DNA from: Martelella sp. NC20
GTDB taxonomy: Bacteria > Pseudomonadota > Alphaproteobacteria > Rhizobiales > Rhizobiaceae
Length of the DNA: 64,000 nucleotides
Direction of reading: 5' to 3'
NCBI RefSeq assembly: GCF_013459645.1
Contig: NZ_CP054861.1
Span: 2,716,001 to 2,780,000 of the forward strand
Of the stretch, positions 1 through 64,000 are shown one piece after another (the first letter of the stretch is position 1; each line of letters opens with the position of its first letter). The position numbers were made by a program, and so were the translations under genes. The notes beneath the pieces were generated by a model. It was not told where the DNA came from, ran no database searches, and saw only the letters and a list, made by a program, of their open reading frames with translations.

Positions 1-33
1 GGCGAGGCCGCGCCGGTTGCGGCAAGCGTCTGA
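1..33 (+). CDS. possible 3' end of an upstream gene (partial)
   Basis: Frame 1 reads as a ten-residue Ala/Val-rich tail (GEAAPVAASV) followed by TGA at 31-33. A strong hairpin with a short T run lies 70 bases downstream at 104-130, which is what one expects after a gene entering the window from the left. Only eleven codons are visible, so identity and even coding status cannot be judged. The other two forward frames close at 42 and 93. Confidence 0.25.
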   Translation, partial: GEAAPVAASV

Positions 34-103
34 GACCCGTTGAGCTGTTCGGTGAGCGCTCTCGGTTTGTCATTCGGATGAGTTTCATGACGTGAAATGC
101 GCG

Positions 104-131
104 GGGCTGCGACTGGCGCAGCCCTTTCCTT
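104..131 (+). terminator. Rho-independent terminator of the upstream gene
   Basis: A perfect 8-bp GC-rich stem (GGGCTGCG at 104-111, CGCAGCCC at 117-124) with a 5-base loop is followed by TTTCCTT. It separates whatever precedes the window from the TAXI transporter genes. Confidence 0.6.
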
Positions 132-176
132 GCTCTACTCTCCTTCATCAAGCCCTGACTGACGCGCCTGCCGGAA

Positions 177-194
177 GCGGAAAAGCGTTTCCGC
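177..194. promoter_or_regulatory. inverted repeat, possible operator upstream of the TAXI transporter
   Basis: GCGGAAA at 177-183 and TTTCCGC at 188-194 form a perfect 7-bp inverted repeat with a 4-base spacer, 83 bases before the start codon of the binding protein. No T run follows, so it reads better as a protein-binding site than a terminator. No nearby regulator gene identifies the protein that would bind. Confidence 0.3.
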
Positions 195-276
195 ATCCAT
201 GGGAGAAAATGGCAAAGCCGAACATCGGGCGACTCATTCGGAGGAGCAGGCCTCAGGGCCGCAGGAGGAGATAAAA

Positions 277-1410
277 ATGCTGAAAAAGTTCTCGATCATC
301 GCCGGATTGGCTCTGATGCCGGTTTCGGTCGCCCTTGCCGACGACGTCAAACTGCCGGGCACGATTGCCGTTACTGCGGCCGATGTCGGCGGAACGTCCT
401 ATAATCAGGCTATCGCCATCGGCAAGGCGCTTCAGGATGCCTATGGCGTTTCGCTTCGCGTTGTCGGCACCGGCAATCCGCAGGCCAAGGTGGCGCCGGT
501 GCGTGATGGCCGCATGCCGTTCTCGATTGCCGGCAGCGATGTCTTCTTCGCCTTCGAGGGGGTCGACGACTATGCCTCCCCGGATTGGGGGCCGCAGGAT
601 TTGCGGGCTGTCAGCCTTGTCGGCGGCGATAACTGCCTGACCTATATCGTGGCCGGTGACGCCGGCATCGAAACCATGGCGGATTTCAAGGGCAAACGCA
701 TCCCCTGGGTCGTCGGCTCCAGCCCGCTTCAGGCCAATGCCAAGGCGATGCTGGCCTTCGGAGGGCTGACGATCGACGATGTCACGCTGGTCGAAATGCC
801 GAGCTATGGCGCGGCGATCGACGCGATGATCAACGGACAGGTGGATGGCGTGACCACGGTCAGCACCGGCGGTCTCGTCGAAAAGGCGGTCGCCGGTCCG
901 CGCGGGCTGAAATACGTCCCCTATCCCCATGACGATGCCGAGGGTTGGGCGCGGATGCGCGAGGTCAATCCGCATTTCGCCAAGCGGGTCGCGACCCAGG
1001 CTGCTGGCGGGCTGAAGGAGCCGCTGGAATGCATCGGCGTACCCTATCCCGACGTCATCACCTATTCGGATGATTCCGATCTCGTCTACAATTTCACGCG
1101 GGCGCTGGTCGAGCAGGTCGATGTCTATTCGAAGGCCGATCCCAGCACGGCCGGCTTTGCCGCCGACAAGCAGATGTTCGAGTGGACGGTTCCCTATCAT
1201 GAAGCCTCGATCAAGGCCTACAGGGAGGCCGGAACCTGGACCGACGAACTCGACGCCCACAATGACGCGCTTCTGGCCCGCGCCGCCGTGCTCGCCGATG
1301 CCTGGGCTACGACCGAGGACATGCGCGGCGATGCCGACTTTCAGGAGCAGTGGATGAAAATCCGCGCGGAGGCCCTGCAGGCGGCCGGCATGCCGGCCTA
1401 TTTCCAGTAG
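277..1410 (+). CDS. TAXI family TRAP transporter solute-binding protein
   Basis: Periplasmic receptor of a TAXI-type TRAP transporter; it delivers a ligand, unknown here, to the fused permease encoded 13 bases downstream. The product has 377 residues. It starts with a classical signal peptide (MLKKFSIIAGLALMPVSVALA, cut near residue 21), and the body has the NMT1/TAXI layout: an early GTSYNQAIAIGKALQDAYG segment, then 'FKGKRIPWVVGSS' in the hinge region and a 'INGQVDGVTTV' stretch. I chose ATG 277 because AGGAGGAG stands 6 bases before it and the signal peptide starts there; upstream in-frame starts add non-secretory sequence. TAXI proteins of known function bind glutamate or similar carboxylates, but the ligand cannot be read from the sequence. 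Confidence 0.9.
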   Translation: MLKKFSIIAGLALMPVSVALADDVKLPGTIAVTAADVGGTSYNQAIAIGKALQDAYGVSLRVVGTGNPQAKVAPVRDGRMPFSIAGSDVFFAFEGVDDYASPDWGPQDLRAVSLVGGDNCLTYIVAGDAGIETMADFKGKRIPWVVGSSPLQANAKAMLAFGGLTIDDVTLVEMPSYGAAIDAMINGQVDGVTTVSTGGLVEKAVAGPRGLKYVPYPHDDAEGWARMREVNPHFAKRVATQAAGGLKEPLECIGVPYPDVITYSDDSDLVYNFTRALVEQVDVYSKADPSTAGFAADKQMFEWTVPYHEASIKAYREAGTWTDELDAHNDALLARAAVLADAWATTEDMRGDADFQEQWMKIRAEALQAAGMPAYFQ

Positions 1411-1423
1411 ACGAAAGCGCGAC

Positions 1424-3415
1424 ATGTCCGACAATACAGTCAAGAACGATGTTGCTGGCGGGGATACGGTCTCCGCCAGAAATCTCGGCGGCGCGGCGCG
1501 CTGGATTGCGCGGCTTGCGACGGTGGCGCTGATCGTGCTGTCGATCAACCAGGCGTTCAATATCAGCGCGCGCATGGGCCACACGCTGATCGAGCAGCAA
1601 TATCTCTACACCGTGCTGTTTCTGACGATCCCCATTGCTTTCCTTCTTTTTCCGATGCGGGCCAGCCAGGCGAAGCGCGGGCCGACGATATTGGACTGGG
1701 GCCTCGCGGGCCTGTCGGCCGCCTGCTTCATCTTCTTCGTCTATTATTCCTATTCAATCATCCGCTATGGCTGGGAGATGATGCCGCCGTTCAACACGGT
1801 CGTGGTCGGCGCCGTGCTGTGGGTTCTGGTGATCGAGGCGGCGCGCCGGGCCGGCGGCACGGTGCTGGCGGTGATCGTGCTGTTTTTCTCGACCTATCCG
1901 CTTTTCGCCGACAAGCTGCCCGGGCCGATCTCCGCCTTCGCATCGCCGTTCGAATATGTCGCGGCCTATCACGCGATGTCGCTTGAAAGCATGATGGGGA
2001 TACCGCTCCGGGCCTTTGCCAACCTCGTGTTCGGTTTCATCCTGTTCGGCGTGGCGCTGGAACATACCGGGGCAGGGCGGTTCTTCATCAATCTTGCCTT
2101 CGCGTTGCTCGGCCATGTGCGCGGCGGGCCGGCCAAGGTCGCGATCATGTCGAGCGGGTTGATGGGGTCGCTTTCGGGCAGCGTCGTGACCAACGTGCTG
2201 ACCACCGGCGTCATGACGATCCCGGCGATGAAGCGCTCGGGCATGAAGGGCGTCACGGCGGCGGCGATCGAGACCTGCGCCTCCACCGGCGGCGTGCTGA
2301 TGCCGCCGGTGATGGGGGCTGCCGCTTTCGTGATGGCGAGCTTCCTGCAGGTTTCCTATTCGACGATCGCGCTGGCCGCGGCGATCCCGGCATTGCTTTA
2401 TTTCTTCGGCCTGTTCATCCAGATCGATGCGCGCGCCGCGCGCGACGGGCTGAAGGGCCTGCCGGAGACCGAGCTGCCCGATCTGAAACAGACGCTGAAG
2501 GAGGGCTGGCACCACAGCTTCGCGATCGTCCTGCTGGTCTTCATGCTGCTGGTCATGCGCCAGGAATCGCTCGCGCCCTATTATGCGACCGCCATCCTGC
2601 TGATCATCAACCAGATCGTCTCGAAGGACGGGCGCTGGGGCAGGAAGGAGGTGCTGGCGTTCATAGATGGCAGCGCGCATCTGTTTTCCAATCTCGCCGC
2701 GATCCTCGCCGGCGTCGGCATGATCGTGGGCGGCCTGTCGATGACCGGGCTTGCCGGCACGCTGGTGAACGACCTGCTGTTCATCGCCGGCGGAAACCCA
2801 TACGTGCTCCTGATGATGGGCGCGGTCACCAGTCTCGTCCTCGGGGTCGGGATGCCGTCCACGGCCTGCTACATCTTCCTCGCGATCATGCTGGCCCCGG
2901 CGCTGATCCAGGCCGGGCTCGAGCCGATCGCGGTGCACCTGTTCATCTTCTACTGGGGCATGCTGAGCTATATCACGCCGCCGCTTGCGCTTGGCGCATT
3001 CGCCGCCGCTTCCGTCGCCAGGACGCCGCCGATGCAGACCGGGTTCGAATCGATGAAGATCGGCTCGGTGATCTATTTCATCCCGTTTTTCTTCGTGCTC
3101 GATCCGGGGCTTGTTCTGGTGGGGCACTGGCAGAACATCGTGTTTTCGACCGCTCTTGCCGTGTTCGGCGTCTATATCTTCGCCGGCGCCATTCAGGGCT
3201 ATCTGGCGGGGATCGGACCGCTGTTTGCGCGAAGCCCGGCGGGCCTGTTGCTGCGGCTCCCGGTACTCGTGGGCGCGGTGCTGATCGCCCTGCCGGGCGA
3301 GGCCATTCCGGGGGTGAGCGATATCGAGCTGCTGATCGCGGGACTTGCGCTGATCGCCCCGATCCTGACCGCCGCCTTCATCCTCAACCGAAGGACGGCT
3401 ATCGCCGCCGCCTGA
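1424..3415 (+). CDS. TRAP transporter permease, fused small and large subunits (TAXI type)
   Basis: Inner-membrane permease of 663 residues that combines the DctQ-like four-helix subunit (roughly residues 30-190) with the DctM-like ion-coupled transport subunit (about 190-560), as is usual for TAXI systems. The DctM part shows the glycine-rich re-entrant motifs: 'SGLMGSLSGSVVTNVLTTG' near 240-260, 'CASTGGVLMPPVMGAAAF' near 285, and a second repeat 'GVGMPSTACYIFLA' near 480 followed by 'YITPPLALGAF'. Additional hydrophobic helices fill residues 560-655. The gene follows its binding protein by 13 bases and both belong to one transcript that ends at the hairpin at 3545-3590. The start context is a weak ribosome site, consistent with translational coupling. 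Confidence 0.9.
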   Translation: MSDNTVKNDVAGGDTVSARNLGGAARWIARLATVALIVLSINQAFNISARMGHTLIEQQYLYTVLFLTIPIAFLLFPMRASQAKRGPTILDWGLAGLSAACFIFFVYYSYSIIRYGWEMMPPFNTVVVGAVLWVLVIEAARRAGGTVLAVIVLFFSTYPLFADKLPGPISAFASPFEYVAAYHAMSLESMMGIPLRAFANLVFGFILFGVALEHTGAGRFFINLAFALLGHVRGGPAKVAIMSSGLMGSLSGSVVTNVLTTGVMTIPAMKRSGMKGVTAAAIETCASTGGVLMPPVMGAAAFVMASFLQVSYSTIALAAAIPALLYFFGLFIQIDARAARDGLKGLPETELPDLKQTLKEGWHHSFAIVLLVFMLLVMRQESLAPYYATAILLIINQIVSKDGRWGRKEVLAFIDGSAHLFSNLAAILAGVGMIVGGLSMTGLAGTLVNDLLFIAGGNPYVLLMMGAVTSLVLGVGMPSTACYIFLAIMLAPALIQAGLEPIAVHLFIFYWGMLSYITPPLALGAFAAASVARTPPMQTGFESMKIGSVIYFIPFFFVLDPGLVLVGHWQNIVFSTALAVFGVYIFAGAIQGYLAGIGPLFARSPAGLLLRLPVLVGAVLIALPGEAIPGVSDIELLIAGLALIAPILTAAFILNRRTAIAAA

Positions 3416-3544
3416 TCCCCCGGAGCGGGGCCGCCGCGACATCGCTCAGCAGCGGTCCGCGCCAGCATGGTATCGCAGAACGCAAACCTCGTTATGCACC
3501 AATGGCGCGGTTCACAGATGCAAATCGGGATTGGACCGTTCAAG

Positions 3545-3590
3545 AGCAGGGTCGCCTTTCACGGAAACGCGGCCCTGCTTCCTCTCTTTT
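3545..3590 (+). terminator. Rho-independent terminator of the TAXI transporter operon
   Basis: AGCAGGGTCGC (3545-3555) pairs with GCGGCCCTGCT (3569-3579) over 11 bp with one G-T pair, followed by a pyrimidine run ending in TTTT (3580-3590). It lies in the 233-base gap between the converging permease and SDR genes; I saw nothing else in that gap. Confidence 0.6.
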
Positions 3591-3648
3591 GTTTCACTGC
3601 GTCTTCGCGGACGTCAGGTGATTTGACCTGATTGCCAAATGCTCGACT

Positions 3649-4416
3649 TCACCAGGCGCGGATGCCGCCGTCGACGGCGATGTCGGCGCCGGTGATGTAG
3701 CTGGCGTCGTCGCTTGCGAGGAAGGCGACGGCGGCGGCGACCTCTTCCGGCTGGCCCATCCGATTCATCATCGCCCGGCCGAGCTGGATGCGCGACCAGT
3801 TCTCGTCCTGAAGGATGAATCGGGTCTGGTTGGTCTCGATCGTGCCGGGCGAGACGGAGTTGGCGCGCACCCCGTGCTTGCGGCCCTCCATGGCGAGCTG
3901 CCGGGTCATCGACAGCACGCCGCCCTTGGCAGCGACATGGGCGAGCGCCGGCAGCATTTCGAGCCCGATCCAGGAATTGATCGAGGCGGTGTTGACGATA
4001 TTGCCGCCGTTCTTGCACAGCTCCGGCCAGGCCGCGCGCGTCATCAGGAAGACGAGGTCGAGTTCCTGGTTGATGGTGTTGTGCCAGGTGTCGTCGTCCA
4101 TGCCGTCGATCCAGGCGAAATAGGCCATAGCGCCGTTGTTGAACAGCATGTCGACGGCGCCGAATTTTTCGACCGCGCCGGCGACGACCCGGTCGCAATC
4201 GGCCGTCTTCGTCAGATCGGCAGGGTCGATGGAAATCATAGTGCCGCCGGCCTCGGTGACGAGCCGGACTGTTTCCTGTGCGGGCTCGGGGGCGATATCG
4301 CAGCCGACGACATTGGCGCCCTCGGCGGCGAAGCGCAGGCAGGTTGCCCGGCCGATGCTGCCGCCGGAGCCGGTGATGATGCAGGTCTTGCCCTTGAGGC
4401 GTTGTGTCAGGTCCAT
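3649..4416 (-). CDS. short-chain dehydrogenase/reductase with His in place of the catalytic Tyr
   Basis: Classical SDR-size protein (255 residues) with an NAD(P)-binding Rossmann start, TGSGGSIG near residue 16, an 'NNGAMAYF' segment and a conserved C-terminal 'ITGADIAVDGG'. The usual YxxxK catalytic motif reads H-V-A-A-K (in PALAHVAAKGG), so the Tyr is replaced by His while Lys and an upstream Ser are kept. It may therefore be a weak or altered dehydrogenase or a binding protein. ATG 4416 is preceded by GGGAGGAAAATAG; the reading frame stays open further upstream into the neighbour, but that part has no SDR homology. It is the last gene of the nine-gene minus-strand operon, 40 bases after the second SDR. 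Confidence 0.88.
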   Translation of the reverse strand: MDLTQRLKGKTCIITGSGGSIGRATCLRFAAEGANVVGCDIAPEPAQETVRLVTEAGGTMISIDPADLTKTADCDRVVAGAVEKFGAVDMLFNNGAMAYFAWIDGMDDDTWHNTINQELDLVFLMTRAAWPELCKNGGNIVNTASINSWIGLEMLPALAHVAAKGGVLSMTRQLAMEGRKHGVRANSVSPGTIETNQTRFILQDENWSRIQLGRAMMNRMGQPEEVAAAVAFLASDDASYITGADIAVDGGIRAW

Positions 4417-4456
4417 GCTATTTTCCTCCCTTGGTGGTTTTGCGGCTGGCCGTGGC

Positions 4457-5236
4457 TCAGTCCATCTGCATGCCGCCGTCGATGTGATAGGACTGGCCGG
4501 TAACGTTTCTGGCGAGGTCCGAGGCGAGATAGGCGACCAGATGGCCGACATCCTCCGGCGTTTGCGGCCGTCCCTGCGGCACCAGTCCGACGAAATTCTT
4601 CTTCGCCGTCTCGAAGTCCACGTGATCGGCATCGGCCATCTGACCGACGATCCCGTCATGCAGCGGCGTCATCAGAATGCCGGGGCAGACGGCGTTGACA
4701 GTGATGCCGGTGCGGGCGAATTCCTGAGCGATGCTCTGGGTGAAGCCGATGACGCCGAATTTCGATGTGCAGTAGTGCGAAAAATTGCCCACCCCCTGCT
4801 TGGAGACGACCGAGGCGAGGTTGATGATCCGGCCGCGGTCGCGCGCCGCCATGCCGGGCATGAAGGCGCGGGTGGTGATGAACTGGCCCTTCAGGTTGAT
4901 GTCGAGCACGAAATCCCAGTCCTTCTCGGTCATTTCGAGCAGCGGCTTGCGGCCGGAAACGCCGGCATTGTTGACGAGAATGTCGGGCGGCCCGAGTTTT
5001 GCCTCGACCGCTTCCGCCAGCGCGAAGGCCGAATCCCAGTCGGTCACGTCGTGGCGCAGCACGATCGCCCTGCCGCCGGTCGCCTCGATGGCGCGCCGCG
5101 TCGGCTCTGCCGTGTCGGGATTGATGTCGGCGATCGCGATTGCCGCGCCGTAGCCGGAAAGCACCTTCGAAATGCCGGCGCCGATGCCCATGCCGCCGCC
5201 GGTCACGACGGCGATCCTGCCTTCAAGGTTGATCAT
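4457..5236 (-). CDS. SDR family oxidoreductase (sugar/polyol dehydrogenase-like)
   Basis: 259-residue NAD(P)-dependent short-chain dehydrogenase. It has TGGGMGIG (cofactor loop) at about residues 12-19, 'NNAGVSG' at about 88-94, 'NLASVVS' with the catalytic Ser, and an intact Y-C-T-S-K motif at about residues 154-158. The C-terminal 'TGQSYHIDGGMQMD' is typical of the family. It sits between the ABC ATPase and the last SDR of the operon, which suggests oxidation of a hydroxyl group of the imported compound; the substrate itself is unknown. Being an intact paralogue beside the Tyr-less copy, it probably supplies the dehydrogenase activity. Confidence 0.9.
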   Translation of the reverse strand: MINLEGRIAVVTGGGMGIGAGISKVLSGYGAAIAIADINPDTAEPTRRAIEATGGRAIVLRHDVTDWDSAFALAEAVEAKLGPPDILVNNAGVSGRKPLLEMTEKDWDFVLDINLKGQFITTRAFMPGMAARDRGRIINLASVVSKQGVGNFSHYCTSKFGVIGFTQSIAQEFARTGITVNAVCPGILMTPLHDGIVGQMADADHVDFETAKKNFVGLVPQGRPQTPEDVGHLVAYLASDLARNVTGQSYHIDGGMQMD

Positions 5237-5287
5237 GCGTGTTCTCCATTATGGTTTGCGTCTGTTGGCGATCGGGCGGGCATCGCC

Positions 5288-6796
5288 TCATCCCGATCCG
5301 TTCATGCTGTGTGTCAGCTCATGTTCGGTCAGGCGGCTGCCCTTCAGTTCATCGATGATGCGGCCGCGCGCGAACACGAGGACACGGTCGGCGCAGGCGA
5401 CGTAGTCGCCGAGATCGGTGGACTGGAACAGGATGATCCGCTCGCGTTCTGCGAGCCCGCGGATGATGCGGTACATCTCGCGCTTGGCGTTGACATCGAC
5501 GCCGCGCATCGGATCATCGAGAAGCAGGAGGTCGGGCGCGGCCTCCAGCCAGCGCGCAAACACGACCTTCTGCTGGTTGCCGCCGGAAAGGGTTGCGACC
5601 GGATCGTCGACATCGGCCATCTTGATGCCGATCTCGGCGGAACGGGCGCGCGCCGTCTCGCGCTGGCGCGCGACATTGGGGACGGGCCCGTCGCGGCCGA
5701 GCGCAAGGGAGCGGACGGCGGAAATGTTTTCGTGAATGCTCTGCTGCAGGGTGAGCCCGAGCCGTTTGCGGTCCGAGGGGAAATAGGCGACGCCGTTCCT
5801 GACCGCCTCGGCCCTGCTTGCCGGCGTGCCCTTTCCCGACGGAAGGGTGATCGTGCCGGCGGAAGGGCGGCGCATGCCGAACAGCACCTCGATCAGCGTG
5901 TCGGTGCCGGCGCCCGCAAGACCTGCGATGCCGACCACCTCGCCCTCATGGGCGACGAGGCGTTCGATCCTGAGCGCCGTCCCGACTTCGAGGCCGGCGA
6001 TCGTCAGTGCCTTGCCGCCGGTCGCGCCCGCCGCCGTGTCAGGAGCCGCAGCCGAATGCAGCGGCGCCGGCGCGCGGCCGAGCATCGCCTCGACGATCTG
6101 CGCAATGGTCGGGCGTCCTGCCGGGAGGGCCACATTGGCGCCGTCGCGAATGACGATGACGTCATCCACGACTTCCAGCACCTCCTCGAGAAAATGAGAG
6201 ATGTAGATGATCGCGACACCGGTATCGCGCAGCCTCAGCAGGATATCGTGAAGCCGGTGGACCTCGGCGGCCTGAAGCGCCGAGGTCGGCTCGTCGAGGA
6301 TCAGCACGCGAGGCGATTGCAACAGGGCGCGGGCGATCTCGACGATCTGCCGGTCGGCGAGCGTGAGCGCATCGACCGGCGTCGGCATCGCCACCGAGAG
6401 GCCGAGCGCCTCGGTCTGCGCTTTCGCCTTGCGCAGGAAATCCCGGGTCGGGACAAGGCCGGCGCGGCCCGGCACCAGCCACAGGTTTTCGCCGACGCTG
6501 AGGGCCGGGAACAGGTTGAGCTCCTGGGAGACGAAGGCGACGCCGCGCTGCCAGGCCTCCTGCATCGAGCCCATGTGGAACGGCCTGCCCTCGAACACAA
6601 GCTCGCCGCCGTCCGGCTGAAGCGCGCCGGAGAGGATTTTCATCAGGGTCGACTTGCCCGCGCCATTGGCCCCGAGCAGCCCGGTGATCCGGCCGGCATG
6701 GATATCGATCTCGACGCCGGCAAGCGCGCGGGTCGCGCCGAAGGACTTTGATATCTTGCGGGTGGAATAGATGGCTGTGTTTATTGCTGTGTTCAT
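5288..6796 (-). CDS. sugar ABC transporter ATP-binding protein (RbsA/MglA type, two ABC domains)
   Basis: 502-residue cytoplasmic ATPase that energises the adjacent permease. The first domain has a Walker A GANGAGKST near residue 43, a family-typical degenerate signature (TLADRQIVEIARALL) and Walker B VLILDEPTSAL. The second domain has the non-canonical Walker A (GLAGAGTDTLIE) common in this subfamily, a full LSGGNQQKV signature and Walker B LLLLDDPMRGVD, with Asp where Glu is usual. This arrangement is typical of carbohydrate importers for ribose, galactose or similar. The gene follows its binding-protein gene by 51 bases in the nine-gene operon. Confidence 0.92.
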   Translation of the reverse strand: MNTAINTAIYSTRKISKSFGATRALAGVEIDIHAGRITGLLGANGAGKSTLMKILSGALQPDGGELVFEGRPFHMGSMQEAWQRGVAFVSQELNLFPALSVGENLWLVPGRAGLVPTRDFLRKAKAQTEALGLSVAMPTPVDALTLADRQIVEIARALLQSPRVLILDEPTSALQAAEVHRLHDILLRLRDTGVAIIYISHFLEEVLEVVDDVIVIRDGANVALPAGRPTIAQIVEAMLGRAPAPLHSAAAPDTAAGATGGKALTIAGLEVGTALRIERLVAHEGEVVGIAGLAGAGTDTLIEVLFGMRRPSAGTITLPSGKGTPASRAEAVRNGVAYFPSDRKRLGLTLQQSIHENISAVRSLALGRDGPVPNVARQRETARARSAEIGIKMADVDDPVATLSGGNQQKVVFARWLEAAPDLLLLDDPMRGVDVNAKREMYRIIRGLAERERIILFQSTDLGDYVACADRVLVFARGRIIDELKGSRLTEHELTHSMNGSG

Positions 6797-6847
6797 GGCG
6801 GTCTTCCCGGTGGGCGGAGGGGACTTTGTCCCCTCCGCGCCGCAGGT

Positions 6848-7957
6848 TCAGTCGAGCTCCGGCGTATCGTAGGTGCTGGAGACGGCGAGATTGCCGGAGG
6901 TTGCCTTTTCCAGTGCCGCGTCGATATCGGGCCGGTGGAACACGGTCAGCCTGGCCTCCGGGTCCGTCCAGGCGTCGATATAGGCATCGATGTCGTCGGC
7001 GGCGATCAGGCGCGGATCGATCTTGAGCCAGCCCTGTGGAAGCGGCGTACCGTCATGGATCGACTTGGCGGTGAGGTAGGTCGCGACATAGGCCTGGGTG
7101 AAGAACGAGGAGTTGACGATGCCGGTCACGCTTCCGTCCTTGACGCCGAGGCGGACGTCTTCCGGCGAATCCATCGCGACGGTGATCGCGTCGAGCCCGT
7201 CATCCTCGATGATCTTGATATTGGCCTGAATGCCCGGCTCGCAGGCATCGACATAGGCAAGCGCATCGGGCGTGCGCTGCATCGCCTGGCTCCAGGCGAG
7301 AAACGCGCCCTCGCGATCCGGCTTGGTTTCGATGGTTGGAAGCACCGTCACCTTGGGAAGCGCCGTCGCCATCGCCGCGCGGAAGCCGGTGACCCGGTTT
7401 TCCAGCGTCGAAAGGCCGGGAACGCAGAGGCCGACAACGACCGTGCCCTCGATATCGGTGCGCGGCTTGCCGAGTTTTTCCTCAAGTGTGGCCGCAATCG
7501 AGTCCGCCGAGACCGCGCCCTGGGCTGCCGGATCGTTGGAGACGAACAGGCTGTCGGCGAATTCCTCGGTCGGGGCGGCGTTGATCCACACCACCTTCAC
7601 GCCGGCCTCCTCGGCCTGAAGCGCGGGCTCGGTGAACAGCGCCGGGGCGACATTGGTCACGATCAGCGCGTCGGGCGCGGTCTGGGTTTCCTGCATCATC
7701 ATCATCGCCTGCTGGCCCGGATCGAAATTGGTCGGTCCGACGACCTTGAGGTCGACAGGGAAGCCGAGATCGGCGACGGCGGCCTCGGCCCCGGCCAGGA
7801 TCTCGGTGTTCCATTCCCCGGCGGTCAGAGCCTGGATGAAGGAGATGCGGATCGGATCATCGGCGGCAAGCGCGCTGCCGGGCAGGGTCGCCGCCGTCAG
7901 GGCGGCGCCGGCCGCTGCCGCAAGAAGCAGTCGTCTGCGGATATTCATCGGTTTCAT
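6848..7957 (-). CDS. sugar-type ABC transporter substrate-binding protein
   Basis: 369-residue periplasmic binding protein of the type I (Peripla_BP_4) fold, which binds sugars and related small molecules. A twin-Arg-containing, Ala-rich signal sequence (RRRLLLAAAAGAALTAATLPGSALA) precedes the mature start at about residue 31. Mature motifs include 'ISFIQALTAGEWNTEI', 'DPGQQAMMMMQ' and 'DALIVTNVAP', typical of the family. I placed the start at ATG 7957 because GGGAGGAACTC lies just before it and the signal peptide begins there; the frame is open 21 codons further upstream. Neighbours are the cognate permease (46 bases upstream) and ATPase (51 bases downstream). The ligand is unknown; the sulfatase in the same operon hints at an esterified sugar or alcohol. 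Confidence 0.92.
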   Translation of the reverse strand: MKPMNIRRRLLLAAAAGAALTAATLPGSALAADDPIRISFIQALTAGEWNTEILAGAEAAVADLGFPVDLKVVGPTNFDPGQQAMMMMQETQTAPDALIVTNVAPALFTEPALQAEEAGVKVVWINAAPTEEFADSLFVSNDPAAQGAVSADSIAATLEEKLGKPRTDIEGTVVVGLCVPGLSTLENRVTGFRAAMATALPKVTVLPTIETKPDREGAFLAWSQAMQRTPDALAYVDACEPGIQANIKIIEDDGLDAITVAMDSPEDVRLGVKDGSVTGIVNSSFFTQAYVATYLTAKSIHDGTPLPQGWLKIDPRLIAADDIDAYIDAWTDPEARLTVFHRPDIDAALEKATSGNLAVSSTYDTPELD

Positions 7958-8003
7958 TGTGAGTTCCTCCCGTGTTTGGCCCTGTTGGGCGCTGGCAAGC
8001 TGG

Positions 8004-9023
8004 TCAGGGTTTCTCGGCATTGCGCCTTTTCAGAAAGCGGTCGAGGGCGATCGCGCCGAGAATGACGCAGCCGGTGACGAAGCGGCTGTAATTGGGGTCG
8101 ATGTTGTAGAACACGACGGCGGTGTTGATCAGCGAGATCACGAACACGCCAAGCAGCGCGCCGATCAGCGTGCCGGTGCCGCCGGCAAGCGAGGTGCCGC
8201 CGATCACGGCGGCGGCGATCACCAGCAGCTCCTTCGAAAGCCCCATCGACGGGTCGACCGCCTTGAAGAAGGCGAGCGTCATGCAGCCGGAAAGGGCGCA
8301 GAGCACGCCGACCAACGTGGTCACCATGATGCGGGTGGCGCCGACACGGATGCCGATGAATTCAGCGGCCGCCCGGTTCGCCCCGATGGCGCGCACCGTC
8401 GCGCCGAAGCGGGTGCGCTTGAAGACGAAATGCAGGACCACAAGCGCGATCAGCAGGATCCAGGAAGGGGTGGGCAGGCCAAGGATTTCGCCGCCGAAAA
8501 ACTGGAAGAACGAATGATCGCGCGGCATGCCGAAGATCGGTCGTCCGCCGGAAATGATCAGGTTGAGCCCGAAATAGGCTGACAGCGTGCCGAGCGTGAC
8601 GATGATCATCGGTACGTCGAGAAGCACCGTCAGGAGACCGTTGATCGCGCCAAGCGCCGCGCCGACGGCAAGGGCGGCGGCGAAGGCGACCCAGGGGTCG
8701 ATCCCGGCCTTGATCAGAAGTGCTGCGGAAGTGGCGCTGACGGCATACATGCCGCCGACGGACAGGTCGATCTCGACCATCGAGATCAGGAACACCATGC
8801 CGAAAACCATCATGCCGACGAAGGCGGCATCGCGCAGCAGCGTCTTGATCGAGCCGGGGGAGAAAAGCTCGGGATGGGGAATGCCGATGGCGAGCACCAG
8901 CACCAGCACGCCGAGCACCAGGCCGGCCTCGTCGAAGACGGTCAGCCTCTTCCAGAGCCCGACCCGGCTTGCTGCCGCCTGCGCGCCTTCCGGCGCCTGT
9001 TTTTCTGTTGAGGTCATGGCCAT
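8004..9023 (-). CDS. sugar-type ABC transporter permease (RbsC family)
   Basis: 339-residue inner-membrane permease with about nine or ten hydrophobic helices and the hallmark 'VRAIGANRAAAEFIGI' coupling segment (about residue 215-230), followed by 'GGTSLAGGTGTLIGALLG' near 275-292. It forms the translocation channel for the binding protein and ATPase encoded next to it. Two ATG codons (9023 and 9017) are possible starts; no strong ribosome site distinguishes them. Located 37 bases after the sulfatase stop codon, consistent with co-transcription. Confidence 0.9.
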   Translation of the reverse strand: MAMTSTEKQAPEGAQAAASRVGLWKRLTVFDEAGLVLGVLVLVLAIGIPHPELFSPGSIKTLLRDAAFVGMMVFGMVFLISMVEIDLSVGGMYAVSATSAALLIKAGIDPWVAFAAALAVGAALGAINGLLTVLLDVPMIIVTLGTLSAYFGLNLIISGGRPIFGMPRDHSFFQFFGGEILGLPTPSWILLIALVVLHFVFKRTRFGATVRAIGANRAAAEFIGIRVGATRIMVTTLVGVLCALSGCMTLAFFKAVDPSMGLSKELLVIAAAVIGGTSLAGGTGTLIGALLGVFVISLINTAVVFYNIDPNYSRFVTGCVILGAIALDRFLKRRNAEKP

Positions 9024-9060
9024 GTTCGTTGTTTCGCTTCTGTCCTTGCCGCCGGACCGT

Positions 9061-10680
9061 TCAGGGCTGTGGGGTGGCGTTTGGAAAGTGTCGCTTCAGA
9101 TCCGTCTCGTCCCACACGCCGATATAGACGCCGGGCACTTCGACATTGGTATTGCGCTCGACCAGGGCTGCCGGGACGGTGATGCGGGTGTGGAATTTGC
9201 GCGACCAGGCGCACAACGCCTCGTACATGCGGTTGCGCACGGCCTCATGCGCCGGATCGGCGCCAAGGTCGTTGAGCTCCAGCGGATCGTTTTCGAGGTC
9301 GAACAGCATCGGACGGAAGCCCTCGGCGTGGATGTATTTCCACCGGGCATCACAGACCATGGTCATGCGCGCGTCCTCCGGCGGCACGTCGAGGGCGATG
9401 CGGGCGTAGCGGGTCGAGTAGTCGTATTCGGAGATCGCGTATTGTCGCCAGGCCTCGGGCTCTGCCCTGTCATGCAGCAGCGGCATCAGGCTGCGGCCCT
9501 CGAGGATGTGCGGCAGCGGTGCGCCGCCGAAGGCGTCGAGGAAGGTCGGCGCGAGGTCGATATATTCGACGAGGTCGGCGCGCACCATGCCGCGCGTGGC
9601 GTCGGCCTTGCTGCGGGGATCGCAGATGATCAGCGGCACGCGCGCGGAGACATCGTGGAACTGGTCCTTCTCGCCCATCCAGTGGTCACCGAGATAGTCG
9701 CCATGGTCGGAGGAGAACACGATCATCGTGTCGTCCATCATCCCGCGCGCTTCCATGAAGGCGAAGAGCTCGCCCAACTGGTCGTCGACCTGCCTGATCA
9801 GGCCCATATAGGGCGGAATGATCGCCTCCCGGACCGCCTCGTCGACGAAGCCGCGGCAGATGCGCGACTGCTGAAACGCCCGGAACACCGGATGGGCATG
9901 GTCGCCGTCGCGCTCCCGGTCGTGACGGATCGCCGCCTGGATGTCGTCCTTGCCATACATGTCGTTGTAGGGCGCCGGCACCACATAGGGCCAGTGCGGC
10001 TTGATGAAGGACAGATGGCAGAGCCACGGACCATCGCCGGCGGTCTCCATGAATTCCATCGCCTTGCGGGTCATATAGGGCGTTTCGGAATGTTCGTCCG
10101 GGACGCGGGCCGGCAGGCCGTTGTAGCGCATCAGCCAGCCCGAATGGGCGCTACCGTCCTTGTCTTCGGTGGCGTTCGCCCATTCCTCCCAAGGGTTGTC
10201 GCCGCCGTAGCCGTTTTCGCGCAGATAGCGGTTGTAGCTCAACTCCGGCTCGGCGAGCGGTCCGTCCGGATGGATGCCGTCGTCGCGGATGAAGGGTTCG
10301 AAGCCGCATTCGGCATGGTTGCGGCCGACGGGCGAGGCGGGGTCGATGCCGAGCCATTCCATCCCGGCCCTGTCGGGAACCATGTGGGTCTTGCCGACCA
10401 GCACCGGGCGCACCCCTATCTTTCTCAGGTGATCACCTAGCGTCGGCTCGCCGATGCGCAGCGGAAAGCCGTTCCAGGTCGAGCCGTGCGAGCGGCAGTA
10501 GCGGCCGGTATAGGCGCTCATCCGCGAAGGGGCGCAGATCGGCGATTGCACATAGGCGCGGTCGAAACGGACGCCACGCGCGGCCAGCGCGTCGATATTC
10601 GGGGTTTCCAAGGTCGGATGGCCGGCGCAGGACAGATAGTCGAAGCGCAACTGGTCGCACATGATCCACAAGACATTCAT
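9061..10680 (-). CDS. sulfatase-like hydrolase (formylglycine type; sulfatase or phosphonate monoesterase)
   Basis: 539-residue alkaline-phosphatase superfamily hydrolase. It begins with the metal-binding 'MNVLWIMCDQ' strand, carries the formylglycine motif C-A-P-S-R at residues 49-53 (Cys49 is the expected modification site) and has the second metal cluster 'FSSDHGDYLG' in the middle of the protein, then 'GEKDQFHDVSARVPLII'. There is no signal peptide, so the enzyme acts in the cytoplasm on an imported substrate. Family members cleave sulfate esters, choline sulfate or phosphonate monoesters; the precise class cannot be fixed by reading. It sits between a TRAP and an ABC importer in one operon, which suggests that one or both import the ester or process its product. 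Confidence 0.87.
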   Translation of the reverse strand: MNVLWIMCDQLRFDYLSCAGHPTLETPNIDALAARGVRFDRAYVQSPICAPSRMSAYTGRYCRSHGSTWNGFPLRIGEPTLGDHLRKIGVRPVLVGKTHMVPDRAGMEWLGIDPASPVGRNHAECGFEPFIRDDGIHPDGPLAEPELSYNRYLRENGYGGDNPWEEWANATEDKDGSAHSGWLMRYNGLPARVPDEHSETPYMTRKAMEFMETAGDGPWLCHLSFIKPHWPYVVPAPYNDMYGKDDIQAAIRHDRERDGDHAHPVFRAFQQSRICRGFVDEAVREAIIPPYMGLIRQVDDQLGELFAFMEARGMMDDTMIVFSSDHGDYLGDHWMGEKDQFHDVSARVPLIICDPRSKADATRGMVRADLVEYIDLAPTFLDAFGGAPLPHILEGRSLMPLLHDRAEPEAWRQYAISEYDYSTRYARIALDVPPEDARMTMVCDARWKYIHAEGFRPMLFDLENDPLELNDLGADPAHEAVRNRMYEALCAWSRKFHTRITVPAALVERNTNVEVPGVYIGVWDETDLKRHFPNATPQP

Positions 10681-10705
10681 TTCAGAACCACCTCATTCAT
10701 GTTTG

Positions 10706-12001
10706 TCACCATGCCAGCAGGCCGAGCGCGACGATCGGAAAGGCGATCAGGATCGCGAGCGCCACCGCATCGGCGATGACGAAGGAGACCACGCCGGAGA
10801 AAATCGCGCCGAGCCGTATATCCGGCATCACGGAGCGTACGGTGAAGACATTCATGCCGATCGGCGGAGTGATGAGACCCATCTCCACCACGACGATCAT
10901 GATGATGCCGAACCAGACGAGGTTGACGTCGAGGGTCAGCAGCGACGGCAGGAAGACCGGCACGATCAGCAGCAGGATGCCGATGGAATCGAAGATCATG
11001 CCCATCACGATCGAGATCAGGCATATGCTGAGCACGAGGCCGAGCGGACCGAGATGGAATGTCTCCACGATCGAAACCAGCTCATAGGGCAGGCCGGTGA
11101 GATTGATGAAATTGGCGAACACCTGGGCACCGAAGATGACGACGAACAGCATCGCGGTGGTGCGGCAGGATTCGATCAGGATCCGGTAGAGCGCGGCAAC
11201 CGAGCGGACATAGCCGCGCATGACGGCGAAGGCCGCGGCTCCGACGGCTCCGATCCCGGCGGCCTCGGTCGGCGAGCAGATGCCGAAATAGATGCCGCCC
11301 AGCACGATGATGAACAGCGCCACGATAGGCCAGACCCTGGCATAGGCGGCAAGGCGTTCGGCACGGCTCATCGGCGCGCCGGCGCGGCCGAGGCCCGGCT
11401 TGAGCCAGACCGAAATGGCAACGGCGCCGAGATAGAGTGCGACGAGAAGAATGCCGGGGATGAAGGCGGCGACGAACAGCTTGCCGACATCCTGCTCGGC
11501 CACCAGCGCATAGATTACCAGCGGCACGGAGGGCGGGATCATGATCCCGAGCGTGCCGCCGGCGGCCACCACGCCCGATGACAGGCGATCGTCATAGCCG
11601 TAGCGGCGCATATGCGGCATCGCCACCCTGGTCATCGTCGCGGCCGTTGCGAGCGACGAGCCGGAGACGGCCGAGAATCCGGCGCAGGCGAGCACCGTGG
11701 CATGGGCAAGACCGCCCGGCCGCGCGCCGACAAGCGCATAGGCGGCCCTGAACAGGTCCTCCGATATGTTCGAACGGTGGATGAAAGCGCCCATGACGAT
11801 GAACAGCGGGATCACCGAAAGTCCATAATTGGCGCCGCTTTCCATGATCTGCTGGCTGGACATGGTGAAAGCGGCGGCGAAGTTCCAGTCGCGGGTATAG
11901 GCAAAGCCGACGAGGCCGACCAGAAGCGTGGTGAAGCCCAGCGGAAAGCCGAGGAAGCACAGGGAAAGCAGAATGGCGAAGCCGATCAGCGAGAGTTCCA
12001 C
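10706..12001 (-). CDS. dctM: TRAP transporter large permease DctM
   Basis: 431-residue integral membrane protein, the Na+-coupled transport subunit of a DctPQM-type TRAP system. It has the family's tandem repeats with 'CAGFSAVSGSSLATAATMTRVAMP' and 'AAGGTLGIMIPPSVPLVIYALV' in the first half and 'LGMIFDSIGILLLIVPVFLP'-like and 'EMGLITPPIGMNVF' in the second. The start is GTG at 12001, and its G is shared with the TAG stop of dctQ, so translation is coupled. It is followed 25 bases later by the sulfatase gene. Confidence 0.92.
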   Translation of the reverse strand: MELSLIGFAILLSLCFLGFPLGFTTLLVGLVGFAYTRDWNFAAAFTMSSQQIMESGANYGLSVIPLFIVMGAFIHRSNISEDLFRAAYALVGARPGGLAHATVLACAGFSAVSGSSLATAATMTRVAMPHMRRYGYDDRLSSGVVAAGGTLGIMIPPSVPLVIYALVAEQDVGKLFVAAFIPGILLVALYLGAVAISVWLKPGLGRAGAPMSRAERLAAYARVWPIVALFIIVLGGIYFGICSPTEAAGIGAVGAAAFAVMRGYVRSVAALYRILIESCRTTAMLFVVIFGAQVFANFINLTGLPYELVSIVETFHLGPLGLVLSICLISIVMGMIFDSIGILLLIVPVFLPSLLTLDVNLVWFGIIMIVVVEMGLITPPIGMNVFTVRSVMPDIRLGAIFSGVVSFVIADAVALAILIAFPIVALGLLAW

Positions 12002-12540
12002 TATTCGATCCCCACATTGCCGGGTTCATAACCGGGATCTCCCGCGCCGGGCGAAAGCCGCCCTTTCGAGCGGATGATCGCGATGGCGAACAGGGCGACG
12101 CCCAAGGTCGAGAAGATCGCGGCGGCCATCGGCATCAGCCATTGCGGCTGCGAGAGCACGGCCGTCATCTTGCCGCTCTTCAGAAGCGAGCCGGCGTGGC
12201 GATAGAGTTCGAAGGTCATCAGCGCATAGACGAGGAGCGTGACCATCAGCACCGCCCAACGCTGCAGGTTTGGAAAGTGGAGGGAATACCAGCTCTCGAA
12301 GATCGAGACGGTGATGTGCTCATTGTGGGCGCTGACGAAGGCGACGCCGGCGAAGATGGTTACCACCATCAGGAATTCGACATACTCGGCGGTGCCGAAG
12401 ATCGAATGATGGAAGCCATAGCGTCCGATGACGTCGGCGAAGGTCAGGATCATCATTGCCAGCAATCCGGTGCCGGCCAGCACGGCCAGCACGGTCTCGA
12501 TCGCCTTGTAGATGCGCGCAAACATGGCGGTCGGTCTCAC
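12001..12540 (-). CDS. dctQ: TRAP transporter small permease DctQ
   Basis: 179-residue four-helix membrane protein that bridges the binding protein and DctM. Helices lie at about residues 15-38, 50-70, 95-115 and 132-155. 'LTFADVIGRYGF' at the end of helix 1 and 'GTAEYVEFLMV' are typical DctQ signatures. The start is probably GTG 12540, whose GTGA overlaps the dctP stop by four bases; ATG 12525 (MFARIYK) is the alternative. The C-terminal tail of about 20 polar residues is cytoplasmic or periplasmic and ordinary. Confidence 0.9.
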   Translation of the reverse strand: MRPTAMFARIYKAIETVLAVLAGTGLLAMMILTFADVIGRYGFHHSIFGTAEYVEFLMVVTIFAGVAFVSAHNEHITVSIFESWYSLHFPNLQRWAVLMVTLLVYALMTFELYRHAGSLLKSGKMTAVLSQPQWLMPMAAAIFSTLGVALFAIAIIRSKGRLSPGAGDPGYEPGNVGIE

Positions 12541-13595
12541 TTGGCCTGTTCTTCCGCCAGCGCCTTGTCATAGGCATCCTCGAAATAGGCGATCGCCGCG
12601 TCGCCATCGACGCCGATCTTCGCAGTGGCGGCCTTCCATTCGTCGAGCATCGGCTTGGCAAGTGCGGCCAGATCCGTTTCGAGGCTCGGATCGGGCTCGA
12701 TGACCTTGACGCCCTCGGCGATGAACTTGTCGCGGGCGGCCTCGAATTCCTCGTCCACGATGGCGCCGAACCATTTTGAATAGTCGCGGCCGAGCGTCTT
12801 CTTGATCGCCACCTGGTCCTCTGGCGCAATCTTCGCCCATTTGTCCTTGTTGATGAACAGGGCGAAGGAGGGCTGGGAAATCTTGCGGGTCATGAAGGTG
12901 CCGGACCTGGTATATTCGCCGAGCTTGAATGATTCCAGCGTGTCCCAGGTGACGCCGGCATAGCCGTCGACGACGCCGCGGGAAATGATTTCCAGCATCT
13001 GCACCGCGGGACCTGCGACCACCGGCGAGCCGGTGGTCTTGATGACGTCCGCGACCGTGCCCGAAACGGCCCACATCTTGCGGTCGGCGATGTCCTTCAC
13101 GGTCATGATCGGCTGGTCGGTCAGCGACCATATGTCCGATCCGTTGATCGCATAGATAGCGACGAGTTCGACATCCTCGAATTCGCCTGGCTTTCCGGCG
13201 AAGAATTTCTGGTAGGTGTCCCACAGCGCCACGGACGAGGCGGAGGCGTCGGCGCGGCCGACGAAGGGCAGCATCGGGATCTGCAGGCCGAGCGTCTCCT
13301 CGCGGGCAAAGCCGATATAGGAGATCGCGCCGTCCATGACACCGCCGCGCACGCCGTCGAGCTGATCCGGCGCGCCGGCAAGGCTCTTGGCCGGAATCCG
13401 GACCCTGACGCGCCCCTCGGTCGCTTCATCCACAAGGCGGTCCATTTCAGGCAAAGTCTTGGCGCAGGTGTAATATTGAGGGGCGTGGAAGCAGTTGAAC
13501 AGGATGGTCTCGGTCGCATTGGCGGTGGCCGGCGCCATCAGGGGCGCCAGCGCCACGGCAAACATACCGGCGCGCGCGGTCAGCTTGGCAATCAT
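12537..13595 (-). CDS. dctP: TRAP transporter solute-binding protein DctP
   Basis: 352-residue periplasmic receptor with a signal peptide (about residues 1-27, ending ATANA). It has the DctP fold: 'MDRLVDEATEGRVRVRI' near 48-64, then 'GVRGGVMDGAISYIGF' and a 'VQMLEIISRGVVDGYAG' hinge containing the residues that close over a carboxylate ligand. It is the first gene of a nine-gene minus-strand operon. A promoter-like TTGACG at 13726-13721 and an 18-bp palindrome at 13739-13756 lie upstream, and a LysR regulator precedes it. The ligand is probably an organic acid, given the family; the sulfatase downstream makes an ester possible. Confidence 0.92.
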   Translation of the reverse strand: MIAKLTARAGMFAVALAPLMAPATANATETILFNCFHAPQYYTCAKTLPEMDRLVDEATEGRVRVRIPAKSLAGAPDQLDGVRGGVMDGAISYIGFAREETLGLQIPMLPFVGRADASASSVALWDTYQKFFAGKPGEFEDVELVAIYAINGSDIWSLTDQPIMTVKDIADRKMWAVSGTVADVIKTTGSPVVAGPAVQMLEIISRGVVDGYAGVTWDTLESFKLGEYTRSGTFMTRKISQPSFALFINKDKWAKIAPEDQVAIKKTLGRDYSKWFGAIVDEEFEAARDKFIAEGVKVIEPDPSLETDLAALAKPMLDEWKAATAKIGVDGDAAIAYFEDAYDKALAEEQAK

Positions 13596-13738
13596 GATTT
13601 GTCCTCCCTTTCCGGCGGACTTTCGATAGCGCGGAAAATGGAGCCTGCCTGCCTCCCAGGCAGAATTTCGTGCGCACCAACCGCCGGTGATGGCTTGACG
13701 CTAATTACCCACAATTCGTCCGTCAATAGATATTATAT

Positions 13739-13756
13739 TAAAATATCGATATTTTA
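13739..13756. promoter_or_regulatory. 18-bp perfect palindrome upstream of dctP operon
   Basis: TAAAATATCGATATTTTA is a perfect palindrome centred on ATCGAT, in an AT-rich pocket between the LysR stop codon and dctP. Downstream on the minus strand are TTGACG (13726-13721) and, 17 bases later, a weak TAGCGT box, so the palindrome lies just upstream of a possible -35 element. The TATCGATA core also occurs at 29344-29351 and 33013-33020, in each case upstream of a TTGAC box. Confidence 0.5.
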
Positions 13757-13761
13757 TAGAA

Positions 13762-14721
13762 CTATACTTTTTTTGATATGGTGACTCTGTCGTTCTGAGT
13801 TCGGCTCGCTTGGTCACGGATGATCTCGGCGAGGGCGATGGCCATGTCGCCGGTCTCGCGTTCGCGGGGAAAAGCCAGCCCGATGGGGCTGATCAGGCGG
13901 ATATTGGCGAAGAACAAAGCGGTGAACCGTCCGGATTCGAGTTCCGGCTTGAGCGCACTGACGGGGAAGACAACAATGGCGTTATTTTCGCGCGCATATT
14001 CGCAAGCGAACTCCACCGAGGCTGTTTCGATGGTGTTGGAGAAAGCGCCGGCGCCGATCGAGGCCAGATAATTGTCGATGTCCTCGCGGATCGTCGAGCG
14101 GGGGAGGGGGATGATAACGGGATAGCGGTCGAGGTCGTCGAAACCGGGCGACTTTATCTGACGGAGGGGATGGTTTTGCGTGACGGCGAAGACCAGTTCC
14201 TCGTTGAACAGTCGTTCAAAACGGATACCCTTCATCGACTGGCTGTCGACGCCGACGCCGATCGCCATCTCGATTTCGTTTGCGCGCAGCTTGTCCATGA
14301 TATCGGCATTCGAGCCGGTTATGATCCTGACGCTCGTGTCGCCATGACGTTTCTTGAATTCGGCGATCCAGCCGGGCAGCAGCGTCCGCACCACGCTCGG
14401 CATCGCGCCGATGACGAGCGCGGGCTTTCTGTCCTTGGTGCGCACTCTGCCGACGCCCTCGGCGATCTCATGCATGCCCCGCAAAACGTGCATGTGAAAC
14501 GTCTGTCCCGCATCCGTCAGGGTCAACCCGTCGCGCGAACGGTCGAAAAGCGGGCTGCCCAGCAGATCCTCCAGTTCACGAAGCGATCGCGAGAGCGCCG
14601 GCTGCGCGGTCCCGAGGTTGGCGGCTGCGCGCGAGATATTGCGTTCGCTTGCGATCTCCAGAAAACAGCGGATGTGGCGCAGACGGATGCCCTGCAGACT
14701 GGCCGGGTTGGTTGTCGACAT
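13762..14721 (-). CDS. LysR family transcriptional regulator (PcaQ/GbpR-like)
   Basis: 319-residue regulator with an N-terminal winged helix-turn-helix (about residues 12-70: 'RHIRCFLEIASERNISRAA' followed by 'AQPALSRSLRELEDLLG') and a C-terminal effector-binding domain (about 95-300). The opening 'GIRLRHIRCFLEIA' resembles the PcaQ/GbpR subgroup that controls aromatic-acid or sugar genes. It lies upstream of and in the same direction as the dctP operon, and downstream of the HpaI aldolase gene, so it may control either. LysR proteins usually act as inducer-dependent activators; the inducer is unknown. Confidence 0.9.
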   Translation of the reverse strand: MSTTNPASLQGIRLRHIRCFLEIASERNISRAAANLGTAQPALSRSLRELEDLLGSPLFDRSRDGLTLTDAGQTFHMHVLRGMHEIAEGVGRVRTKDRKPALVIGAMPSVVRTLLPGWIAEFKKRHGDTSVRIITGSNADIMDKLRANEIEMAIGVGVDSQSMKGIRFERLFNEELVFAVTQNHPLRQIKSPGFDDLDRYPVIIPLPRSTIREDIDNYLASIGAGAFSNTIETASVEFACEYARENNAIVVFPVSALKPELESGRFTALFFANIRLISPIGLAFPRERETGDMAIALAEIIRDQASRTQNDRVTISKKV

Positions 14722-14874
14722 GGCCTACCTCGCGATCGCGGATGCTCCGGCAATGGTTTGAGAACGTGTTCGAAACCTTACGCAACGTCAAAACGCGAAA
14801 GCGGCAATTTCGGCGCCTCTTGCGGCGCCATGCAGGCGCTCATCGCATGCCGTCATGTCGGCGCGGAACGACAG

Positions 14875-15648
14875 TCACCCGGCCTTCGCTTCACCGAGCG
14901 CAGCCTTGGCTCCGGCGCAGAAAACGCCGATATCGCTGGTGACGCCGACGAAGCGATAGCCCCATTCGGCATAAAGCCGCGCTGCCGCTCCGCCGGCCGC
15001 AAGAATGCCGGGCACCTTGCCGGCAGCGACGATGCGCCCGAGCGCCGATCTGAGCACAGCCTGGACCTCCTCATGTCCGGGATTGCCGATATGGCCGAGA
15101 GATGCCGCAAGATCGGAAGGGCCGATGAAGACGCCGTCTACGCCCTCGACCGCCGCTATGTCGTCGATCGCCTCAATCGCTTCACGGGTCTCGACCTGTA
15201 CCAGAACACAGATTTCGTCATTGGCGACAGCGAAATAGTCGGCTGCCTGCCCAAACCGCCCCGCGCGCGTCGCTGCGGAGACGCCGCGCCGGCCTTCCGG
15301 CGGATAGCGGGTGGAGGCCACCGCCTGCCGGGCTTCCTCCGCCGTTTGCACGAAGGGCAGGACCAGCGTTTGCGCGCCGATGTCGAGCACCCGCTTGATC
15401 AGCACCGGGTCGTTCCAGGCAGGGCGTGCCAAAAGCGCGGTTGGCCCGGCGGCCGCAGCCTGAAGCAGCGGCTGCAGACCGCCGATATCGATGGCGGAAT
15501 GCTCGCTGTCCATCAGCATCCAGTCATAGCCGAGAAGCGAGGCCGCTTCCGAGAGCACCGGGCTCGCGGACATCATCCAGAGGCCATAAACCGTCTCTCC
15601 GGAGAGCAGGCGGCGCTTGAAGGCATTGCGGGGCGCGGTCACGGACAT
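14875..15648 (-). CDS. HpcH/HpaI family class II aldolase (4-hydroxy-2-oxoheptanedioate aldolase type)
   Basis: 257-residue pyruvate-dependent aldolase, the last step of meta-cleavage pathways: it splits a 4-hydroxy-2-oxo acid into pyruvate and an aldehyde. All known catalytic positions are present: His50 (in MDSEH), Arg75 (in LLARPAWND), Glu153 (in VQVET) and Asp179 (in GPSDL), matching His45, Arg70, Glu149 and Asp175 of HpaI. A PPEGRRG loop at 116-122 is also typical. It is divergent from the flavin reductase across a 163-base region with repeated ATCGAT-containing sites. A second, degenerate copy of this family is encoded at 37188-37877. Confidence 0.93.
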   Translation of the reverse strand: MSVTAPRNAFKRRLLSGETVYGLWMMSASPVLSEAASLLGYDWMLMDSEHSAIDIGGLQPLLQAAAAGPTALLARPAWNDPVLIKRVLDIGAQTLVLPFVQTAEEARQAVASTRYPPEGRRGVSAATRAGRFGQAADYFAVANDEICVLVQVETREAIEAIDDIAAVEGVDGVFIGPSDLAASLGHIGNPGHEEVQAVLRSALGRIVAAGKVPGILAAGGAAARLYAEWGYRFVGVTSDIGVFCAGAKAALGEAKAG

Positions 15649-15674
15649 GGTTTTCCATCCTGTGGGTTTTGATC

Positions 15675-15799
15675 ATTATCATCGATAAATCCATAGCTAT
15701 CCATATTTATAAATAAATCGATGATCATGGCAATGAATGGACGAAAAAATAAACGATAACTTGAGTTTTCATCGTTTATATATATTATCATCGATAAAA
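15675..15799. promoter_or_regulatory. divergent promoter region with three ATCATCGAT-type repeats
   Basis: The AT-rich gap between the HpaI aldolase and the flavin reductase holds ATTATCATCGATAAA at 15675-15689 and again at 15784-15798, plus an inverted, diverged copy (AAATCGATGATCAT) at 15715-15728. Between them ATAAACGAT (15749-15757) and ATCGTTTAT (15771-15779) form a 9-bp inverted repeat. The spacing over both promoters is what is expected for cooperative binding of one regulator. Which regulator binds is not shown by the sequence. Confidence 0.5.
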
Positions 15800-15811
15800 T
15801 TGGAGGGGCTA

Positions 15812-16315
15812 ATGGAAGAACTCGACAGCGAAGCAATCGGCCTGCAGTTCCGCGCCACCATGCGCAAATACCCGGCTGCCGTAACCATCATCACGGCCAA
15901 TGACGGCATTCGCGATCATGGCATGACGGCGACCGCGGTGACCTCGGTCTCGATGGACCCGCCGTCGATGATGGCATGCCTCAACAACCGCACGCTTCTG
16001 CACACGATGTTGCTGAACCAACCCTATTTTGCCGTCAATGTCCTGAGTGTCAGTCACCCGGAGGTCTCCGAGGCCTTTTCGGGCAAGGTCGCGCCGGAAG
16101 AGCGGTTTTCGACCGGCGGCTGGGTTCGCGACCCGAAAAACATGCTGATCCTCCCGACGGCCCATGCCACCGTGATCTGCTCACGCGTCGCGGCCGTTCC
16201 CTTCGGCACCCACACGATCTTCGTCGGTCGGGTGCTGCGCGCCCATGTGGACGAGGAAACGCGGCCGCTGCTCTATCAGGATGCAGCCTATCACACCTCG
16301 CTGCCGGCGCTGTGA
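15812..16315 (+). CDS. flavin reductase family protein (reductase component of a two-component monooxygenase)
   Basis: 167-residue NAD(P)H:flavin reductase of the HpaC/flavin_Reduct fold. The conserved core is visible as 'PAAVTIITAND' (residues ~15-25), 'GMTATAVTSVSMDPPSMMACLN' split around 33-55, and 'FAVNVLS' followed by the 'FSGKVAPEERF' region. It supplies reduced FMN or FAD to an oxygenase. The partner is very probably the group D monooxygenase encoded convergently 36 bases away. ATG 15812 follows GGAGGGG by 6 bases and is preferred to an ATG 75 bases upstream, which lies inside the operator region. Confidence 0.88.
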   Translation: MEELDSEAIGLQFRATMRKYPAAVTIITANDGIRDHGMTATAVTSVSMDPPSMMACLNNRTLLHTMLLNQPYFAVNVLSVSHPEVSEAFSGKVAPEERFSTGGWVRDPKNMLILPTAHATVICSRVAAVPFGTHTIFVGRVLRAHVDEETRPLLYQDAAYHTSLPAL

Positions 16316-16351
16316 CGATGCCGGTCCGCGATCGCGGCCCGGCTTCTCTCG

Positions 16352-17572
16352 TTAAAATATCCCGACCGGTTGCAGGCCGAGCATCTGCGTGCCGTACATT
16401 TCGGCAAGCATGTCCCAGTCTATGCTCGAATGGGTGGCAGCCGAATTGGCGTCGCGCCACTGGCGTTGCACCTTGAAATCGAGCCCCGCCGCCGCCGCGC
16501 CCGACTTGTTGTAGAGTTCCTGCGTCACCTCCGCCGCCGTCCGGCCGGCGAAGCCATGGTTGCGGCGAATGCGGGTTCGCTGTTCGATCGTCAGCGTCCC
16601 GCCGTTATCGAGCACGGCCTCTCCCTCCTGAAGCGACATCAGCATCATCACCCGGGCTGCGTCGACGCGGGCGGCGTTGGAGCCCACGAGCCGTTGGATC
16701 AGCTTGCTCTCGGCGACCTTTTCGAACACCCCCGGACGCGCGAGCCGGGTCGCCCCCGCCGCAATTTCCGTGAATGCCTCGACTGCGCCCTGGGCCATGC
16801 CGACGATCGGCGACACAAGCGCGGTGGGACCGAAGGTCGGATAGGTGTATTTTGCCTGCGGATTGTCAGGAATATCACGGCCGGGGACCGCGCCCGTCAT
16901 GACCGCCTTGATCGGCAGGACGCGGTGCGCAGGAACGAAAACCGGTTCGGTGATATGCACCGTCTTCGATCCGGTGCCCTGCAGGCCCGCCACATTCCAG
17001 CTGTCGTGGTCGATGGTGATGTCGGTCACCGGCACCAGAAACCAGGACAGCATCGGCGGGCCTTCCCCCGCCGGGTTCGGCACCAATCCAGCAAGAATGG
17101 CCCATGCGGCGCTGTCGATGCCGGATGCCCATGGCCACGAGCCGGCAATCATGTAGCCGCCATCGGCTGGCGTCACCTTCGGCGTCGGCGTATAGGAAAC
17201 GGCAAGCAGATTGTCGGTATCTTCCCAGACCTCCTCCTGCGCCTCGAGCGGAAAGAACGCCGTCATCCAGCCGAAGCAGACGGCAAGCGTGCCGCACCAC
17301 GCCGTCGAGCCGCAATGGCGGCCGAGTTCGAAGCCCACCCGCGCCATCGCCGAGGGCGGATACTCATAGCCGCCGAAACGTTTCGGCTGCATTACCTTGA
17401 AAAGCCCCGTCTCGCGGAGTTCGGCCATGGTTTCCTCGGAAATACGCTTGGCCTTTTCGGTTGCCGGCGCGCGTTCGCCAAAGCGTGATCCGAGCGCTGC
17501 CACCCGCTGCAGGATCGTGTCGAATTCCGGCCGTAACGGCTCGGCGGCACGTACGGTTGATGTGTTCTGCAT
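16352..17572 (-). CDS. group D flavin-dependent monooxygenase (acyl-CoA dehydrogenase fold, HsaA/HpaB-C2-like)
   Basis: 406-residue oxygenase component with the acyl-CoA dehydrogenase fold. The alpha-helical N-terminal domain runs to about residue 120 ('KAKRISEETMAELRETGLFKV', then 'QPKRFGGYEYPPS'), a beta domain with 'YMIAGSWPWASGIDSAAW' and 'NVAGLQGTGSKTV' follows at about 140-215, and a helical C-terminal domain completes it. Such proteins hydroxylate phenols with reduced flavin from a separate reductase, which is encoded next door. The GGGAGGAG ribosome site stands just before ATG 17572. A GTAAC-N4-GTTAC palindrome lies 24 bases upstream, so TetR-family repression is likely. The aromatic substrate is unknown. 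Confidence 0.88.
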   Translation of the reverse strand: MQNTSTVRAAEPLRPEFDTILQRVAALGSRFGERAPATEKAKRISEETMAELRETGLFKVMQPKRFGGYEYPPSAMARVGFELGRHCGSTAWCGTLAVCFGWMTAFFPLEAQEEVWEDTDNLLAVSYTPTPKVTPADGGYMIAGSWPWASGIDSAAWAILAGLVPNPAGEGPPMLSWFLVPVTDITIDHDSWNVAGLQGTGSKTVHITEPVFVPAHRVLPIKAVMTGAVPGRDIPDNPQAKYTYPTFGPTALVSPIVGMAQGAVEAFTEIAAGATRLARPGVFEKVAESKLIQRLVGSNAARVDAARVMMLMSLQEGEAVLDNGGTLTIEQRTRIRRNHGFAGRTAAEVTQELYNKSGAAAAGLDFKVQRQWRDANSAATHSSIDWDMLAEMYGTQMLGLQPVGIF

Positions 17573-17596
17573 TCACTCCTCCCTGAGCTGCATACC

Positions 17597-17610
17597 GTAA
17601 CGATCGTTAC
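17597..17610. promoter_or_regulatory. TetR-type operator GTAAC-GATC-GTTAC
   Basis: A perfect 14-bp palindrome 24 bases upstream of the monooxygenase start codon and in the gap after the TetR gene. The same arms with the same 4-base spacer recur at 18495-18508 and 27795-27808, and this copy shares the flanking C-A-G-T-T-T with the third. Position close to the start codon fits repression. Confidence 0.65.
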
Positions 17611-17702
17611 AGTTTCTAAGCTGCCATTGAAGGAAGGGAAAGTCAAACCGGAAGTGTCCGGTTGCCCGCAACAGGCCAATAATGGGCCAAACGGGAAGAG
17701 GA

Positions 17703-18371
17703 TCAGCGGGTCGGCCGGCTGCCGTTCAGGAAGATATCGACGGCAAGCCGAACAGTGTCGTCGATCCGGGCGACGCGGCTTTCCTCGCTCACCGCCGACG
17801 TCAGCCATTTCAGCATGGCCTCGCCGATCAGCGCATCATGGAAAAGCATGGCGAGGCGAAAGGGGTCGACGTCGTTCCGCAGCGCACCGCGTTCCTGCTG
17901 CAGCGCAATCCAGGAGGCGATGACGCCGCAGGCCGTGCGTGGGCCTGTGTCGTAAAACAGCCGCCCTGCCTCGGGGAAGGCGCGGCCGATCGACGTCATC
18001 AGCCGGTGGAATTTCAGCACTTCGGTGCTGAGTACTATATTGACGAAGCTGTAGGCGATGCGGGTGAGCTGTTCCTCGATCGTGCCGGTCGTGCGGATGT
18101 CGATCTTAACCGTCACCTCGCCGCACATCCATTCCACAACGGCTTCGAACAGCTTTTCCTTGCTGCCGAAGTTGGAATAAATCGTGCCTTTGGAGCCGCC
18201 GGTAACATCGATGATGTCGTTGATCGAAACGGAATCATAGCCCCGTTCGAGAAACAGCTCTCCGGCGAGCCGCACGATCCTGTCGCGCTTGCTTTCTTCC
18301 TCGCCCGCCGGACGCGGCTCGAAATTGCCGCTCAGATCAAGCGCTTGCGTAGCGGGAACGTCATTGGACAC
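17703..18371 (-). CDS. TetR/AcrR family transcriptional regulator
   Basis: 222-residue repressor-type protein. The DNA-binding three-helix domain spans about residues 25-75: 'KRDRIVRLAGELFLERGYDSVSINDI' begins it and 'GSKGTIYSNFGSKEKLFEAV' contains the recognition helix and its following Tyr/Phe. The C-terminal ligand domain is unremarkable. The start is GTG 18371, seven bases after GGGAG; no ATG lies in frame nearby. It is flanked on both sides by GTAAC-N4-GTTAC palindromes (17597 and 18495), the usual sign of an autoregulated local repressor. I infer that it controls the monooxygenase, the AtaL/SDR/TRAP operon and the VOC operon. Confidence 0.9.
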   Translation of the reverse strand: MSNDVPATQALDLSGNFEPRPAGEEESKRDRIVRLAGELFLERGYDSVSINDIIDVTGGSKGTIYSNFGSKEKLFEAVVEWMCGEVTVKIDIRTTGTIEEQLTRIAYSFVNIVLSTEVLKFHRLMTSIGRAFPEAGRLFYDTGPRTACGVIASWIALQQERGALRNDVDPFRLAMLFHDALIGEAMLKWLTSAVSEESRVARIDDTVRLAVDIFLNGSRPTR

Positions 18372-18494
18372 CCTGTTCTCCCAGATCCTGCGGACCTATC
18401 GGAGCGCGCCGGGCGCGTCCGGTCGGCATGAACTCGTTAAATATTCGAATAGGCGATTGCGAACACTTTGACAAGTTCGCAAAGCATCGTTATC

Positions 18495-18508
18495 GTAACA
18501 TACGTTAC
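18495..18508. promoter_or_regulatory. TetR-type operator GTAAC-ATAC-GTTAC
   Basis: Same 5-bp arms and 4-base spacer as at 17597-17610, located in the divergent region between the TetR gene (start 18371) and the AtaL-SnoaL gene (start 18637). It is therefore placed to control both directions. Confidence 0.6.
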
Positions 18509-18636
18509 AGTACGTTCATCTGCGACAAAGCAACGCGTCGCATGGTGGCATTTTGTTTCGCCGCGCCTTGGGGAAAGGCCCGCGGTTTCGGTTCGCAGCG
18601 CCGGGGAGGCGCTGCCGCAAACAGGAGGAGAAAACC

Positions 18637-19464
18637 ATGATCGAAGTCAGCCGTCGTATCCCGGTCAACGAGCCGGGCCAGCCGCATCTCACCCGCTCCG
18701 ATGTCTGGCAGGGACTGGTGAGGAAAGCCAACAACGCCCTGCCGTTCGTTCCCGCCATGACGCATTGCGAAGTGACCGAGCGCATCGATGACAACACGAT
18801 CATCCGCGAGATCGAGTTTCGCGGTGAGCGCTGCCATGAAAAGGTGACGCTGACGCCCGAGACCAATGTCCGGTTCGACCGTCTCGACGGAACGGTGCTC
18901 GGCACCATCAACAATGATATCGAAGAAGACGATGATGGGCTCGGCCTGCGCTTCAGCTTCTCCCTCAGCCTCGAAGGTGTCGCCGACGGCAGTTCCGAGG
19001 AGATCGAATACGGCAAGGTGGTCGAGCGCGATTACCTCAAGGCCGTGGATGCCACGCTCGCCGCGATCCGCAAGTTGAAGAACCAGCGCAGCGCGCTGAT
19101 CGGGCAATATTACAAGGTCGTCGATTCGATGGATCTTGCCGCCTTCGAAGCCATGCACACGCCGGACGCAAGGGTGCTGTTTGCGAACTTTCCCGCGGCA
19201 GAGGGGCGGGCGGCCATTGCCGGCGCGATCGGCCATTTCTGGTCAACGATCGGGGGGCTCAGCCACCGCATCGTCAACCGCTGGGATCATGCGGACGAGA
19301 CCATCCTCGAAGTGGCGGTCGACTACACCCGGCTTGATGGCAGCCATGTCGTGCTGCCCTGCGTTTCGATCATCAGGCCGGAGGATGACAAGGTCAAGGA
19401 ACTGCGCGTCTTCATCGACGTCGCGCCGATCTATGCAAAGCAGGAAGAAGCCGTCGGGGCCTGA
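18637..19464 (+). CDS. AtaL-like (DUF1857, START fold) and SnoaL-like fusion protein
   Basis: 275-residue two-domain protein. Residues 1 to about 147 resemble the AtaL/DUF1857 branch of the SRPBCC (START-like) ligand-binding fold: 'TRSDVWQGLVRKANNALPFV' early, then an acidic beta-rich stretch ending 'EYGKVVERDYLKAVDATL'. Residues about 150-265 resemble a SnoaL/NTF2-like domain: 'YYKVVDSMDLAAFEAMHTP', 'HFWSTIGGLSHRIVNRW' and 'LRVFIDVAPIYA'. Both folds bind small hydrophobic ligands; the exact activity is unknown. AGGAGGAG stands 6 bases before ATG 18637. It begins a plus-strand operon with an SDR, a TRAP transporter and a TAXI-like protein, under a TetR operator. Confidence 0.75.
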   Translation: MIEVSRRIPVNEPGQPHLTRSDVWQGLVRKANNALPFVPAMTHCEVTERIDDNTIIREIEFRGERCHEKVTLTPETNVRFDRLDGTVLGTINNDIEEDDDGLGLRFSFSLSLEGVADGSSEEIEYGKVVERDYLKAVDATLAAIRKLKNQRSALIGQYYKVVDSMDLAAFEAMHTPDARVLFANFPAAEGRAAIAGAIGHFWSTIGGLSHRIVNRWDHADETILEVAVDYTRLDGSHVVLPCVSIIRPEDDKVKELRVFIDVAPIYAKQEEAVGA

Positions 19465-19560
19465 ACCCAGTCCGACGGCAAGCAACATGCCCGGCATCGC
19501 TCCGCGTGGCCGGGCATGGGCTTCCATTGACCGAAACATATCTCTTCAAGGAACAGGATA

Positions 19561-20376
19561 ATGGCAATCGCGGATGTCAGCGGGAAGTCGCTGGAAGCTC
19601 TGGTCTCGCTTGCGGGACGCAATTATGTGGTCACCGGTGCGGGGGCCGGTATCGGCAGGGCGGTGGCCAGTCGGCTTGCGGAGGCCGGCGGCCGGGTAAT
19701 GGTGGCCGACCTCAACGTCGAGGCCGCCGAGGCGACGGTGGCCGGCCTTGCGGGTAGCGGCCACCTTGCGCAGAGGATCGATGTCACCGACCCTGCCTCG
19801 GTCGCGGCGGCGGCCGACGCGGCCGTCGAAAAGCTCGGCGGCATTGATGGCTGGGCCAATATCGCCGGTGTCTATCCCGTCATCCCGACGCTCGACATGA
19901 GCGATGGCGACTGGAACAGGATCATCGGCATCAATCTCAACGGGACGTTTTACGGCGCGCGCGAGGCGGCGCGGCGGATGACGGCGGCGGGCAGGCCGGG
20001 TGTGATCGTCAACACGGTCTCGACCACGGTGCACAAGGTGCCGGCCCCCGGTCTCGCAGCCTATATCGCCGCCAAGGGTGGTGTCGAGGCGCTGACGCGG
20101 GCGCTCGCGCTCGAATTCGGCCCCTCCGATATCCGCGTTCTGGCGGTTGGTCCGACGCTGACGCGCACGGAGGGCACACTCGCCCAGAAGCCGTTTCTGG
20201 AGCAGGCGATGGGCAATATCGGCGACGCCCACGAGCTCTACGGCGGACGGCTGCCGCTCGGCCGCATCGCGGTCGCCGATGACATCGCCCGCGTCGTTCT
20301 GTTCGCCGTGAGCGATCTCGGCCAGATGATGACCGGCGGCGCGCTTTATATCGACGGCGGCGACCTGGTGTTCTGA
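19561..20376 (+). CDS. SDR family oxidoreductase
   Basis: 271-residue short-chain dehydrogenase with TGAGAGIG at about residues 25-32, 'NIAGVYPV' near 100, 'NTVSTTV' containing the catalytic Ser and an intact Y-I-A-A-K motif near 168-172, then 'TGGALYIDGGDLVF' at the end. It probably oxidises or reduces a ring or side-chain alcohol of the compound handled by this cluster. It lies 96 bases after the AtaL-SnoaL gene and 135 bases before dctP; the latter gap contains a GC hairpin (CAGGCG...CGCCTG at about 20378-20397) without a T run, which may attenuate rather than end transcription. Confidence 0.9.
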   Translation: MAIADVSGKSLEALVSLAGRNYVVTGAGAGIGRAVASRLAEAGGRVMVADLNVEAAEATVAGLAGSGHLAQRIDVTDPASVAAAADAAVEKLGGIDGWANIAGVYPVIPTLDMSDGDWNRIIGINLNGTFYGAREAARRMTAAGRPGVIVNTVSTTVHKVPAPGLAAYIAAKGGVEALTRALALEFGPSDIRVLAVGPTLTRTEGTLAQKPFLEQAMGNIGDAHELYGGRLPLGRIAVADDIARVVLFAVSDLGQMMTGGALYIDGGDLVF

Positions 20377-20511
20377 CAGGCGCCGCGGATCGCCTGGCGA
20401 AGGTGAATGGAGATGTAAGACAGGGTTTTTCAAAAGCGGCGGATCAGACCATCGGCTTGGGAGGGCGGATGCCGGTCAGTCGATGCACTTGACAAAGGGA
20501 GGAGAAAGAAA

Positions 20512-21522
20512 ATGAAGACCTGGACGAGCGGCCTTGCCGCCATTGCCATCGGCGTTTCGGCCGGCATGGCATGCGCAGACGAGCTTTCGGTGGCGACTTT
20601 CGTGCCGCCGCAGCATCACACCAATGTCAATGTTTTCGAGTGGTTTGGTGATGAACTCGCCGGGCGCACCGATGGTGAGCTTGCCGTGCGCATCTATCCC
20701 GGCGGCCAGCTTGGCGCCGGACCGGTGCAGCAATACAAGCGCGCCGTGGAGGGCGTGGCCGATGTGGTGCTCGGCGTTGCCGGCTATACGCCGGAACTGT
20801 TCCCGAAGGTCATGCTCACGGTCCCGCCCGGCAAGGCCGCGAACTCGCTTGAGCTTTCCGATGCCTTCATCGAGAACTGGGATCTTTTCGCCGACGAGTT
20901 CGACGAGGTCGTGTTCCTCGGCATCGGCTTTCCGGCCGGCACGTCGCTTGCGGCCACCAAGGACCTGTCGACGCTGGACTCATGGAAGGGCGCCAAGATT
21001 GTCCCCTATACCGCCCAGATGGCGCCGATGATCGAAGCGCTTGGGGCCGTGCCGGTGCAGATGCCGGTCACCGATGTCTATACCGCGCTTTCCACCGGCA
21101 CGATCGACGGCGCGATTGCCGCCCACAACAACATGCTGCCGCCGTGGAACTGGCAGGAAGTGACGACGCATTACATCGACAATATCCCGCCGCAGTTTCA
21201 GACGGTCTATTTCATAATGAACAAGGACCGTTACCAGGCGCTGCCGGAAGATCAACGCGCCGCGATCGACGCGCTCAAGGGAAAGCCGTTCACCGACGTC
21301 GCCTCGGCAAGCTTTCACAACGCCGACCAGCAGGCGCTGGAAAAGATGAAAGCTTCCGGCGACCTGCCGTTCGCGTTCATCACCGTCTCCGATGCCGAAC
21401 GGGCCAGGATGGACGCAGCCGTCGCCGAGGGCATGGAGCAGATATTTGACGAGTATGAAGCGCGCGGCATTTCCAACGCCCGCCAGATCTATTCCGATCT
21501 GCACGGTGCGGTGGACGACTGA
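20512..21522 (+). CDS. dctP: TRAP transporter solute-binding protein DctP (second system)
   Basis: 336-residue periplasmic receptor with a clear signal peptide (residues 1-23, ending in GMACA). DctP features include 'FVPPQHHTNVNVFEWFGDEL', 'GELAVRIYPGGQLG' near residues 55-70 and 'PVTDVYTALSTGTIDGAIA' near 183-200, the ligand-closing segment. GGGAGGAG lies 9 bases before ATG 20512. It starts a dctPQM set followed by a TAXI-like gene, all inside the TetR-associated cluster, so an aromatic or alicyclic carboxylate is a plausible ligand; this is inference. Confidence 0.92.
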   Translation: MKTWTSGLAAIAIGVSAGMACADELSVATFVPPQHHTNVNVFEWFGDELAGRTDGELAVRIYPGGQLGAGPVQQYKRAVEGVADVVLGVAGYTPELFPKVMLTVPPGKAANSLELSDAFIENWDLFADEFDEVVFLGIGFPAGTSLAATKDLSTLDSWKGAKIVPYTAQMAPMIEALGAVPVQMPVTDVYTALSTGTIDGAIAAHNNMLPPWNWQEVTTHYIDNIPPQFQTVYFIMNKDRYQALPEDQRAAIDALKGKPFTDVASASFHNADQQALEKMKASGDLPFAFITVSDAERARMDAAVAEGMEQIFDEYEARGISNARQIYSDLHGAVDD

Positions 21523-21591
21523 ACCACTTCCGAAACGGTACAATTCGCGGCGGCGTCCCTGCGCTGCCGCGCACACCACAAGAGAGCGATC

Positions 21592-22131
21592 ATGACAGGA
21601 CAGGAAACGCCAGGCCTTCTTGGCCATATCGACCGCATACTGAAATGGTCGGCGCTTTTCGTCGGCGGAACTGCTCTTGCCTTCATGACCGCGTTCTCGA
21701 CGATCAACGTTCTGGTGATGCGAAAGGCGCTGAACGATCCTGTTCGGGGCGGCGAGGACCTGATGACGCTCGCGCTGGTCGTGGTGGTGGCGATTGCGAT
21801 CCCCTTCGGCGCGCGCACCGGCGCGCATATCGAAATCGAACTCCTGGAAGAGCATATGAGCCAACCTGTTGCCCGTTTCAGCCTCGCCGCCATGAAACTG
21901 CTCGCCATCGCGCTGACCGCGTTTCTGGCGTGGCGGTTGTGGGTGGCCGGCGGACAGGCAAGCCGCTTCGGAGAGTCCTCGCCAACGCTGATGATCTCGT
22001 TCGGGCCGTTCTACCGGGCATTGGCGCTGTCCTTTTCCGTCTACGTGCTGGTTCTCGCGCTTGAGTTCGGCGTTCTTCTCGGCGGTGGCAAAATTCCGAA
22101 GATCGACCTTTTGCGCGGAGACGGTTCATGA
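21592..22131 (+). CDS. dctQ: TRAP transporter small permease DctQ (second system)
   Basis: 179-residue membrane protein with four hydrophobic helices (about residues 17-38, 55-75, 92-115, 133-155) and the DctQ hallmark 'GARTGAHIEIELLEEH' in the loop after helix 2. It links the receptor to DctM. It starts 69 bases after dctP, and its stop overlaps the dctM start by four bases (ATGA), so the two permease subunits are translationally coupled. Confidence 0.9.
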   Translation: MTGQETPGLLGHIDRILKWSALFVGGTALAFMTAFSTINVLVMRKALNDPVRGGEDLMTLALVVVVAIAIPFGARTGAHIEIELLEEHMSQPVARFSLAAMKLLAIALTAFLAWRLWVAGGQASRFGESSPTLMISFGPFYRALALSFSVYVLVLALEFGVLLGGGKIPKIDLLRGDGS

Positions 22132-23483
22132 CGCTGGCGCTGATCGGCATTCTCGGCCTTGCGCTGATGTTTTTGTTGATGGCGCTCCGTTTGCCCGTCG
22201 CCCTTGCCATGCTGGGGGTCGGCTTCGCGGGTACGATCGCTGCCAATGCCGCCAAGTTTCTGTCTTTCGGCATGCCGTCGGAGCTTGCCTGGTCGCGGGC
22301 CGTGCGCATCGCCTTTTCCAATCTTTCCGGCGAGACCTTCGAGGCGGCGTCCAGCTACAATCTTCTGGTCATTCCGATGTTCGTGCTGATGGGCAATATC
22401 GCCGGCGCCTCCGGCATGTCGGCGGATCTTTTCCGTGCCGCCTATCGCTGGATGGGGCATTTCCGCGGCGGCCTTGCCTCCGCGACCATCACCGCCTGCG
22501 CAGGTTTTGCGGCGCTGTCGGGCTCTTCTCTTGCCTCCGCTGTGACGATGGGCCGTGTCGCGCTTCCGGCCATGCGCCGCTACCGCTACGACGACGGGCT
22601 TGCCACCGGCGCGGTTGCCGCGGGCGGCACGCTCGGCTTTCTGATCCCCCCCTCCGGCGGCATGATCATCTATGCGGTACTGACGGAACAGAGCATCGGA
22701 CGGCTGTTCATGGCAGGGGTCATTCCCGGCATTCTTCTGACCGCGCTTTTCATTCTCACGATCATGCTGACGGTGCTGAGGAACCCCGCGGCGGGGCCGG
22801 CGGGGGAGCGGGCGAGCTGGGCTGAGCGTAGTCGTTCGCTGTTGAGCGCGCTTCCCATCCTGTTGGTCGTGATGGTGGTTATCGGCGGCATGTATACCGG
22901 CTTTTTCACGCCGGTGGAGGCCTCGTCCGTCGGCGCGTTTTTTGCCTTCGCCGTCGCCGTTTTGCGGCGGCGCCTCAGCATCAAGGCAATGCGGGAGGTG
23001 ATCCTTCAGACCTTGTCCGCGACAGCGACGATCTTCCTCATCCTGATAGGGGCTTTCGTTTTCATCCCGTTCATGGCGCTCACGGAAATTCCCCAGCATC
23101 TTGTTACCGTCCTGACGGCGCTGCCGATCGGCGATGTCGGCGTATTGATCGTGATCATCGCGGCCTATCTGATACTCGGCATGTTCCTCGACACGATGGC
23201 CATGCTGGTTTTGACGATTCCGGTGGTAATACCGATTGCACTGGGCCTTGACTGGGATCTCGTCTGGTTCGGTATCATCGTGGTCATCGCCCTCGAAATG
23301 GGGATGATCTCGCCGCCGGTCGGCATCAACGTCTTCATCGTGAAATCGATAGCGCCGGATGTGCCCATGGGCCGGATTTTCCGGGGCATCTGGTCCTTCT
23401 GGCTGGCCATGCTGGTTATGATCGCCCTGCTGGTCGTCTTTCCCGAAATCGCCCTTTATCTCCCAAGTCAGGTGATTGGATGA
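22128..23483 (+). CDS. dctM: TRAP transporter large permease DctM (second system)
   Basis: 451-residue transport subunit. 'CAGFAALSGSSLASAVTMGRVALP' and 'AAGGTLGFLIPPSGGMIIYAV' mark the first repeat, and 'LGMFLDTMAMLVLTIPVVIP' and 'EMGMISPPVGINVFIVK' the second. This is the usual DctM size and has the re-entrant glycine/proline motifs for ion-coupled uptake. Overlaps dctQ upstream and the TAXI-like gene downstream, four bases each, so all are in one transcript. Confidence 0.92.
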   Translation: MTLALIGILGLALMFLLMALRLPVALAMLGVGFAGTIAANAAKFLSFGMPSELAWSRAVRIAFSNLSGETFEAASSYNLLVIPMFVLMGNIAGASGMSADLFRAAYRWMGHFRGGLASATITACAGFAALSGSSLASAVTMGRVALPAMRRYRYDDGLATGAVAAGGTLGFLIPPSGGMIIYAVLTEQSIGRLFMAGVIPGILLTALFILTIMLTVLRNPAAGPAGERASWAERSRSLLSALPILLVVMVVIGGMYTGFFTPVEASSVGAFFAFAVAVLRRRLSIKAMREVILQTLSATATIFLILIGAFVFIPFMALTEIPQHLVTVLTALPIGDVGVLIVIIAAYLILGMFLDTMAMLVLTIPVVIPIALGLDWDLVWFGIIVVIALEMGMISPPVGINVFIVKSIAPDVPMGRIFRGIWSFWLAMLVMIALLVVFPEIALYLPSQVIG

Positions 23484-24331
23484 AACTGACCCTTTACTCA
23501 CCCGCCCCGCCGATGACCCGGCTGCACGAGTTGAACCTCGCATTCGGTGCGCTGCTGGCAGAGGCCGGTTTCGAAAACGAGGTGGTTGCACTCGCGCTTC
23601 CCGATGCGATCAATCGCCCCGCAGCGATGTCTGCTGAGGAAAGACGCTTCCGGTTGCCGATTGTCACGGTTGCCGATTTTCTGCCCGCCATCAACGCGAC
23701 CGGGCCGGACTGGCATGGTTATGATCGCCCTTGCCCCGATCTGAAGCTTGCCGCGAGCCTTTATGACGTCGCATTCGGGATTACCGCCGCCAGCGCGCTG
23801 ATCGAATGGCCGGAAGATCTTGCCGGCAAACGAATATTCGCGCCGCCGCGTCCGTCTTCTGTGCGTCTTCTGACGGAGCTTCTGGTGGAAAAGGGCTATG
23901 GGCTTTCAGCCAGCGCGGAGCTTTTCGATTCGACGCCGCTCGATATCGGACCGGCGATCGGGCGCGGCGCGCTGAAGGCGACAAGCTGGAATATCACGAC
24001 GCTCGAAAACGGCAAGGCTGAGCCGATGCTCAGGATCATGAATGCGCGTTTCCTGGCCGTCGATGAGGAGGCGCGAGGCCGTATCAATGATGGTTTGCAT
24101 TTCGAAATCGGTGGTTGTTCGGTTTCGGGTGTGCCGCTTCTTGCCTTTCGTCAGGGCATCGCCGTTTGGGACGATACCCCCGATGACATCGCTGCCGCCA
24201 TCGTGGATGTTCTGAGCGGTCAAAATGAAGGTCCGTTCTTTTCGAAATACGAAGACCTCTCCGCATGGCCCGGACTGCGGGATGAACACCGCCACCGGGC
24301 CTTGCTCGCCGTCCGGGACGGTTTCCGATAG
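23480..24331 (+). CDS. TAXI/NMT1-like binding-protein-fold protein without signal peptide
   Basis: 283-residue protein whose middle shows a periplasmic-binding-protein pattern: 'WPEDLAGKRIFAPPRPSSVRL' starts the second half, as 'LKGKRV...' does in TAXI and NMT1 proteins, and 'IAAAIVDVLSGQNEG' resembles their C-terminal helices. It begins MKLTLYSPAPPMTRL and has no signal peptide, so it should stay in the cytoplasm. Its ATG overlaps the dctM stop by four bases. It may be a cytosolic ligand sensor, an enzyme of the binding-protein fold (as in some decarboxylases) or a decayed receptor. I do not recognise a named family with confidence. Its stop directly abuts the stop of the convergent class II aldolase gene. 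Confidence 0.7.
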   Translation: MKLTLYSPAPPMTRLHELNLAFGALLAEAGFENEVVALALPDAINRPAAMSAEERRFRLPIVTVADFLPAINATGPDWHGYDRPCPDLKLAASLYDVAFGITAASALIEWPEDLAGKRIFAPPRPSSVRLLTELLVEKGYGLSASAELFDSTPLDIGPAIGRGALKATSWNITTLENGKAEPMLRIMNARFLAVDEEARGRINDGLHFEIGGCSVSGVPLLAFRQGIAVWDDTPDDIAAAIVDVLSGQNEGPFFSKYEDLSAWPGLRDEHRHRALLAVRDGFR

Positions 24332-25015
24332 TCAGGCCTCCGGGTCGCCGTAAGTCAGGTGGTCCCACATCCGCTCCAGGATGCGGCCCGACCAGGTGGC
24401 GCGGCGGGTTGCCTCCTCTTGCGTGAAGAAGGCCGGGTTGCCGGCGTCTCCGGCTGCAAGCACGGCAAGCTCGACGCGGGCGGCATCCTCGCCATACCAC
24501 GTCAGCACCACCGCCTCCTCGAGGCTTTCGCCCGCCGTCACCAGGCCGTTGCCGCGCATCATCACGCCGCGACCGTCACCCATCAGTTCGGCAAGCGCCG
24601 CGGCGGCATCATCGTCCCGGATCAGTTGTGGATCGTCCCAGAGCGGGATGCCGGGGTAGAAATAACTGCCAAAGCCGTGGCGCATCTTCGGCGTCAGCCG
24701 CAGCGTCGAAAGCGCCATCAGGTTCGGCGGCATCGAGCGCACCACCCCGCCGACGTCGGACCGGCGTCGATATATCTCCCGGTGGATACGGACCTCGCCC
24801 AGCACGCCATCGGGCAGTGGGCCGTCGATCGGCACGACCGAGCCGGTCGCCTCGCGCGGCATCTGCCCCATCGGAACCGGGGCGCAGACCAGGAAATGGC
24901 TTTCGTCCAGCCGCGCGCTGCAATGGCCATAGGCATGGACAAGGCCATGCCGGCCAAGGGCGCGCGCGGCCATGCGTACACGCCGTTCGTCCGATGGCTC
25001 GGAAACTGCCGTCAT
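24332..25015 (-). CDS. class II aldolase/adducin-fold protein lacking the zinc ligands
   Basis: 227-residue protein with the class II aldolase/adducin layout: 'GLVHAYGHCSARLDE' (residues 24-38, the usual GNxS region), 'GEVRIHREIYRRR' (73-85), 'VGGVVRSMPPNLMALS' (88-103) and 'RGNGLVTAGESLEEAV' (154-169). In active members the third segment carries H-x-H and the fourth R-G-H-G, all zinc ligands; here they read R93, M95 and N156. The fold seems intact but the metal site is gone, so a classical aldolase or decarboxylase reaction is unlikely. ATG 25015 overlaps the EthD-like stop by four bases. Last gene of a four-gene minus-strand operon with two VOC proteins. Confidence 0.8.
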   Translation of the reverse strand: MTAVSEPSDERRVRMAARALGRHGLVHAYGHCSARLDESHFLVCAPVPMGQMPREATGSVVPIDGPLPDGVLGEVRIHREIYRRRSDVGGVVRSMPPNLMALSTLRLTPKMRHGFGSYFYPGIPLWDDPQLIRDDDAAAALAELMGDGRGVMMRGNGLVTAGESLEEAVVLTWYGEDAARVELAVLAAGDAGNPAFFTQEEATRRATWSGRILERMWDHLTYGDPEA

Positions 25016-25884
25016 CTCGTCCCCGTGTTCTGCAATGCCATCACGGAATCGCTGAATTGCGTGATCGCGGTCACCTGCTCGATCGAGCGGGCGATGATCG
25101 GCGTGCGCAAGCCCTCGAAGGTCAGCCCGCCGTCGCGCTTCAGAGTGTGGGTGACGTTGACCTTGAAGGCATGGCAGGCGGCCATGTGTTTCGCGCGGCC
25201 CGCAGCGCCTTCGCGCCATGCGGCGCCATTGGCGAAACGGGCGAGTGCAAGACCGTTCTCGAAGGCGATCTCGACGGCCGCGTCATAACGGCGCGGCGGC
25301 GGGGCGAGCGCGGAGACGGCACTGGCATCGGCCATCTGCGAATCCTCGCTGAAGGGTTCGAACAGGTGCATGCGCAGCTTCTGGACCTCTCCATCGTCCG
25401 CGATCGCCGGGGCGAACTCTTCTCTCATGTAGCGGCGGAAATCCTCGACGCTTCCGGCCCTGCGGATGAACAGCAGGAATTTGAGCAGCCGGGGTGCGGC
25501 AAACGATGCCGGCGTGTTGCGGTCGACGAAGGTTTTCGAATTGTCGCCCACGGCCGGATAGGCCACCGTTTCCTCGAAGATATTGGCCTCGTCGGTCATC
25601 AGCGGTTCCATGGCACCGAGAAACTGGTGCAGGTGCTCCTCGCTTTCGAAGCACGGTTCGGGCACGCCCTGGAACCGGTCGCCTTCGGCCAGGCAGGACT
25701 CCACACCCACCGTCTTCGGAAACACCTGCCCGTCCTCATAGGAAATCTCATGCAGCCAGAGATGATCGATCCCCGGCAGCCGCGCGGCGATCTGCGCGGC
25801 ATGGGCGTTGACCCAATAGGTATAGAACACGTCGAGCGGTATGCCCGGACGCTTCTTCAGTGAAAACAGCATGGTCAGAAACAT
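25012..25884 (-). CDS. EthD-like double dimeric alpha-beta barrel protein
   Basis: 290-residue protein built of two ferredoxin-like halves. The first (about 1-125) begins 'MFLTMLFSLKKRPGIPLDVF' and has 'YTYWVNAHAAQIAARLPGI' as in EthD proteins; the second (about 128-270) repeats the pattern from 'LLKFLLFIRRAGSVEDFRRYM'. EthD-family proteins bind or cyclise aromatic compounds or assist monooxygenases; no catalytic residue can be assigned here. GAGGGAGGAG stands a few bases before ATG 25884; the frame is open 23 codons upstream without family similarity. It lies between a VOC dioxygenase gene and the zinc-less aldolase gene. Confidence 0.75.
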   Translation of the reverse strand: MFLTMLFSLKKRPGIPLDVFYTYWVNAHAAQIAARLPGIDHLWLHEISYEDGQVFPKTVGVESCLAEGDRFQGVPEPCFESEEHLHQFLGAMEPLMTDEANIFEETVAYPAVGDNSKTFVDRNTPASFAAPRLLKFLLFIRRAGSVEDFRRYMREEFAPAIADDGEVQKLRMHLFEPFSEDSQMADASAVSALAPPPRRYDAAVEIAFENGLALARFANGAAWREGAAGRAKHMAACHAFKVNVTHTLKRDGGLTFEGLRTPIIARSIEQVTAITQFSDSVMALQNTGTR

Positions 25885-25986
25885 CGGCTTCTCCTCCCTC
25901 AAAACCCGATTGCCTGATTGCTTTTGCCGTGGAACGCTCTCCTCTCGCCCCACTGCTCTATGTCGGGCGGCCCGTCCGGCCCGGTC

Positions 25987-26844
25987 TCAGTTCTTGAATT
26001 CCTTGATGTCCGGTTCCGCGCCCCAGCTGCAGAACCCTTTCGGCTCGGCGGGGAACTGGCGTTCGCGCCATAAAAGCTCGTCGGCGATTTCCTGCACGCC
26101 GGAGGAATATTCGAACACCATGCCATCGGGTCCCTCGAAATAGAGAAATTTGGCGGTGGACGTCGGGTGCCGTCCGGGCCCGAACACCATCTTGACATCG
26201 CGCTCCCGCAGGAAATTGTAGGAGCGCTGGATGTCGTCGGCGGTCTCGACCTGGTGGTTGATGTGCTGGATGCCGGCGCGGTTCGTCGGAAACAGCGCGA
26301 TCGTATGATGCACCTCGTCGATCCTCAGAAGCGGTGCATCGCCGATCCGGTCGGAAACCCGCGCATTGCAGACCTCCGTCCAGAATTTCTCGTCGCGCGC
26401 GGCGTTGGTGGTGCAGAGCCCGACATGGGAAAAGCCAGTGATGCCGGCGTCGCGGGTGCCATGATAGCGCCGGCCGGAATGTTCGGGGCGTACCACCAGC
26501 TCGATCGTGTTGCCGGTCGGGTCCCTGAAGCGGATGAAGCTTTTCACCTTGCGCAACGTGGCTTCTTCCGTGGTGCCGATATGGACCGGGGTCTGAAGCG
26601 CCTCGAGCGAGGCGGCGGCCTGGTCGAGATCAGCCTCGGAGCCGACAACGAAGCCGACCGCCTGATCGGCCGGATCGCCCTCGAAATAGCAGAGGGTGTG
26701 GGCGCGCTGGTCCGACTTGAAATAGACCGACCCCTTGTGCCGGTCCTCGACCTCGAGGCCGAGGTAATCCCGGGCGAAGAATTCCGCGCCCTCGATGTCG
26801 CGGGTGCCCATGCGCACGTAACTGACGTCCTGAAGATTGATCAT
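25987..26844 (-). CDS. VOC family extradiol dioxygenase-like protein, metal ligands intact
   Basis: 285-residue two-domain VOC protein of the type I extradiol (catechol meta-cleavage) architecture. The N-terminal domain (about 1-125) is structural. The C-terminal domain (about 133-265) keeps the 2-His-1-carboxylate iron site: His140 in 'GFSHVGL', His197 in 'INHQVE' and Glu245 in 'VFEYSSG'. It should open a catechol-like ring next to the two hydroxyls. It is followed by the EthD-like gene and preceded 54 bases upstream by a paralogue that has lost all three ligands, so the two may form a hetero-oligomer. Confidence 0.87.
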   Translation of the reverse strand: MINLQDVSYVRMGTRDIEGAEFFARDYLGLEVEDRHKGSVYFKSDQRAHTLCYFEGDPADQAVGFVVGSEADLDQAAASLEALQTPVHIGTTEEATLRKVKSFIRFRDPTGNTIELVVRPEHSGRRYHGTRDAGITGFSHVGLCTTNAARDEKFWTEVCNARVSDRIGDAPLLRIDEVHHTIALFPTNRAGIQHINHQVETADDIQRSYNFLRERDVKMVFGPGRHPTSTAKFLYFEGPDGMVFEYSSGVQEIADELLWRERQFPAEPKGFCSWGAEPDIKEFKN

Positions 26845-26898
26845 GCCATTCCTCCATCTTGTCTCGGGCTACACATATGCTGCAGGTCCGGAGCCGGC

Positions 26899-27768
26899 TC
26901 ACACGCCGGCGGAATATTCCGGCACGGTCGAATGGCTGCCCCAGGCGCAGAAGCTCTCGTTTGCATGCGGAAACTGCCGGGGCACTCGGTCTTCGCGGAA
27001 GGGATGACGGTCGCCTTCCGCGACGAAGCCGAACAGCACGCCGTCCGGCCCCTTGAAGGTCAGGAACAACTCGCCCGAGGCGGGTCGCCGGCCGGGGCCG
27101 GAAACGATCGCCACCTGCGCCGACTGCATGAAATAATTGTTCTGCATCAGCTGTTGCAGGCCCTCGACCATGAATTGGACCTCGAGGATCGCGTCGCGGT
27201 TCGAGGGATGGATGGCGATGCGGTGATGCTCGTCATCGAGCGCGATATAGACCGCGTCGCCGACATAATCTGCCACCTTGCCGCCGAAGATCGCCGTCCA
27301 CAGCGCCGTGTCGGCCTCGACATTGGTGGAGGCGAAGGCGACTCCGAAGAACTCGGTGATGCCGGCATCGCGGCTGCCGAAATAGCGCCAGCCGCTGTCC
27401 TGCGCGCGTACGACGAGTTCGATGCGCACCGCGTCGCGGAGCGTGAACCACGCCAGCCCCCGGCAGCGCCGGGCCGCGCATTCCTCCGCGCTGCCGCGCT
27501 CGACCTGATGGCCGGCCGCGGCAAGCTTCTGGCAGACCGCGTCCAGCCCATCGGTGTTCCTGACCTCCATTGCGAGCGTCTGGTCCCCCGGTCCGCCTTC
27601 CTTCTGAAAGAGGGCAAGCGTGTGGTCGCGATTGTCGGAGCGGAACATCTGCAGCCCCTCCGGCGCATCGATCCGCTGCAGCCCGAGAATACGGGTGGCG
27701 AAATGGCCGGCGACCGAGGGGTTTTCGACGCCGAGCCGGACATAGCGGAGTTTTTCGATTGTCGTCAC
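26899..27768 (-). CDS. VOC family protein, dioxygenase paralogue without metal ligands
   Basis: 289-residue two-domain protein aligning end to end with the VOC dioxygenase encoded just downstream (shared 'SRDAGIT'/'TRDAGIT', 'GPGRRPASGELFL'/'GPGRHPTSTAKFL', 'GPDGVLF'/'GPDGMVF'). At the three iron positions it has Gly142, Phe199 and Gly247 in place of His, His and Glu, so it cannot bind iron in the usual way. It is the first gene of the minus-strand operon, 26 bases after a GTAAC-N4-GTTAC operator. A regulatory or scaffold subunit, or a ligand-binding protein, is more likely than a catalyst. The sequence is otherwise intact with no frameshift. Confidence 0.83.
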   Translation of the reverse strand: MTTIEKLRYVRLGVENPSVAGHFATRILGLQRIDAPEGLQMFRSDNRDHTLALFQKEGGPGDQTLAMEVRNTDGLDAVCQKLAAAGHQVERGSAEECAARRCRGLAWFTLRDAVRIELVVRAQDSGWRYFGSRDAGITEFFGVAFASTNVEADTALWTAIFGGKVADYVGDAVYIALDDEHHRIAIHPSNRDAILEVQFMVEGLQQLMQNNYFMQSAQVAIVSGPGRRPASGELFLTFKGPDGVLFGFVAEGDRHPFREDRVPRQFPHANESFCAWGSHSTVPEYSAGV

Positions 27769-27794
27769 ATTCTCCTCCCCAGAGATGCCTGACC

Positions 27795-27808
27795 GTAACA
27801 GTCGTTAC
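27795..27808. promoter_or_regulatory. TetR-type operator GTAAC-AGTC-GTTAC
   Basis: Third copy of the palindrome seen at 17597 and 18495, 26 bases upstream of the first VOC gene and overlapping the stop codon of the aldehyde dehydrogenase gene. It shares the outer CC and CAGTTT flanks with the 17597 copy, so the match extends beyond the arms. Confidence 0.65.
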
Positions 27809-29280
27809 AGTTTGATGCAAATATTTCGAAGCTCGGTATAGAATTCGAGCCCGTGAACCCCGCCCTCGCGGCCGATCCCGGAGTGCTTCATGCCGCCGAA
27901 GGCGGTACGAAGGTCGCGCAGGAACCAGCAATTCACCCAGGTGATGCCCGACTGCAGCCTTGCGCCGACGCGGTGGGCGCGGCTGAGGTCCTGCGTCCAG
28001 AGCATCGAGGCGAGCCCGAATTCGCTGTCATTGGCGCGCGTGATCGCCTCGTCCTCGTCATCGAAGGGGGCAATGTGGACGCAGGGGCCGAAGATTTCCT
28101 CGCGCAGCACCGTGTCGGCATCGTCGAGACCGGTCCAGATCGTCGGTTCCACCCAGTTGCCGCCGGCAAGCCGGCCGTCCATCGCGTAGAGCCCGCCGCC
28201 CGTGACCACGTTCGCCCCATGCCGGGCTGCGACATCGTAATAGCCGGTGATCTTGTCCTTGTGCTCGGCGGAAATCACCGGACCGAAGCTGGTGGCCTTG
28301 TCGAAGGGATCGCCGGGTTTCAGCGCGCGGGCCCGTTCCGCCAGCCCTTCGACAAAGGCATCGAAGATCGGGCGCTCTACATAGAGCCGTTCTGTCTGCA
28401 GGCAGACCTGACCGGCATTCATGAACACCGCGCGGGCCGTCTGTTCCAGCGCCTTCTCCATGTCGCAGTCGGCAAACACGATCCCGGCATTCTTGCCGCC
28501 GAGTTCGAAGGAGACCGGACGCACGCCCTTGGCGGCTGCGCGCATGATCGCCTCGCCGGTGCGGGTCTCGCCGGTGAAGGTGATGCCGTCGATGCCCTGG
28601 TGTTCGGTGAGATACTGGCCGGCCGAACCCGGTCCGAAGCCCTGCACCACATTGTAGACGCCATCCGGAATGCCCGCTTCGCGCATCACCTCGCCGAGAA
28701 GGGCGGCGGTCGAGGGCGTTTCCTCCGACGGCTTGACGACGACGGTGTTGCCGCAGGCAAGCGCCGGCGCGACCTTCCACGTCATCAGCAGGAAGGGCAG
28801 GTTCCACGGGCAGATGACGCCGATGACGCCGCGCGGACCGCGCAGCGTGTAGTTCAGCGCATCGCCGCCATCGGGCGCCACCATCGGAAAGAATTCGCCC
28901 GGCGCATGCTTCAGCGTCTCGGCGAAGGCGCGGAAATTGGCCGCTCCCCGTGGAATGTCGAGATGGGAGGCGAGGTTCACCGGCTTGCCGGTGTCGAGCA
29001 TCTCCGCCCTCAGGAAGTCGTCGAACCGGGCCTCGATGCCGTCGGCGATGGCATGAAGCGCCCGTGCGCGTTGGTCGAGCGTCAATTTGCCCCAGGGGCC
29101 GGAAAGCGCCGCGCGCGCGGCGGAAACGGCGTGGTCGACATCCTCGGCAGTGGCGACTTCGACCGTAGAGACCACCTCGCCCGTTGCCGGATCGATGTTC
29201 TCGAACGCATCCCGTCCGCCGGGGGATACCGGCTGTCCGCCGATAAAGCTCGTGATCCGTGGATGGCTCAGGACATTCAT
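27805..29280 (-). CDS. aldehyde dehydrogenase (2-hydroxymuconic/5-carboxymethyl-2-hydroxymuconic semialdehyde type)
   Basis: 491-residue NAD+-dependent aldehyde dehydrogenase. The catalytic set is present: Asn160 in CPWN, Glu259 in 'SFELGGKN' and Cys293 in 'NAGQVCLQTERLY'; the C-terminal 'FGGMKHSGIGREGG' is typical of the semialdehyde dehydrogenases of meta-cleavage pathways (HpaE, DmpC/XylG). It would oxidise the ring-cleavage semialdehyde. ATG 29280 is preceded by GGAGCG; the frame is open 27 codons upstream into the operator region. It diverges from the GntR gene; the TATCGATA...TTGACTACCGAT block at 29326-29351 covers its promoter. Confidence 0.92.
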   Translation of the reverse strand: MNVLSHPRITSFIGGQPVSPGGRDAFENIDPATGEVVSTVEVATAEDVDHAVSAARAALSGPWGKLTLDQRARALHAIADGIEARFDDFLRAEMLDTGKPVNLASHLDIPRGAANFRAFAETLKHAPGEFFPMVAPDGGDALNYTLRGPRGVIGVICPWNLPFLLMTWKVAPALACGNTVVVKPSEETPSTAALLGEVMREAGIPDGVYNVVQGFGPGSAGQYLTEHQGIDGITFTGETRTGEAIMRAAAKGVRPVSFELGGKNAGIVFADCDMEKALEQTARAVFMNAGQVCLQTERLYVERPIFDAFVEGLAERARALKPGDPFDKATSFGPVISAEHKDKITGYYDVAARHGANVVTGGGLYAMDGRLAGGNWVEPTIWTGLDDADTVLREEIFGPCVHIAPFDDEDEAITRANDSEFGLASMLWTQDLSRAHRVGARLQSGITWVNCWFLRDLRTAFGGMKHSGIGREGGVHGLEFYTELRNICIKL

Positions 29281-29325
29281 AAGGCGCTCCGATGCTTGCA
29301 TGGTTTCAAGCGTAATCGGCATATT

Positions 29326-29351
29326 ATCGGTAGTCAACAAAATTATCGATA
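29326..29351 (-). promoter_or_regulatory. conserved promoter/operator block upstream of the aldehyde dehydrogenase
   Basis: On the minus strand the block reads TATCGATA, AATTTTG, TTGACTACCGAT. The same sequence with one base fewer and one substitution occurs at 33013-33037. TTGACT (29337-29332) can serve as a -35 box with TACGCT 17 bases further as a weak -10. TATCGATA just upstream is a natural operator core; the adjacent GntR protein is the obvious candidate to bind. Confidence 0.6.
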
Positions 29352-29449
29352 TTTTGCGCAAAAGCGATACTTGCGAACGACCTCGTTGATCGCTGAATCA
29401 ACCGATGCTATTGAAGGGTCGGAACCCAGACACCCGGACAAGGACCATT

Positions 29450-30127
29450 ATGTGGGAAGAACCTCAGGCAACGCTTTCGGATCGTGCGCATCTGGCTATC
29501 CGCAAGGACATCGTTTCCGGCAATCTCGCGCCCGGAACGCGTCTCCGGATCGCCAGGCTCAGCAAGGACTATGATATCGGCGCAAGTCCCTTGCGCGAGG
29601 CGTTGTCGAAGCTGTCGTCCGAGTTTCTGGTGAATTTCGAGGCCCAGCGCGGCTTTTCGGTTGCGCCGGTTTCGGCGCAGGATCTGCGCGACATCTCGCA
29701 GATCCGCTGCGATCTCGAAAGCGAGGCCGTGGCCCGGGCGATCGCGCGCGGCGACGAGGCCTGGGAATCGCGGATCGTGGCTGCCTTCTACAAGCTCGGC
29801 AAGGCCGACCAGCGCCGCCGGGCGAAGCCGGAGGATGGCTCCGACGAATGGGAGGACCGCAACCGCGAGTTCCACGAGGCGCTGGTTTCGGCCTGCGACA
29901 GCGCCTGGCTGAAGCGCCTGCGCTCGCTGCTCTATTACCAGCATGAGCGCTACCGCCGCATCTCGCTGACGCATCCAGATCCGGATCGCGACATCCAGGC
30001 CGAGCATCAGGCGATCATGGACGCGGCGCTCGGGCGTCAGACCCGGGAAGCGATCCGGCTTTCCAAGGAACATATCGACAAGACCACCAAGGCGGTGCTG
30101 AAGGTGATCGAGGGTGGGGACGGCTGA
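29450..30127 (+). CDS. GntR family regulator, FCD (FadR/VanR) subfamily
   Basis: 225-residue regulator: winged helix at about residues 8-72 ('LAIRKDIVSGNLAPGTRLRI' then 'DIGASPLREALSKLSSE') and an all-helical FCD effector domain with metal-type ligands in 'NREFHEAL', 'EHQAIMDAAL' and 'SKEHIDKT'. FCD regulators typically repress catabolic genes until an organic-acid effector binds. ATG 29450 lies after an AAGGA; an ATG 45 bases earlier is the alternative. It is divergent from the aldehyde dehydrogenase and convergent (5-base gap) with a dctM gene. I infer that it controls both promoters carrying the TATCGATA...TTGACTACCGAT block. Confidence 0.88.
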   Translation: MWEEPQATLSDRAHLAIRKDIVSGNLAPGTRLRIARLSKDYDIGASPLREALSKLSSEFLVNFEAQRGFSVAPVSAQDLRDISQIRCDLESEAVARAIARGDEAWESRIVAAFYKLGKADQRRRAKPEDGSDEWEDRNREFHEALVSACDSAWLKRLRSLLYYQHERYRRISLTHPDPDRDIQAEHQAIMDAALGRQTREAIRLSKEHIDKTTKAVLKVIEGGDG

Positions 30128-30132
30128 CGTCG

Positions 30133-31425
30133 TCATCGCATGATGGCTGGCAGCGCCAGGATGATGCCGGGAAACAGGCAGAACAGCGCGAGACGCACCA
30201 TGTCGGCCGCGATGAACGGCATCACGCCGCGGAAGATCGCCATCAGCGGCACGTCGTGCTGGACGGTGCGCAGCACGAAGACGTTGAGGCCCACCGGCGG
30301 GGAAATCAGCCCGACCTCCACCACCACGACCAGCACGATGCCGAACCAGATCAGGTCGAAGCCAAGGGCCGCGACGATCGGATAGATGATCGGAACGAAC
30401 AGCAGGATCAGCGAGAACGCCTCGAACACGCAGCCGAGCACGAGAAAGGCCGCGAGAATGATCGCGATCACCGCCCATGGCGCGATATCGGCGGTCGAGG
30501 CATAGTTCGACAGGGCGTAGGGCAGGCCGGCGACATTGACGAAAGTGGCGAAGACCTGGCTGGTCGCGACCAGGAAAAGCAGCGCGGCCGTCGTGACCGC
30601 CGCTTCCGAAAGCGTCGCCGCAAGCACCGGCCACGTCATGCGCCGGCGCATCAGTGCGAAGGCGAGCGACAGGACCGCGCCGATGCCTGCGGCCTCCGTC
30701 GGGGTGAACACGCCGAAATAGATGCCGCCGATTATCGCCGCAAACAGCGCCAGCAGCGCCCATATGCCCCTGAGCGCGACTATCCGTTCCGGCCAGGACG
30801 CGCGCTCGCCGGCCGGCCCGGCTTCGGGATCGAAACGGGTGACGGCCCAGACCGCGCCGAGATAAAGCGCGAGCCCGACAATGCCGGGAATGATGCCGGC
30901 GATGAACAGCATGCCGATATCGGTCTCGGTCAGGTTGCCGTAGATGACGAGGATGATCGAGGGCGGTATGAGAATGCCGAGGGTGCCGCCGGAGGCGATC
31001 GCGCCCGCCGCAAGCTCCGCCTTGTAGCCGCGTGCCCGCATTTCCGGCATCGCGATCGGCGCCATCGTGGCGACCGTGGCGAGGCTGGAGCCGGCAACCG
31101 TCGAGAACCCGCCGCAGGCCATGATCGTCGCCATCGCCAGCCCGCCGCGGCGGTGGCCGACAAAGGCGTAGGAGGCCTCGTAGAGTTCCTTCGCCATGCC
31201 CGAACGCGACACGAAATTCGCCATCAGCAGGAACAGCGGCAGGATCGAGAAACTGTAATTGGCGATGTTGTCGAGGGTGACCCGGGCAAGCTGGCCGATC
31301 GCCGGCTCGAAACCGATCAGCGCCGTCAGCCCGAAGAGGCCGACAAAGGCCATGGCGAAGGCGAGCGGGATGCCGGAAAGCGCGAGCGCCAGCAGGATGA
31401 GGAGCCCGATGATCGCGGCGCTCAT
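30133..31425 (-). CDS. dctM: TRAP transporter large permease DctM (third system)
   Basis: 430-residue transport subunit of a further DctPQM system. 'ACGGFSTVAGSSLATVATMAPIAMP' and 'ASGGTLGILIPPSIILVIYG' mark the first half and 'GCVFEAFSLILLFVPIIYP' with 'EVGLISPPVGLNVFVLR' the second. ATG 31425 overlaps the dctQ stop by four bases and is preferred to an in-frame start 55 codons upstream, which lies in dctQ. It closes the minus-strand dctPQM operon that starts at 32954. Confidence 0.92.
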   Translation of the reverse strand: MSAAIIGLLILLALALSGIPLAFAMAFVGLFGLTALIGFEPAIGQLARVTLDNIANYSFSILPLFLLMANFVSRSGMAKELYEASYAFVGHRRGGLAMATIMACGGFSTVAGSSLATVATMAPIAMPEMRARGYKAELAAGAIASGGTLGILIPPSIILVIYGNLTETDIGMLFIAGIIPGIVGLALYLGAVWAVTRFDPEAGPAGERASWPERIVALRGIWALLALFAAIIGGIYFGVFTPTEAAGIGAVLSLAFALMRRRMTWPVLAATLSEAAVTTAALLFLVATSQVFATFVNVAGLPYALSNYASTADIAPWAVIAIILAAFLVLGCVFEAFSLILLFVPIIYPIVAALGFDLIWFGIVLVVVVEVGLISPPVGLNVFVLRTVQHDVPLMAIFRGVMPFIAADMVRLALFCLFPGIILALPAIMR

Positions 31426-31904
31426 GCCTGTCCCCTCATCCGCGTGACGAGGTGGGAGACATGCACCAGCGCCGAGAGACCCGAGAGTGCGGAGGCATAA
31501 AAGGCAAGCGGAGCCAGTGGCAGGTGCAGTATGCCCGCTGTCGTTCCGTAGTGCGCGACTTCGATGCCTTCGATCCACAGCCGCCAGCACAGAAGGGAAA
31601 ACAGAACGAGGCCGGCGAGATCGGTGACGAAGCCGAGCACATGCGTGCCCAGCCGGCCAAGCGTGCCGGATACGAGGTCGGCCGTGACCTGCGCCTTTCT
31701 GAGCGTCACCACGGGAAGTGCTGCAAAAATCGCGATCGCCATCGCGAATTCGGTCAGCTCGAAGGCGCCCGCAACCGGGCTCGACAGGAAATAGCGGCCG
31801 ACGACGTCGACCGCCGTCAGCGTCATCATGAACAGAATCGTGACCGCCGCGAGCGCAAGCAGGGCCTGCTCAGCGCGGCGGAAAGTCTTGTTTCCCGTGG
31901 TCAC
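31422..31904 (-). CDS. dctQ: TRAP transporter small permease DctQ (third system)
   Basis: 160-residue four-helix membrane protein with 'LTAVDVVGRYFLSSPVAGAFELTEFAM' segments typical of DctQ and 'LRKAQVTADLVSG' in the central loop. The start is GTG 31904, three bases after the dctP stop codon. It pairs with DctM encoded downstream by a four-base overlap. Confidence 0.9.
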   Translation of the reverse strand: MTTGNKTFRRAEQALLALAAVTILFMMTLTAVDVVGRYFLSSPVAGAFELTEFAMAIAIFAALPVVTLRKAQVTADLVSGTLGRLGTHVLGFVTDLAGLVLFSLLCWRLWIEGIEVAHYGTTAGILHLPLAPLAFYASALSGLSALVHVSHLVTRMRGQA

Positions 31905-31907
31905 GGA

Positions 31908-32954
31908 TCACTTCCCGGCTTCGTATTCGGCGGCCCGTTCGCGGAACATCGCAAGCGCCGCGGCTCCGTCGATACCCTTGTCATCGGCAAGCTTGATCCA
32001 GCCCTGTTCAACCGGGGCGACTGCCGCCCTGATTTCCGCGAGGAACGGTCCTTCGACATCCGTCACGGTGATGTTCTTCTCGGGGAAGCGGGCGATCGCG
32101 GCCGCGTCGCCGGCATCCCAGACGATGCCCATCTTTTTCGACAGCGGCTTGCCGATCAGCGGCGCGATCGCCGCCTGATTGTCGGCGCCGAGGCCATCCC
32201 AGTCGCGCTCCGACATGAAGAAGGCGAAGGAGTTGTTGAAGAGGCCGCCAGGCACCCTGGTGTAATGCGGCAGGAAATCCTCGAGGTTGAATTTCATCGG
32301 TGCGTCGACCGAAAACAGCGCCCCGTCTGCGGTCCCGCGCGACAGCAGTTCATACCATTGCGGCGCTGGCGCCTGGACGGTGACGACGCCGAGCGCCGCG
32401 CCGATATCGGCGCCGAGGCCGCCGGGCACGATCAGCTTCAGTCCGGCGAGATCGGCCAGTGAACCGACCGGGCCGCTGTCGGACCAGAGCGCGCCCGGCC
32501 CGTGGGTCGAAAGCGCGAGAAGCTTGATGCCTTTGTGCTCGCCGGCGGCGGCGAGGTATTTCTCATGCACATCCCAATAGGCCTCCGACATCGCTTCGGC
32601 CGAATTGCCGAGGAAGGGCAGTTCGGCGATGCCGGTCAGCGCAAACCGGCCGGGCGTATAGGAGTGGGTGGTGAAGCTCATATTGGCGAGCCCGTCGGTC
32701 ACCATGTCGAACTGGCGCGGCGGCGGGGCAAGGGCGGCGGCGGCGATCTCCACCTGAACCGCGCCGCCGGTCTCTTCGGCGATCGAGGCGGCAAACGGCG
32801 CCACGAACTGCGTCATCATCGGGTGCTGCGACGGCAGATAGGTGCTGAAACGAAGGGTCTTCTGCTGGGCCTTCGCCCCGGTCTGCGCGAGCGTCAGCCA
32901 GGCGACGCCCGTTCCCATGGCGGCCATCACGGCCCGCCGTGTCATATGTGTCAT
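31908..32954 (-). CDS. dctP: TRAP transporter solute-binding protein DctP (third system)
   Basis: 348-residue periplasmic receptor with a twin-Arg-like signal sequence (TRRAVMAAMGTGVAWL..., ending near residue 30 at AKA). Mature features: 'LRFSTYLPSQHPMMTQF', 'VQVEIAAAALAPPPRQFDMV' and 'QWYELLSRGTADGALFSVD', the region that in the family holds the conserved ligand-closing segment. GGGAGGAATT stands just before ATG 32954; an earlier in-frame start five codons upstream removes that spacing. It diverges from the FAH gene across a promoter region with the conserved TATCGATA block, so it is probably induced with the lower pathway. Confidence 0.91.
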   Translation of the reverse strand: MTHMTRRAVMAAMGTGVAWLTLAQTGAKAQQKTLRFSTYLPSQHPMMTQFVAPFAASIAEETGGAVQVEIAAAALAPPPRQFDMVTDGLANMSFTTHSYTPGRFALTGIAELPFLGNSAEAMSEAYWDVHEKYLAAAGEHKGIKLLALSTHGPGALWSDSGPVGSLADLAGLKLIVPGGLGADIGAALGVVTVQAPAPQWYELLSRGTADGALFSVDAPMKFNLEDFLPHYTRVPGGLFNNSFAFFMSERDWDGLGADNQAAIAPLIGKPLSKKMGIVWDAGDAAAIARFPEKNITVTDVEGPFLAEIRAAVAPVEQGWIKLADDKGIDGAAALAMFRERAAEYEAGK

Positions 32955-33012
32955 CCGAATTCCTCCCATTAGTGTTATCGAGATAAAAACAAAAATACCA
33001 AGAAGTCAATAT

Positions 33013-33037
33013 TATCGATATTTTCTTGACTACCGAT
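33013..33037 (+). promoter_or_regulatory. conserved promoter/operator block between dctP and the FAH operon
   Basis: TATCGATA (33013-33020), TTTTC, TTGACTACCGAT (33026-33037) repeats the 29326-29351 block. GTCAA at 33005-33009 and TTGAC at 33026-33030 also form an inverted repeat around TATCGATA. TTGACT can be the -35 of the plus-strand FAH promoter with ATAAGT as a weak -10 around 33048. Confidence 0.6.
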
Positions 33038-33074
33038 TTTTTTAGCCATAAGTTCAACCCAGTGGGAGGAATTC

Positions 33075-33950
33075 ATGACAAGACTGGCTCGGTTTCAGGA
33101 CACGGCTGGCGGCTTCATCTGCCTTGCCGAAAAGGACGGTGTTTTTTACGCGCTCCCGCAACTGCTCGGCCGGTCCGTGACCGATCCGATGGAACTGATG
33201 ACGGACTGGGAGCGCCATCTCGACACGATCGACGCCGCCATCGCCGCCGGAGCCGCTCCGGTGGACACCGGAGGCATGCGCTTCGCGCCGCCGATCGCCC
33301 ACCCCGGCAAGCTGATCTGCATCGGCATCAATTATCACGACCACATCGCGGAAATGGGCGTCAACGCGCCGGAATTTCCGTATGCTTTCCTGCGTCCCCT
33401 CGGCTGCCTCGCGGCGCATGGCGACACCGTCACGCTTCCGGACTGGCCGAAAATGGTCGACTGGGAAGCTGAACTCGGCGTCGTGATCGGCCGCACCTGT
33501 CGCGGGCTGAGCCGGGAGAATGCGCTGTCGGCGGTTGCCGGTTACACCGTGATCAACGATGTCTCGGCGCGCGACTGGATCGAAAGCGCCCCCTTCGTCG
33601 GCGTCGACTGGGTGATGCAGAAGGCCTGGGACGGTTTCCAGCCGACCGGCCCGTTCCTGGTGCCGGCGCGCCATGTGCCGGACCCGCAGGCGCTGGAGCT
33701 TGAGCTTTCCGTCAACGGAGCGATCAAGCAGAAGCAGTCGACCGGAAAGATGGTCTTCGGCGTCGCCGACATCCTGGTGCATCTGAGCCGGATCATGACG
33801 CTTTTCCCGGGCGATATCATCGCGACCGGCACGCCTTCCGGCGTTGGCTTCGGCCGGCGACCGCGCGAATTTCTGGCCGATGGCGACACCGTGAGCGTGT
33901 CGATCACCGGACTTGGAGAACTGACCAACACATTTGCCGCTGCCCGCTGA
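33075..33950 (+). CDS. fumarylacetoacetate hydrolase family protein (HpaG-like isomerase/decarboxylase)
   Basis: 291-residue FAH-fold enzyme. The core shows 'PGKLICIGINYHDHIAEMG' (about residues 76-94), the metal-binding Glu pair in 'WEAELGVVIG' and Asp in 'NDVSARD', and the usual 'PGDIIATGTPSGVGFG' loop near 255-270. In meta-cleavage pathways such enzymes decarboxylate and isomerise the oxidised ring-fission product. GGGAGGA lies 5 bases before ATG 33075. It opens a six-gene plus-strand operon (FAH, VOC dioxygenase, OYE, YciI, hydratase, HpaI-like). Confidence 0.92.
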   Translation: MTRLARFQDTAGGFICLAEKDGVFYALPQLLGRSVTDPMELMTDWERHLDTIDAAIAAGAAPVDTGGMRFAPPIAHPGKLICIGINYHDHIAEMGVNAPEFPYAFLRPLGCLAAHGDTVTLPDWPKMVDWEAELGVVIGRTCRGLSRENALSAVAGYTVINDVSARDWIESAPFVGVDWVMQKAWDGFQPTGPFLVPARHVPDPQALELELSVNGAIKQKQSTGKMVFGVADILVHLSRIMTLFPGDIIATGTPSGVGFGRRPREFLADGDTVSVSITGLGELTNTFAAAR

Positions 33951-33977
33951 AGCGCCGGCCGGAGGAGGAGAAAAACC

Positions 33978-34862
33978 ATGCAACGCGTCCGACGCATCTC
34001 TCACGCGACCTTCACCACCAGGGATATGGGATCGCAGACCGAATACTATGAAAACGTGCTGGGACTCACCGTCACGGACAAGGACAAGGATGCGGTCTAT
34101 CTGGCCTCCACCCTCGACCACCACTCCGTGGTGCTCATGGCGGGCGATGAGGCGGCCTGCACCCGGCTTGCCTTTCAGGTTGCCGAAGGCGAACTCGACG
34201 CGTTCAGGAAGCAGGTCGAAGGCGCCGGCATTTCCGTTTCACAGGCGACGGACTCCCAACCGGGCATCGGCACGGTGATTTCCTTCACCGATACCAAGGG
34301 CACGACGATGGAGGTGTTCGAGCAGCCCGAGCCCGCCACCCAGGCCTATAGCGGGCGCGGCATCGAGCCGCTGAAGCTCGGCCATGTCGCCTTCAAGACC
34401 GATGACATCAGGCGCGACGTGAAATTCTTCGCGGAGGTCATGGGCTTTCGCGAAAGCGACTGGATGGGCGATTTCTTCGCCTTCCTGCGCTGCGGTCCCG
34501 ATCATCACACCATCAACCTGATCAATACCGGCGCGATTGCCATGCACCACTGCGCGTTCGAACTGCGTGACTGGAACCATGTTCAGAAGGCCTGCGACTA
34601 TCTGGCCAGCCGCGGCATCCACCTGATCTGGGGGCCGGGTCGCCACGGCATCGGCCACAATGTCTTTACCTATCATTTCAATCCTGACGGCCAGATCATC
34701 GAACTGTTCACCGAACTCGATCAGATCAATGACGAGGAACTCGGCTATTTCGAGCCGCGGCCATGGCACGGCGAAACCCCGCTGAAGCCGAAGACCTGGG
34801 AGCCGGGCCCGGGCTCCGCCAATCTCTGGGGCGTGATGCCGCCGGACTGGTTCATGAAGTGA
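33978..34862 (+). CDS. VOC family extradiol (catechol 2,3-) dioxygenase
   Basis: 294-residue two-domain extradiol dioxygenase. The C-terminal domain carries the expected iron ligands His136 (LGHVAFK), His191 (MHHCAFE) and Glu242 (IELFTEL), and the 'IIELFTELDQINDEEL' end is typical of 2,3-dioxygenases of the HpaD/BphC line. It is distinct from the VOC pair at 26-27.8 kb and is the better candidate for the main ring-cleavage enzyme because it lies in one operon with FAH and HpaH-like genes. GGAGGAGG is followed by ATG 33978 after about 7 bases. Confidence 0.9.
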   Translation: MQRVRRISHATFTTRDMGSQTEYYENVLGLTVTDKDKDAVYLASTLDHHSVVLMAGDEAACTRLAFQVAEGELDAFRKQVEGAGISVSQATDSQPGIGTVISFTDTKGTTMEVFEQPEPATQAYSGRGIEPLKLGHVAFKTDDIRRDVKFFAEVMGFRESDWMGDFFAFLRCGPDHHTINLINTGAIAMHHCAFELRDWNHVQKACDYLASRGIHLIWGPGRHGIGHNVFTYHFNPDGQIIELFTELDQINDEELGYFEPRPWHGETPLKPKTWEPGPGSANLWGVMPPDWFMK

Positions 34863-34869
34863 GGCGGCC

Positions 34870-36024
34870 ATGACCCACGCAATCTACCCGACCCTGTTTT
34901 CGCCGATGACGATCGGCCTGCGCGAGGCGAGAAATCGTATCGCGCAGGCGCCGATGTCGGTATGTTATGCCGACGAAAACGGCATCCCGACGCCGGCCAT
35001 GGCCGAGCATTACGGCCGCCGCGCCAAAGGGGGCGCGGGCATGGTCATCACCGAGAACCTTGCGATCTCCGTCGCCGGCCGGCAGATGCCGCTGCAGCCG
35101 ATGCTGAAGGACGACGATAGTCTCGATGCCTTCGCCAACGTCGCCGGCGAGATCAAGCGCCATGGCGCGCTCGCCGTCGCCCAGATCGTCCATGCCGGGC
35201 GTTATGCCGGCCCGTGGTCGGAATACGAGAAGGCGCGGCGGCTCGCTCCGTCACCCGTCCCATTCGAGCTTCTGCCGGGCAAGACGGTGACGCCGGCGGA
35301 AATTACCGAAGATGAAATCGAGCAGGCGCTTTCCGATTTCGCTAACACGGCAAGGCTTGCCGAAAAGGCTGGCTTCGACGGCGTCGAACTCCACGGCGCG
35401 CAGGGCTTTCTCGTCTCCAGTTTCTTCTCGCCCGTGATGAACCGGCGCAAGGATGGCTGGGGCGGATCGTTCGAAAACCGCACCCGGTTCGCGCTCGAAG
35501 CCGTGCGTCGCATCCGCGCCGACGTGGGCCGCGATTTCATCGTCGGCATCCAGCTGATGAGCGACGAACTGCGCCCTGGCGGGTGGTCGCTGGATGAGGC
35601 GACGTCGCTCATTCCGCGCCTCGAAGAAGCCGGCATCGATTTCGCCGTGCCGGTGGTTTCCACCTTCGAGACGCTGAAGACGCCGGAAAATGCCGGGCTG
35701 TTCGCCCGTCCGACCTTCCAGCACGAGGAGGTGCGGGCGATCCGCCGATTTGCCACCGTGCCGATCTTCACCAATGGCGGCATCCGCGACCCGCGCGTGG
35801 CCGAGGACATTCTGGCGCGCGGCGACGCGGACGGCGTGGCGCTGGCGCGGCCGCTGTTCTCCGATCCGGACTGGCCGGAAAAGGTGCGGGAAGGGCGCGT
35901 CTGCGAACTCCGGTTCTGCGATTGCACCGAGGCGACCTGTCTTCGCACACAACTGACCGGCTCGCGCTGCGAGAGCTGGCCGAAAGCCGCTGCGGAAGCC
36001 GGCTATTTTGGCTATCAGGCCTGA
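34870..36024 (+). CDS. old yellow enzyme family NADH:flavin oxidoreductase
   Basis: 384-residue FMN-dependent TIM-barrel ene-reductase. Visible features are 'LFSPMTIGLREARNRIAQAPMS' at the start, 'VAQIVHAGRYA' near 103-113, 'GFDGVELHGAQGFLVSSFFSP' near 169-189, 'NRRKDGWGGSFENRTRF' next to it, and 'FTNGGIRDPRVAEDILARGDADGVALARP' split across the C-terminal barrel. The length matches single-domain members without the Fe-S/FAD extension, although the C-terminal tail has a Cys-containing stretch (FCDCTEATCLR) recalling the Fe-S region of the long members. It likely reduces a C=C bond in a pathway intermediate. It starts 7 bases after the VOC stop. Confidence 0.88.
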   Translation: MTHAIYPTLFSPMTIGLREARNRIAQAPMSVCYADENGIPTPAMAEHYGRRAKGGAGMVITENLAISVAGRQMPLQPMLKDDDSLDAFANVAGEIKRHGALAVAQIVHAGRYAGPWSEYEKARRLAPSPVPFELLPGKTVTPAEITEDEIEQALSDFANTARLAEKAGFDGVELHGAQGFLVSSFFSPVMNRRKDGWGGSFENRTRFALEAVRRIRADVGRDFIVGIQLMSDELRPGGWSLDEATSLIPRLEEAGIDFAVPVVSTFETLKTPENAGLFARPTFQHEEVRAIRRFATVPIFTNGGIRDPRVAEDILARGDADGVALARPLFSDPDWPEKVREGRVCELRFCDCTEATCLRTQLTGSRCESWPKAAAEAGYFGYQA

Positions 36025-36033
36025 GGAGCACCC

Positions 36034-36399
36034 ATGCCGACACCACCCGAACTGATGGCGCCGATGCTCAAGAAGAAACTCTATGCCGTGATCTGCACCC
36101 TGAACGAGGGCAGGGACATCGGCCCGGTGCTTGCCGATCATCTCGAATATCTGATCGGGCTCGAGGCCGAGGGCAAGCTGTTTGCCTCCGGTCCGTTCAC
36201 CGGCGATGACGGCAGGCCGAACGGCGACGGGCTGATCCTGCTGCGCGCGGAAAACCGCGCGGAGGCCGAACGCCTTGCCGCCGGAGATCCTTTCGCCAAA
36301 GCGGGGCTCCGATCCTTCGTCGTCCATGACTGGATGCTGATGGAAGGGCATATCGGCATCGGCGTGAATCTTTCGCGCGGTACATTCACCTTTGCATGA
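36034..36399 (+). CDS. YciI family protein
   Basis: 121-residue ferredoxin-like small protein of the YciI/YCII family. 'LYAVICTLNEGRDIGPVLADHLEYL' has the family's His-Asp region and 'GKLFASGPFTGDDG' the second signature. YciI-like proteins are often adjacent to aromatic or muconolactone-type catabolic genes and some act as isomerases or lactone hydrolases; no assay-level function can be assigned here. It sits 9 bases after the OYE gene. Confidence 0.82.
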   Translation: MPTPPELMAPMLKKKLYAVICTLNEGRDIGPVLADHLEYLIGLEAEGKLFASGPFTGDDGRPNGDGLILLRAENRAEAERLAAGDPFAKAGLRSFVVHDWMLMEGHIGIGVNLSRGTFTFA

Positions 36400-36408
36400 G
36401 GAACGCAC

Positions 36409-37191
36409 ATGCTGACAGATGAACAACGCGGCCAGGCCGTTGCATCGCTTCTCGAAAGCCACCGCACCAAAGTGCAGGGCCGGCGGCCTTCGGAGATGTT
36501 TCCCGATATAGAAATCGCCGATTCCTATGCGATTTCATCTGCCGTGGCCGATGCCAGGGTTGCCGAGGGCCGCAGGATCGTCGGCCACAAGATCGGCCTG
36601 ACCTCCAAGGCGATGCAGGCGTCCTCGAAGATCGACGAGCCTGATTATGGCTACCTGTTCGACGATCTGGTGCTGGCCGACGGCGCCAAGGTGCCGTTCG
36701 AGAGCTTCTGCGTGCCGCGGGTGGAGCCGGAACTGACCTTCATCCTGAAGGAACCGCTGAAGGGCCCGGGCGTTGGCCTGATCGACGTGCTGCGCGCCAC
36801 CGAATGGGTGGTGCCGTCGATCGAGATCATCGATGCGCGGGTGACCGAGCCTCGCAGGATTTTCGACACCGTTGCCGACAACGGAGCCGCGGCCGGCATC
36901 GTGCTCGGCGGCCGCCCGGTCCGGGTCGAGGATGTTGACCTCAGATGGGTGGGCGCGATCTTCTACCGCAATTCGGAGATCGAGGAGACCGGTCTCGCCG
37001 CCGGCGTGCTCGGCCATCCGGCAATGGCGATCGCCTGGCTCGCCAACAAGCTCGGCCCCTTCGGCACGCAGCTCGAACCCGGCCATCTGATGCTCTCGGG
37101 TTCGTTCACGCGGCCGGTCTGGGCGAACAAGGGCGACACGCTCCATGCCGATTTCGGACCGCTCGGCTCGGTCGCGGTGCAGTTCACATGA
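36409..37191 (+). CDS. 2-oxo-hept-4-ene-1,7-dioate/4-oxalocrotonate hydratase family protein (HpaH-like)
   Basis: 260-residue FAH-superfamily hydratase. 'IVGHKIGLTSKAMQ' (residues ~56-69), 'DYGYLFDD', 'RVEPELTFIL' and 'PSIEIIDAR' match HpaH/MhpD/DmpE hydratases, which add water to a 2-oxo-4-enoate to give the 4-hydroxy-2-oxo acid split by HpaI-type aldolases. 260 residues is close to the family's usual length. Its TGA overlaps the ATG of the HpaI-like gene. Confidence 0.92.
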   Translation: MLTDEQRGQAVASLLESHRTKVQGRRPSEMFPDIEIADSYAISSAVADARVAEGRRIVGHKIGLTSKAMQASSKIDEPDYGYLFDDLVLADGAKVPFESFCVPRVEPELTFILKEPLKGPGVGLIDVLRATEWVVPSIEIIDARVTEPRRIFDTVADNGAAAGIVLGGRPVRVEDVDLRWVGAIFYRNSEIEETGLAAGVLGHPAMAIAWLANKLGPFGTQLEPGHLMLSGSFTRPVWANKGDTLHADFGPLGSVAVQFT

Positions 37192-37877
37192 TCGCGGTGG
37201 CCGCCCAACCGAACCGGCTGAAGGCCGCTCTTTGGGAAGGACGGCCGCAGCGTGGCCTGTTTTCCGTACCACCTGGCGAAAGCGGTTTTTCCGAAGCCGG
37301 GCTTGATTGCGTGATCTGCGAAGCGGGTGAGATCTTCGCCCGTTCCGGGTTCGCCGCGCTTCAGGCCGATAGTTGCGAGATCGCGGTCTGCGCCGACAGC
37401 CATGCAAGACTGGTTTTGCAGAGCCTTCTGCGAAAGGGCATCCAGAATATCGTGCTGACGGGCATTGCCGGCCCATCGGATGCGCGCGCCGCGATCATGG
37501 CGCTGCACCGGCGCCCCGACCGCCGCCGCTTGTCCGCCGGCGATCGCTGGCGCGGCATGCGGGAGGAGAATGAGACCCATGCCGACGGGGCCGAAATCTG
37601 TGCGCTCGCCCTGGTTGACGGGGCGGTGGATATGGAGAACCTTGTTGCGATCGCGCAGATGCAGGGCCTGAGCGGGCTGATCCTCGATCCGGTTCCCGCA
37701 ATATCGCAAGAGCGGGTCTGCAGGATCGCCCACAAGATCAGAAGCCTTGGAAAAGCGCCCGGAATCGTCATTCCACATGATGCCGAGCCTGAATATTATT
37801 TCGCATGCGGCTTTCTTTTCGTGGCCCGCCGCGAGGGACATTCGCATCGGGGCGTCGCTTCTCTGAGCCGCATATGA
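37188..37877 (+). CDS. HpaI/HpcH aldolase-like protein without the active-site residues
   Basis: 229-residue protein aligning with the HpaI aldolase encoded at 14875-15648 ('NRLKAALWEGRPQRGLFSV' against 'NAFKRRLLSGETVYGLWMM', 'IQNIVL' against 'AQTLVL', 'DMENLVAIAQMQGLSGLI' against 'IEAIDDIAAVEGVDGVFI'). The positions of HpaI His50, Arg75 and Asp179 have other residues, and Glu153 aligns with an Asp, so the metal site and base are missing. The ATG overlaps the hydratase stop by four bases, so it is translated. It may be a regulatory or scaffold paralogue. The reading frame is intact. Confidence 0.75.
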   Translation: MIAVAAQPNRLKAALWEGRPQRGLFSVPPGESGFSEAGLDCVICEAGEIFARSGFAALQADSCEIAVCADSHARLVLQSLLRKGIQNIVLTGIAGPSDARAAIMALHRRPDRRRLSAGDRWRGMREENETHADGAEICALALVDGAVDMENLVAIAQMQGLSGLILDPVPAISQERVCRIAHKIRSLGKAPGIVIPHDAEPEYYFACGFLFVARREGHSHRGVASLSRI

Positions 37878-38097
37878 ACGGCATTGGGTCTTTCTGCTGT
37901 GAATGCTGCGCGGCGTTCGAACGGGCCGCCGAGAGGCGTCCTACCCTCGTCAAGTTTCAGGTCATTGTGGACGAAGACGCCACGGGTTAAGAGTTCCATG
38001 GAAATTCGCTGTCAGCTGGAATCGCCTGACCTTCGCGAAAATGCGTCACAGATGGGTAGAGCGGGTGCGCCGCGTGAACTTGCCGTGGGAGGGGCCG

Positions 38098-38739
38098 ATG
38101 CCGAAGACGATAACCAGGGTCGAAGACCTTCTCGATACGCTTTCAGCACTGCCAACCGGCGCACGCCGGCTCGTTGCGATTGCCGGGGCGCCCGGCAGCG
38201 GCAAATCCACGCTTGCAGAGGATCTCGTCGCCCGCCTCAATCGGCAGAAGCCGGGCTCCGCCGCCGTCATTCCCATGGACGGGTTTCACCTCGATGACGA
38301 CTTGCTGAAGGCGCGCGGGACGCTGTCGCGCAAGGGCGCGCCCTATACGTTCGATGTCGGCGGACTGGCGGTGATGTTCCGTCGCCTCAGCGCCAACGAG
38401 GAAGACGAGGTCATCGTTCCGCTGTTCGACAGGAAGCTCGAAATCTCGCGTGCTGGCGCGCGCGCCGTCTCGCGCTCGCTTCCGTTGCTGGTGGTCGAGG
38501 GCAATTATCTGCTGCTCGACGAGCCGGGCTGGCGCGATCTCCGCGCCATTTTCGACCTGACCATCAGCCTTGACGTTCCGTTTTCCGTTCTGGAGCGCCG
38601 GCTGCTGCAGCGTTGGACGGATATGGGCTTCGAACCTGAGGCGGCGCATGCCCGTGCCCACGAAAACGACCTCCCGAACGCGAAGACCGTCATCGACAAC
38701 AGCCATCCGGCGGATATCGTCTTCCGGCCGGTTGCCTGA
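38098..38739 (+). CDS. nucleoside/nucleotide kinase family protein (uridine kinase-like P-loop)
   Basis: 213-residue soluble kinase-fold protein with the P-loop GAPGSGKST (residues 30-38), a 'IPMDGFHLDDDLL' substrate region and 'LLVVEGNYLLLDEPGWRDL' Walker B-like segment, as in uridine kinase/pantothenate kinase and the FrcK proteins linked to sugar uptake in rhizobia. GGGAGGGG lies 5 bases before ATG 38098. The phosphorylated compound is unknown. The 220 bases before it (37878-38097) hold no recognisable gene. It converges with putA with a 14-base gap. Confidence 0.82.
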   Translation: MPKTITRVEDLLDTLSALPTGARRLVAIAGAPGSGKSTLAEDLVARLNRQKPGSAAVIPMDGFHLDDDLLKARGTLSRKGAPYTFDVGGLAVMFRRLSANEEDEVIVPLFDRKLEISRAGARAVSRSLPLLVVEGNYLLLDEPGWRDLRAIFDLTISLDVPFSVLERRLLQRWTDMGFEPEAAHARAHENDLPNAKTVIDNSHPADIVFRPVA

Positions 38740-38753
38740 CAGGCCGTTTCGCC

Positions 38754-41700
38754 TCAGCTTACGCCGCCGAGAAGCTTGGCGTTGCCGCCTGCCGCCGTGG
38801 TGTCGACGCAGACATGGCGCTCCTTCAGGGCGTGGCCGGCATCCGGCGCGCCGGTCACCAGCGGCAGGATCGGGCCTTCGCGCCCGGCAAGCGCCCGGCG
38901 CAGCGCGCGAGCGGTGTCCTCATCGCCCCACCAGAGCACGGCGGAGATGCCATCCAGGCCGACAAGGCTTTCCGGCGCGATTGACCCGGTCGCGACGGCC
39001 GGACGTCCGCCCTGCGCGCCGACCATCATCGCCTGCTTTTTTGCCGCCTCCTTGCCCGGTCCGAGACAAAGCAGCGGCGCGCGGGGCAGCGCGGTGAGCA
39101 CGTTCGATTCGCCCGTCGGCCCGGGAAGCGTGTTTCTGAAGACGCGACCCGTCTCGGTGGACGCGCGCGAAATCTCGGCTTTGAGCGCCTCGGGGGACAT
39201 ATCGCCATCCCATGCTTTCGCCTCGGCCTCGGGCGCATGGCGGCGGAAGCGGTCGAGATAGCGCGGGCCGCCGGCCTTCGGGCCGGTGCCGGACAGGCCC
39301 TCGCCGCCGAACGGCTGACTGCCGACGATTGCGCCGATCTGGTTGCGGTTGATGTAGATATTGCCGGCCCGGATACGGTCGGCGACATGCTGGACGCGGT
39401 CGTCGATCCGGGTCTGCAGGCCGAAGGTCAGGCCGTAGCCGGAGGCATTGATGGCGTCGATCACCGCATCGATCTCTCCGGCCTCGAAGGTCGCGACGTG
39501 GAGCACGGGGCCGAAAATCTCGCGGGTCATGTCAGCGATGCCGTTGACCTTGATGAGGGTCGGGGCGATGAAATGACCGGTGTCCGGCGTGGTGGTCGTC
39601 TTGAGGATACGTCCCTCATCTTCGGCGACGGCGAGATATTCGGCGATCCCGGCCTTTGCCTCCGCGTCGATGACCGGGCCGACATCGGTAGAAATGTGCC
39701 ATGGCCTTCCGATCTGCAGCGCGTCCATCGCGCCGATTAGCATCCGCAGGAAGTGATCCGCGATGTCCTTCTGGACATAAAGGCATCTGAGCGCCGAGCA
39801 GCGCTGTCCGGCCGACTGGAAGGCCGACTGGACGATCGCCGCGACAGCCTGTTCGGGCAGCGCCGTGCTGTCGACGATCATCGCATTGAGGCCGCCGGTC
39901 TCGGCGATGAACGGCGCGCCGGGCGCGAGGTTTTCGGCCATGGCGCGGTGGATCATCTGCGCCGTTTCGGTGGAGCCGGTGAAGGCGACGCCGCCGATGG
40001 CCGGGTTCTCGGTCAGCACCTTGCCGACATCGCCGGCGCCGGGCAGGAACTGCAAGGCGGTTTCCGGCACGCCGGCCTCATGGAGAAGCTGGCAGGCGCG
40101 CCAGGCGATCAGCGGCGTCTGCTCGGCGGGTTTGGCAAGCACCGCATTGCCGCTTGCGAGCGCCGCGGCGATCTGGCCGGTGAAGATTGCCAGCGGAAAG
40201 TTCCACGGGCTGATGCAGGCGAACACGCCGACCGGCGGCGCGCCTTCGGCCTGCCCGGCGTAATAGCGCAGGAAATCCACCGCCTCGCGCAGTTCCGCGA
40301 CCGCATCGGGAAGCGTCTTGCCGGCCTCGCGCGCCAGAAGCGCGAAGATCTCGCCGAAATTCCGCTCATAGAGATCGGCGGCCTTTTCAAGCACCGCGCG
40401 GCGCGTTGCGGCATCGGCGTTCCAGGGCCTGGCGGCGGCGCAGGCGGCAGCAACCGTTTCCGCCGTCGCCCATGTGACGGTGCCTGCGATATCATGGGTG
40501 CGGGCCGGGTTGGGCACCGGCGCCGTTTCGCCGGCAGGGGCATCTCCGGCGATCAGCGGCGTGGCCTGCCACTGATGGTTTTGGAAGGGCGCGCGCGCCT
40601 CATCGATCAGCGCCAGCGTCGGGCGGTGGGCGAGATCGAAGCCGGCCGAGTTCCTGCGGTCGGGCGCAAACAGGTCGGCGCCTGTCCTGAGCTTGGTCGG
40701 TTTCACCTTGTCGAACGGATCGGCGGCAACGGTTTCCGGCGGCACCTCGTCATCGACAATCTGGTTCACGAACGAGGAATTGGCGCCGTTTTCAAGCAGG
40801 CGACGTACGAGATAGGCCAGCAGATCGCGATGGGCGCCGACGGGCGCATAGATCCGGCAATGGGTGTTGTGGCGTTCCTTCAGGATCGAATGCAGCGCCT
40901 CGCCCATGCCGTGGAGGCGCTGGAACTCCCATGCCTGGTTGTCGCCGGCCATATCCAGGATTGCCGCACAGCTATGGGCGTTGTGGGTGGCGAATTGCGG
41001 ATAGATTCTGTCGGTCATGCCGAGCAGCTTGCGGGCATTGGCGATATAGGAAATGTCGGTGGCCGGCTTGGCGGTGAACACCGGGAAACTGTCGATGCCC
41101 TCGACCTGCGCAAGCTTGATCTCGGTGTCCCAGTATGCGCCCTTGACGAGCCGCACCATGATCCGCCGGTCGAGCCGTGTCGCCAGTGCATAAAGCCAGT
41201 CAATGGTCGGCCCGGCGCGCTTGCCATAGGCCTGCACCACCACGCCGAACCCGTCCCACCCGGCAAGCGAGGGCTCGGACAGCACGGTCTCGATCACATC
41301 CATGGAAAGGCTCAGCCGGTTTGCCTCCTCCGCATCGATATTGAGGCCGATGCCGGCGGAGCGCGCAAGCTGCGCCAGCGTGCGCAGACGCGGCACGACC
41401 TGGTCCATCACCGTGTCGTGCCGGGCCTCTTCATAGCGCGGGTGGAGTGCTGAAAGCTTGACCGATATGCCGGGATTGTTGCGGATATCGTCGGCGGTCG
41501 CGGCTTCCGAGATCGCGCCGATCGCACGGGAATAGGCGAGGTGGTAGCGCTTGGCATCGCCTTCGGTGCGGGCGGCTTCGCCCAGCATGTCGTAGCTGTA
41601 GGTGTAGCCCTTTTCCTCCATGGTCGCGGCGCGTTTGAGAGCCGACGCAATCGTCTCGCCGAGGACGAACTGCGAGCCCATCTCCTTCATCGCGCGGCCG

Positions 41701-42182
41701 ACGGCGGTGCGGATCACCGGTTCGCCGAGGCGCTTGACTGCGCCGCGAAGGGTGCTTACGAGGCCCTTGTTCTCATCCTTCAGAACCCGTCCCGTCAGCA
41801 TCAGCGCCCATGTCGAGGCGTTGACCAGCGGCGAGGTGGAATGCCCCATATGCCGGCCCCAGTCCGACGGCGCGATCTTGTCCTCGATCAGCGCGTCGAT
41901 GGTCTCGGCATCGGGCACCCTGAGGAGCGCTTCGGCAAGACACATCAAGGCGATGCCCTCATCGGTGGAGAGGCCGTATTCCGCCAGAAAAACTTCCATC
42001 ATGCCGGGCTTGGCATGGTTGCGAATCGCGCGAACGAGATCAGCCGCATTTTCCGAGATGCGGGCGCGATCCTCGTCGCTCAGCCGCGCATGTTCCTTCA
42101 ATGTGTCGAGCAACTGCGCTTCGTCTGCATAGGTGCCTGCGTCGATTGCGCCGCGCAGGGTTTCCTCAGTGTTTTCTGTCAT
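38754..42182 (-). CDS. putA: bifunctional proline dehydrogenase / L-glutamate gamma-semialdehyde dehydrogenase
   Basis: 1142-residue bifunctional enzyme that oxidises proline to P5C and on to glutamate. The N-terminal helical and PRODH domain runs to about residue 470 ('RLVKGAYWDTEIKLAQV' and 'YAPVGAHRDLLAYLVRRLLENG'), the P5C dehydrogenase domain from about 560 to 1020 (NAD site 'PWNFPLAIFTG', catalytic Cys in 'SAGQRCSALR', Glu in 'FIAETGGLN'). No ribbon-helix-helix DNA-binding domain precedes it, so it does not repress its own gene; regulation falls to the divergent Lrp-type gene. ATG 42182 is preceded by a GAGGGAA ribosome site. It may act with PutP encoded at 62.1 kb. Confidence 0.96.
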   Translation of the reverse strand: MTENTEETLRGAIDAGTYADEAQLLDTLKEHARLSDEDRARISENAADLVRAIRNHAKPGMMEVFLAEYGLSTDEGIALMCLAEALLRVPDAETIDALIEDKIAPSDWGRHMGHSTSPLVNASTWALMLTGRVLKDENKGLVSTLRGAVKRLGEPVIRTAVGRAMKEMGSQFVLGETIASALKRAATMEEKGYTYSYDMLGEAARTEGDAKRYHLAYSRAIGAISEAATADDIRNNPGISVKLSALHPRYEEARHDTVMDQVVPRLRTLAQLARSAGIGLNIDAEEANRLSLSMDVIETVLSEPSLAGWDGFGVVVQAYGKRAGPTIDWLYALATRLDRRIMVRLVKGAYWDTEIKLAQVEGIDSFPVFTAKPATDISYIANARKLLGMTDRIYPQFATHNAHSCAAILDMAGDNQAWEFQRLHGMGEALHSILKERHNTHCRIYAPVGAHRDLLAYLVRRLLENGANSSFVNQIVDDEVPPETVAADPFDKVKPTKLRTGADLFAPDRRNSAGFDLAHRPTLALIDEARAPFQNHQWQATPLIAGDAPAGETAPVPNPARTHDIAGTVTWATAETVAAACAAARPWNADAATRRAVLEKAADLYERNFGEIFALLAREAGKTLPDAVAELREAVDFLRYYAGQAEGAPPVGVFACISPWNFPLAIFTGQIAAALASGNAVLAKPAEQTPLIAWRACQLLHEAGVPETALQFLPGAGDVGKVLTENPAIGGVAFTGSTETAQMIHRAMAENLAPGAPFIAETGGLNAMIVDSTALPEQAVAAIVQSAFQSAGQRCSALRCLYVQKDIADHFLRMLIGAMDALQIGRPWHISTDVGPVIDAEAKAGIAEYLAVAEDEGRILKTTTTPDTGHFIAPTLIKVNGIADMTREIFGPVLHVATFEAGEIDAVIDAINASGYGLTFGLQTRIDDRVQHVADRIRAGNIYINRNQIGAIVGSQPFGGEGLSGTGPKAGGPRYLDRFRRHAPEAEAKAWDGDMSPEALKAEISRASTETGRVFRNTLPGPTGESNVLTALPRAPLLCLGPGKEAAKKQAMMVGAQGGRPAVATGSIAPESLVGLDGISAVLWWGDEDTARALRRALAGREGPILPLVTGAPDAGHALKERHVCVDTTAAGGNAKLLGGVS

Positions 42183-42287
42183 GACAATTCCCTCTGGATC
42201 GCCATATTATAGTCTGTACTTTGCAGCCGTTTTGCCTGATTGATGAGAGAAATGTGATCATTCTGACTGATTTTGAGGGCTTGTTCA

Positions 42288-42764
42288 GTGAATGAAGGCA
42301 GTGCCGATCTCGACCGATTCGATCGGGCGATCATGAATACGCTGGCCGAAAACGGCCGCATCTCGATTACCGATCTGGCCAAACGCATCGGCCTGTCGAA
42401 ATCGCCGACCCAGGCGCGGGTGCGCCATCTGGAAGAGGCGGGTGTGATCAGGGGCTACCGCGCCATTCTCGATCCCATTCAACTGGGTCTCGATTATGTT
42501 GCCTTTGTCGAGGTGAAGCTGTCGGATACGCGCGAAAAGGCGCTCGCGGAATTCAACAAGGCGGTGGTCGGGCTCGTCGAGGTCGAACAGGTTCACATGA
42601 TCGCCGGCCGTTTCGACTACCTGTTGAAGATCCGCACCGCCTCGATGCGGGCCTACCGCCGGGTGCTTGCCGAGCGGGTTTCGACGCTGCCGCATGTGGC
42701 CTCGACCTCGACCTATATGGCTATGCAGTCGATCAAGGAAAACGGGATCGCGGAGGTCATTTGA
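42288..42764 (+). CDS. putR: Lrp/AsnC family proline-catabolism regulator (PutR-like)
   Basis: 158-residue Lrp-type protein: winged HTH at about residues 5-55 ('FDRAIMNTLAENGRISITDLAKRIGLSKS') and a RAM effector domain from about 65 ('YVAFVEVKLSD' through 'VHMIAGRFDYLLKIRTA'). Diverges from putA over 105 bases and so likely activates it with proline as effector, as in related alphaproteobacteria. The start is GTG 42288 after GAGGG; TTG 42273 is an alternative without a proper ribosome site. Confidence 0.88.
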   Translation: MNEGSADLDRFDRAIMNTLAENGRISITDLAKRIGLSKSPTQARVRHLEEAGVIRGYRAILDPIQLGLDYVAFVEVKLSDTREKALAEFNKAVVGLVEVEQVHMIAGRFDYLLKIRTASMRAYRRVLAERVSTLPHVASTSTYMAMQSIKENGIAEVI

Positions 42765-42897
42765 CGGCTCTAGATTTATTTGTTTTCGTTTGTCTTTTCG
42801 GGAAAACCGGATTCCACTTTTCCCTGACAAACTCTAGATTCTTTGTTTTTACGCGTCGGGTTAACGAAAACCGGCGCCCACTTTTTCGCCTGACGCT
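42765..42897. repeat. RIME-like intergenic palindromic element
   Basis: The 133 bases between the converging putR and LacI genes hold repeated blocks: CTAGATT...TTTTCGGGAAAACCGG-ATTCCACTTTT and again CTAGATT...ACGAAAACCGGCGCCCACTTTT, ending TGACGCTCTAA. The GAAAACCGG-NNCCACTTTT units and the terminal GCTCTA match the mosaic intergenic elements common in Rhizobiales, related in style to 61464-61564. It may also terminate both genes. Confidence 0.5.
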
Positions 42898-43905
42898 CTA
42901 ACCGCCGCGGATAGACGAGCGCCACACGAGGTCGGCGTGCAGCGTCACCGTCGGATTGGCAGCGGGTACCGCCAGCGGGGAAGAAAGCCAGTCGACCGCC
43001 TGTGCCGCGATCTGTTCCACAGGCTGGTCGAAGGTCGTAAGATCGTAGGATTCCCAACCGGCCTGTTCGATATTGTCGAAGCCCGAAATGCAAAGCTGAT
43101 CGGGGATCGACAGCGAGAACTGGTTGCGCGCGGCGTCCATGAAGCCGCAGGCGATCAGGTCTGTGGCGCAGAACACGCCGTCCGGACGGTCCTTGCGGGT
43201 GAGCATGCGGTGGGCGAGGGTGCGGCCTGCATCATAGGCCGTCTGGCCATAGCGCTCGACGATCACCTCGATGCCTTCGGCCTGCCCGGCGGCCAGAAAA
43301 CCGCGTTCGCGCGCCATCAGGCTCGGCGTCATCGAAGCCGAATTGGCGAAGGCGAGGCGGCGACAGCCGGCGCGCAGAAACGCGGTCAGTATCCGCCGCG
43401 CGGCCTCGTCATTGTCGAAATTGATCCTGAGCGGGCCTTCCTGATCGTCATCGCGATTAATCAGCACCAGCCGCTGGCCGTTTCTCAGACAGAGCTGCAC
43501 GATCGACTTGTCCGGCAGGCCGGAAAGGATGATGGAGGCGTCCGCCCGGTAGCTGATCGCCTGGCGCAGCGCCTTGTCGACGCTGCCATCCGAGCGGTCG
43601 GTGTTGACCAGCATGGCGATCTTGCCGCGATCCTGAAGCTTCTGGGTAATGGCGCTGACAAGGGACGAACGATAGGGCGTGGCGACCTCGGAGGCGATCA
43701 GGCAGACGATCCCGCTTTCATTGCGCATCAGGCCGCGCGCGAGATGGTTGACGTGGTAGCCGAGCTCCTCGGCGGCCGCCATCACCTTGCGGCGCGTCTC
43801 CGCCGAAACGCTGGCGCCCGGCGTGAAGGTGCGCGAGACGGCGGAGCGGGAAACACCGGCGCGGCGGGCGACTTCCTGCGCGCTGACAAATTCTTTCTCG
43901 GACAT
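42898..43905 (-). CDS. LacI family transcriptional regulator
   Basis: 335-residue repressor with the LacI HTH ('SAQEVARRAGVSRSAVSRTF', residues ~8-27), hinge helix 'YHVNHLARGLM' and a sugar-binding-fold effector domain. It lies on the minus strand between putR and the repeat region before iolG. The inositol cluster has its own RpiR-type regulator, so this LacI protein may act on other sugar genes. The region upstream of its start (43906-44083) has no further gene. Confidence 0.9.
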   Translation of the reverse strand: MSEKEFVSAQEVARRAGVSRSAVSRTFTPGASVSAETRRKVMAAAEELGYHVNHLARGLMRNESGIVCLIASEVATPYRSSLVSAITQKLQDRGKIAMLVNTDRSDGSVDKALRQAISYRADASIILSGLPDKSIVQLCLRNGQRLVLINRDDDQEGPLRINFDNDEAARRILTAFLRAGCRRLAFANSASMTPSLMARERGFLAAGQAEGIEVIVERYGQTAYDAGRTLAHRMLTRKDRPDGVFCATDLIACGFMDAARNQFSLSIPDQLCISGFDNIEQAGWESYDLTTFDQPVEQIAAQAVDWLSSPLAVPAANPTVTLHADLVWRSSIRGG

Positions 43906-44361
43906 GTCTCCCCCTCAGCCGCCTCATTCTGCTTTGGAATGCACTGTTGTGCAACCGAGCATTCATGAAGTTTTTGTGACAGGTCGTTGACAGCCATCCA
44001 TGGCTTGCGCGACCGTTGCACGCGCTTGCAAAGCGTGCGGCGTGGAGGCGCTGCCACGGGAGGAGGGTGGGGTTGAGGCCGAAAAAGGGCGCCAACGCCG
44101 GCGCCCCCTCAGTTTGTTGACAAACATCGTGCGCAATCGGGGTGATGCCTACCTCTCTTCCGTCATTCCGGCCTTGAGCCGGAATCCAGTAAGTGCCAAG
44201 TCCTAGAGCGCAAAGACTCTTTATTGGAACACCCAGCAAGCGGCCCTGGATGCCGGCTCAAGGCCGGCATGACGGAGAAAATCGGGACGGGCTTTGTCAG
44301 CGCTCTGGGCCCCCAAGTCCGGCGCCCCTTTTTCAGGTTGTTGGGAGGGGAGCCCAGTTTC
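43906..44361. other. 456-base intergenic region between LacI and iolG
   Basis: The first 180 bases hold only the LacI upstream region. From 44084 a large imperfect inverted-repeat element occupies most of the rest (listed separately). The minus-strand iolG stop codon lies at 44362. No reading frame here has a ribosome site or family similarity. Confidence 0.5.
44084..44333. repeat. long nested inverted-repeat intergenic element
   Basis: Outer arms are AAAAAGGGCGCC (44084-44095) and GGCGCCCCTTTTT near 44321-44333, complementary apart from one extra C. Inside are TTTGTTGACAAAC (44112-44124) facing TTTGTCAGC near 44293, and GTCATTCCGGCCTTGAGCCGG at about 44162-44182 facing the diverged GCCGGCTCAAGGCCGGCATGAC at about 44252-44273. 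The whole unit is about 250 bases. A relative with the same layout occurs at 60268-60504. Confidence 0.55.
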
Positions 44362-45354
44362 TTACCCGACCGCGATCGTCTTCTGTTCCTTCACCGCCCG
44401 CAGAGCCGCATCCGCAAGGGTCAGCGCCATCAGGCCGTCCTCGATCGAGGGCGATGGGGCGGTGTCGTTCTCGATACTGTCGATGAAGGCGGAGATTTCG
44501 GCGGCATAGGCGGCGGTATAGCGGGTCATGAAGAAATCATGCAGCGGCGGGCGGGTGTAGCCGTCCTTGTTGGCGATTTCGATCGACACTGGGCGCTGGT
44601 TTTCAGCCGATACCGAGCCGAGCGAGCCATGCACTTCGATACGCTGGTCATAGCCGTAGGCCGCGCGACGGGAATTCGAGATCACGCATTGGCGACCGCT
44701 TTCGGTGGCGAGCACCAGGCTGGCGCTGTCGTAATCGCCGAGTTCGCCGATCTCCGGGTTGACCAGAACCGCCGCCGAGCCGGAGACCGTGGCGATTTCC
44801 TCGCCGAGCAGGAAGCGGGCCATGTCGAAATCATGGATGGTCATGTCGCGGAAGATGCCGCCGGAGACCTTGATGTATTCCGCCGGCGGCGGGCCGGGGT
44901 CGCGGCTGGTGATCGTCACCATCTCGACCTTGCCGATCCTGCCGTCGTCGATCGCCTTGCGAACCGCCAGGAAATGCGGATCGAAGCGGCGGTTGAAGCC
45001 GAGCATGACGCGCGCGCCGGCCGCCTTGACCACATCGGCGCAGGCTCGTGCCCGAGCGACATCGAGATCCACGGGCTTTTCGCAGAAGATCGCCTTGCCG
45101 GCGCGGGCGAAGCGCTCGATCAGGTCCGCATGGGTGTTAGTGGGGGTGCAGATGATCACCGCGTCGATGCTGCCGTCGGCCTCGATCTCCTCGATGGTCA
45201 TCACCTTCGCGCCGGTCGCCTCGGCGATCGCGGCGGCGGCTGGCGCCATCGCGTCGGCGACCGCCACCAGCCGGGCGCGTTTGTCCTCGGCGATTGCCTT
45301 TGCATGCACCTTGCCGATGCGGCCTGCGCCCAGAAGCGCTATCGTCGTGACCAT
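44362..45354 (-). CDS. iolG: inositol 2-dehydrogenase
   Basis: 330-residue GFO/IDH/MocA dehydrogenase, first step of myo-inositol catabolism (to scyllo-inosose, NAD-dependent). It has 'LLGAGRIGKVHAKAI' at residues 7-21, 'IFCEKPVDLD' near 90-99 with the catalytic Lys, and 'DMTIHDFDMARF' with the Asp/His pair. It is divergent from the RpiR-type regulator; a perfect GGAA-N6-TTCC palindrome lies 51 bases upstream. Context (iolCDEB next door) supports inositol over other sugars. Confidence 0.92.
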   Translation of the reverse strand: MVTTIALLGAGRIGKVHAKAIAEDKRARLVAVADAMAPAAAAIAEATGAKVMTIEEIEADGSIDAVIICTPTNTHADLIERFARAGKAIFCEKPVDLDVARARACADVVKAAGARVMLGFNRRFDPHFLAVRKAIDDGRIGKVEMVTITSRDPGPPPAEYIKVSGGIFRDMTIHDFDMARFLLGEEIATVSGSAAVLVNPEIGELGDYDSASLVLATESGRQCVISNSRRAAYGYDQRIEVHGSLGSVSAENQRPVSIEIANKDGYTRPPLHDFFMTRYTAAYAAEISAFIDSIENDTAPSPSIEDGLMALTLADAALRAVKEQKTIAVG

Positions 45355-45404
45355 GTTATCCTCCCGGTGAGCGCTGCCGGAAATCCCGGCGGCGTAAATC
45401 TTGT

Positions 45405-45420
45405 TGGAATATATATTCCA
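45405..45420. promoter_or_regulatory. IolR-type operator (GGAA-N6-TTCC)
   Basis: TGGAATATATATTCCA is a perfect 16-bp palindrome in the divergent region between iolG and the RpiR-type gene. It contains GGAA-N6-TTCC, the motif I recall for the inositol regulator of Sinorhizobium. It is placed to control both genes. Confidence 0.7.
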
Positions 45421-45472
45421 TTTTGCTAGTTTGTGACATGGTTTATGTCAATATCATTGTTGGAGGGAATGC

Positions 45473-46282
45473 ATGACGGCGCCGGCCACGGTCAGGGAAT
45501 TCGAGGAACGGCTGGCGGAGCTTGCGGGCACCCTGCCCAAAAGATTGCGTCAATGCGCCGATTTCGTGGCCGCCAACCAGGACCGGATCGCCGTTTCGAC
45601 GGTGGCGGAAATGGCGGAGGGCGCCGGCGTTCAGCCCTCGGCCTTCATGCGCTTCTGCCAGATCATCGGCTTTTCCGGGTTTTCGGAAATGCAGAAACTG
45701 TTTCGCGATTCCTATGTCGGCGGCTGGCCGGATTACCGCACCCGGCTCCAGCATCTGCGCGAGACGGCGGCGGGAAGCCCGGTGGCGCTGCTTGCCGAAT
45801 TCACCGATGCGGGGCGAACCTCGCTTGAAGGCCTGCTGAAGACGGTGGAGCCGGCGGAGCTGGAGAAGTCGGTGCAATTGCTCTCCGGCGCGGCGATGAT
45901 CCACATCATCGGCCTCCGGCGCGCGTTTTCGGTGGCGACCTACATCGCCTATGCGTTCGAGCGGATGAATGTGCCGGCCATGCTGCATGGCGCTGTCGGC
46001 GGCCTTGCCAATTATCAGGCGGTGCGGCCCGGCGATGTCGTGATCGCCATCAGCTTCGCGCCCTATACCGCCGAGACGGTGTCCTTTGCCGAACAGGCGG
46101 CGGGCAATGACATTCCGGTGATCGGCATTACCGACACGGTTGTGAGCCCGCTGCGGCCGTTTTCGGCGACAACGCTTTCGGTTTCCGAGGTCGATTTCGG
46201 CGCCTTCCGTTCGCTCTCGGCCACGCTCGGTCTTGCAATCGCACTGACGGTTGCCGTCGGCGCCGCGCGCAACGGAACATAA
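45473..46282 (+). CDS. iolR: MurR/RpiR family transcriptional regulator of inositol genes
   Basis: 269-residue regulator: N-terminal RpiR HTH (about residues 15-75, 'STVAEMAEGAGVQPSAFMRF') and a C-terminal SIS sugar-phosphate-binding domain ('AAMIHIIGLRRAFSVATYIA', 'RPGDVVIAISFAPYTAE'). In rhizobia the inositol repressor is of this family, unlike the DeoR type of Bacillus. GGAGGGAAT precedes ATG 45473. Its gene is divergent from iolG and upstream of iolCDEB with an AT-rich promoter gap in between. Confidence 0.88.
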   Translation: MTAPATVREFEERLAELAGTLPKRLRQCADFVAANQDRIAVSTVAEMAEGAGVQPSAFMRFCQIIGFSGFSEMQKLFRDSYVGGWPDYRTRLQHLRETAAGSPVALLAEFTDAGRTSLEGLLKTVEPAELEKSVQLLSGAAMIHIIGLRRAFSVATYIAYAFERMNVPAMLHGAVGGLANYQAVRPGDVVIAISFAPYTAETVSFAEQAAGNDIPVIGITDTVVSPLRPFSATTLSVSEVDFGAFRSLSATLGLAIALTVAVGAARNGT

Positions 46283-46322
46283 GCACTAAAATCCGAATGA
46301 TTGTGTTGAAAACTTAAAAAAT

Positions 46323-46349
46323 AGAATTTATAATCCAAAATGAATTGGA
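46323..46349 (+). promoter_or_regulatory. weaker IolR-like site and inverted repeat upstream of iolC
   Basis: AGAA-TTTATA-ATCC (46323-46336) keeps 6 of 8 bases of GGAA-N6-TTCC with the same spacer. Overlapping it, TCCAA (46334-46338) and TTGGA (46345-46349) form an inverted repeat with a 6-base spacer. Both lie in the AT-rich gap before iolC, so the operon is probably under the same regulator. Confidence 0.4.
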
Positions 46350-46409
46350 CAGACGCCGCGATCCCACGTGGCGCAGAGGCCGGCGATCGCGTCCGGCAGG
46401 GAGGCATCA

Positions 46410-48320
46410 TTGTCGTCACTTGACCTGATCACCATCGGCCGGTCGTCGGTCGATCTTTACGGCGCGCAGGTTGGCGGTCGGCTGGAGGACATGGCCTCCT
46501 TCAACAAATATATCGGCGGCTCACCCACGAACATTGCCGCGGGCACTGCCCGTCTCGGCCTCAAATCCGGCCTGCTGACGCGCGTCGGCGACGAGCATAT
46601 GGGCCGGTTCATCCGCGAACAGCTGGTGCGCGAGGGCGTCGACGTGCGCGGCGTCAAGACCGATCCGGAGCGGCTGACGGCGCTGGTCCTGCTCGGCATC
46701 CGCGACCAGGAACGGTTTCCGCTGATCTTCTACCGCGAGAACTGCGCCGATATGGCGCTGTCGGAAGAGGATATCGATCCGGCCTATATCGCCGAGGCGC
46801 GCTGCGTCTGCGCCACCGGCACCCACCTTTCCCATCCGAAAACGGAGGCCGCCGTGCTGAAGGCGCTGCGGCTGGCGCGCGAAAACGGCGCGCTGACCGC
46901 GCTCGACATCGATTACCGCCCCAACCTCTGGGGGCTTGCCGGCCACGGCGCGGGCGAAAGCCGGTTCATCGAATCCGAAGCCGTCACCGCCAAGCTGCAA
47001 TCCACCCTCGGCCTGTTCGATCTGATCGTCGGCACGGAGGAGGAGTTCCACATCGCCGGCGGCAGCACCGATACGCTTGAGGCGTTGAGAGCGGTGCGCG
47101 CGGTCTCGAAGGCGACGCTGGTGTGCAAGCGCGGGCCGATGGGTGCCGTCGTGTTTACGGGCGATATTCCGGCAAGCCTCGATGACGGCGAGACCGGCGA
47201 AGGCTTTCCGATCGAGGTGTTCAACGTGCTTGGCGCCGGCGACGGGTTCATGTCCGGCCTGCTGAAGGGCTGGCTGACCGGCGAGGACTGGCCGACAAGC
47301 CTGAAATACGCCAATGCCTGCGGCGCTTTCGCGGTCTCGCGCCATGGCTGCACGCCAGCCTATCCGAGTTGGGAAGAGCTGCAGTATTTCTTCCGCACCG
47401 GCATTCGCGACAAGGCCTTGCGCAAGGATCGGGCGCTGGAGCAGGTGCACTGGTCCACCAACCGCGCGGGCGACTGGCCGGTGATGCGCGTCTTCGCCTT
47501 CGATCACCGTATTCAGCTTGAGGAAATGGCGGCGGAGGCCGGCGTCTCGCCGGAGAAGATCAGCCCGTTCAAGGAACTCTGCCTGAAGGCGGCGCTCGGC
47601 GTTGCCGACGGCCGGCCGGGCTACGGCATTCTCTGCGATGGCCGGCTCGGACGCGACGCGCTCTATGCCGCCACCGGAACGGGGCTCTGGATCGGCCGCC
47701 CGGTGGAACTGCCCGGTTCGCGCCCGCTCGAGACGGAAGCAGAGATCGGCCCGGATTTCGGCGGGCTTGGCGAATGGCCGGTCGACAACGTCGTCAAGGT
47801 GCTCTGCTTCTATCATCCGGATGATGACGCCGCCATGCGGGCCGATCAGGAGGCGACGGTGTCGCGTCTGTTTGCCGCCGCACGGCGCAACGGCCTGGAA
47901 TTCCTGCTGGAGGTGATCCCCTCCAAGGTGGCCGCCACGGATGACGACACGGCGGCCGTCATCATCGACCGCTTCTATGAGATCGGCGTCTATCCCGACT
48001 GGTGGAAGCTGGAGCCGATGAAATCCGGAGAGGCCTGGGAAAAGGCGTGCGCGGCGATCGCCCGCCACGACCCCTATGTGCGCGGCATCGTCGTGCTCGG
48101 GCTCGATGCGCCGGCCGCTGAGCTGGAGGAAAGCTTCGCGACGGCCGCGAAGTTCGATCTCGTCAAAGGCTTTGCTGTCGGCCGCACGATATTCGGAGAA
48201 ACCGCGCGCAAATGGCTTGCTGGCCGCATTGACGATGATACGGCGATTGCCGAGATGGCAGGGAAATATCGTAGTCTCGCCGCAGTCTGGGATCGCGCGC
48301 GCAAGGAGAATGCAGCATGA
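46410..48320 (+). CDS. iolC: 5-dehydro-2-deoxygluconokinase fused to DUF2090 aldolase-like domain
   Basis: 636-residue two-domain protein. Residues ~1-330 are a PfkB sugar kinase (IolC): 'IGGSPTNIAAGTARLGLKSG' near the start and 'NVLGAGDGFMSGLL' with the catalytic Asp near 275. Residues ~340-636 are DUF2090, an aldolase-like domain ('VMRVFAFDHRIQLEEMA', 'WWKLEPM', 'VVLGLDAP') expected to split 5-dehydro-2-deoxygluconate 6-phosphate (IolJ role). The fusion is usual in Rhizobiales. The likely start is TTG 46410, about 6 bases after GGGAGG; a GTG at 46368 is possible but lacks that site. Confidence 0.92.
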   Translation: MSSLDLITIGRSSVDLYGAQVGGRLEDMASFNKYIGGSPTNIAAGTARLGLKSGLLTRVGDEHMGRFIREQLVREGVDVRGVKTDPERLTALVLLGIRDQERFPLIFYRENCADMALSEEDIDPAYIAEARCVCATGTHLSHPKTEAAVLKALRLARENGALTALDIDYRPNLWGLAGHGAGESRFIESEAVTAKLQSTLGLFDLIVGTEEEFHIAGGSTDTLEALRAVRAVSKATLVCKRGPMGAVVFTGDIPASLDDGETGEGFPIEVFNVLGAGDGFMSGLLKGWLTGEDWPTSLKYANACGAFAVSRHGCTPAYPSWEELQYFFRTGIRDKALRKDRALEQVHWSTNRAGDWPVMRVFAFDHRIQLEEMAAEAGVSPEKISPFKELCLKAALGVADGRPGYGILCDGRLGRDALYAATGTGLWIGRPVELPGSRPLETEAEIGPDFGGLGEWPVDNVVKVLCFYHPDDDAAMRADQEATVSRLFAAARRNGLEFLLEVIPSKVAATDDDTAAVIIDRFYEIGVYPDWWKLEPMKSGEAWEKACAAIARHDPYVRGIVVLGLDAPAAELEESFATAAKFDLVKGFAVGRTIFGETARKWLAGRIDDDTAIAEMAGKYRSLAAVWDRARKENAA

Positions 48321-50140
48321 AAACCATCCGGCTTACGGCGGCGCAGGCGACGGTGCGCTATCTCGCAAACCAGTATACCGAGGATGGCGTTCCCTTCATC
48401 GCCGGCGTCTGGGCAATATTCGGCCATGGCAATGTCGCGGGCCTGGGCGAGGCGCTTTACGGCATGCGCGACACGCTACCGACCTATCGCGGCCAGAACG
48501 AGCAGACCATGGCCCATGCCGCGATCGCCTATGCCAAGCAGTTGCGGCGCGGGCGGGCGATGGCGGTCACGTCCTCCATCGGCCCGGGCGCGCTCAACAT
48601 GGTGACGGCGGCCGCCCTTGCCCATGTCAACCGCCTGCCGGTGTTGTTGCTGCCGAGCGATGTGTTTGCCAATCGCGGGCCCGATCCGGTGCTCCAGCAG
48701 CTTGAGGATTTCGGCGACGGCACCATGACGGTCAATGACTGCTTTCGTCCGGTGAGCCGCTATTTCGACCGCATCATGCGGCCCGAACAGCTGATCACCG
48801 CTCTGCCGCGCGCCATGCGGGTGCTGACCGATCCGGCCGAATGCGGCCCGGTGACGCTGTCGCTGTGCCAGGACGTGCAGGCGGAAGCCTATGATTTCCC
48901 CGAGAAGCTTTTCGAGAAGAAGATCTGGCGCCAGCGCCGGCCGGAGCCGGACGCGGCCGAGTTCGCCGAAGCCGTCGAGGTTATCAGGGCGGCGAACAAC
49001 CCGGTCATCGTTGCCGGCGGCGGCGTGCATTTTTCCGGCGCGACCGCAACGCTCGCGGCATTCGCCGAGCGGCACGGCATTCCCGTTGTCGAGACGCAGG
49101 CCGGCAAATCCGCGCTTGCCTGGGACCATGAGCTGAATTTCGGCCCGGTCGGCGTTACCGGTGCTGCAAGCGCCAACGCGATTGCCGAAAAGGCCGATCT
49201 GGTGATCGGCGTCGGCACAAGGTTTCAGGATTTCACCACCGGCTCGTGGTCGCTGTTCAGCCATCCCGACCGCAGGATACTGGCGCTCAACGTTCAGCCC
49301 TATGACAGTGCCAAGCACGATGCGATCCCGCTGGTGGCGGATGCCCGCGTCGGTCTTGAGCGGCTGAGCGCCGCGCTGGGCGACAAGCGGTTTGCCGCCC
49401 CGGATGCCAAGCTCAAGGCCGGATGGTTCGCCAAGGCCGATGCCGTGACGGCCGCGCCCGAGGACACCAACGCGCTGCCGACCGACATGCAGGTGATCGG
49501 CGCGGTTCAGCGCGCCGCGCGCGACAACACCGTGGTGATGTGCGCCGCCGGCACCATGCCGGGCGAGTTGCACCAGCTCTGGAAGGCGAAACTGCCGCTC
49601 TCCTACCACATGGAATACGGCTTCTCGACCATGGGCTACGAGATCGCCGGCGGGCTCGGCATCAAGATGGCGGAACCGGATCGCGACGTTATCGTCATGG
49701 TCGGCGACGGCTCCTACATGATGGCGAATTCCGAGCTTGCAAGCGCCGTCGCCATGGGCATCAAGATCACCGTCGTGATCACCGACAATCGCGGCTATGG
49801 CTGTATCAATCGGCTGCAGATGTCGACCGGCAGCGCCGAGTTCAACAATCTCTATGCCCATTCCAACCACGAAAACCCGATCGCCATCGATTTTACCGCC
49901 CACGCGGCGGCGATGGGCGCGAAAGCCGCCAAGGTTGCCTCGATCGCGGAACTCGACGACGCGCTGGCTGCTGCGCGCGCGTCAAGCGAGGTCACCGTGA
50001 TCGTGATCGACACCGATCCCTATCCGACGCCCGAATTTGGCGGTCACTGGTGGGATGTCGCGGTGCCGGAAGTTTCTGAGCGAACCGAAGTCAACAAAGC
50101 GCGCGCCGGTTATGAGGCCGCGCTCAAAAAGAGAAGCTGA
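48317..50140 (+). CDS. iolD: 3D-(3,5/4)-trihydroxycyclohexane-1,2-dione acylhydrolase
   Basis: 607-residue ThDP-dependent enzyme that opens the cyclohexane ring in inositol catabolism. N-terminal '[21 protein letters not shown]', central domain '[16 protein letters not shown]', and C-terminal ThDP/Mg site '[17 protein letters not shown]' followed by '[11 protein letters not shown]'. Its start overlaps the iolC stop by four bases. Size and order (C-D-E-B) fit the rhizobial cluster. Confidence 0.95.
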
Positions 50141-50142
50141 GC

Positions 50143-51045
50143 ATGATCCTTTACGGCACCAATCCGATTGCCTGGACCAATGACGACGACCGCAGCCTCG
50201 GCGCCCATATCAGCCTCGAGCAATGCCTGGACGAGACCGCGAAGATCGGTTTCGACGGCATCGAGAAGGGCCACAAGTTTCCCGAGGACGCCGAGGGCCT
50301 GAAGGCGGTGCTGGAACCGCGCGGCCTGAAATATGTCTCCGGCTGGCATTCGCTGAACCTGCTGACCCGGTCGCTGGACGACGAAAAGGCGGCGATGCAG
50401 CCGGCGCTCGATCTGCTGAAGGCGATGGGTGCGAAGGTCATCATCGTGTGCGAGACCTCGAACGCGATCCACGGCGATGACGGCAAGCCGGTCAATGATC
50501 GGCCGAAGCTTGCCGAGGATCAGTGGGCCGGTTTCGGCGCGGGCGTCGAGGCGCTGGCGCAATATGCCGCCGACCAGGGCATCGCGCTGGTCTACCATCA
50601 TCACATGGGCACGATCGTCGAGACCGAGGACGAGATCGACCGGCTGATGGAAAACACCGGTCCGGCGGCGAAGCTGCTGCTCGATACCGGCCATTGCCTG
50701 TTCGGCGGCGGCGATCCGGCGCGGCTGGCGGCAAGACATATCGGTCGCGTCGGCCATATCCACGCCAAGAATGTGCGACCCGCCATTGCCCGGCAGGTGC
50801 GCGATGAAAACCTCTCCTTCCTCGAAGGCGTGCGCCGCGGCGTGTTCACCGTGCCGGGCGATGCCGAGGGCGGCGTCGATTTCGCGCCCGTGCTGAAAAG
50901 CGCGGCCGATGCCGGCTATCAGGGCTGGCTGGTGATCGAGGCCGAGCAGGATCCGGATGTGCGCATTCCGTTCGAATATCAGTCGCTCGGCCTGAAAAGC
51001 CTGAAGGCGATGGCGAAGGAAGCGGGCCTCGACACCGCCGCCTGA
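50143..51045 (+). CDS. iolE: myo-inosose-2 dehydratase
   Basis: 300-residue xylose-isomerase-like TIM-barrel enzyme that dehydrates scyllo-inosose. '[17 protein letters not shown]' at the N-terminus, '[19 protein letters not shown]' near 149-167 and '[14 protein letters not shown]' near 183-196 (metal-binding Glu, Asp and His residues) are typical of IolE. It begins two bases after the iolD stop. Confidence 0.94.
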
Positions 51046-51079
51046 GGCCGGGAGACGACAGACAAAGGGAAAGCAAGCC

Positions 51080-51895
51080 ATGAGCAATCTTCTCAGAAAA
51101 CCGACCGCCGCGACCGGCAAGGTGCACGACATCACGCCCGAAACCGCGAACTGGGGCTATGTCGGCTTCGGGCTCTACCGCCTGAAACCCGGCGAAAGCG
51201 CGCGCGAGAACACCGGCGACACAGAGGTGATTCTCGTGCTGGTCGAGGGCAAGGCCGAGATTGCGGCGGGCGAGGAGAATTTTGGCGAGCTCGGCGAGCG
51301 CATGAGCGTGTTCGAGCGCCTGCCGCCGCATTGCGTCTATATCCCGGCGGGTTCCGAATGGTCGGCGACCGCCACGACCGACTGCACGCTCGCGGTCTGT
51401 ACAGCACCGGCAAAGCCCGGCCGCACGGCGCAGGTGATCGGCCCGGAAGGCATCACGCTGACCGAACGCGGCAAGGACGCGAACACCCGCTATATCTATC
51501 CGATCGCCATGGAAGAGCGCGATGTCGCCGATAGCCTGCTGGTGACGGAGGTGTTCACGCCGGCCGGCAACTGGTCCTCCTATCCCCCGCACCGCCATGA
51601 CGAGGATCGTTTCCCCGAGATGACCTATCTGGAGGAAAGCTATTACCACCGCCTGAACCCGGCCCAGGGCTTCGCCTTCCAGCGGGTGTTCACCGAGGAC
51701 GGTTCGCTGGACGAGACCATGGCGGTCGCGGATGGCGATGTGGTTCTGGTGCCCAAGGGACACCACCCCTGCGGCGCACCCTATGGCTACGAACTCTATT
51801 ATCTCAACGTCATGGCCGGGCCGCTGCGCAAGTGGCGATTCGAGAACCACCCGGATCACGACTGGATTTATCAAAGGGACGCCAAAACCTCCTGA
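51080..51895 (+). CDS. iolB: 5-deoxy-glucuronate isomerase
   Basis: 271-residue bicupin (KduI/IolB family) that isomerises 5-deoxyglucuronate. 'YPPHRHDEDRFPEMTYLEESYYHRLNP' (split motif around residues 172-198) carries the metal-binding His/Glu set and 'VLVPKGHHPCGAPYGY' the last His. AAGGGAAAG precedes the start. It is the last gene of the inositol operon here; iolA is not in the window. Confidence 0.93.
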   Translation: MSNLLRKPTAATGKVHDITPETANWGYVGFGLYRLKPGESARENTGDTEVILVLVEGKAEIAAGEENFGELGERMSVFERLPPHCVYIPAGSEWSATATTDCTLAVCTAPAKPGRTAQVIGPEGITLTERGKDANTRYIYPIAMEERDVADSLLVTEVFTPAGNWSSYPPHRHDEDRFPEMTYLEESYYHRLNPAQGFAFQRVFTEDGSLDETMAVADGDVVLVPKGHHPCGAPYGYELYYLNVMAGPLRKWRFENHPDHDWIYQRDAKTS

Positions 51896-52083
51896 TTTCA
51901 AGCCTTCCGGGGAGGGGGAACAGAGGGTTTGGGGCGCGCTTTTCCTACGAGAATCGCCAAATCGCGCCGCCGCCTTCAGTGCTCGAGCCCCCCGGCGGTT
52001 CATAACCTCGGGCCTCGCGGAAAAAAATGTCGCGGGGCGCTTGCCGAAGCATGCAGGCTGTTTTATAGAGCAGCCGCTGGTCA

Positions 52084-52160
52084 CGGAGTGTAGCGCAGCC
52101 TGGTAGCGCACCTCGTTCGGGACGAGGGGGTCGCAAGTTCGAATCTTGCCACTCCGACCA
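52084..52160 (+). tRNA. tRNA-Pro (anticodon CGG)
   Basis: A full cloverleaf can be drawn: acceptor CGGAGTG/CACTCCG, D-arm GCGC...GCGC, anticodon stem CCTCG/CGAGG with loop T-T-C-G-G-G-A (anticodon CGG, reading CCG), T-arm GCAAG-TTCGAATC-TTGC, discriminator A and an encoded CCA end. Located in the 315-base gap between iolB and rnhB; the 188 bases before it contain no gene. Confidence 0.95.
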
Positions 52161-52210
52161 TCGCAATTTCCCGAGAAAATTCAAAAAAAATATATGCGGC
52201 GCTGAGGCTG

Positions 52211-52867
52211 CTATTCGACCTGGCGCAGAGGGCGGAAGCTCATGCGGTGAAGCGGGCAGGGGCCGGCGTCGATGATCGCGGCGCGGTGGATCGCGGTGCC
52301 ATAGCCGACATGGCCGGCAAAGCCATAGGCGGGATAGATGGTCGCGGCCTGTTCCATCATCCGGTCGCGGGTGACCTTGGCGATGATCGAGGCGGCGGCA
52401 ATCGAAAGCGAACGGGCGTCGCCCTTGATCACCGCTTCGGCGCGGCACGGGATTCCCGGCGGCTGATCGCGACCGTCGGCAAGCACGATCGCCGGCGGCA
52501 GCGCAAGGCCCAGCACGGCGCGGCGCATCGCATCGAGGGATGCTCTCAGAATGTTGATGCGATCGATCCGGGCAGGACTGCTGGAGGCGACCGACACCAG
52601 CGCAGAATCGAATATCTGCTCGAACAGGGCGTTGCGGGCCTTCGCAGACAATTTTTTCGAATCGTTGAGGCCGGCGGGAATATTCTCCGGATCGAGGATC
52701 ACGGCGGCCGCCACCACGGGGCCGGCAAGCGGGCCGCGTCCTGCCTCGTCACAGCCGGCAACCGGCCAGAACCCTCTCCGGCGCGCCGCGATTTCCAGCG
52801 AAAAATCGGGCATGGCCGGGGGCAGGTCGAAAAGAGCGGGAGAATCGGAAGGGAGCGCGGATGACAT
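52211..52867 (-). CDS. rnhB: ribonuclease HII
   Basis: 218-residue type 2 RNase H that removes RNA from RNA-DNA hybrids and nicks at single ribonucleotides. '[20 protein letters not shown]' (Asp-Glu of the active site), '[12 protein letters not shown]', '[10 protein letters not shown]' with the third Asp and '[15 protein letters not shown]' are all family signatures. It follows the radical SAM gene on the minus strand across a hairpin-rich 129-base gap. Confidence 0.95.
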
Positions 52868-52900
52868 GCTGTCATTTCACACCGCCTTCCGATCTCCCGC

Positions 52901-52987
52901 AAGTCCCCTTCGGAGCAATTCTGCGAACTGCTCATGTGCGGCATTGAAGGGGACTTCTTCGGCCGGGTCCAAGGGCTCTCCCGGCCG
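52901..52987. other. two adjacent hairpins between the radical SAM gene and rnhB
   Basis: AAGTCCCCTTC (52901-52911) and GAAGGGGACTT (52946-52956) form a perfect 11-bp stem with an inner GAGCA/TGCTC stem (52913-52917 and 52929-52933). Next to it CGGCCGGG (52960-52967) pairs with CCCGGCCG (52980-52987). Neither is followed by a T run. They may be a terminator pair, a processed leader of rnhB or a degenerate repeat. Confidence 0.4.
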
Positions 52988-52996
52988 GAAAGGAAA

Positions 52997-54127
52997 TCAG
53001 AACAGGTTGAGCTGGGCGCCGCCGCCATCGGGCGGCGCAAACAGGTCTTCCCTGAGCGCCGTGCTGCGGCGCGCGAGCTTCAGCCGCTTGACGGCAATTT
53101 CGAAGCGGCGGGCGATCTGCCAGGCATAAGGTCCGCTCCCCTTCATCCGCTTGCCGAATTCGGCGTCATAATCCTTGCCGCCGCGCATCGAGCGGATCAG
53201 GCTCATCACGTGGCGATAGCGGTCGGGGTGGTGCTCCAGCAGCCAGTCCTTGAACAGCGGCGCGACTTCGAGCGGCAGCCTGAGCAGGATATAGCTCGCC
53301 TCGGTCGCGCCCGCGGCAGCGCCGCTGTCGAGGATCCGTTCAAGCTCGTGATCGGTCAGCACCGGAATGATAGGTGCTACCGAAATGCCGACGGGTATGC
53401 CGGCCCCGGCAAGTGCGCGGATCGTCTCCAGCCGGCGCGGCGGCGTGGCGGCGCGCGGTTCCATGCTGCGGGCAAGCTTGCGGTCGAGCGTGGTCACCGA
53501 CATCGAAACCTTGACCAGATGCTTTTCCGCCATAAGCGACAGGATATCGAGATCGCGCAGGATCAGCGCGGATTTGGTGGTGATGGACACCGGGTGGTTG
53601 GCGTCGGCGAGCACTTCCAGCACCTGGCGCATGATCCGCCATTCCTTCTCCACCGGCTGATAGGGATCGGTATTGGTGCCGATCGCGATGGTTTTCGCGT
53701 GATAACCGGGTCTGGAAAGCTCACGGGCAAGCTGGCGGGGCGCATCCGGCTTGGCAAACAGCCGGGTTTCGAAATCAAGCCCGGCGGACAGCCCCATGAA
53801 GCTGTGGGTCGGCCGCGCAAAGCAATAGATGCAGCCGTGTTCGCAGCCGCGATAGGGATTGATCGAGCGTTCGAACGGCACGTCCGGCGAGGTATTGCGG
53901 GTGATGATCGATTTCACCTTTTCGACCTGCACCTCGGTGGCGAATGCCGGCAGGTCTTCCTCAAGATGCCAGCCGTCGTCAAAGCGCTCGCGGCTTACCG
54001 GCTCGAACCGGCCGGACGGGTTCGCGGTCGCCGCGCGGCCCCGCCGGCGACCATGATCGACCGGCTCGAAATGACGGGACGGCGGCGGCGTGAAGCCGGC
54101 GATGTCCATATCGAATGCGTCTTCCAT
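52997..54127 (-). CDS. PA0069 family radical SAM protein
   Basis: 376-residue radical SAM protein with the Fe-S motif CxxxCxxC at Cys95, Cys99 and Cys102 (CEHGCIYC) preceded by 'NTSPDVPFERSINPYRG', the signature of the PA0069/SplB-related group. Its substrate is not known. ATG 54127 has GGGAG at a 6-base distance; ATG 54133 would touch that site, and longer upstream starts lack family similarity. It diverges from the glycosyltransferase-like gene. Confidence 0.88.
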   Translation of the reverse strand: MEDAFDMDIAGFTPPPSRHFEPVDHGRRRGRAATANPSGRFEPVSRERFDDGWHLEEDLPAFATEVQVEKVKSIITRNTSPDVPFERSINPYRGCEHGCIYCFARPTHSFMGLSAGLDFETRLFAKPDAPRQLARELSRPGYHAKTIAIGTNTDPYQPVEKEWRIMRQVLEVLADANHPVSITTKSALILRDLDILSLMAEKHLVKVSMSVTTLDRKLARSMEPRAATPPRRLETIRALAGAGIPVGISVAPIIPVLTDHELERILDSGAAAGATEASYILLRLPLEVAPLFKDWLLEHHPDRYRHVMSLIRSMRGGKDYDAEFGKRMKGSGPYAWQIARRFEIAVKRLKLARRSTALREDLFAPPDGGGAQLNLF

Positions 54128-54291
54128 GATCATCTCCCGTCTGATTTGCCGGTGGGTCTTCTTGCCCATTGGCAACAGCACTCGGGAAATATAGGGCAAC
54201 TTCAGGAACAAAGCAAGAACATTTACTGTTCCTTCTACCAATACGGGCCTTCGCTCTTGGCAAGCGCCGTTGAAGTTGCCTAGATAGCGGC

Positions 54292-54813
54292 ATGATAAGT
54301 GTGCTGATCGAAAGCAGAAATCAGGACGCCGAGCTTGCATATACGCTCTCGGCGCTGGTGACGGGTGCCGTTGAGGGGCTTGTCAGCGATGTCATCGTTC
54401 TCGAACACGGCTCCGGCGAGGGCGTCGAGCGCGTGGCGGATGCGGCCGGCTGCCGGTTCATGAGGACGTGGGACCTGCCCGAGGTCATAGGTCAGCTTCG
54501 CGGTGACTGGGTTCTCGTGCTCGAGCCCGGCGCGCGGCCGCTTTCCGGCTGGGTGGAGACGGTGTCGGAGCATATCGCGCTCGAAAACAGGCCGGCGCGG
54601 TTCTCGCGCTCGAAAAGGCATCGCCGTTCGCTCTGGCAACGGCTTTTCACCCGGCAATGCCAGCTGGAAGTCGGTGTGCTGCTGCCGAGGTCCATGGCGC
54701 TGGAAAAAGCCGCCGCCGGCGGTGGCTCGCCGTTTCTGCTCGCCCGCCGGCAGATGACGCGGCGGCTTTCCTGCGAAATCATCCCTGCATGGGCGATGAT
54801 TCGGAGCGCGTGA
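54292..54813 (+). CDS. small glycosyltransferase-like protein
   Basis: 173-residue protein starting 'MISVLIESRNQDAELAYTL', like the first strand and helix of GT-A family 2 transferases, with 'DVIVLEHGSGEG' and 'GDWVLVLEPGARPLSGWV' in the place of the DxD region (no clear DxD is present). Short for a functional glycosyltransferase, so activity is uncertain; similar small proteins are common next to moaB in Rhizobiales as far as I recall. It converges with moaB with a 6-base gap. Confidence 0.65.
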   Translation: MISVLIESRNQDAELAYTLSALVTGAVEGLVSDVIVLEHGSGEGVERVADAAGCRFMRTWDLPEVIGQLRGDWVLVLEPGARPLSGWVETVSEHIALENRPARFSRSKRHRRSLWQRLFTRQCQLEVGVLLPRSMALEKAAAGGGSPFLLARRQMTRRLSCEIIPAWAMIRSA

Positions 54814-54819
54814 ACCGGG

Positions 54820-55353
54820 CTACGAGGTCCGCTTCAGATGCTCGTCGAGCCGGGGCATGATTTCCACTAAATTGCAGGGCATGTGGCGATAGTCGAACTG
54901 CTGGGCGATGATCCCGTCCCAGCCGTCCTTGCAGGCGCCCGGCGAGCCCGGCAGCACGAACACGAAGGTTCGCCCGACAAGGCCCGCGGTTGCACGCGAC
55001 TGGACCGTCGAGGTTCCGATCTTCTCGAACGAAATCCTGTGAAAGATCGCCGAAAAGCCGTCCATCCGCTTGTCGAACAGCGGTTCGATCGCTTCCGGCG
55101 TCAGATCGCGCCCGGTAAAGCCGGTTCCGCCGGTGGTCACCACCACATCGATCCCGTCATCCGCGCTCCAGGCTTTCACGGTCTCGGCAATCGCTGCCCG
55201 GTCGTCGCCGACAATCCGCCGGGCGGCCAGAACATGCCCGGCAGCCTCGATCCGCGCGGCCAGCGTGTCGCCGGAGCGATCGTCGGCGAGGCTGCGGCTG
55301 TCGGACACGGTGAGCACGGCAAAGCGCACGGGAATGAAAGGGCGGTCGTTCAT
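54820..55353 (-). CDS. moaB: molybdenum cofactor biosynthesis protein B
   Basis: 177-residue MogA/MoaB-type adenylyltransferase-fold protein in molybdopterin synthesis. 'RFAVLTVSDSRSLADDRSGD' at the start and 'DVVVTTGGTGFTGRDLTPEA' near residues 70-88 are the family signature; 'FVLPGSPGACKDGWD' follows. The ATG overlaps the ispE stop by four bases, so it is co-translated with ispE. Confidence 0.92.
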   Translation of the reverse strand: MNDRPFIPVRFAVLTVSDSRSLADDRSGDTLAARIEAAGHVLAARRIVGDDRAAIAETVKAWSADDGIDVVVTTGGTGFTGRDLTPEAIEPLFDKRMDGFSAIFHRISFEKIGTSTVQSRATAGLVGRTFVFVLPGSPGACKDGWDGIIAQQFDYRHMPCNLVEIMPRLDEHLKRTS

Positions 55354-56249
55354 GCGGTATCTCCTGAGGCGAGCGTGGCGGCGACGAACCAGTCGGGAAA
55401 AGCCGTCGCGAGGCTGCGCGCCGCAATTTCGGCGCTTGCGAGGTCGGGGTAGAGGCCGAAACAGGTTGCCCCGGAACCCGACATGCGCACGAGATCCGCC
55501 CCGGTCGCCGCCAGCGCATCGGTGACGGCGTGGATCACCGGCGCGATCCGGCTTGCGGGAATTTGCAGATCGTTGCGCGCGCCCCTGATGAGGTCAAGCC
55601 AGTCATCGGCGCTTTGCGGCATGTCGCCGGCAAGAACCGGCGGATTGTCGCGATGTTCGAGCGCCTTGAAAACGGCAGGCGTCGCCACCTGCCGCAGCGG
55701 GTTCGCAAGCACGAGGAAAAGCGTTGGAAAGCCCGCCGCCGGCGTTATTACGTCGCCGATCCCGCGGGCAAGGAGTGGTTCTCCGGCAAGACACATCGGT
55801 ACGTCGGCGCCGAGCGAAAGCGCGAGTGGCGACGGGATGTCGCCGGGCAGGCGCCACAGGCTTGCGAGGCCGCGCAGGGTCGCGGCGGCATCCGCCGAGC
55901 CGCCGCCGATGCCGGAAGCCGGCGGCAGGCGTTTTTCCAGATGGATATGGACAGGCCCCGGCGAAAGCCCCTCAGCCTCGGCATGGGTCCGCAGCAGGTT
56001 GCGGGCCCTGAGCACGAGATTGCCGCTTTCAGGATCGTCGCCGCGCGGCACGCTGTCGGCAAACCGGCCGGACAGCGTGAAACGGTCGGCTTCAGCCTCG
56101 GTGAAGGTCAGCCGGTCGCCGAAGTCCGCAAAGGTCACCAGCGTGTCGAGCAGGTGATAGCCATCGCCGCGCCTGCCGGTGACATGAAGCGCCAGGTTGA
56201 TCTTGGCGCGGGCCTCGGCTTGCAAGGCCGCGCCGCAAGCCGTGGTCAC
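55350..56249 (-). CDS. ispE: 4-diphosphocytidyl-2-C-methyl-D-erythritol kinase
   Basis: 299-residue GHMP kinase of the MEP isoprenoid pathway. 'ARAKINLALHVTGRRGDGYH' starts the fold, 'LPPASGIGGGSADAAATLR' is the GHMP ATP loop, and 'RMSGSGATCFGLY' the C-terminal motif. The start is GTG 56249, overlapping the TPR gene stop as GTGA; longer frames upstream run into the TPR gene and lack similarity. Confidence 0.93.
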   Translation of the reverse strand: MTTACGAALQAEARAKINLALHVTGRRGDGYHLLDTLVTFADFGDRLTFTEAEADRFTLSGRFADSVPRGDDPESGNLVLRARNLLRTHAEAEGLSPGPVHIHLEKRLPPASGIGGGSADAAATLRGLASLWRLPGDIPSPLALSLGADVPMCLAGEPLLARGIGDVITPAAGFPTLFLVLANPLRQVATPAVFKALEHRDNPPVLAGDMPQSADDWLDLIRGARNDLQIPASRIAPVIHAVTDALAATGADLVRMSGSGATCFGLYPDLASAEIAARSLATAFPDWFVAATLASGDTA

Positions 56250-58051
56250 GGCGTCTTGACGGCGTCTCCGTCTCCCTCGGCCGCCCTGGCGAGCGGAGTG
56301 TCGTCGCTTTCGATCGTCAGTCCGTTGGCGATCTTGTCCTCGATCTCGGGCACCAGATCGGCCGGCGGCTCGTCGGAAAGCGCCTTCTTCCACTGGTAGA
56401 TCGCCTCGAGCTTGCGCCCGACCTGCCAGTAGGCATCGCCCAGATGGTCGTTGATCGTCGGGTCGCCGGTATCGAGTATCACCGCGCGTTCCAGTTCGCG
56501 CACGGCGTCATTGTAGCGCCCGAGCCGGAAATAGGCCCAGCCGAGCGAATCGACGATATAGCCGTCATCGGGGCGTTGATCGACGGCCTGCTGGATCAGG
56601 TCGAGGCCTTCCTCGAGATTGATGCCCTGATCGATCCAGGAATAACCGAGATAGTTCAGCACCTGCGGCTGGTTCGGATAAAGCTCGAGCGCCCGTTTGA
56701 AATCGGGTTCGGCCTTGTCCCATTGCTTCAACCGCTCATAGGCGATGGCCCGGCGGTAGAAAATGCCCCAGTCCTCGGGTGATGCGACCGGGCCGATACG
56801 CGCCACCGCCTGATCCAGGATATCGGCCATCGCCTGAAAATCCTTCTGTTCCGAATAGACGCCGGAAAGCGCCAGATAGGCCCGGCGGTCGTCCGGCGCT
56901 TCCTCGATCAGGGCGGTCAGATGGGCGCGCGCCTCATCAAGGCGGTCGAGGCCGGCAAGCGCGAGGCCTTGCTGCAACTCGGTGAGGCGATATTGCGGGG
57001 CATCCTCGGGTATGCGGGAAAAATAGCCGAGCGCGCGTTCCGGCTTGTCGTTGGCTGCGGCAACCACGCCTCGCAGGTAAAGCACATCGGTATCATCCGG
57101 CGTCAGCGCTTCGGCGAGCGCCAGATAGAGCGAAACGATATCGTCGCTGCCGCCCTGGTTGAGAGCCGCGGCAAGTTGAAAAAGGACGCTGCCGGCGCCC
57201 TCGGCAGCGGTTTTCGGCAGCGCCTGGATCGGATCGCCGGCCTCGATGCGCTCGCGAACCGGGTCGAGAATGGCCGGGTTGAGGCCATAGGTCTCCGCGG
57301 TAGAAACCGTATCGAGCGCCTTGCGGGTATTGCCGGCCTCTGCTTCGATCGCGGCAAGGCCGATGACGGTCTTCAGCATCGTATCGGGCGAGGTCGCCCC
57401 GCCTTCGCGATCGAGCAGGGCATCGTTGAAATAGCTGCGCGCCTTGGCGGTATTGCCGGAGGCGGCGGCGATCGCGCCGGCGTTGTAATTGGTGAAAAGA
57501 TCGTACCAGGGCGGGCCGGAAAGCGCGTCAACTGCCTTCAGCGCCTCGTCCGTCTTGCCCTCGCCGTAGAGCGTCCAGGCCACCAGCAGGCCGGAGATCA
57601 GGTCGTTGAGCGGGGCGCCGCCATAGGCTTCGAAGCGGGGTATCGCCTCTTCGTATCGTCCGTCCTGAAGGGCTGCGAGCCCGAGCGCCAGATCGCGTAG
57701 CGGCACGAGTTGCGGCTCGTCCGATGTCTTGTCCGCCTGCGCTTCGGCCGCCTTCAGATCGCCGTTGAAGATCAGGGTGACGAACAGCTGGTTGTTGGTG
57801 CCGGTGTCATAAGGTTCATGCTGCAGCGCGCGGCGGAAATAGGCGATCGCGCGTTCCAGGTCATTGTCCATCGCAGCAGTCTGGCCGGCCAGGAGCGCTC
57901 CGGCAAAGCTCAACGCGCCCTGGGCATCATAGACGGGGTCGGTCACCGTCGCGTCCCTGGCGCTTGCCGTCATCGGCCCCGCCGACACTGGCAAAGCGAG
58001 CGCCGCGGCAAAAAGCATGGTTCTCAGGCGACGTTTGTTCAGGCTGGTCAT
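56246..58051 (-). CDS. secreted TPR-repeat protein
   Basis: 601-residue protein with a signal peptide (residues ~1-31, ending TASA) and many tetratricopeptide-like helices. The C-terminal half has clear TPR units ('AIAYERLKQWDKAEPDFKRALELYPNQ', split; 'SLGWAYFRLGRYNDAVRELERAV'; 'LGDAYWQVGRKLEAIYQWKKAL'). This is the conserved alphaproteobacterial TPR gene located upstream of ispE. It probably forms a periplasmic or outer-membrane-associated scaffold; partner unknown. A 4x14-bp tandem repeat lies directly upstream. Confidence 0.88.
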   Translation of the reverse strand: MTSLNKRRLRTMLFAAALALPVSAGPMTASARDATVTDPVYDAQGALSFAGALLAGQTAAMDNDLERAIAYFRRALQHEPYDTGTNNQLFVTLIFNGDLKAAEAQADKTSDEPQLVPLRDLALGLAALQDGRYEEAIPRFEAYGGAPLNDLISGLLVAWTLYGEGKTDEALKAVDALSGPPWYDLFTNYNAGAIAAASGNTAKARSYFNDALLDREGGATSPDTMLKTVIGLAAIEAEAGNTRKALDTVSTAETYGLNPAILDPVRERIEAGDPIQALPKTAAEGAGSVLFQLAAALNQGGSDDIVSLYLALAEALTPDDTDVLYLRGVVAAANDKPERALGYFSRIPEDAPQYRLTELQQGLALAGLDRLDEARAHLTALIEEAPDDRRAYLALSGVYSEQKDFQAMADILDQAVARIGPVASPEDWGIFYRRAIAYERLKQWDKAEPDFKRALELYPNQPQVLNYLGYSWIDQGINLEEGLDLIQQAVDQRPDDGYIVDSLGWAYFRLGRYNDAVRELERAVILDTGDPTINDHLGDAYWQVGRKLEAIYQWKKALSDEPPADLVPEIEDKIANGLTIESDDTPLARAAEGDGDAVKTP

Positions 58052-58062
58052 CCGCTCTCTTT

Positions 58063-58118
58063 CATTGACGATCGGGCATTGACGATCGGGCGTTGACGGT
58101 CCGGCATTGGCAGTCCGG
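58063..58118. repeat. 14-bp tandem repeat, four copies
   Basis: Units are CATTGACGATCGGG (58063-58076), an identical copy (58077-58090), CGTTGACGGTCCGG (58091-58104) and CATTGGCAGTCCGG (58105-58118). They fill most of the 82 bases between the polyprenyl synthase stop and the TPR gene start and are directly upstream of the TPR gene ribosome site. Confidence 0.75.
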
Positions 58119-58133
58119 GCGGGTGCGCGTCGG

Positions 58134-59150
58134 TCAGTTGATCCGCGCGATGCAGAAATCGATCACTTCCTCAAGGGCGTGCCGGCCGGTGGAGCGCGGC
58201 AGACCCGACAGCGCTTCGCGCGCGGCCTCGCCATAGAACAGGGCGCGATCGACAGAATCGGCGAGCGCCCCATGCTTTTCGAGGAGGAATCGGGCTTTTT
58301 CGAGGGCGGCGTCGTCATTTTCGCCGCCTTCGATGGCGTTGCGCCAGAATGTCTTTTCGCCATCATCTCCGCGCTGATAGGCCAGAATGATCGGCAGCGT
58401 CACCTTCCCCTCGCGGAAATCATCGCCGACGTTCTTGCCAAGATCGGCGCTGTTGCCGCCATAATCGAGCACATCGTCGACGAGTTGAAAGGCGATGCCG
58501 AGCGCCATGCCGTAATTGCGCAATGCCTTGCGATCGGCAGCCGACGCCCCGGCGATGATCGGCCCAACCTCGGCGGCAGCTGCAAATAGCTCGGCCGTCT
58601 TGCCGCGGATGACGGCGATGTAATCGTCCTCGGTGGTTTCCATCTTCTTGGAGACCGAAAGCTGCAGCACTTCGCCCTCGGCGATCACGGCGGCGGCATC
58701 CGATAGCACTGAAAGCGCCTCCAACGAGCCCGTTTCCACCATCATCCTGAAGGATTGGCCAAGCAGAAAATCGCCAACCAGAACGCTTGCCTGGTTGCCC
58801 CAGATCATCCGGGCGCTGGACTTGCCGCGCCTCAGGTCGCTCTCGTCCACGACATCGTCATGAAGCAGCGTTGCGGTATGCATGAATTCGACACTGGTTG
58901 CCAGCCGGATATGATGCTCGCCCCGGTAGCCGAACAGCGACGCGGTCGCGAGCGTCAGCATCGGGCGCAGCCGCTTGCCGCCGGAAGAAATCAGGTGATT
59001 GGCCACCTCCGGGATCATTTCGACATCGGACCCCGCCTTCGACAGGATCAGCGCATTGACGCGCTCCATATCGGAACGGGTCAAATCCACGATGGGCTTG
59101 ACCGAGCCGGAGGTTTTGTTCTCTTTAACCAGTGGTATAACGGAACCCAA
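58134..59150 (-). CDS. polyprenyl (octaprenyl/decaprenyl) diphosphate synthase
   Basis: 338-residue all-helical prenyltransferase that makes the ubiquinone side chain. The first Asp-rich motif is 'LLHDDVVDESDLRRG' and the second 'QLVDDVLDYGG'; 'SGGKRLRPMLTLATA' precedes the first. The likely start is TTG 59150 with GGGAG 9 bases upstream, giving 'GSVIPLVKENK' at the N-terminus as in related proteins; ATG 59174 adds eight residues and is possible. It diverges from the DUF2007 gene. Confidence 0.92.
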   Translation of the reverse strand: MGSVIPLVKENKTSGSVKPIVDLTRSDMERVNALILSKAGSDVEMIPEVANHLISSGGKRLRPMLTLATASLFGYRGEHHIRLATSVEFMHTATLLHDDVVDESDLRRGKSSARMIWGNQASVLVGDFLLGQSFRMMVETGSLEALSVLSDAAAVIAEGEVLQLSVSKKMETTEDDYIAVIRGKTAELFAAAAEVGPIIAGASAADRKALRNYGMALGIAFQLVDDVLDYGGNSADLGKNVGDDFREGKVTLPIILAYQRGDDGEKTFWRNAIEGGENDDAALEKARFLLEKHGALADSVDRALFYGEAAREALSGLPRSTGRHALEEVIDFCIARIN

Positions 59151-59252
59151 GTGAGTTCGCTCCCTTTCATGCATTCATGCCGACAATAGGGAGCGGCAGA
59201 AGCAGCGACAAGGGGCAATGTGTTCCTTTTGCATGAAATTCAGGAGTGATGA

Positions 59253-59483
59253 ATGGCCCTTGTCAATCTGTTGCGCACCAATGACGCCGTGGTGCTGGGC
59301 CTCGCCGAAAGCCTCTTCAAGGAAGCCGGAATTCACTATTTCGTGGCTGACCGCTCGATGAGCGTGATGGAGGGGTCGCTCGGTCTTCTGCCGCGCCGCC
59401 TGATGGTGGACGAGAGTGCCGAGGCGGAGGCCCGCGCGCTTTTGACCGATGCCGGGCTCGGCAAGGAACTGGAGCCGGAATGA
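59253..59483 (+). CDS. DUF2007 domain-containing protein
   Basis: 76-residue small protein: 'LLRTNDAVVLGLAESLFKEAGIHYFVAD' and 'LLPRRLMVDESAEAEARALL' are typical of DUF2007 (a putative signal-transducing, PII-like small domain). Function unknown. ATG 59253 follows AGGAG, and the TGA overlaps the methyltransferase start by four bases, so the two are co-translated. Confidence 0.85.
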   Translation: MALVNLLRTNDAVVLGLAESLFKEAGIHYFVADRSMSVMEGSLGLLPRRLMVDESAEAEARALLTDAGLGKELEPE

Positions 59484-60277
59484 CGGCGGATGGCTTCACC
59501 GTCGACGCCTTTCATCGCGGCCGCTTCCATCTCGTGCAACCGAAGGGGAGAGGCCATCGGGCCGGTATGGACGCGATGCTGCTCGCCGCAATGGTCGACC
59601 GGAAGGCCGCAAGCGACGGGCAGGCCTTTCGTGTCGCCGATCTCGGGGCGGGGGCGGGGGCTGCCGGATTTGCGGTTGCCTCCCGCATTCCGGATGCGGA
59701 AATCTCGCTGTTCGAGCTTTCGCCGGAAATGGCGGATTTTGCCCGCCGCTCCGTGGCGCTCGCGGAAAACGCCGGGATCCGGCCTCGCATCCGCGTCTTC
59801 GAAGCCGATGTCACGCTCACCGGCGCACGTCGCAATGACGCTGGCCTGACGGATGACGCCTTCGATCACGTCATCATGAACCCGCCGTTCAACGAGGCCG
59901 CCGACCGCAAGACGCCGGACCGGCTGAAACAGGTCGCCCATGCCATGGAGGAGGGCCTGTTCGAGGCCTGGATCCGCACCGCCGGCGCGATCCTGAAGCC
60001 CGGCGGCCAGCTTTCCCTGATCGCCCGCCCGCAATCGTTGAGCGATATCATCGCCGCCTGCGGCAGGCGCTTCGGCGGGCTTGAGATCACGCCGGTGCAT
60101 GCCCGCGCCGGCGAGGATGCCTTCCGCATTCTGGCAAGCGCCATCAAGGGCTCGCGGGCCCGGCTTGCGCTGCGGCCGCCGATCATCATGCACGGCGGCG
60201 ATGGCCACGCCTTTCTGCCGGCCGTCGATGATCTCAACAATGGCCGGGCGAGCTATTCACGCCGCAAAAACAGGTAA
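59480..60277 (+). CDS. tRNA1(Val) (adenine37-N6)-methyltransferase-like protein
   Basis: 265-residue SAM-dependent methyltransferase. Motif I 'VADLGAGAGAAGF' is at about residues 52-64 and the N6-adenine motif NPPF at 134-137 ('MNPPFNEAADRKTP'). TrmN6/YfiC-like proteins have the same order. It is a good candidate for modifying A37 of a tRNA but other substrates are possible. Its stop codon lies inside a 13-base sequence repeated after the 224-bp element that follows. Confidence 0.85.
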   Translation: MTADGFTVDAFHRGRFHLVQPKGRGHRAGMDAMLLAAMVDRKAASDGQAFRVADLGAGAGAAGFAVASRIPDAEISLFELSPEMADFARRSVALAENAGIRPRIRVFEADVTLTGARRNDAGLTDDAFDHVIMNPPFNEAADRKTPDRLKQVAHAMEEGLFEAWIRTAGAILKPGGQLSLIARPQSLSDIIAACGRRFGGLEITPVHARAGEDAFRILASAIKGSRARLALRPPIIMHGGDGHAFLPAVDDLNNGRASYSRRKNR

Positions 60278-60504
60278 ATCAGTCTGCTGACAAACCTATC
60301 CCCTTTTACGGGCGTCATCCTCGGGCTTGTCCCGAGGATCTAATCCCCTCACGATTCGAGCGGAGTTCGCTGCTCATAAGACACTGTTTACTATTAATTT
60401 TTTACCTAAAACGCCTGTCGTGTCGGGATGTGCTTAGACCCTCGGGACAAGCCCGAGGGTGACGAAAGAGGGTGGGGCAGACTTTGTCAACAAACAGGTA
60501 AATC
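60268..60504. repeat. imperfect inverted-repeat element bounded by 13-bp direct repeats
   Basis: AAACAGGTAAATC occurs at 60268-60280 (overlapping the methyltransferase stop) and at 60492-60504, like a target duplication. Just inside are CAGTCTGCTGACAAAC and its diverged complement GCAGACTTTGTCAACAAAC; further in, GTCATCCTCGGGCTTGTCCC (about 60316-60335) faces CCCTCGGGACAAGCCCGAGG (about 60439-60458). No reading frame inside. The remaining 94 bases to the S49 gene hold only its upstream region. The layout matches 44084-44333. Confidence 0.6.
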
Positions 60505-60598
60505 CGCCTGATCGCAGGCTTATTCACCTCCGCGGCCTTGTCTTTGGCGGCATCGCGCATACATGCGGTCGATCGAGTTGAAACCCGAAGAGGACGCC

Positions 60599-61465
60599 AT
60601 GAAAAGCCTGGTTGCCGGTCTTGTTCCGAAGAGATTCCGCAAGGATAAGACGGTCGTGCCCGTCGTCCGGCTTGCCGGAACGATCATGGCGGGCGGGTCG
60701 CTCGGGCGGCGCAATCTGAACCTGGCCTCGGCGGCTCCAGCGCTTGAAAAGGCGTTTTCGATGAAGGGCGCGCCCTGTGTTGCAATCTCGCTCAACTCGC
60801 CCGGCGGATCGCCGGTCCAGTCGCGGCTCGTCTATCAGCGCATCCGCGCGCTCGCCGAGGAAAAGCAGAAAAAGGTGCTGATCTTCGTCGAGGACGTCGC
60901 GGCCTCCGGCGGCTACATGATCGCGCTTGCCGGCGATGAGATTTTCGTCGACCCGACATCGATCGTCGGCTCGATCGGCGTCGTTTCCGGCGGTTTCGGC
61001 TTTACCGAAATGATCGGCAAAATCGGCGTCGAGCGCCGCGTCTATACCTCGGGCGAGAACAAGGTGATGCTTGACCCGTTCCAGCCGGAAAAGGAAAAGG
61101 ACGTCGAATTCCTGAAGGGGTTGCAGAACGAAATCCATCAGGTCTTCATCCAGATGGTGAAGGACAGACGCGGCTTGAAGCTTTCCGATGATCCGGAGCT
61201 GTTTTCCGGCCTGTTCTGGAGCGGCCTCGGCGGCGTCGAGCGCGGCCTCGTCGACGGCATCGGCGAGATGCGCGCCATATTGAAAGGCCGCTATGGCGAC
61301 AAGGTCGAGCTGAAACTCGTGACCGGGCCGACCAATTTCTTCGGGCGCAAGCTGCCGGGCGTTGTCGCCGGCGGGATCAGCGGCGCGGAAATTGCGGCGG
61401 GCTTTGCGACGGGGCTTGCGGAAACCGCCGAAGAACGGGCATTATGGGCGCGCTACGGGCTTTAG
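60599..61465 (+). CDS. S49 family signal-peptide peptidase-like protease
   Basis: 288-residue ClpP-fold serine peptidase of the SppA/SohB family. 'AISLNSPGGSPVQSRLVYQ' (about residues 62-80) and 'EDVAASGGYMIALAGDEI' with the nucleophile Ser103 are the signatures; Lys155 in 'SGENKVMLDPF' is the probable catalytic Lys. No N-terminal signal anchor is evident. AGAGGA lies just before ATG 60599; an upstream ATG at 60563 lacks a ribosome site. Its stop overlaps a double-hairpin repeat. Confidence 0.9.
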   Translation: MKSLVAGLVPKRFRKDKTVVPVVRLAGTIMAGGSLGRRNLNLASAAPALEKAFSMKGAPCVAISLNSPGGSPVQSRLVYQRIRALAEEKQKKVLIFVEDVAASGGYMIALAGDEIFVDPTSIVGSIGVVSGGFGFTEMIGKIGVERRVYTSGENKVMLDPFQPEKEKDVEFLKGLQNEIHQVFIQMVKDRRGLKLSDDPELFSGLFWSGLGGVERGLVDGIGEMRAILKGRYGDKVELKLVTGPTNFFGRKLPGVVAGGISGAEIAAGFATGLAETAEERALWARYGL

Positions 61466-61564
61466 AGCGCCGTGCGTCCATCCGGATGCACAAAGGACGC
61501 TCTAACACAGTGAATCGGCGCATCGTGCTTTCCGAAAATCGATTCCGATTTCCGGGCCGATGCG
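61464..61564. repeat. RIME-like double-hairpin element
   Basis: AGAGCG (61464-61469) pairs with CGCTCT (61498-61503) around an inner TGCGTCC/GGATGCA stem; then CGCATCG (near 61518) pairs with CGATGCG (near 61558) around CGAAAATCG/CGATTTCCG. The two-palindrome layout and the roughly 100-base length are as in RIME elements of Rhizobiales. It begins inside the S49 stop codon and may serve as its terminator. Confidence 0.55.
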
Positions 61565-61586
61565 TCAGGCGAAGGAGGAGCGTGAA

Positions 61587-61775
61587 ATGGGACGATTGAT
61601 GTTTCTGGCAGCCATTGCCGGCGGCGGCTACATGCTCTACCGCAAATTCATCAGCGATGCCGAGGCGCTTTCGGCGCGCGGCGAGCAGAAACGCGCCGAA
61701 CAGAAAAGCGGCGCCACCGGCACGCTGGTGCAGGACCCGGTGACCGGCGAGTATCGGGTCAAGAGCACTGACTAG
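61587..61775 (+). CDS. small membrane-anchored hypothetical protein
   Basis: 62-residue protein: an N-terminal transmembrane helix (about residues 2-20, 'GRLMFLAAIAGGGYMLYRKF'), a charged linker and a C-terminal 'TGTLVQDPVTGEYRVKSTD' tail. Similar short proteins with a conserved 'DPVTGEYRVK' end are found after S49 peptidase genes in Rhizobiales, from memory. AAGGAGGAG lies 7 bases before ATG 61587. Function unknown. Confidence 0.75.
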   Translation: MGRLMFLAAIAGGGYMLYRKFISDAEALSARGEQKRAEQKSGATGTLVQDPVTGEYRVKSTD

Positions 61776-62140
61776 ATTTCGTCAACACACAAAAGAATTT
61801 GTTTTTTTGCGTTTCTGATTGTTAAATTGTCATCGGAACGAGCTCCTTTGTGGCGTCCTCGGATGATCACGTGCCCGCACCTCGTATGCTAGGGAGCCGT
61901 TCCTCCTTTGCGTTTCCCCCTTGAAAAGTTGACATTCCGTAGCCCGCTTGCCCCTGCTTTCTTCCCGGTGCTACACTTTCTTCCTGAACGGCAACCGGGG
62001 ATTCGCGCGCAAGATGCGGCGCCGTTCAGCCGGAGTTGGGCTGTGCGCCGTTTCAAAGCCTGCTCCTCGCGACACGGAAGACGCGGCGGCCACTGGCTTT
62101 CGCGATTTCCTCCAAGGGGAACCAAGCGAAGGAGAGGGCC
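61776..62140 (+). other. 365-base intergenic region before putP
   Basis: Contains an AT-rich stretch at 61776-61830 and a possible promoter, TTGCCC (61948-61953), 18 bases, TACACT (61972-61977), which would give a leader of about 160 bases before putP. A TTGACA at 61929 has no good -10. No gene or clear riboswitch fold was seen. Confidence 0.4.
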
Positions 62141-63628
62141 ATGAGTCTTGGCATCACGATCAGCCTGACGGCATATTTTCTGTTGATGATCGGCATCGGC
62201 ATTTATGCCTGGCGAAAATCCACATCGAATTCCGAAGAATATATGCTGGGCGGCCGGCAACTTTCGCCGGGGGTCGCGGCTCTTTCGGCCGGCGCGTCCG
62301 ATATGAGCGGCTGGCTGCTGATGGGCCTTCCGGGCGCGCTGTTCGTCTCCGGACTGACGCAGAGCTGGATCGGGATCGGCCTTGTCGTCGGCGCGTTCTT
62401 CAACTGGGTCATTGTCGCGCCGCGCCTGCGCGAGCAGACCGAGCGCTACGACAATTCGCTCACCATTCCCGAATTCCTGTCGAAACGGTTCCCGAGCCGG
62501 GCGCTTTCGCTCAGAAGCGTTTCAGCGATCGTGATCGTGGTGTTCTTCTCCGTCTACACCGCCTCGGGGCTGGTGGCGGGCGGCAAGCTGTTCGATACCG
62601 CCTTCCCGGACCTGATCCATATCGGCGGCATGAGCGCCTATCAGACCGGCATCTATCTCACCCTCGGCATCGTGTTGATCTACACCATGATCGGCGGCTT
62701 TCTGGCGGTCAGCCTGACCGATTTCGTCCAGGGCTGCATCATGATGCTGGCGCTGGTGATCATGCCGCTGGTCGTCCTCATCAAGGCCGGCGGGTTTGGC
62801 GTCTCGGAGGCGCGGATGATGAGCGTCGATCCGAATTTCCTGTCGATGTTCCACGGGCTCACCGTGATCGGCTTCCTGTCGGCGGTTGCATGGGGGCTCG
62901 GCTATTTCGGCCAGCCGCATATCATCGTGCGCTTCATGGCGGTGCGTTCGGTCAAGGATGTTCCGACCGCGCGCAATATCGGCATGACGTGGATGATCAT
63001 CTCGCTTGCGGGCGCCGTCGGCGTCGGCATTTTCGGGCGTTCCTATACCGTCGGCAACAATATCAACGTTCCCGATCCGGAAACGATCTTCATCATTCTC
63101 GCCAACCAGCTTTTCATTCCGCTGGTGACCGGCTTCCTGCTGGCCGCGCTGCTTGCTGCGGTAATGAGCACGATCTCGAGTCAGCTTCTGGTGGCCTCCT
63201 CCTCGCTGACGGAGGATTTCTACCGCCTGTTCCTGCGCCGTAACGCCGGCGAGCGCGAAATGGTCAATATCGGCCGGGTGTTCGTGCTGGTGGTGGCGAT
63301 CGTCGCCGCGGTCATCGCCCATAATCCCGATTCCGAGGTGCTGGGCCTCGTCTCCCATGCCTGGGCCGGTTTCGGTGCGGCCTTCGGTCCGCTGATCATC
63401 CTGTCGCTGACATGGCGCGGCATGTCCGGCGCGGGCGCGGTGGCGGGCCTTGTGGCCGGTGCCGTGACGGTGATCGTGTGGATCGCCCTCGGTCTCGACC
63501 AGAGCTTCATGGGCGGCCCCGGGGTCTATGAAATCATCCCCGGCTTCATCGTCGCATGGCTTGCCATCTGGCTGGTGAGCCTGGCAACGCCGACAAAGGA
63601 CGAGTTCCGCCCGCTTGCGGCGGAATAG
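62141..63628 (+). CDS. putP: sodium/proline symporter
   Basis: 495-residue SSS-family Na+/solute symporter with about 13 hydrophobic helices. 'NSEEYMLGGRQLSPGVAALSAGASDMSGWLLMGLPGAL' (in parts) is the PutP signature near residues 26-65, and 'RYDNSLTIPEFLSKRF' and 'LLAAVMSTISSQLLVASSSLTEDFYR' follow. AAGGAGAGGG stands just before ATG 62141. It probably feeds PutA encoded 20 kb away; the genes are not in one operon. Confidence 0.94.
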   Translation: MSLGITISLTAYFLLMIGIGIYAWRKSTSNSEEYMLGGRQLSPGVAALSAGASDMSGWLLMGLPGALFVSGLTQSWIGIGLVVGAFFNWVIVAPRLREQTERYDNSLTIPEFLSKRFPSRALSLRSVSAIVIVVFFSVYTASGLVAGGKLFDTAFPDLIHIGGMSAYQTGIYLTLGIVLIYTMIGGFLAVSLTDFVQGCIMMLALVIMPLVVLIKAGGFGVSEARMMSVDPNFLSMFHGLTVIGFLSAVAWGLGYFGQPHIIVRFMAVRSVKDVPTARNIGMTWMIISLAGAVGVGIFGRSYTVGNNINVPDPETIFIILANQLFIPLVTGFLLAALLAAVMSTISSQLLVASSSLTEDFYRLFLRRNAGEREMVNIGRVFVLVVAIVAAVIAHNPDSEVLGLVSHAWAGFGAAFGPLIILSLTWRGMSGAGAVAGLVAGAVTVIVWIALGLDQSFMGGPGVYEIIPGFIVAWLAIWLVSLATPTKDEFRPLAAE

Positions 63629-63637
63629 GCATCAACC

Positions 63638-63658
63638 GGGTGGCCGGCTCGGCCACCC
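63638..63658 (+). terminator. hairpin after putP
   Basis: GGGTGGCC (63638-63645) and GGCCACCC (63651-63658) make a perfect 8-bp stem with a 5-base loop 10 bases after the putP stop codon. The T run is poor (GACCCTTGACCCTT), so termination efficiency is uncertain. Confidence 0.5.
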
Positions 63659-63725
63659 GACCCTTGACCCTTATCCGCTTTAGTGGCACTCACCGCTCAT
63701 ACAAAAATGACGGAAGCCTTCTGCC

Positions 63726-64000
63726 ATGTCCGAAGCGACGATACCGCCCCATATGCATCCCACGCGCTCCTTCCAGGGGCTAATCCTGACATTGCAGGCC
63801 TATTGGGCCGACAAGGGCTGCGCCATCCTGCAACCCTACGACATGGAAGTGGGCGCCGGCACGCTGCATCCCTCGACCACGCTCCGGGCGCTCGGGCCGA
63901 AGCGCTGGAACGTCGCCTATGTCCAGCCCTCGCGCCGCCCGGCGGATGGCCGTTACGGCGAAAACCCGAACCGCCTGCAGCACTACTACCAGTATCAGGT
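63726..64000 (+). CDS. glyQ: glycine--tRNA ligase alpha subunit (partial, runs off the window)
   Basis: The first 91 complete codons read [20 protein letters not shown] and continue '[29 protein letters not shown]' in parts and '[29 protein letters not shown]', the unmistakable start of GlyQ of the alpha2-beta2 bacterial glycyl-tRNA synthetase. The ribosome site is weak (GGAAGC). The remainder lies beyond 64000; glyS is expected next. Confidence 0.97.

Follow-up and report, generated by a model that had tools for sequence, protein, structure and literature searches.

The gene cluster and its candidate operators

The window, the stretch of 64,000 nucleotides from Martelella sp. NC20 that was analysed, contains a group of genes arranged around a TetR-family regulator, which is encoded on the reverse strand (17703..18371). 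On the same strand, domain and family searches place a flavin-dependent monooxygenase with the acyl-CoA-dehydrogenase fold (16352..17572), which can be called HsaA-like only, as it stays below the HsaA equivalog cut-off (290.8 of 450 bits). Divergent from the regulator is a rightward operon on the forward strand, where domain searches find a protein with AtaL and SnoaL_2 domains (18637..19464), a short-chain dehydrogenase/reductase (SDR, 19561..20376) and the TRAP transporter components DctP, DctQ and DctM (20512..23483), followed by a gene (23480..24331) whose product has no match in Pfam at E 0.001 and which overlaps the end of DctM by four bases. The first gene of this operon most likely starts at the ATG at 18637 rather than at the longer open reading frame start at 18553, because its start region aligns with those of two related loci described below (L017 and L018). 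A leftward operon on the reverse strand starts with the paralogues VOC1 (26899..27768) and VOC2 (25987..26844) and ends with an EthD-domain protein (25012-25953) and a class II aldolase/adducin protein (24332-25219), both from domain searches; the start of the aldolase gene is uncertain and overlaps the EthD gene, and the order of these two is identical in L017 and L018. VOC2 is extradiol-dioxygenase-like, with H-H-E at what we take, from known extradiol dioxygenases, to be the metal-ligand positions; VOC1 has G-E-G there. On the same strand lies a 2-hydroxymuconic semialdehyde dehydrogenase (ALDH, 27805..29361), assigned by TIGR03216 with 800 bits (cut-off 693).

Three copies of the palindrome GTAAC-N4-GTTAC had been reported at 17597, 18495 and 27795, and all three are exact. 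Operator 1, ACCGTAACGATCGTTACAGT (17594..17613, core 17597-17610), lies upstream of the monooxygenase gene, 24 bp from its start codon. Operator 2, ATCGTAACATACGTTACAGT (18492..18511, core 18495-18508), lies between the divergent TetR and AtaL-SnoaL genes, 123 bp from the GTG of the former and 128 bp from the ATG of the latter at 18637. Operator 3, ACCGTAACAGTCGTTACAGT (27792..27811, core 27795-27808), is found 26 bp upstream of VOC1, the first gene behind it, a spacing much like that of operator 1, and it overlaps the ALDH stop codon (27805-27807). The genes originally assigned to the sites are confirmed, and the flanks also read as claimed, with CC before and AGTTT after the core in sites 1 and 3, and TC and AGTAC in site 2. 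No site precedes the flavin reductase gene at 15737, a likely partner of the monooxygenase, in the window.

Judged from the sequence, the candidate operators touch or overlap the putative promoters of the three transcription units. For the AtaL-SnoaL operon, a promoter-like TTGACA-17-TATCGT is present on the forward strand (18468..18496), and two bases of its second hexamer fall within the core of operator 2. This candidate is weak when taken alone, because a sigma-70 scan of the stretch gave three promoter-like sites against 2.7 expected from shuffles. By eye, TTGACA with similar spacing is also seen ahead of the operator in L017 and L018.

Occurrence in the genome and the genus

The exact palindrome occurs three times in the Martelella sp. 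NC20 genome (6,109,677 bases, 3 contigs), each time in the window. A check for unrelated copies, which would have spoken against a local regulon, thus gave zero further exact copies. The chance of three randomly placed sites falling within 10.2 kb of 6.11 Mb is about 8e-6. A control pattern, the motif read backwards, has five exact copies in the same 6.11-Mb genome, and with up to one mismatch there are 26 places for the motif (23 beyond the exact three) compared with 290 for the control. Only sites 1 to 3 fit the extended form ACnGTAAC-N4-GTTACnGT with at most one mismatch, and eight other places have two mismatches. Within the window, matches with up to two mismatches number six against a shuffle mean of 3.77, and 19 of 100 shuffles reach six. 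Near-matches at 14865, 15881 and 55115, with two mismatches each, were dismissed as sites; the relatives' matrix described below gives that at 15881 a score of 1.1.

Twelve other genomes of the genus (about 58.8 Mb, from rounded sizes) contain 12 exact copies of the palindrome and no such TetR at E 1e-25. These copies were not counted as regulon members. Half of them are arranged as three pairs with a distance of 92 or 93 bp; their palindromes have different flanks (GTAACAGCTGTTAC or GTAACACCTGTTAC), and the genomes concerned lack this TetR at E 1e-25. For the remaining six, the flanks only were read.

The TetR regulator

The regulator has both a TetR_N helix-turn-helix domain (PF00440, 49.1 bits, cut-off 24) and the AefR-like C-terminal domain TetR_C_7 (PF14246, 61.4 bits, cut-off 22). 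Its predicted structure is an all-helical TetR fold of ten helices with a mean pLDDT of 83.9, and the best PDB fold matches of the model are a putative Mesorhizobium TetR regulator, FrrA, NalC and MexL. None of the named NCBIfam TetR regulators (ScbR, FasR, MtrR, AcrR, KstR and others) could be assigned: of the 15 families with a match, none came close to its cut-off, and the best, ScbR, reached 48.3 of 150. The regulator's own gene is adjoined by the palindrome, as candidate operator 2, and the protein is the putative binder of all three sites. Two weaker TetR relatives in the same genome (L025 and L026) have no site above 4.9 in about 3.4 kb each.

Conservation in relatives

Five comparison loci (L017-L021) encode TetR relatives that are 51-72% identical to the TetR of the window. 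A further TetR (P0001), represented here by its protein sequence, is 90% identical. The TetR promoter region bears the palindrome in all six loci, exact in the window and L018, with one mismatch in L017, L019 and L020, and with two in L021. On the monooxygenase side it is exact in 4/4 loci with that gene (the window, L017, L018 and L019), with a TTGAC box upstream in these four (TTGTC in L019). The proposed comparison of orthologous clusters therefore came out in favour of the site, which is kept beside TetR in 5/5 relatives (0-2 mismatches) and exact before the monooxygenase in 3/3. In L017, L018 and L019, the monooxygenase orthologues are 68-74% identical and the AtaL-SnoaL orthologues 72-77%. 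The DNA around the relatives' TetR genes (103 kb) contains five exact palindromes, against the 12 in about 58.8 Mb of congeners. A matrix built from ten sites of the relatives gives the window sites the three highest scores in 64 kb (operator 1 with 30.9, operator 2 with 30.5, operator 3 with 22.4; the next separate place has 8.7). As these sites were chosen for their likeness to the window site (that of L021 by eye), the matrix depends on it to some extent; what is independent in this evidence is where the sites lie and how many exact copies there are. Thirteen sites give the consensus TGTAAC-N4-GTTACA.

Specificity is in part common to a wider group, as related palindromes scoring 15.2 to 23.5 were found at five of seven distant TetR_C_7 control loci (L022, L024 and L040-L044). 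In three of these loci (L022, L040 and L041) the palindromes are no more than 200 bp upstream of the TetR match. That of L043 adjoins a VOC gene about 1.5 kb away, and that of L044 another TetR gene; L024 (8.0) and L042 (1.5) show no related palindrome. In L017 and L018, a second TetR paralogue (45% identical) stands beside a like site, so that the motif alone cannot name one protein there.

Scans for orthologues, covering the best 7 to 19 candidates per genome and counting the window's own genome, gave 1/397 genomes for the order (single sequence, E 1e-30), 2/385 for the class (E 1e-35) and 2/151 for the family (E 1e-35). One genome from these scans (G464) has a TetR that is 36% identical, with a best site of 8.0 in 3.6 kb. 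Another (G807) is very probably the genome of L017, because the contig coordinates match, and was not counted again.

Site 3 and alternative explanations

The two relatives with the same ALDH-VOC junction, L017 and L018, lack operator 3. There, the matched ALDH and VOC1 stretches are about 34 bp apart with the operator missing, and no site scoring above 8 is found upstream of ALDH. It follows that the evidence for the VOC operon as a regulon member comes from the window sequence only. The original prediction, that the sites link genes over 10 kb into one regulon with TetR as the likely regulator, is supported, with the qualification that relatives keep sites 1 and 2 but not site 3, the one before the VOC operon. 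One could suppose that the core regulon consists of tetR/AtaL and the monooxygenase, with site 3 a chance or decayed palindrome and the VOC operon transcribed together with ALDH. The operator-free junctions of the relatives and the lowest matrix score of the three fit such an arrangement, but it is unlikely, given that both arms and the outer ACn...nGT are exact in site 3, that its distance to the VOC1 start codon mirrors that of site 1, and that a chance third exact copy at a promoter-like position of the cluster is very improbable when the genome total is three. To us, site 3 looks like a lineage-specific gain.

Two other regulators of the cluster, a LysR (13762) and a GntR (29405), are encoded near the sites, and in the window, as in L017 and L018, the GntR and ALDH genes are divergent. 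That one of them binds the sites is very improbable. Of three window regulators compared, only TetR has a close relative in each of L017-L021, where GntR is found in 2/5 and a LysR above 50% identity in 1/5. L019, L020 and L021 have the site beside TetR, yet their 20-kb stretches are without GntR or a close LysR (E 1e-8; one 28% match in L020), and the GntR-ALDH gap of the window has no GTAAC-type site. That all three sites are chance palindromes can practically be dismissed: the window has many inverted repeats of 5-bp arms around a 4-base gap (123, several G+C-rich ones also three times within 10 kb), but the GTAAC/GTTAC pair is confined genome-wide to its three copies in this cluster, and chance is refuted for sites 1 and 2 by their being kept at the same places in other genera.

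Proposed regulation

Our preferred reading, which we hold to be very probable from sequence comparison, is that the 17703-18371 protein represses three promoters through the palindrome and is released by an aromatic effector. It would act as a homodimeric repressor of the AefR/NalC/MexL/CmeR (TetR_C_7) type and bind GTAAC-N4-GTTAC, extended to ACnGTAAC-N4-GTTACnGT, at three putative promoter regions, namely that of the monooxygenase gene, that shared by the divergent tetR and AtaL-SnoaL-SDR-TRAP units, and that of the VOC-VOC-EthD-aldolase genes. In the effector-free state, RNA polymerase would be kept off these promoters, and TetR would also repress itself. An aromatic substrate or ring-cleavage intermediate may then bind the C-terminal domain and release the protein from the DNA, so that uptake, hydroxylation and ring cleavage would be switched on jointly. 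A further step has about even chances of being right: the operator arose in place at the ALDH-VOC1 junction and split an ancestral ALDH-VOC-VOC-EthD-aldolase operon into a GntR-controlled ALDH and a TetR-controlled ring cleavage part, and the orthologues of this TetR in Alphaproteobacteria have a single operator code in common, TACnGTAACGTACGTTACnGTA, the main difference to that of more distant TetR_C_7 regulators being a GTAAC-to-GTACC step.

The circuit is ordinary in kind, and it looks real because two of the three sites recur in relatives that have these genes. It ties one regulator to a cluster for aromatic degradation that is poorly characterised and combines uptake by a TRAP transporter, hydroxylation of the HsaA-like type and ring cleavage by VOC proteins; site 3 is probably an operator gained at an operon junction. 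The specific 20-bp candidate operator could help to find more pathway members in other genomes, and could serve in an effector screen or a biosensor.

Comparison with known systems

A search of the accessible literature for TetR together with the exact string GTAACNNNNGTTAC (other spellings being limited to GTAAC) gave no paper with both, and none was found combining 5/6 cluster terms; in the accessible parts of the literature searched, no operator sequence was met for AefR, NalC or MexL. FrrA from Bradyrhizobium and NalC and MexL from Pseudomonas are among the best matches to the window TetR in solved structures, by both sequence and fold. MexL is linked to an RND efflux pump. FrrA is likewise tied to an RND efflux pump, unlike the catabolic cluster here (PMC4070704), and its structures were solved with genistein and naringenin, which are phenolic effectors (PDB entry titles).

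The Campylobacter regulator CmeR is a homologue of the window TetR (profile E 2e-21; Foldseek E 1.5e-5). In C. jejuni, as reported in PMC6079250 and PMC4488513, it binds the 16-base inverted repeat TGTAATAAAAATTACA, with arms GTAAT/ATTAC and a 4-base centre. The cmeABC operator, TGTAAT-AAAA-ATTACA, thus has the same geometry of 5-bp arms and a 4-base centre as the consensus TGTAAC-N4-GTTACA, but the fifth base of the arm is T rather than C, and an efflux pump is under its control. In a similar example, EdcR of Caenibius tardaugens is a TetR repressor of estradiol-degradation operons (PMC8700777). Shared with the present case are similar palindromes at several promoters within a single catabolic cluster, their overlap with -10 boxes and a proposed autoregulation; EdcR differs in its TetR_C_11 effector domain and in its palindrome, TnnCnnTACnAnTnGTAnnGnnA.

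Candidate operator palindromes in the window

It had been predicted that exact GTAAC-N4-GTTAC palindromes stand at 17597, 18495 and 27795 (sites 1 to 3). All three are exact, and a scan of the genome (6,109,677 bases) finds no further exact copy; a control pattern occurs five times, versus three here. With up to one mismatch there are 23 extra places in the genome, compared with 290 for the control. For three randomly placed sites to fall within 10.2 kb, the probability is near 8e-6. Inverted repeats with 5-base arms and a 4-base gap are common (123 in the window), so what carries weight is the sequence of the arms and how unique it is, rather than the palindrome as such. An extended form, ACnGTAAC-N4-GTTACnGT, is perfect at sites 1 and 3 and has one mismatch at site 2; every other place found in a search for it has at least two.

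An HsaA-like flavin monooxygenase gene (16352-17572, minus strand) has its start codon 24 bp downstream of site 1. Site 2 is between tetR (17703-18371, minus strand) and AtaL-SnoaL (18637-19464, plus strand), at a distance of 123 bp from the GTG start of tetR and 128 bp from the ATG of AtaL (18637). Site 3 is 26 bp upstream of VOC1 (26899-27768, minus strand), and the ALDH gene (27805-29361, minus strand) has its stop codon overlapped by this site. The core of site 2 has a two-base overlap with a promoter-like pair, TTGACA-17-TATCGT (18468-18496), which is suggestive only, since shuffles yield as many such pairs (2.7 expected, three found). The TRAP operon ends with 23480-24331 (plus strand), whose product of 283 aa has no Pfam match at E 0.001.

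Conservation in relatives

Relatives of TetR, 51-72% identical to it, are encoded in Flavimaribacter sediminis (L017), a bacterial MAG (L018), a Pseudolabrys MAG (L019), Bradyrhizobium sp. dw_411 (L020) and a Rhizobiales MAG (L021); that of the outgroup Trinickia (L022) is 33% identical. As predicted, the palindrome is conserved beside the regulator gene, being found in the tetR promoter region of all five (no mismatch in L018, one in L017, L019 and L020, two in L021). It is also exact 5' of the monooxygenase in the three relatives that have this gene, and in that region the window, L017, L018 and L019 can be aligned over both the operator and a TTGAC box, which reads TTGTC in L019. In L017 (one mismatch) and L018 (exact), a third copy lies in the gap that separates an FAH gene from a second TetR paralogue.

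A scoring matrix built on the ten sites of the relatives places the window sites first to third (30.9, 30.5 and 22.4; next separate place 8.7), and with each locus left out in turn that locus's own sites still rank top. Because the ten were selected for likeness to the window site, this ranking tests for consistency. Independent of that selection are where the sites lie and the surplus of exact copies: five in the 103 kb that surround the TetR genes of the relatives versus 12 in ~58.8 Mb of congeners. The next-best separate match in the window is a palindrome, GGAATATATATTCC, at 45406.

Which regulator

Three regulators of the cluster (window span 13.7-34.9 kb), LysR (13762), TetR and GntR (29405), were compared with the relatives' 20-kb stretches. 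A close TetR relative is present in all five, a GntR relative in two (L017 and L018), and a LysR relative more than 50% identical in L018 only, with a 28% identical one in L020. A search for TetR at E 1e-25 finds none in 12 other genomes of the genus, the window's own being the sole match of 13, which would fit a horizontally acquired cluster.

The second TetR paralogue (L017:12871-13386, L018:12885-13454), 45% identical to that of the window, adjoins a flavin reductase gene and is divergent from the FAH gene, with a near-identical operator alongside. The window's genome holds no second TetR of such strength: the next matches have E-values of 2.5e-18 and 3.7e-11, versus 4e-65 for the paralogue in G807, a genome from the family scan.

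The third candidate operator

In L017 and L018, the parts of ALDH and VOC1 that could be matched are ~34 bp apart, and the operator is absent from this junction in the alignment, where a 12-base gap faces those window bases that complete the palindrome. Operator 3 is thus probably a gain in the Martelella sp. NC20 lineage, though it could instead have been lost in L017 and L018. Such a gain would bring ring cleavage under TetR, with ALDH keeping its own promoter by the divergent GntR gene. VOC1 has G, E and G where its paralogue VOC2 (25987-26844, minus strand) has H, H and E, the metal ligands of extradiol dioxygenases. Its orthologues likewise lack them (G/E/C in L017, G/E/G in L018), and VOC1 is probably a partner of VOC2 that is conserved but not catalytic.

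Mechanism and comparison with known systems

TetR-family proteins ordinarily repress by occupying promoters, from which an effector releases them. Here TetR would occupy the cluster promoters and repress them, and an effector would release it. The original prediction of three operons under one TetR has good support for two of them and is plausible for the third. EdcR is a worked case of TetR-family repression in a catabolic cluster (PMC8700777).

TetR (222 aa) has TetR_N and TetR_C_7 domains, both over the cut-off; 15 NCBIfam families match it, each far below its own cut-off. Its predicted structure has a mean pLDDT of 83.9 (residues 1-23 below 50), and the fold matches solved structures of a putative Mesorhizobium TetR regulator, FrrA, NalC, MexL and CmeR, as does the sequence. 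Related palindromes, mostly of GTAC type, are found at distant TetR_C_7 loci: five of the seven scanned score 15.2 to 23.5, and the remaining two 8.0 and 1.5. The palindrome of one locus, L044, may belong to an adjoining second TetR. Three genus genomes (L006, L008 and L010), which lack a TetR of the window type at E 1e-25, have GTAACAGCTGTTAC or GTAACACCTGTTAC palindromes in pairs spaced 92-93 bp, with flanks that differ from those of the window sites.

CmeR, a homologue, is described as binding an inverted repeat of 16 bases (PMC4488513), and its operator in C. jejuni is given as TGTAATAAAAATTACA (PMC6079250). As given there, this operator has the arm length and gap of the window sites, but its arm is GTAAT rather than GTAAC. 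Together with the TetR_C_7 palindromes, among the loci scanned, it suggests a recognition scheme common to the group.
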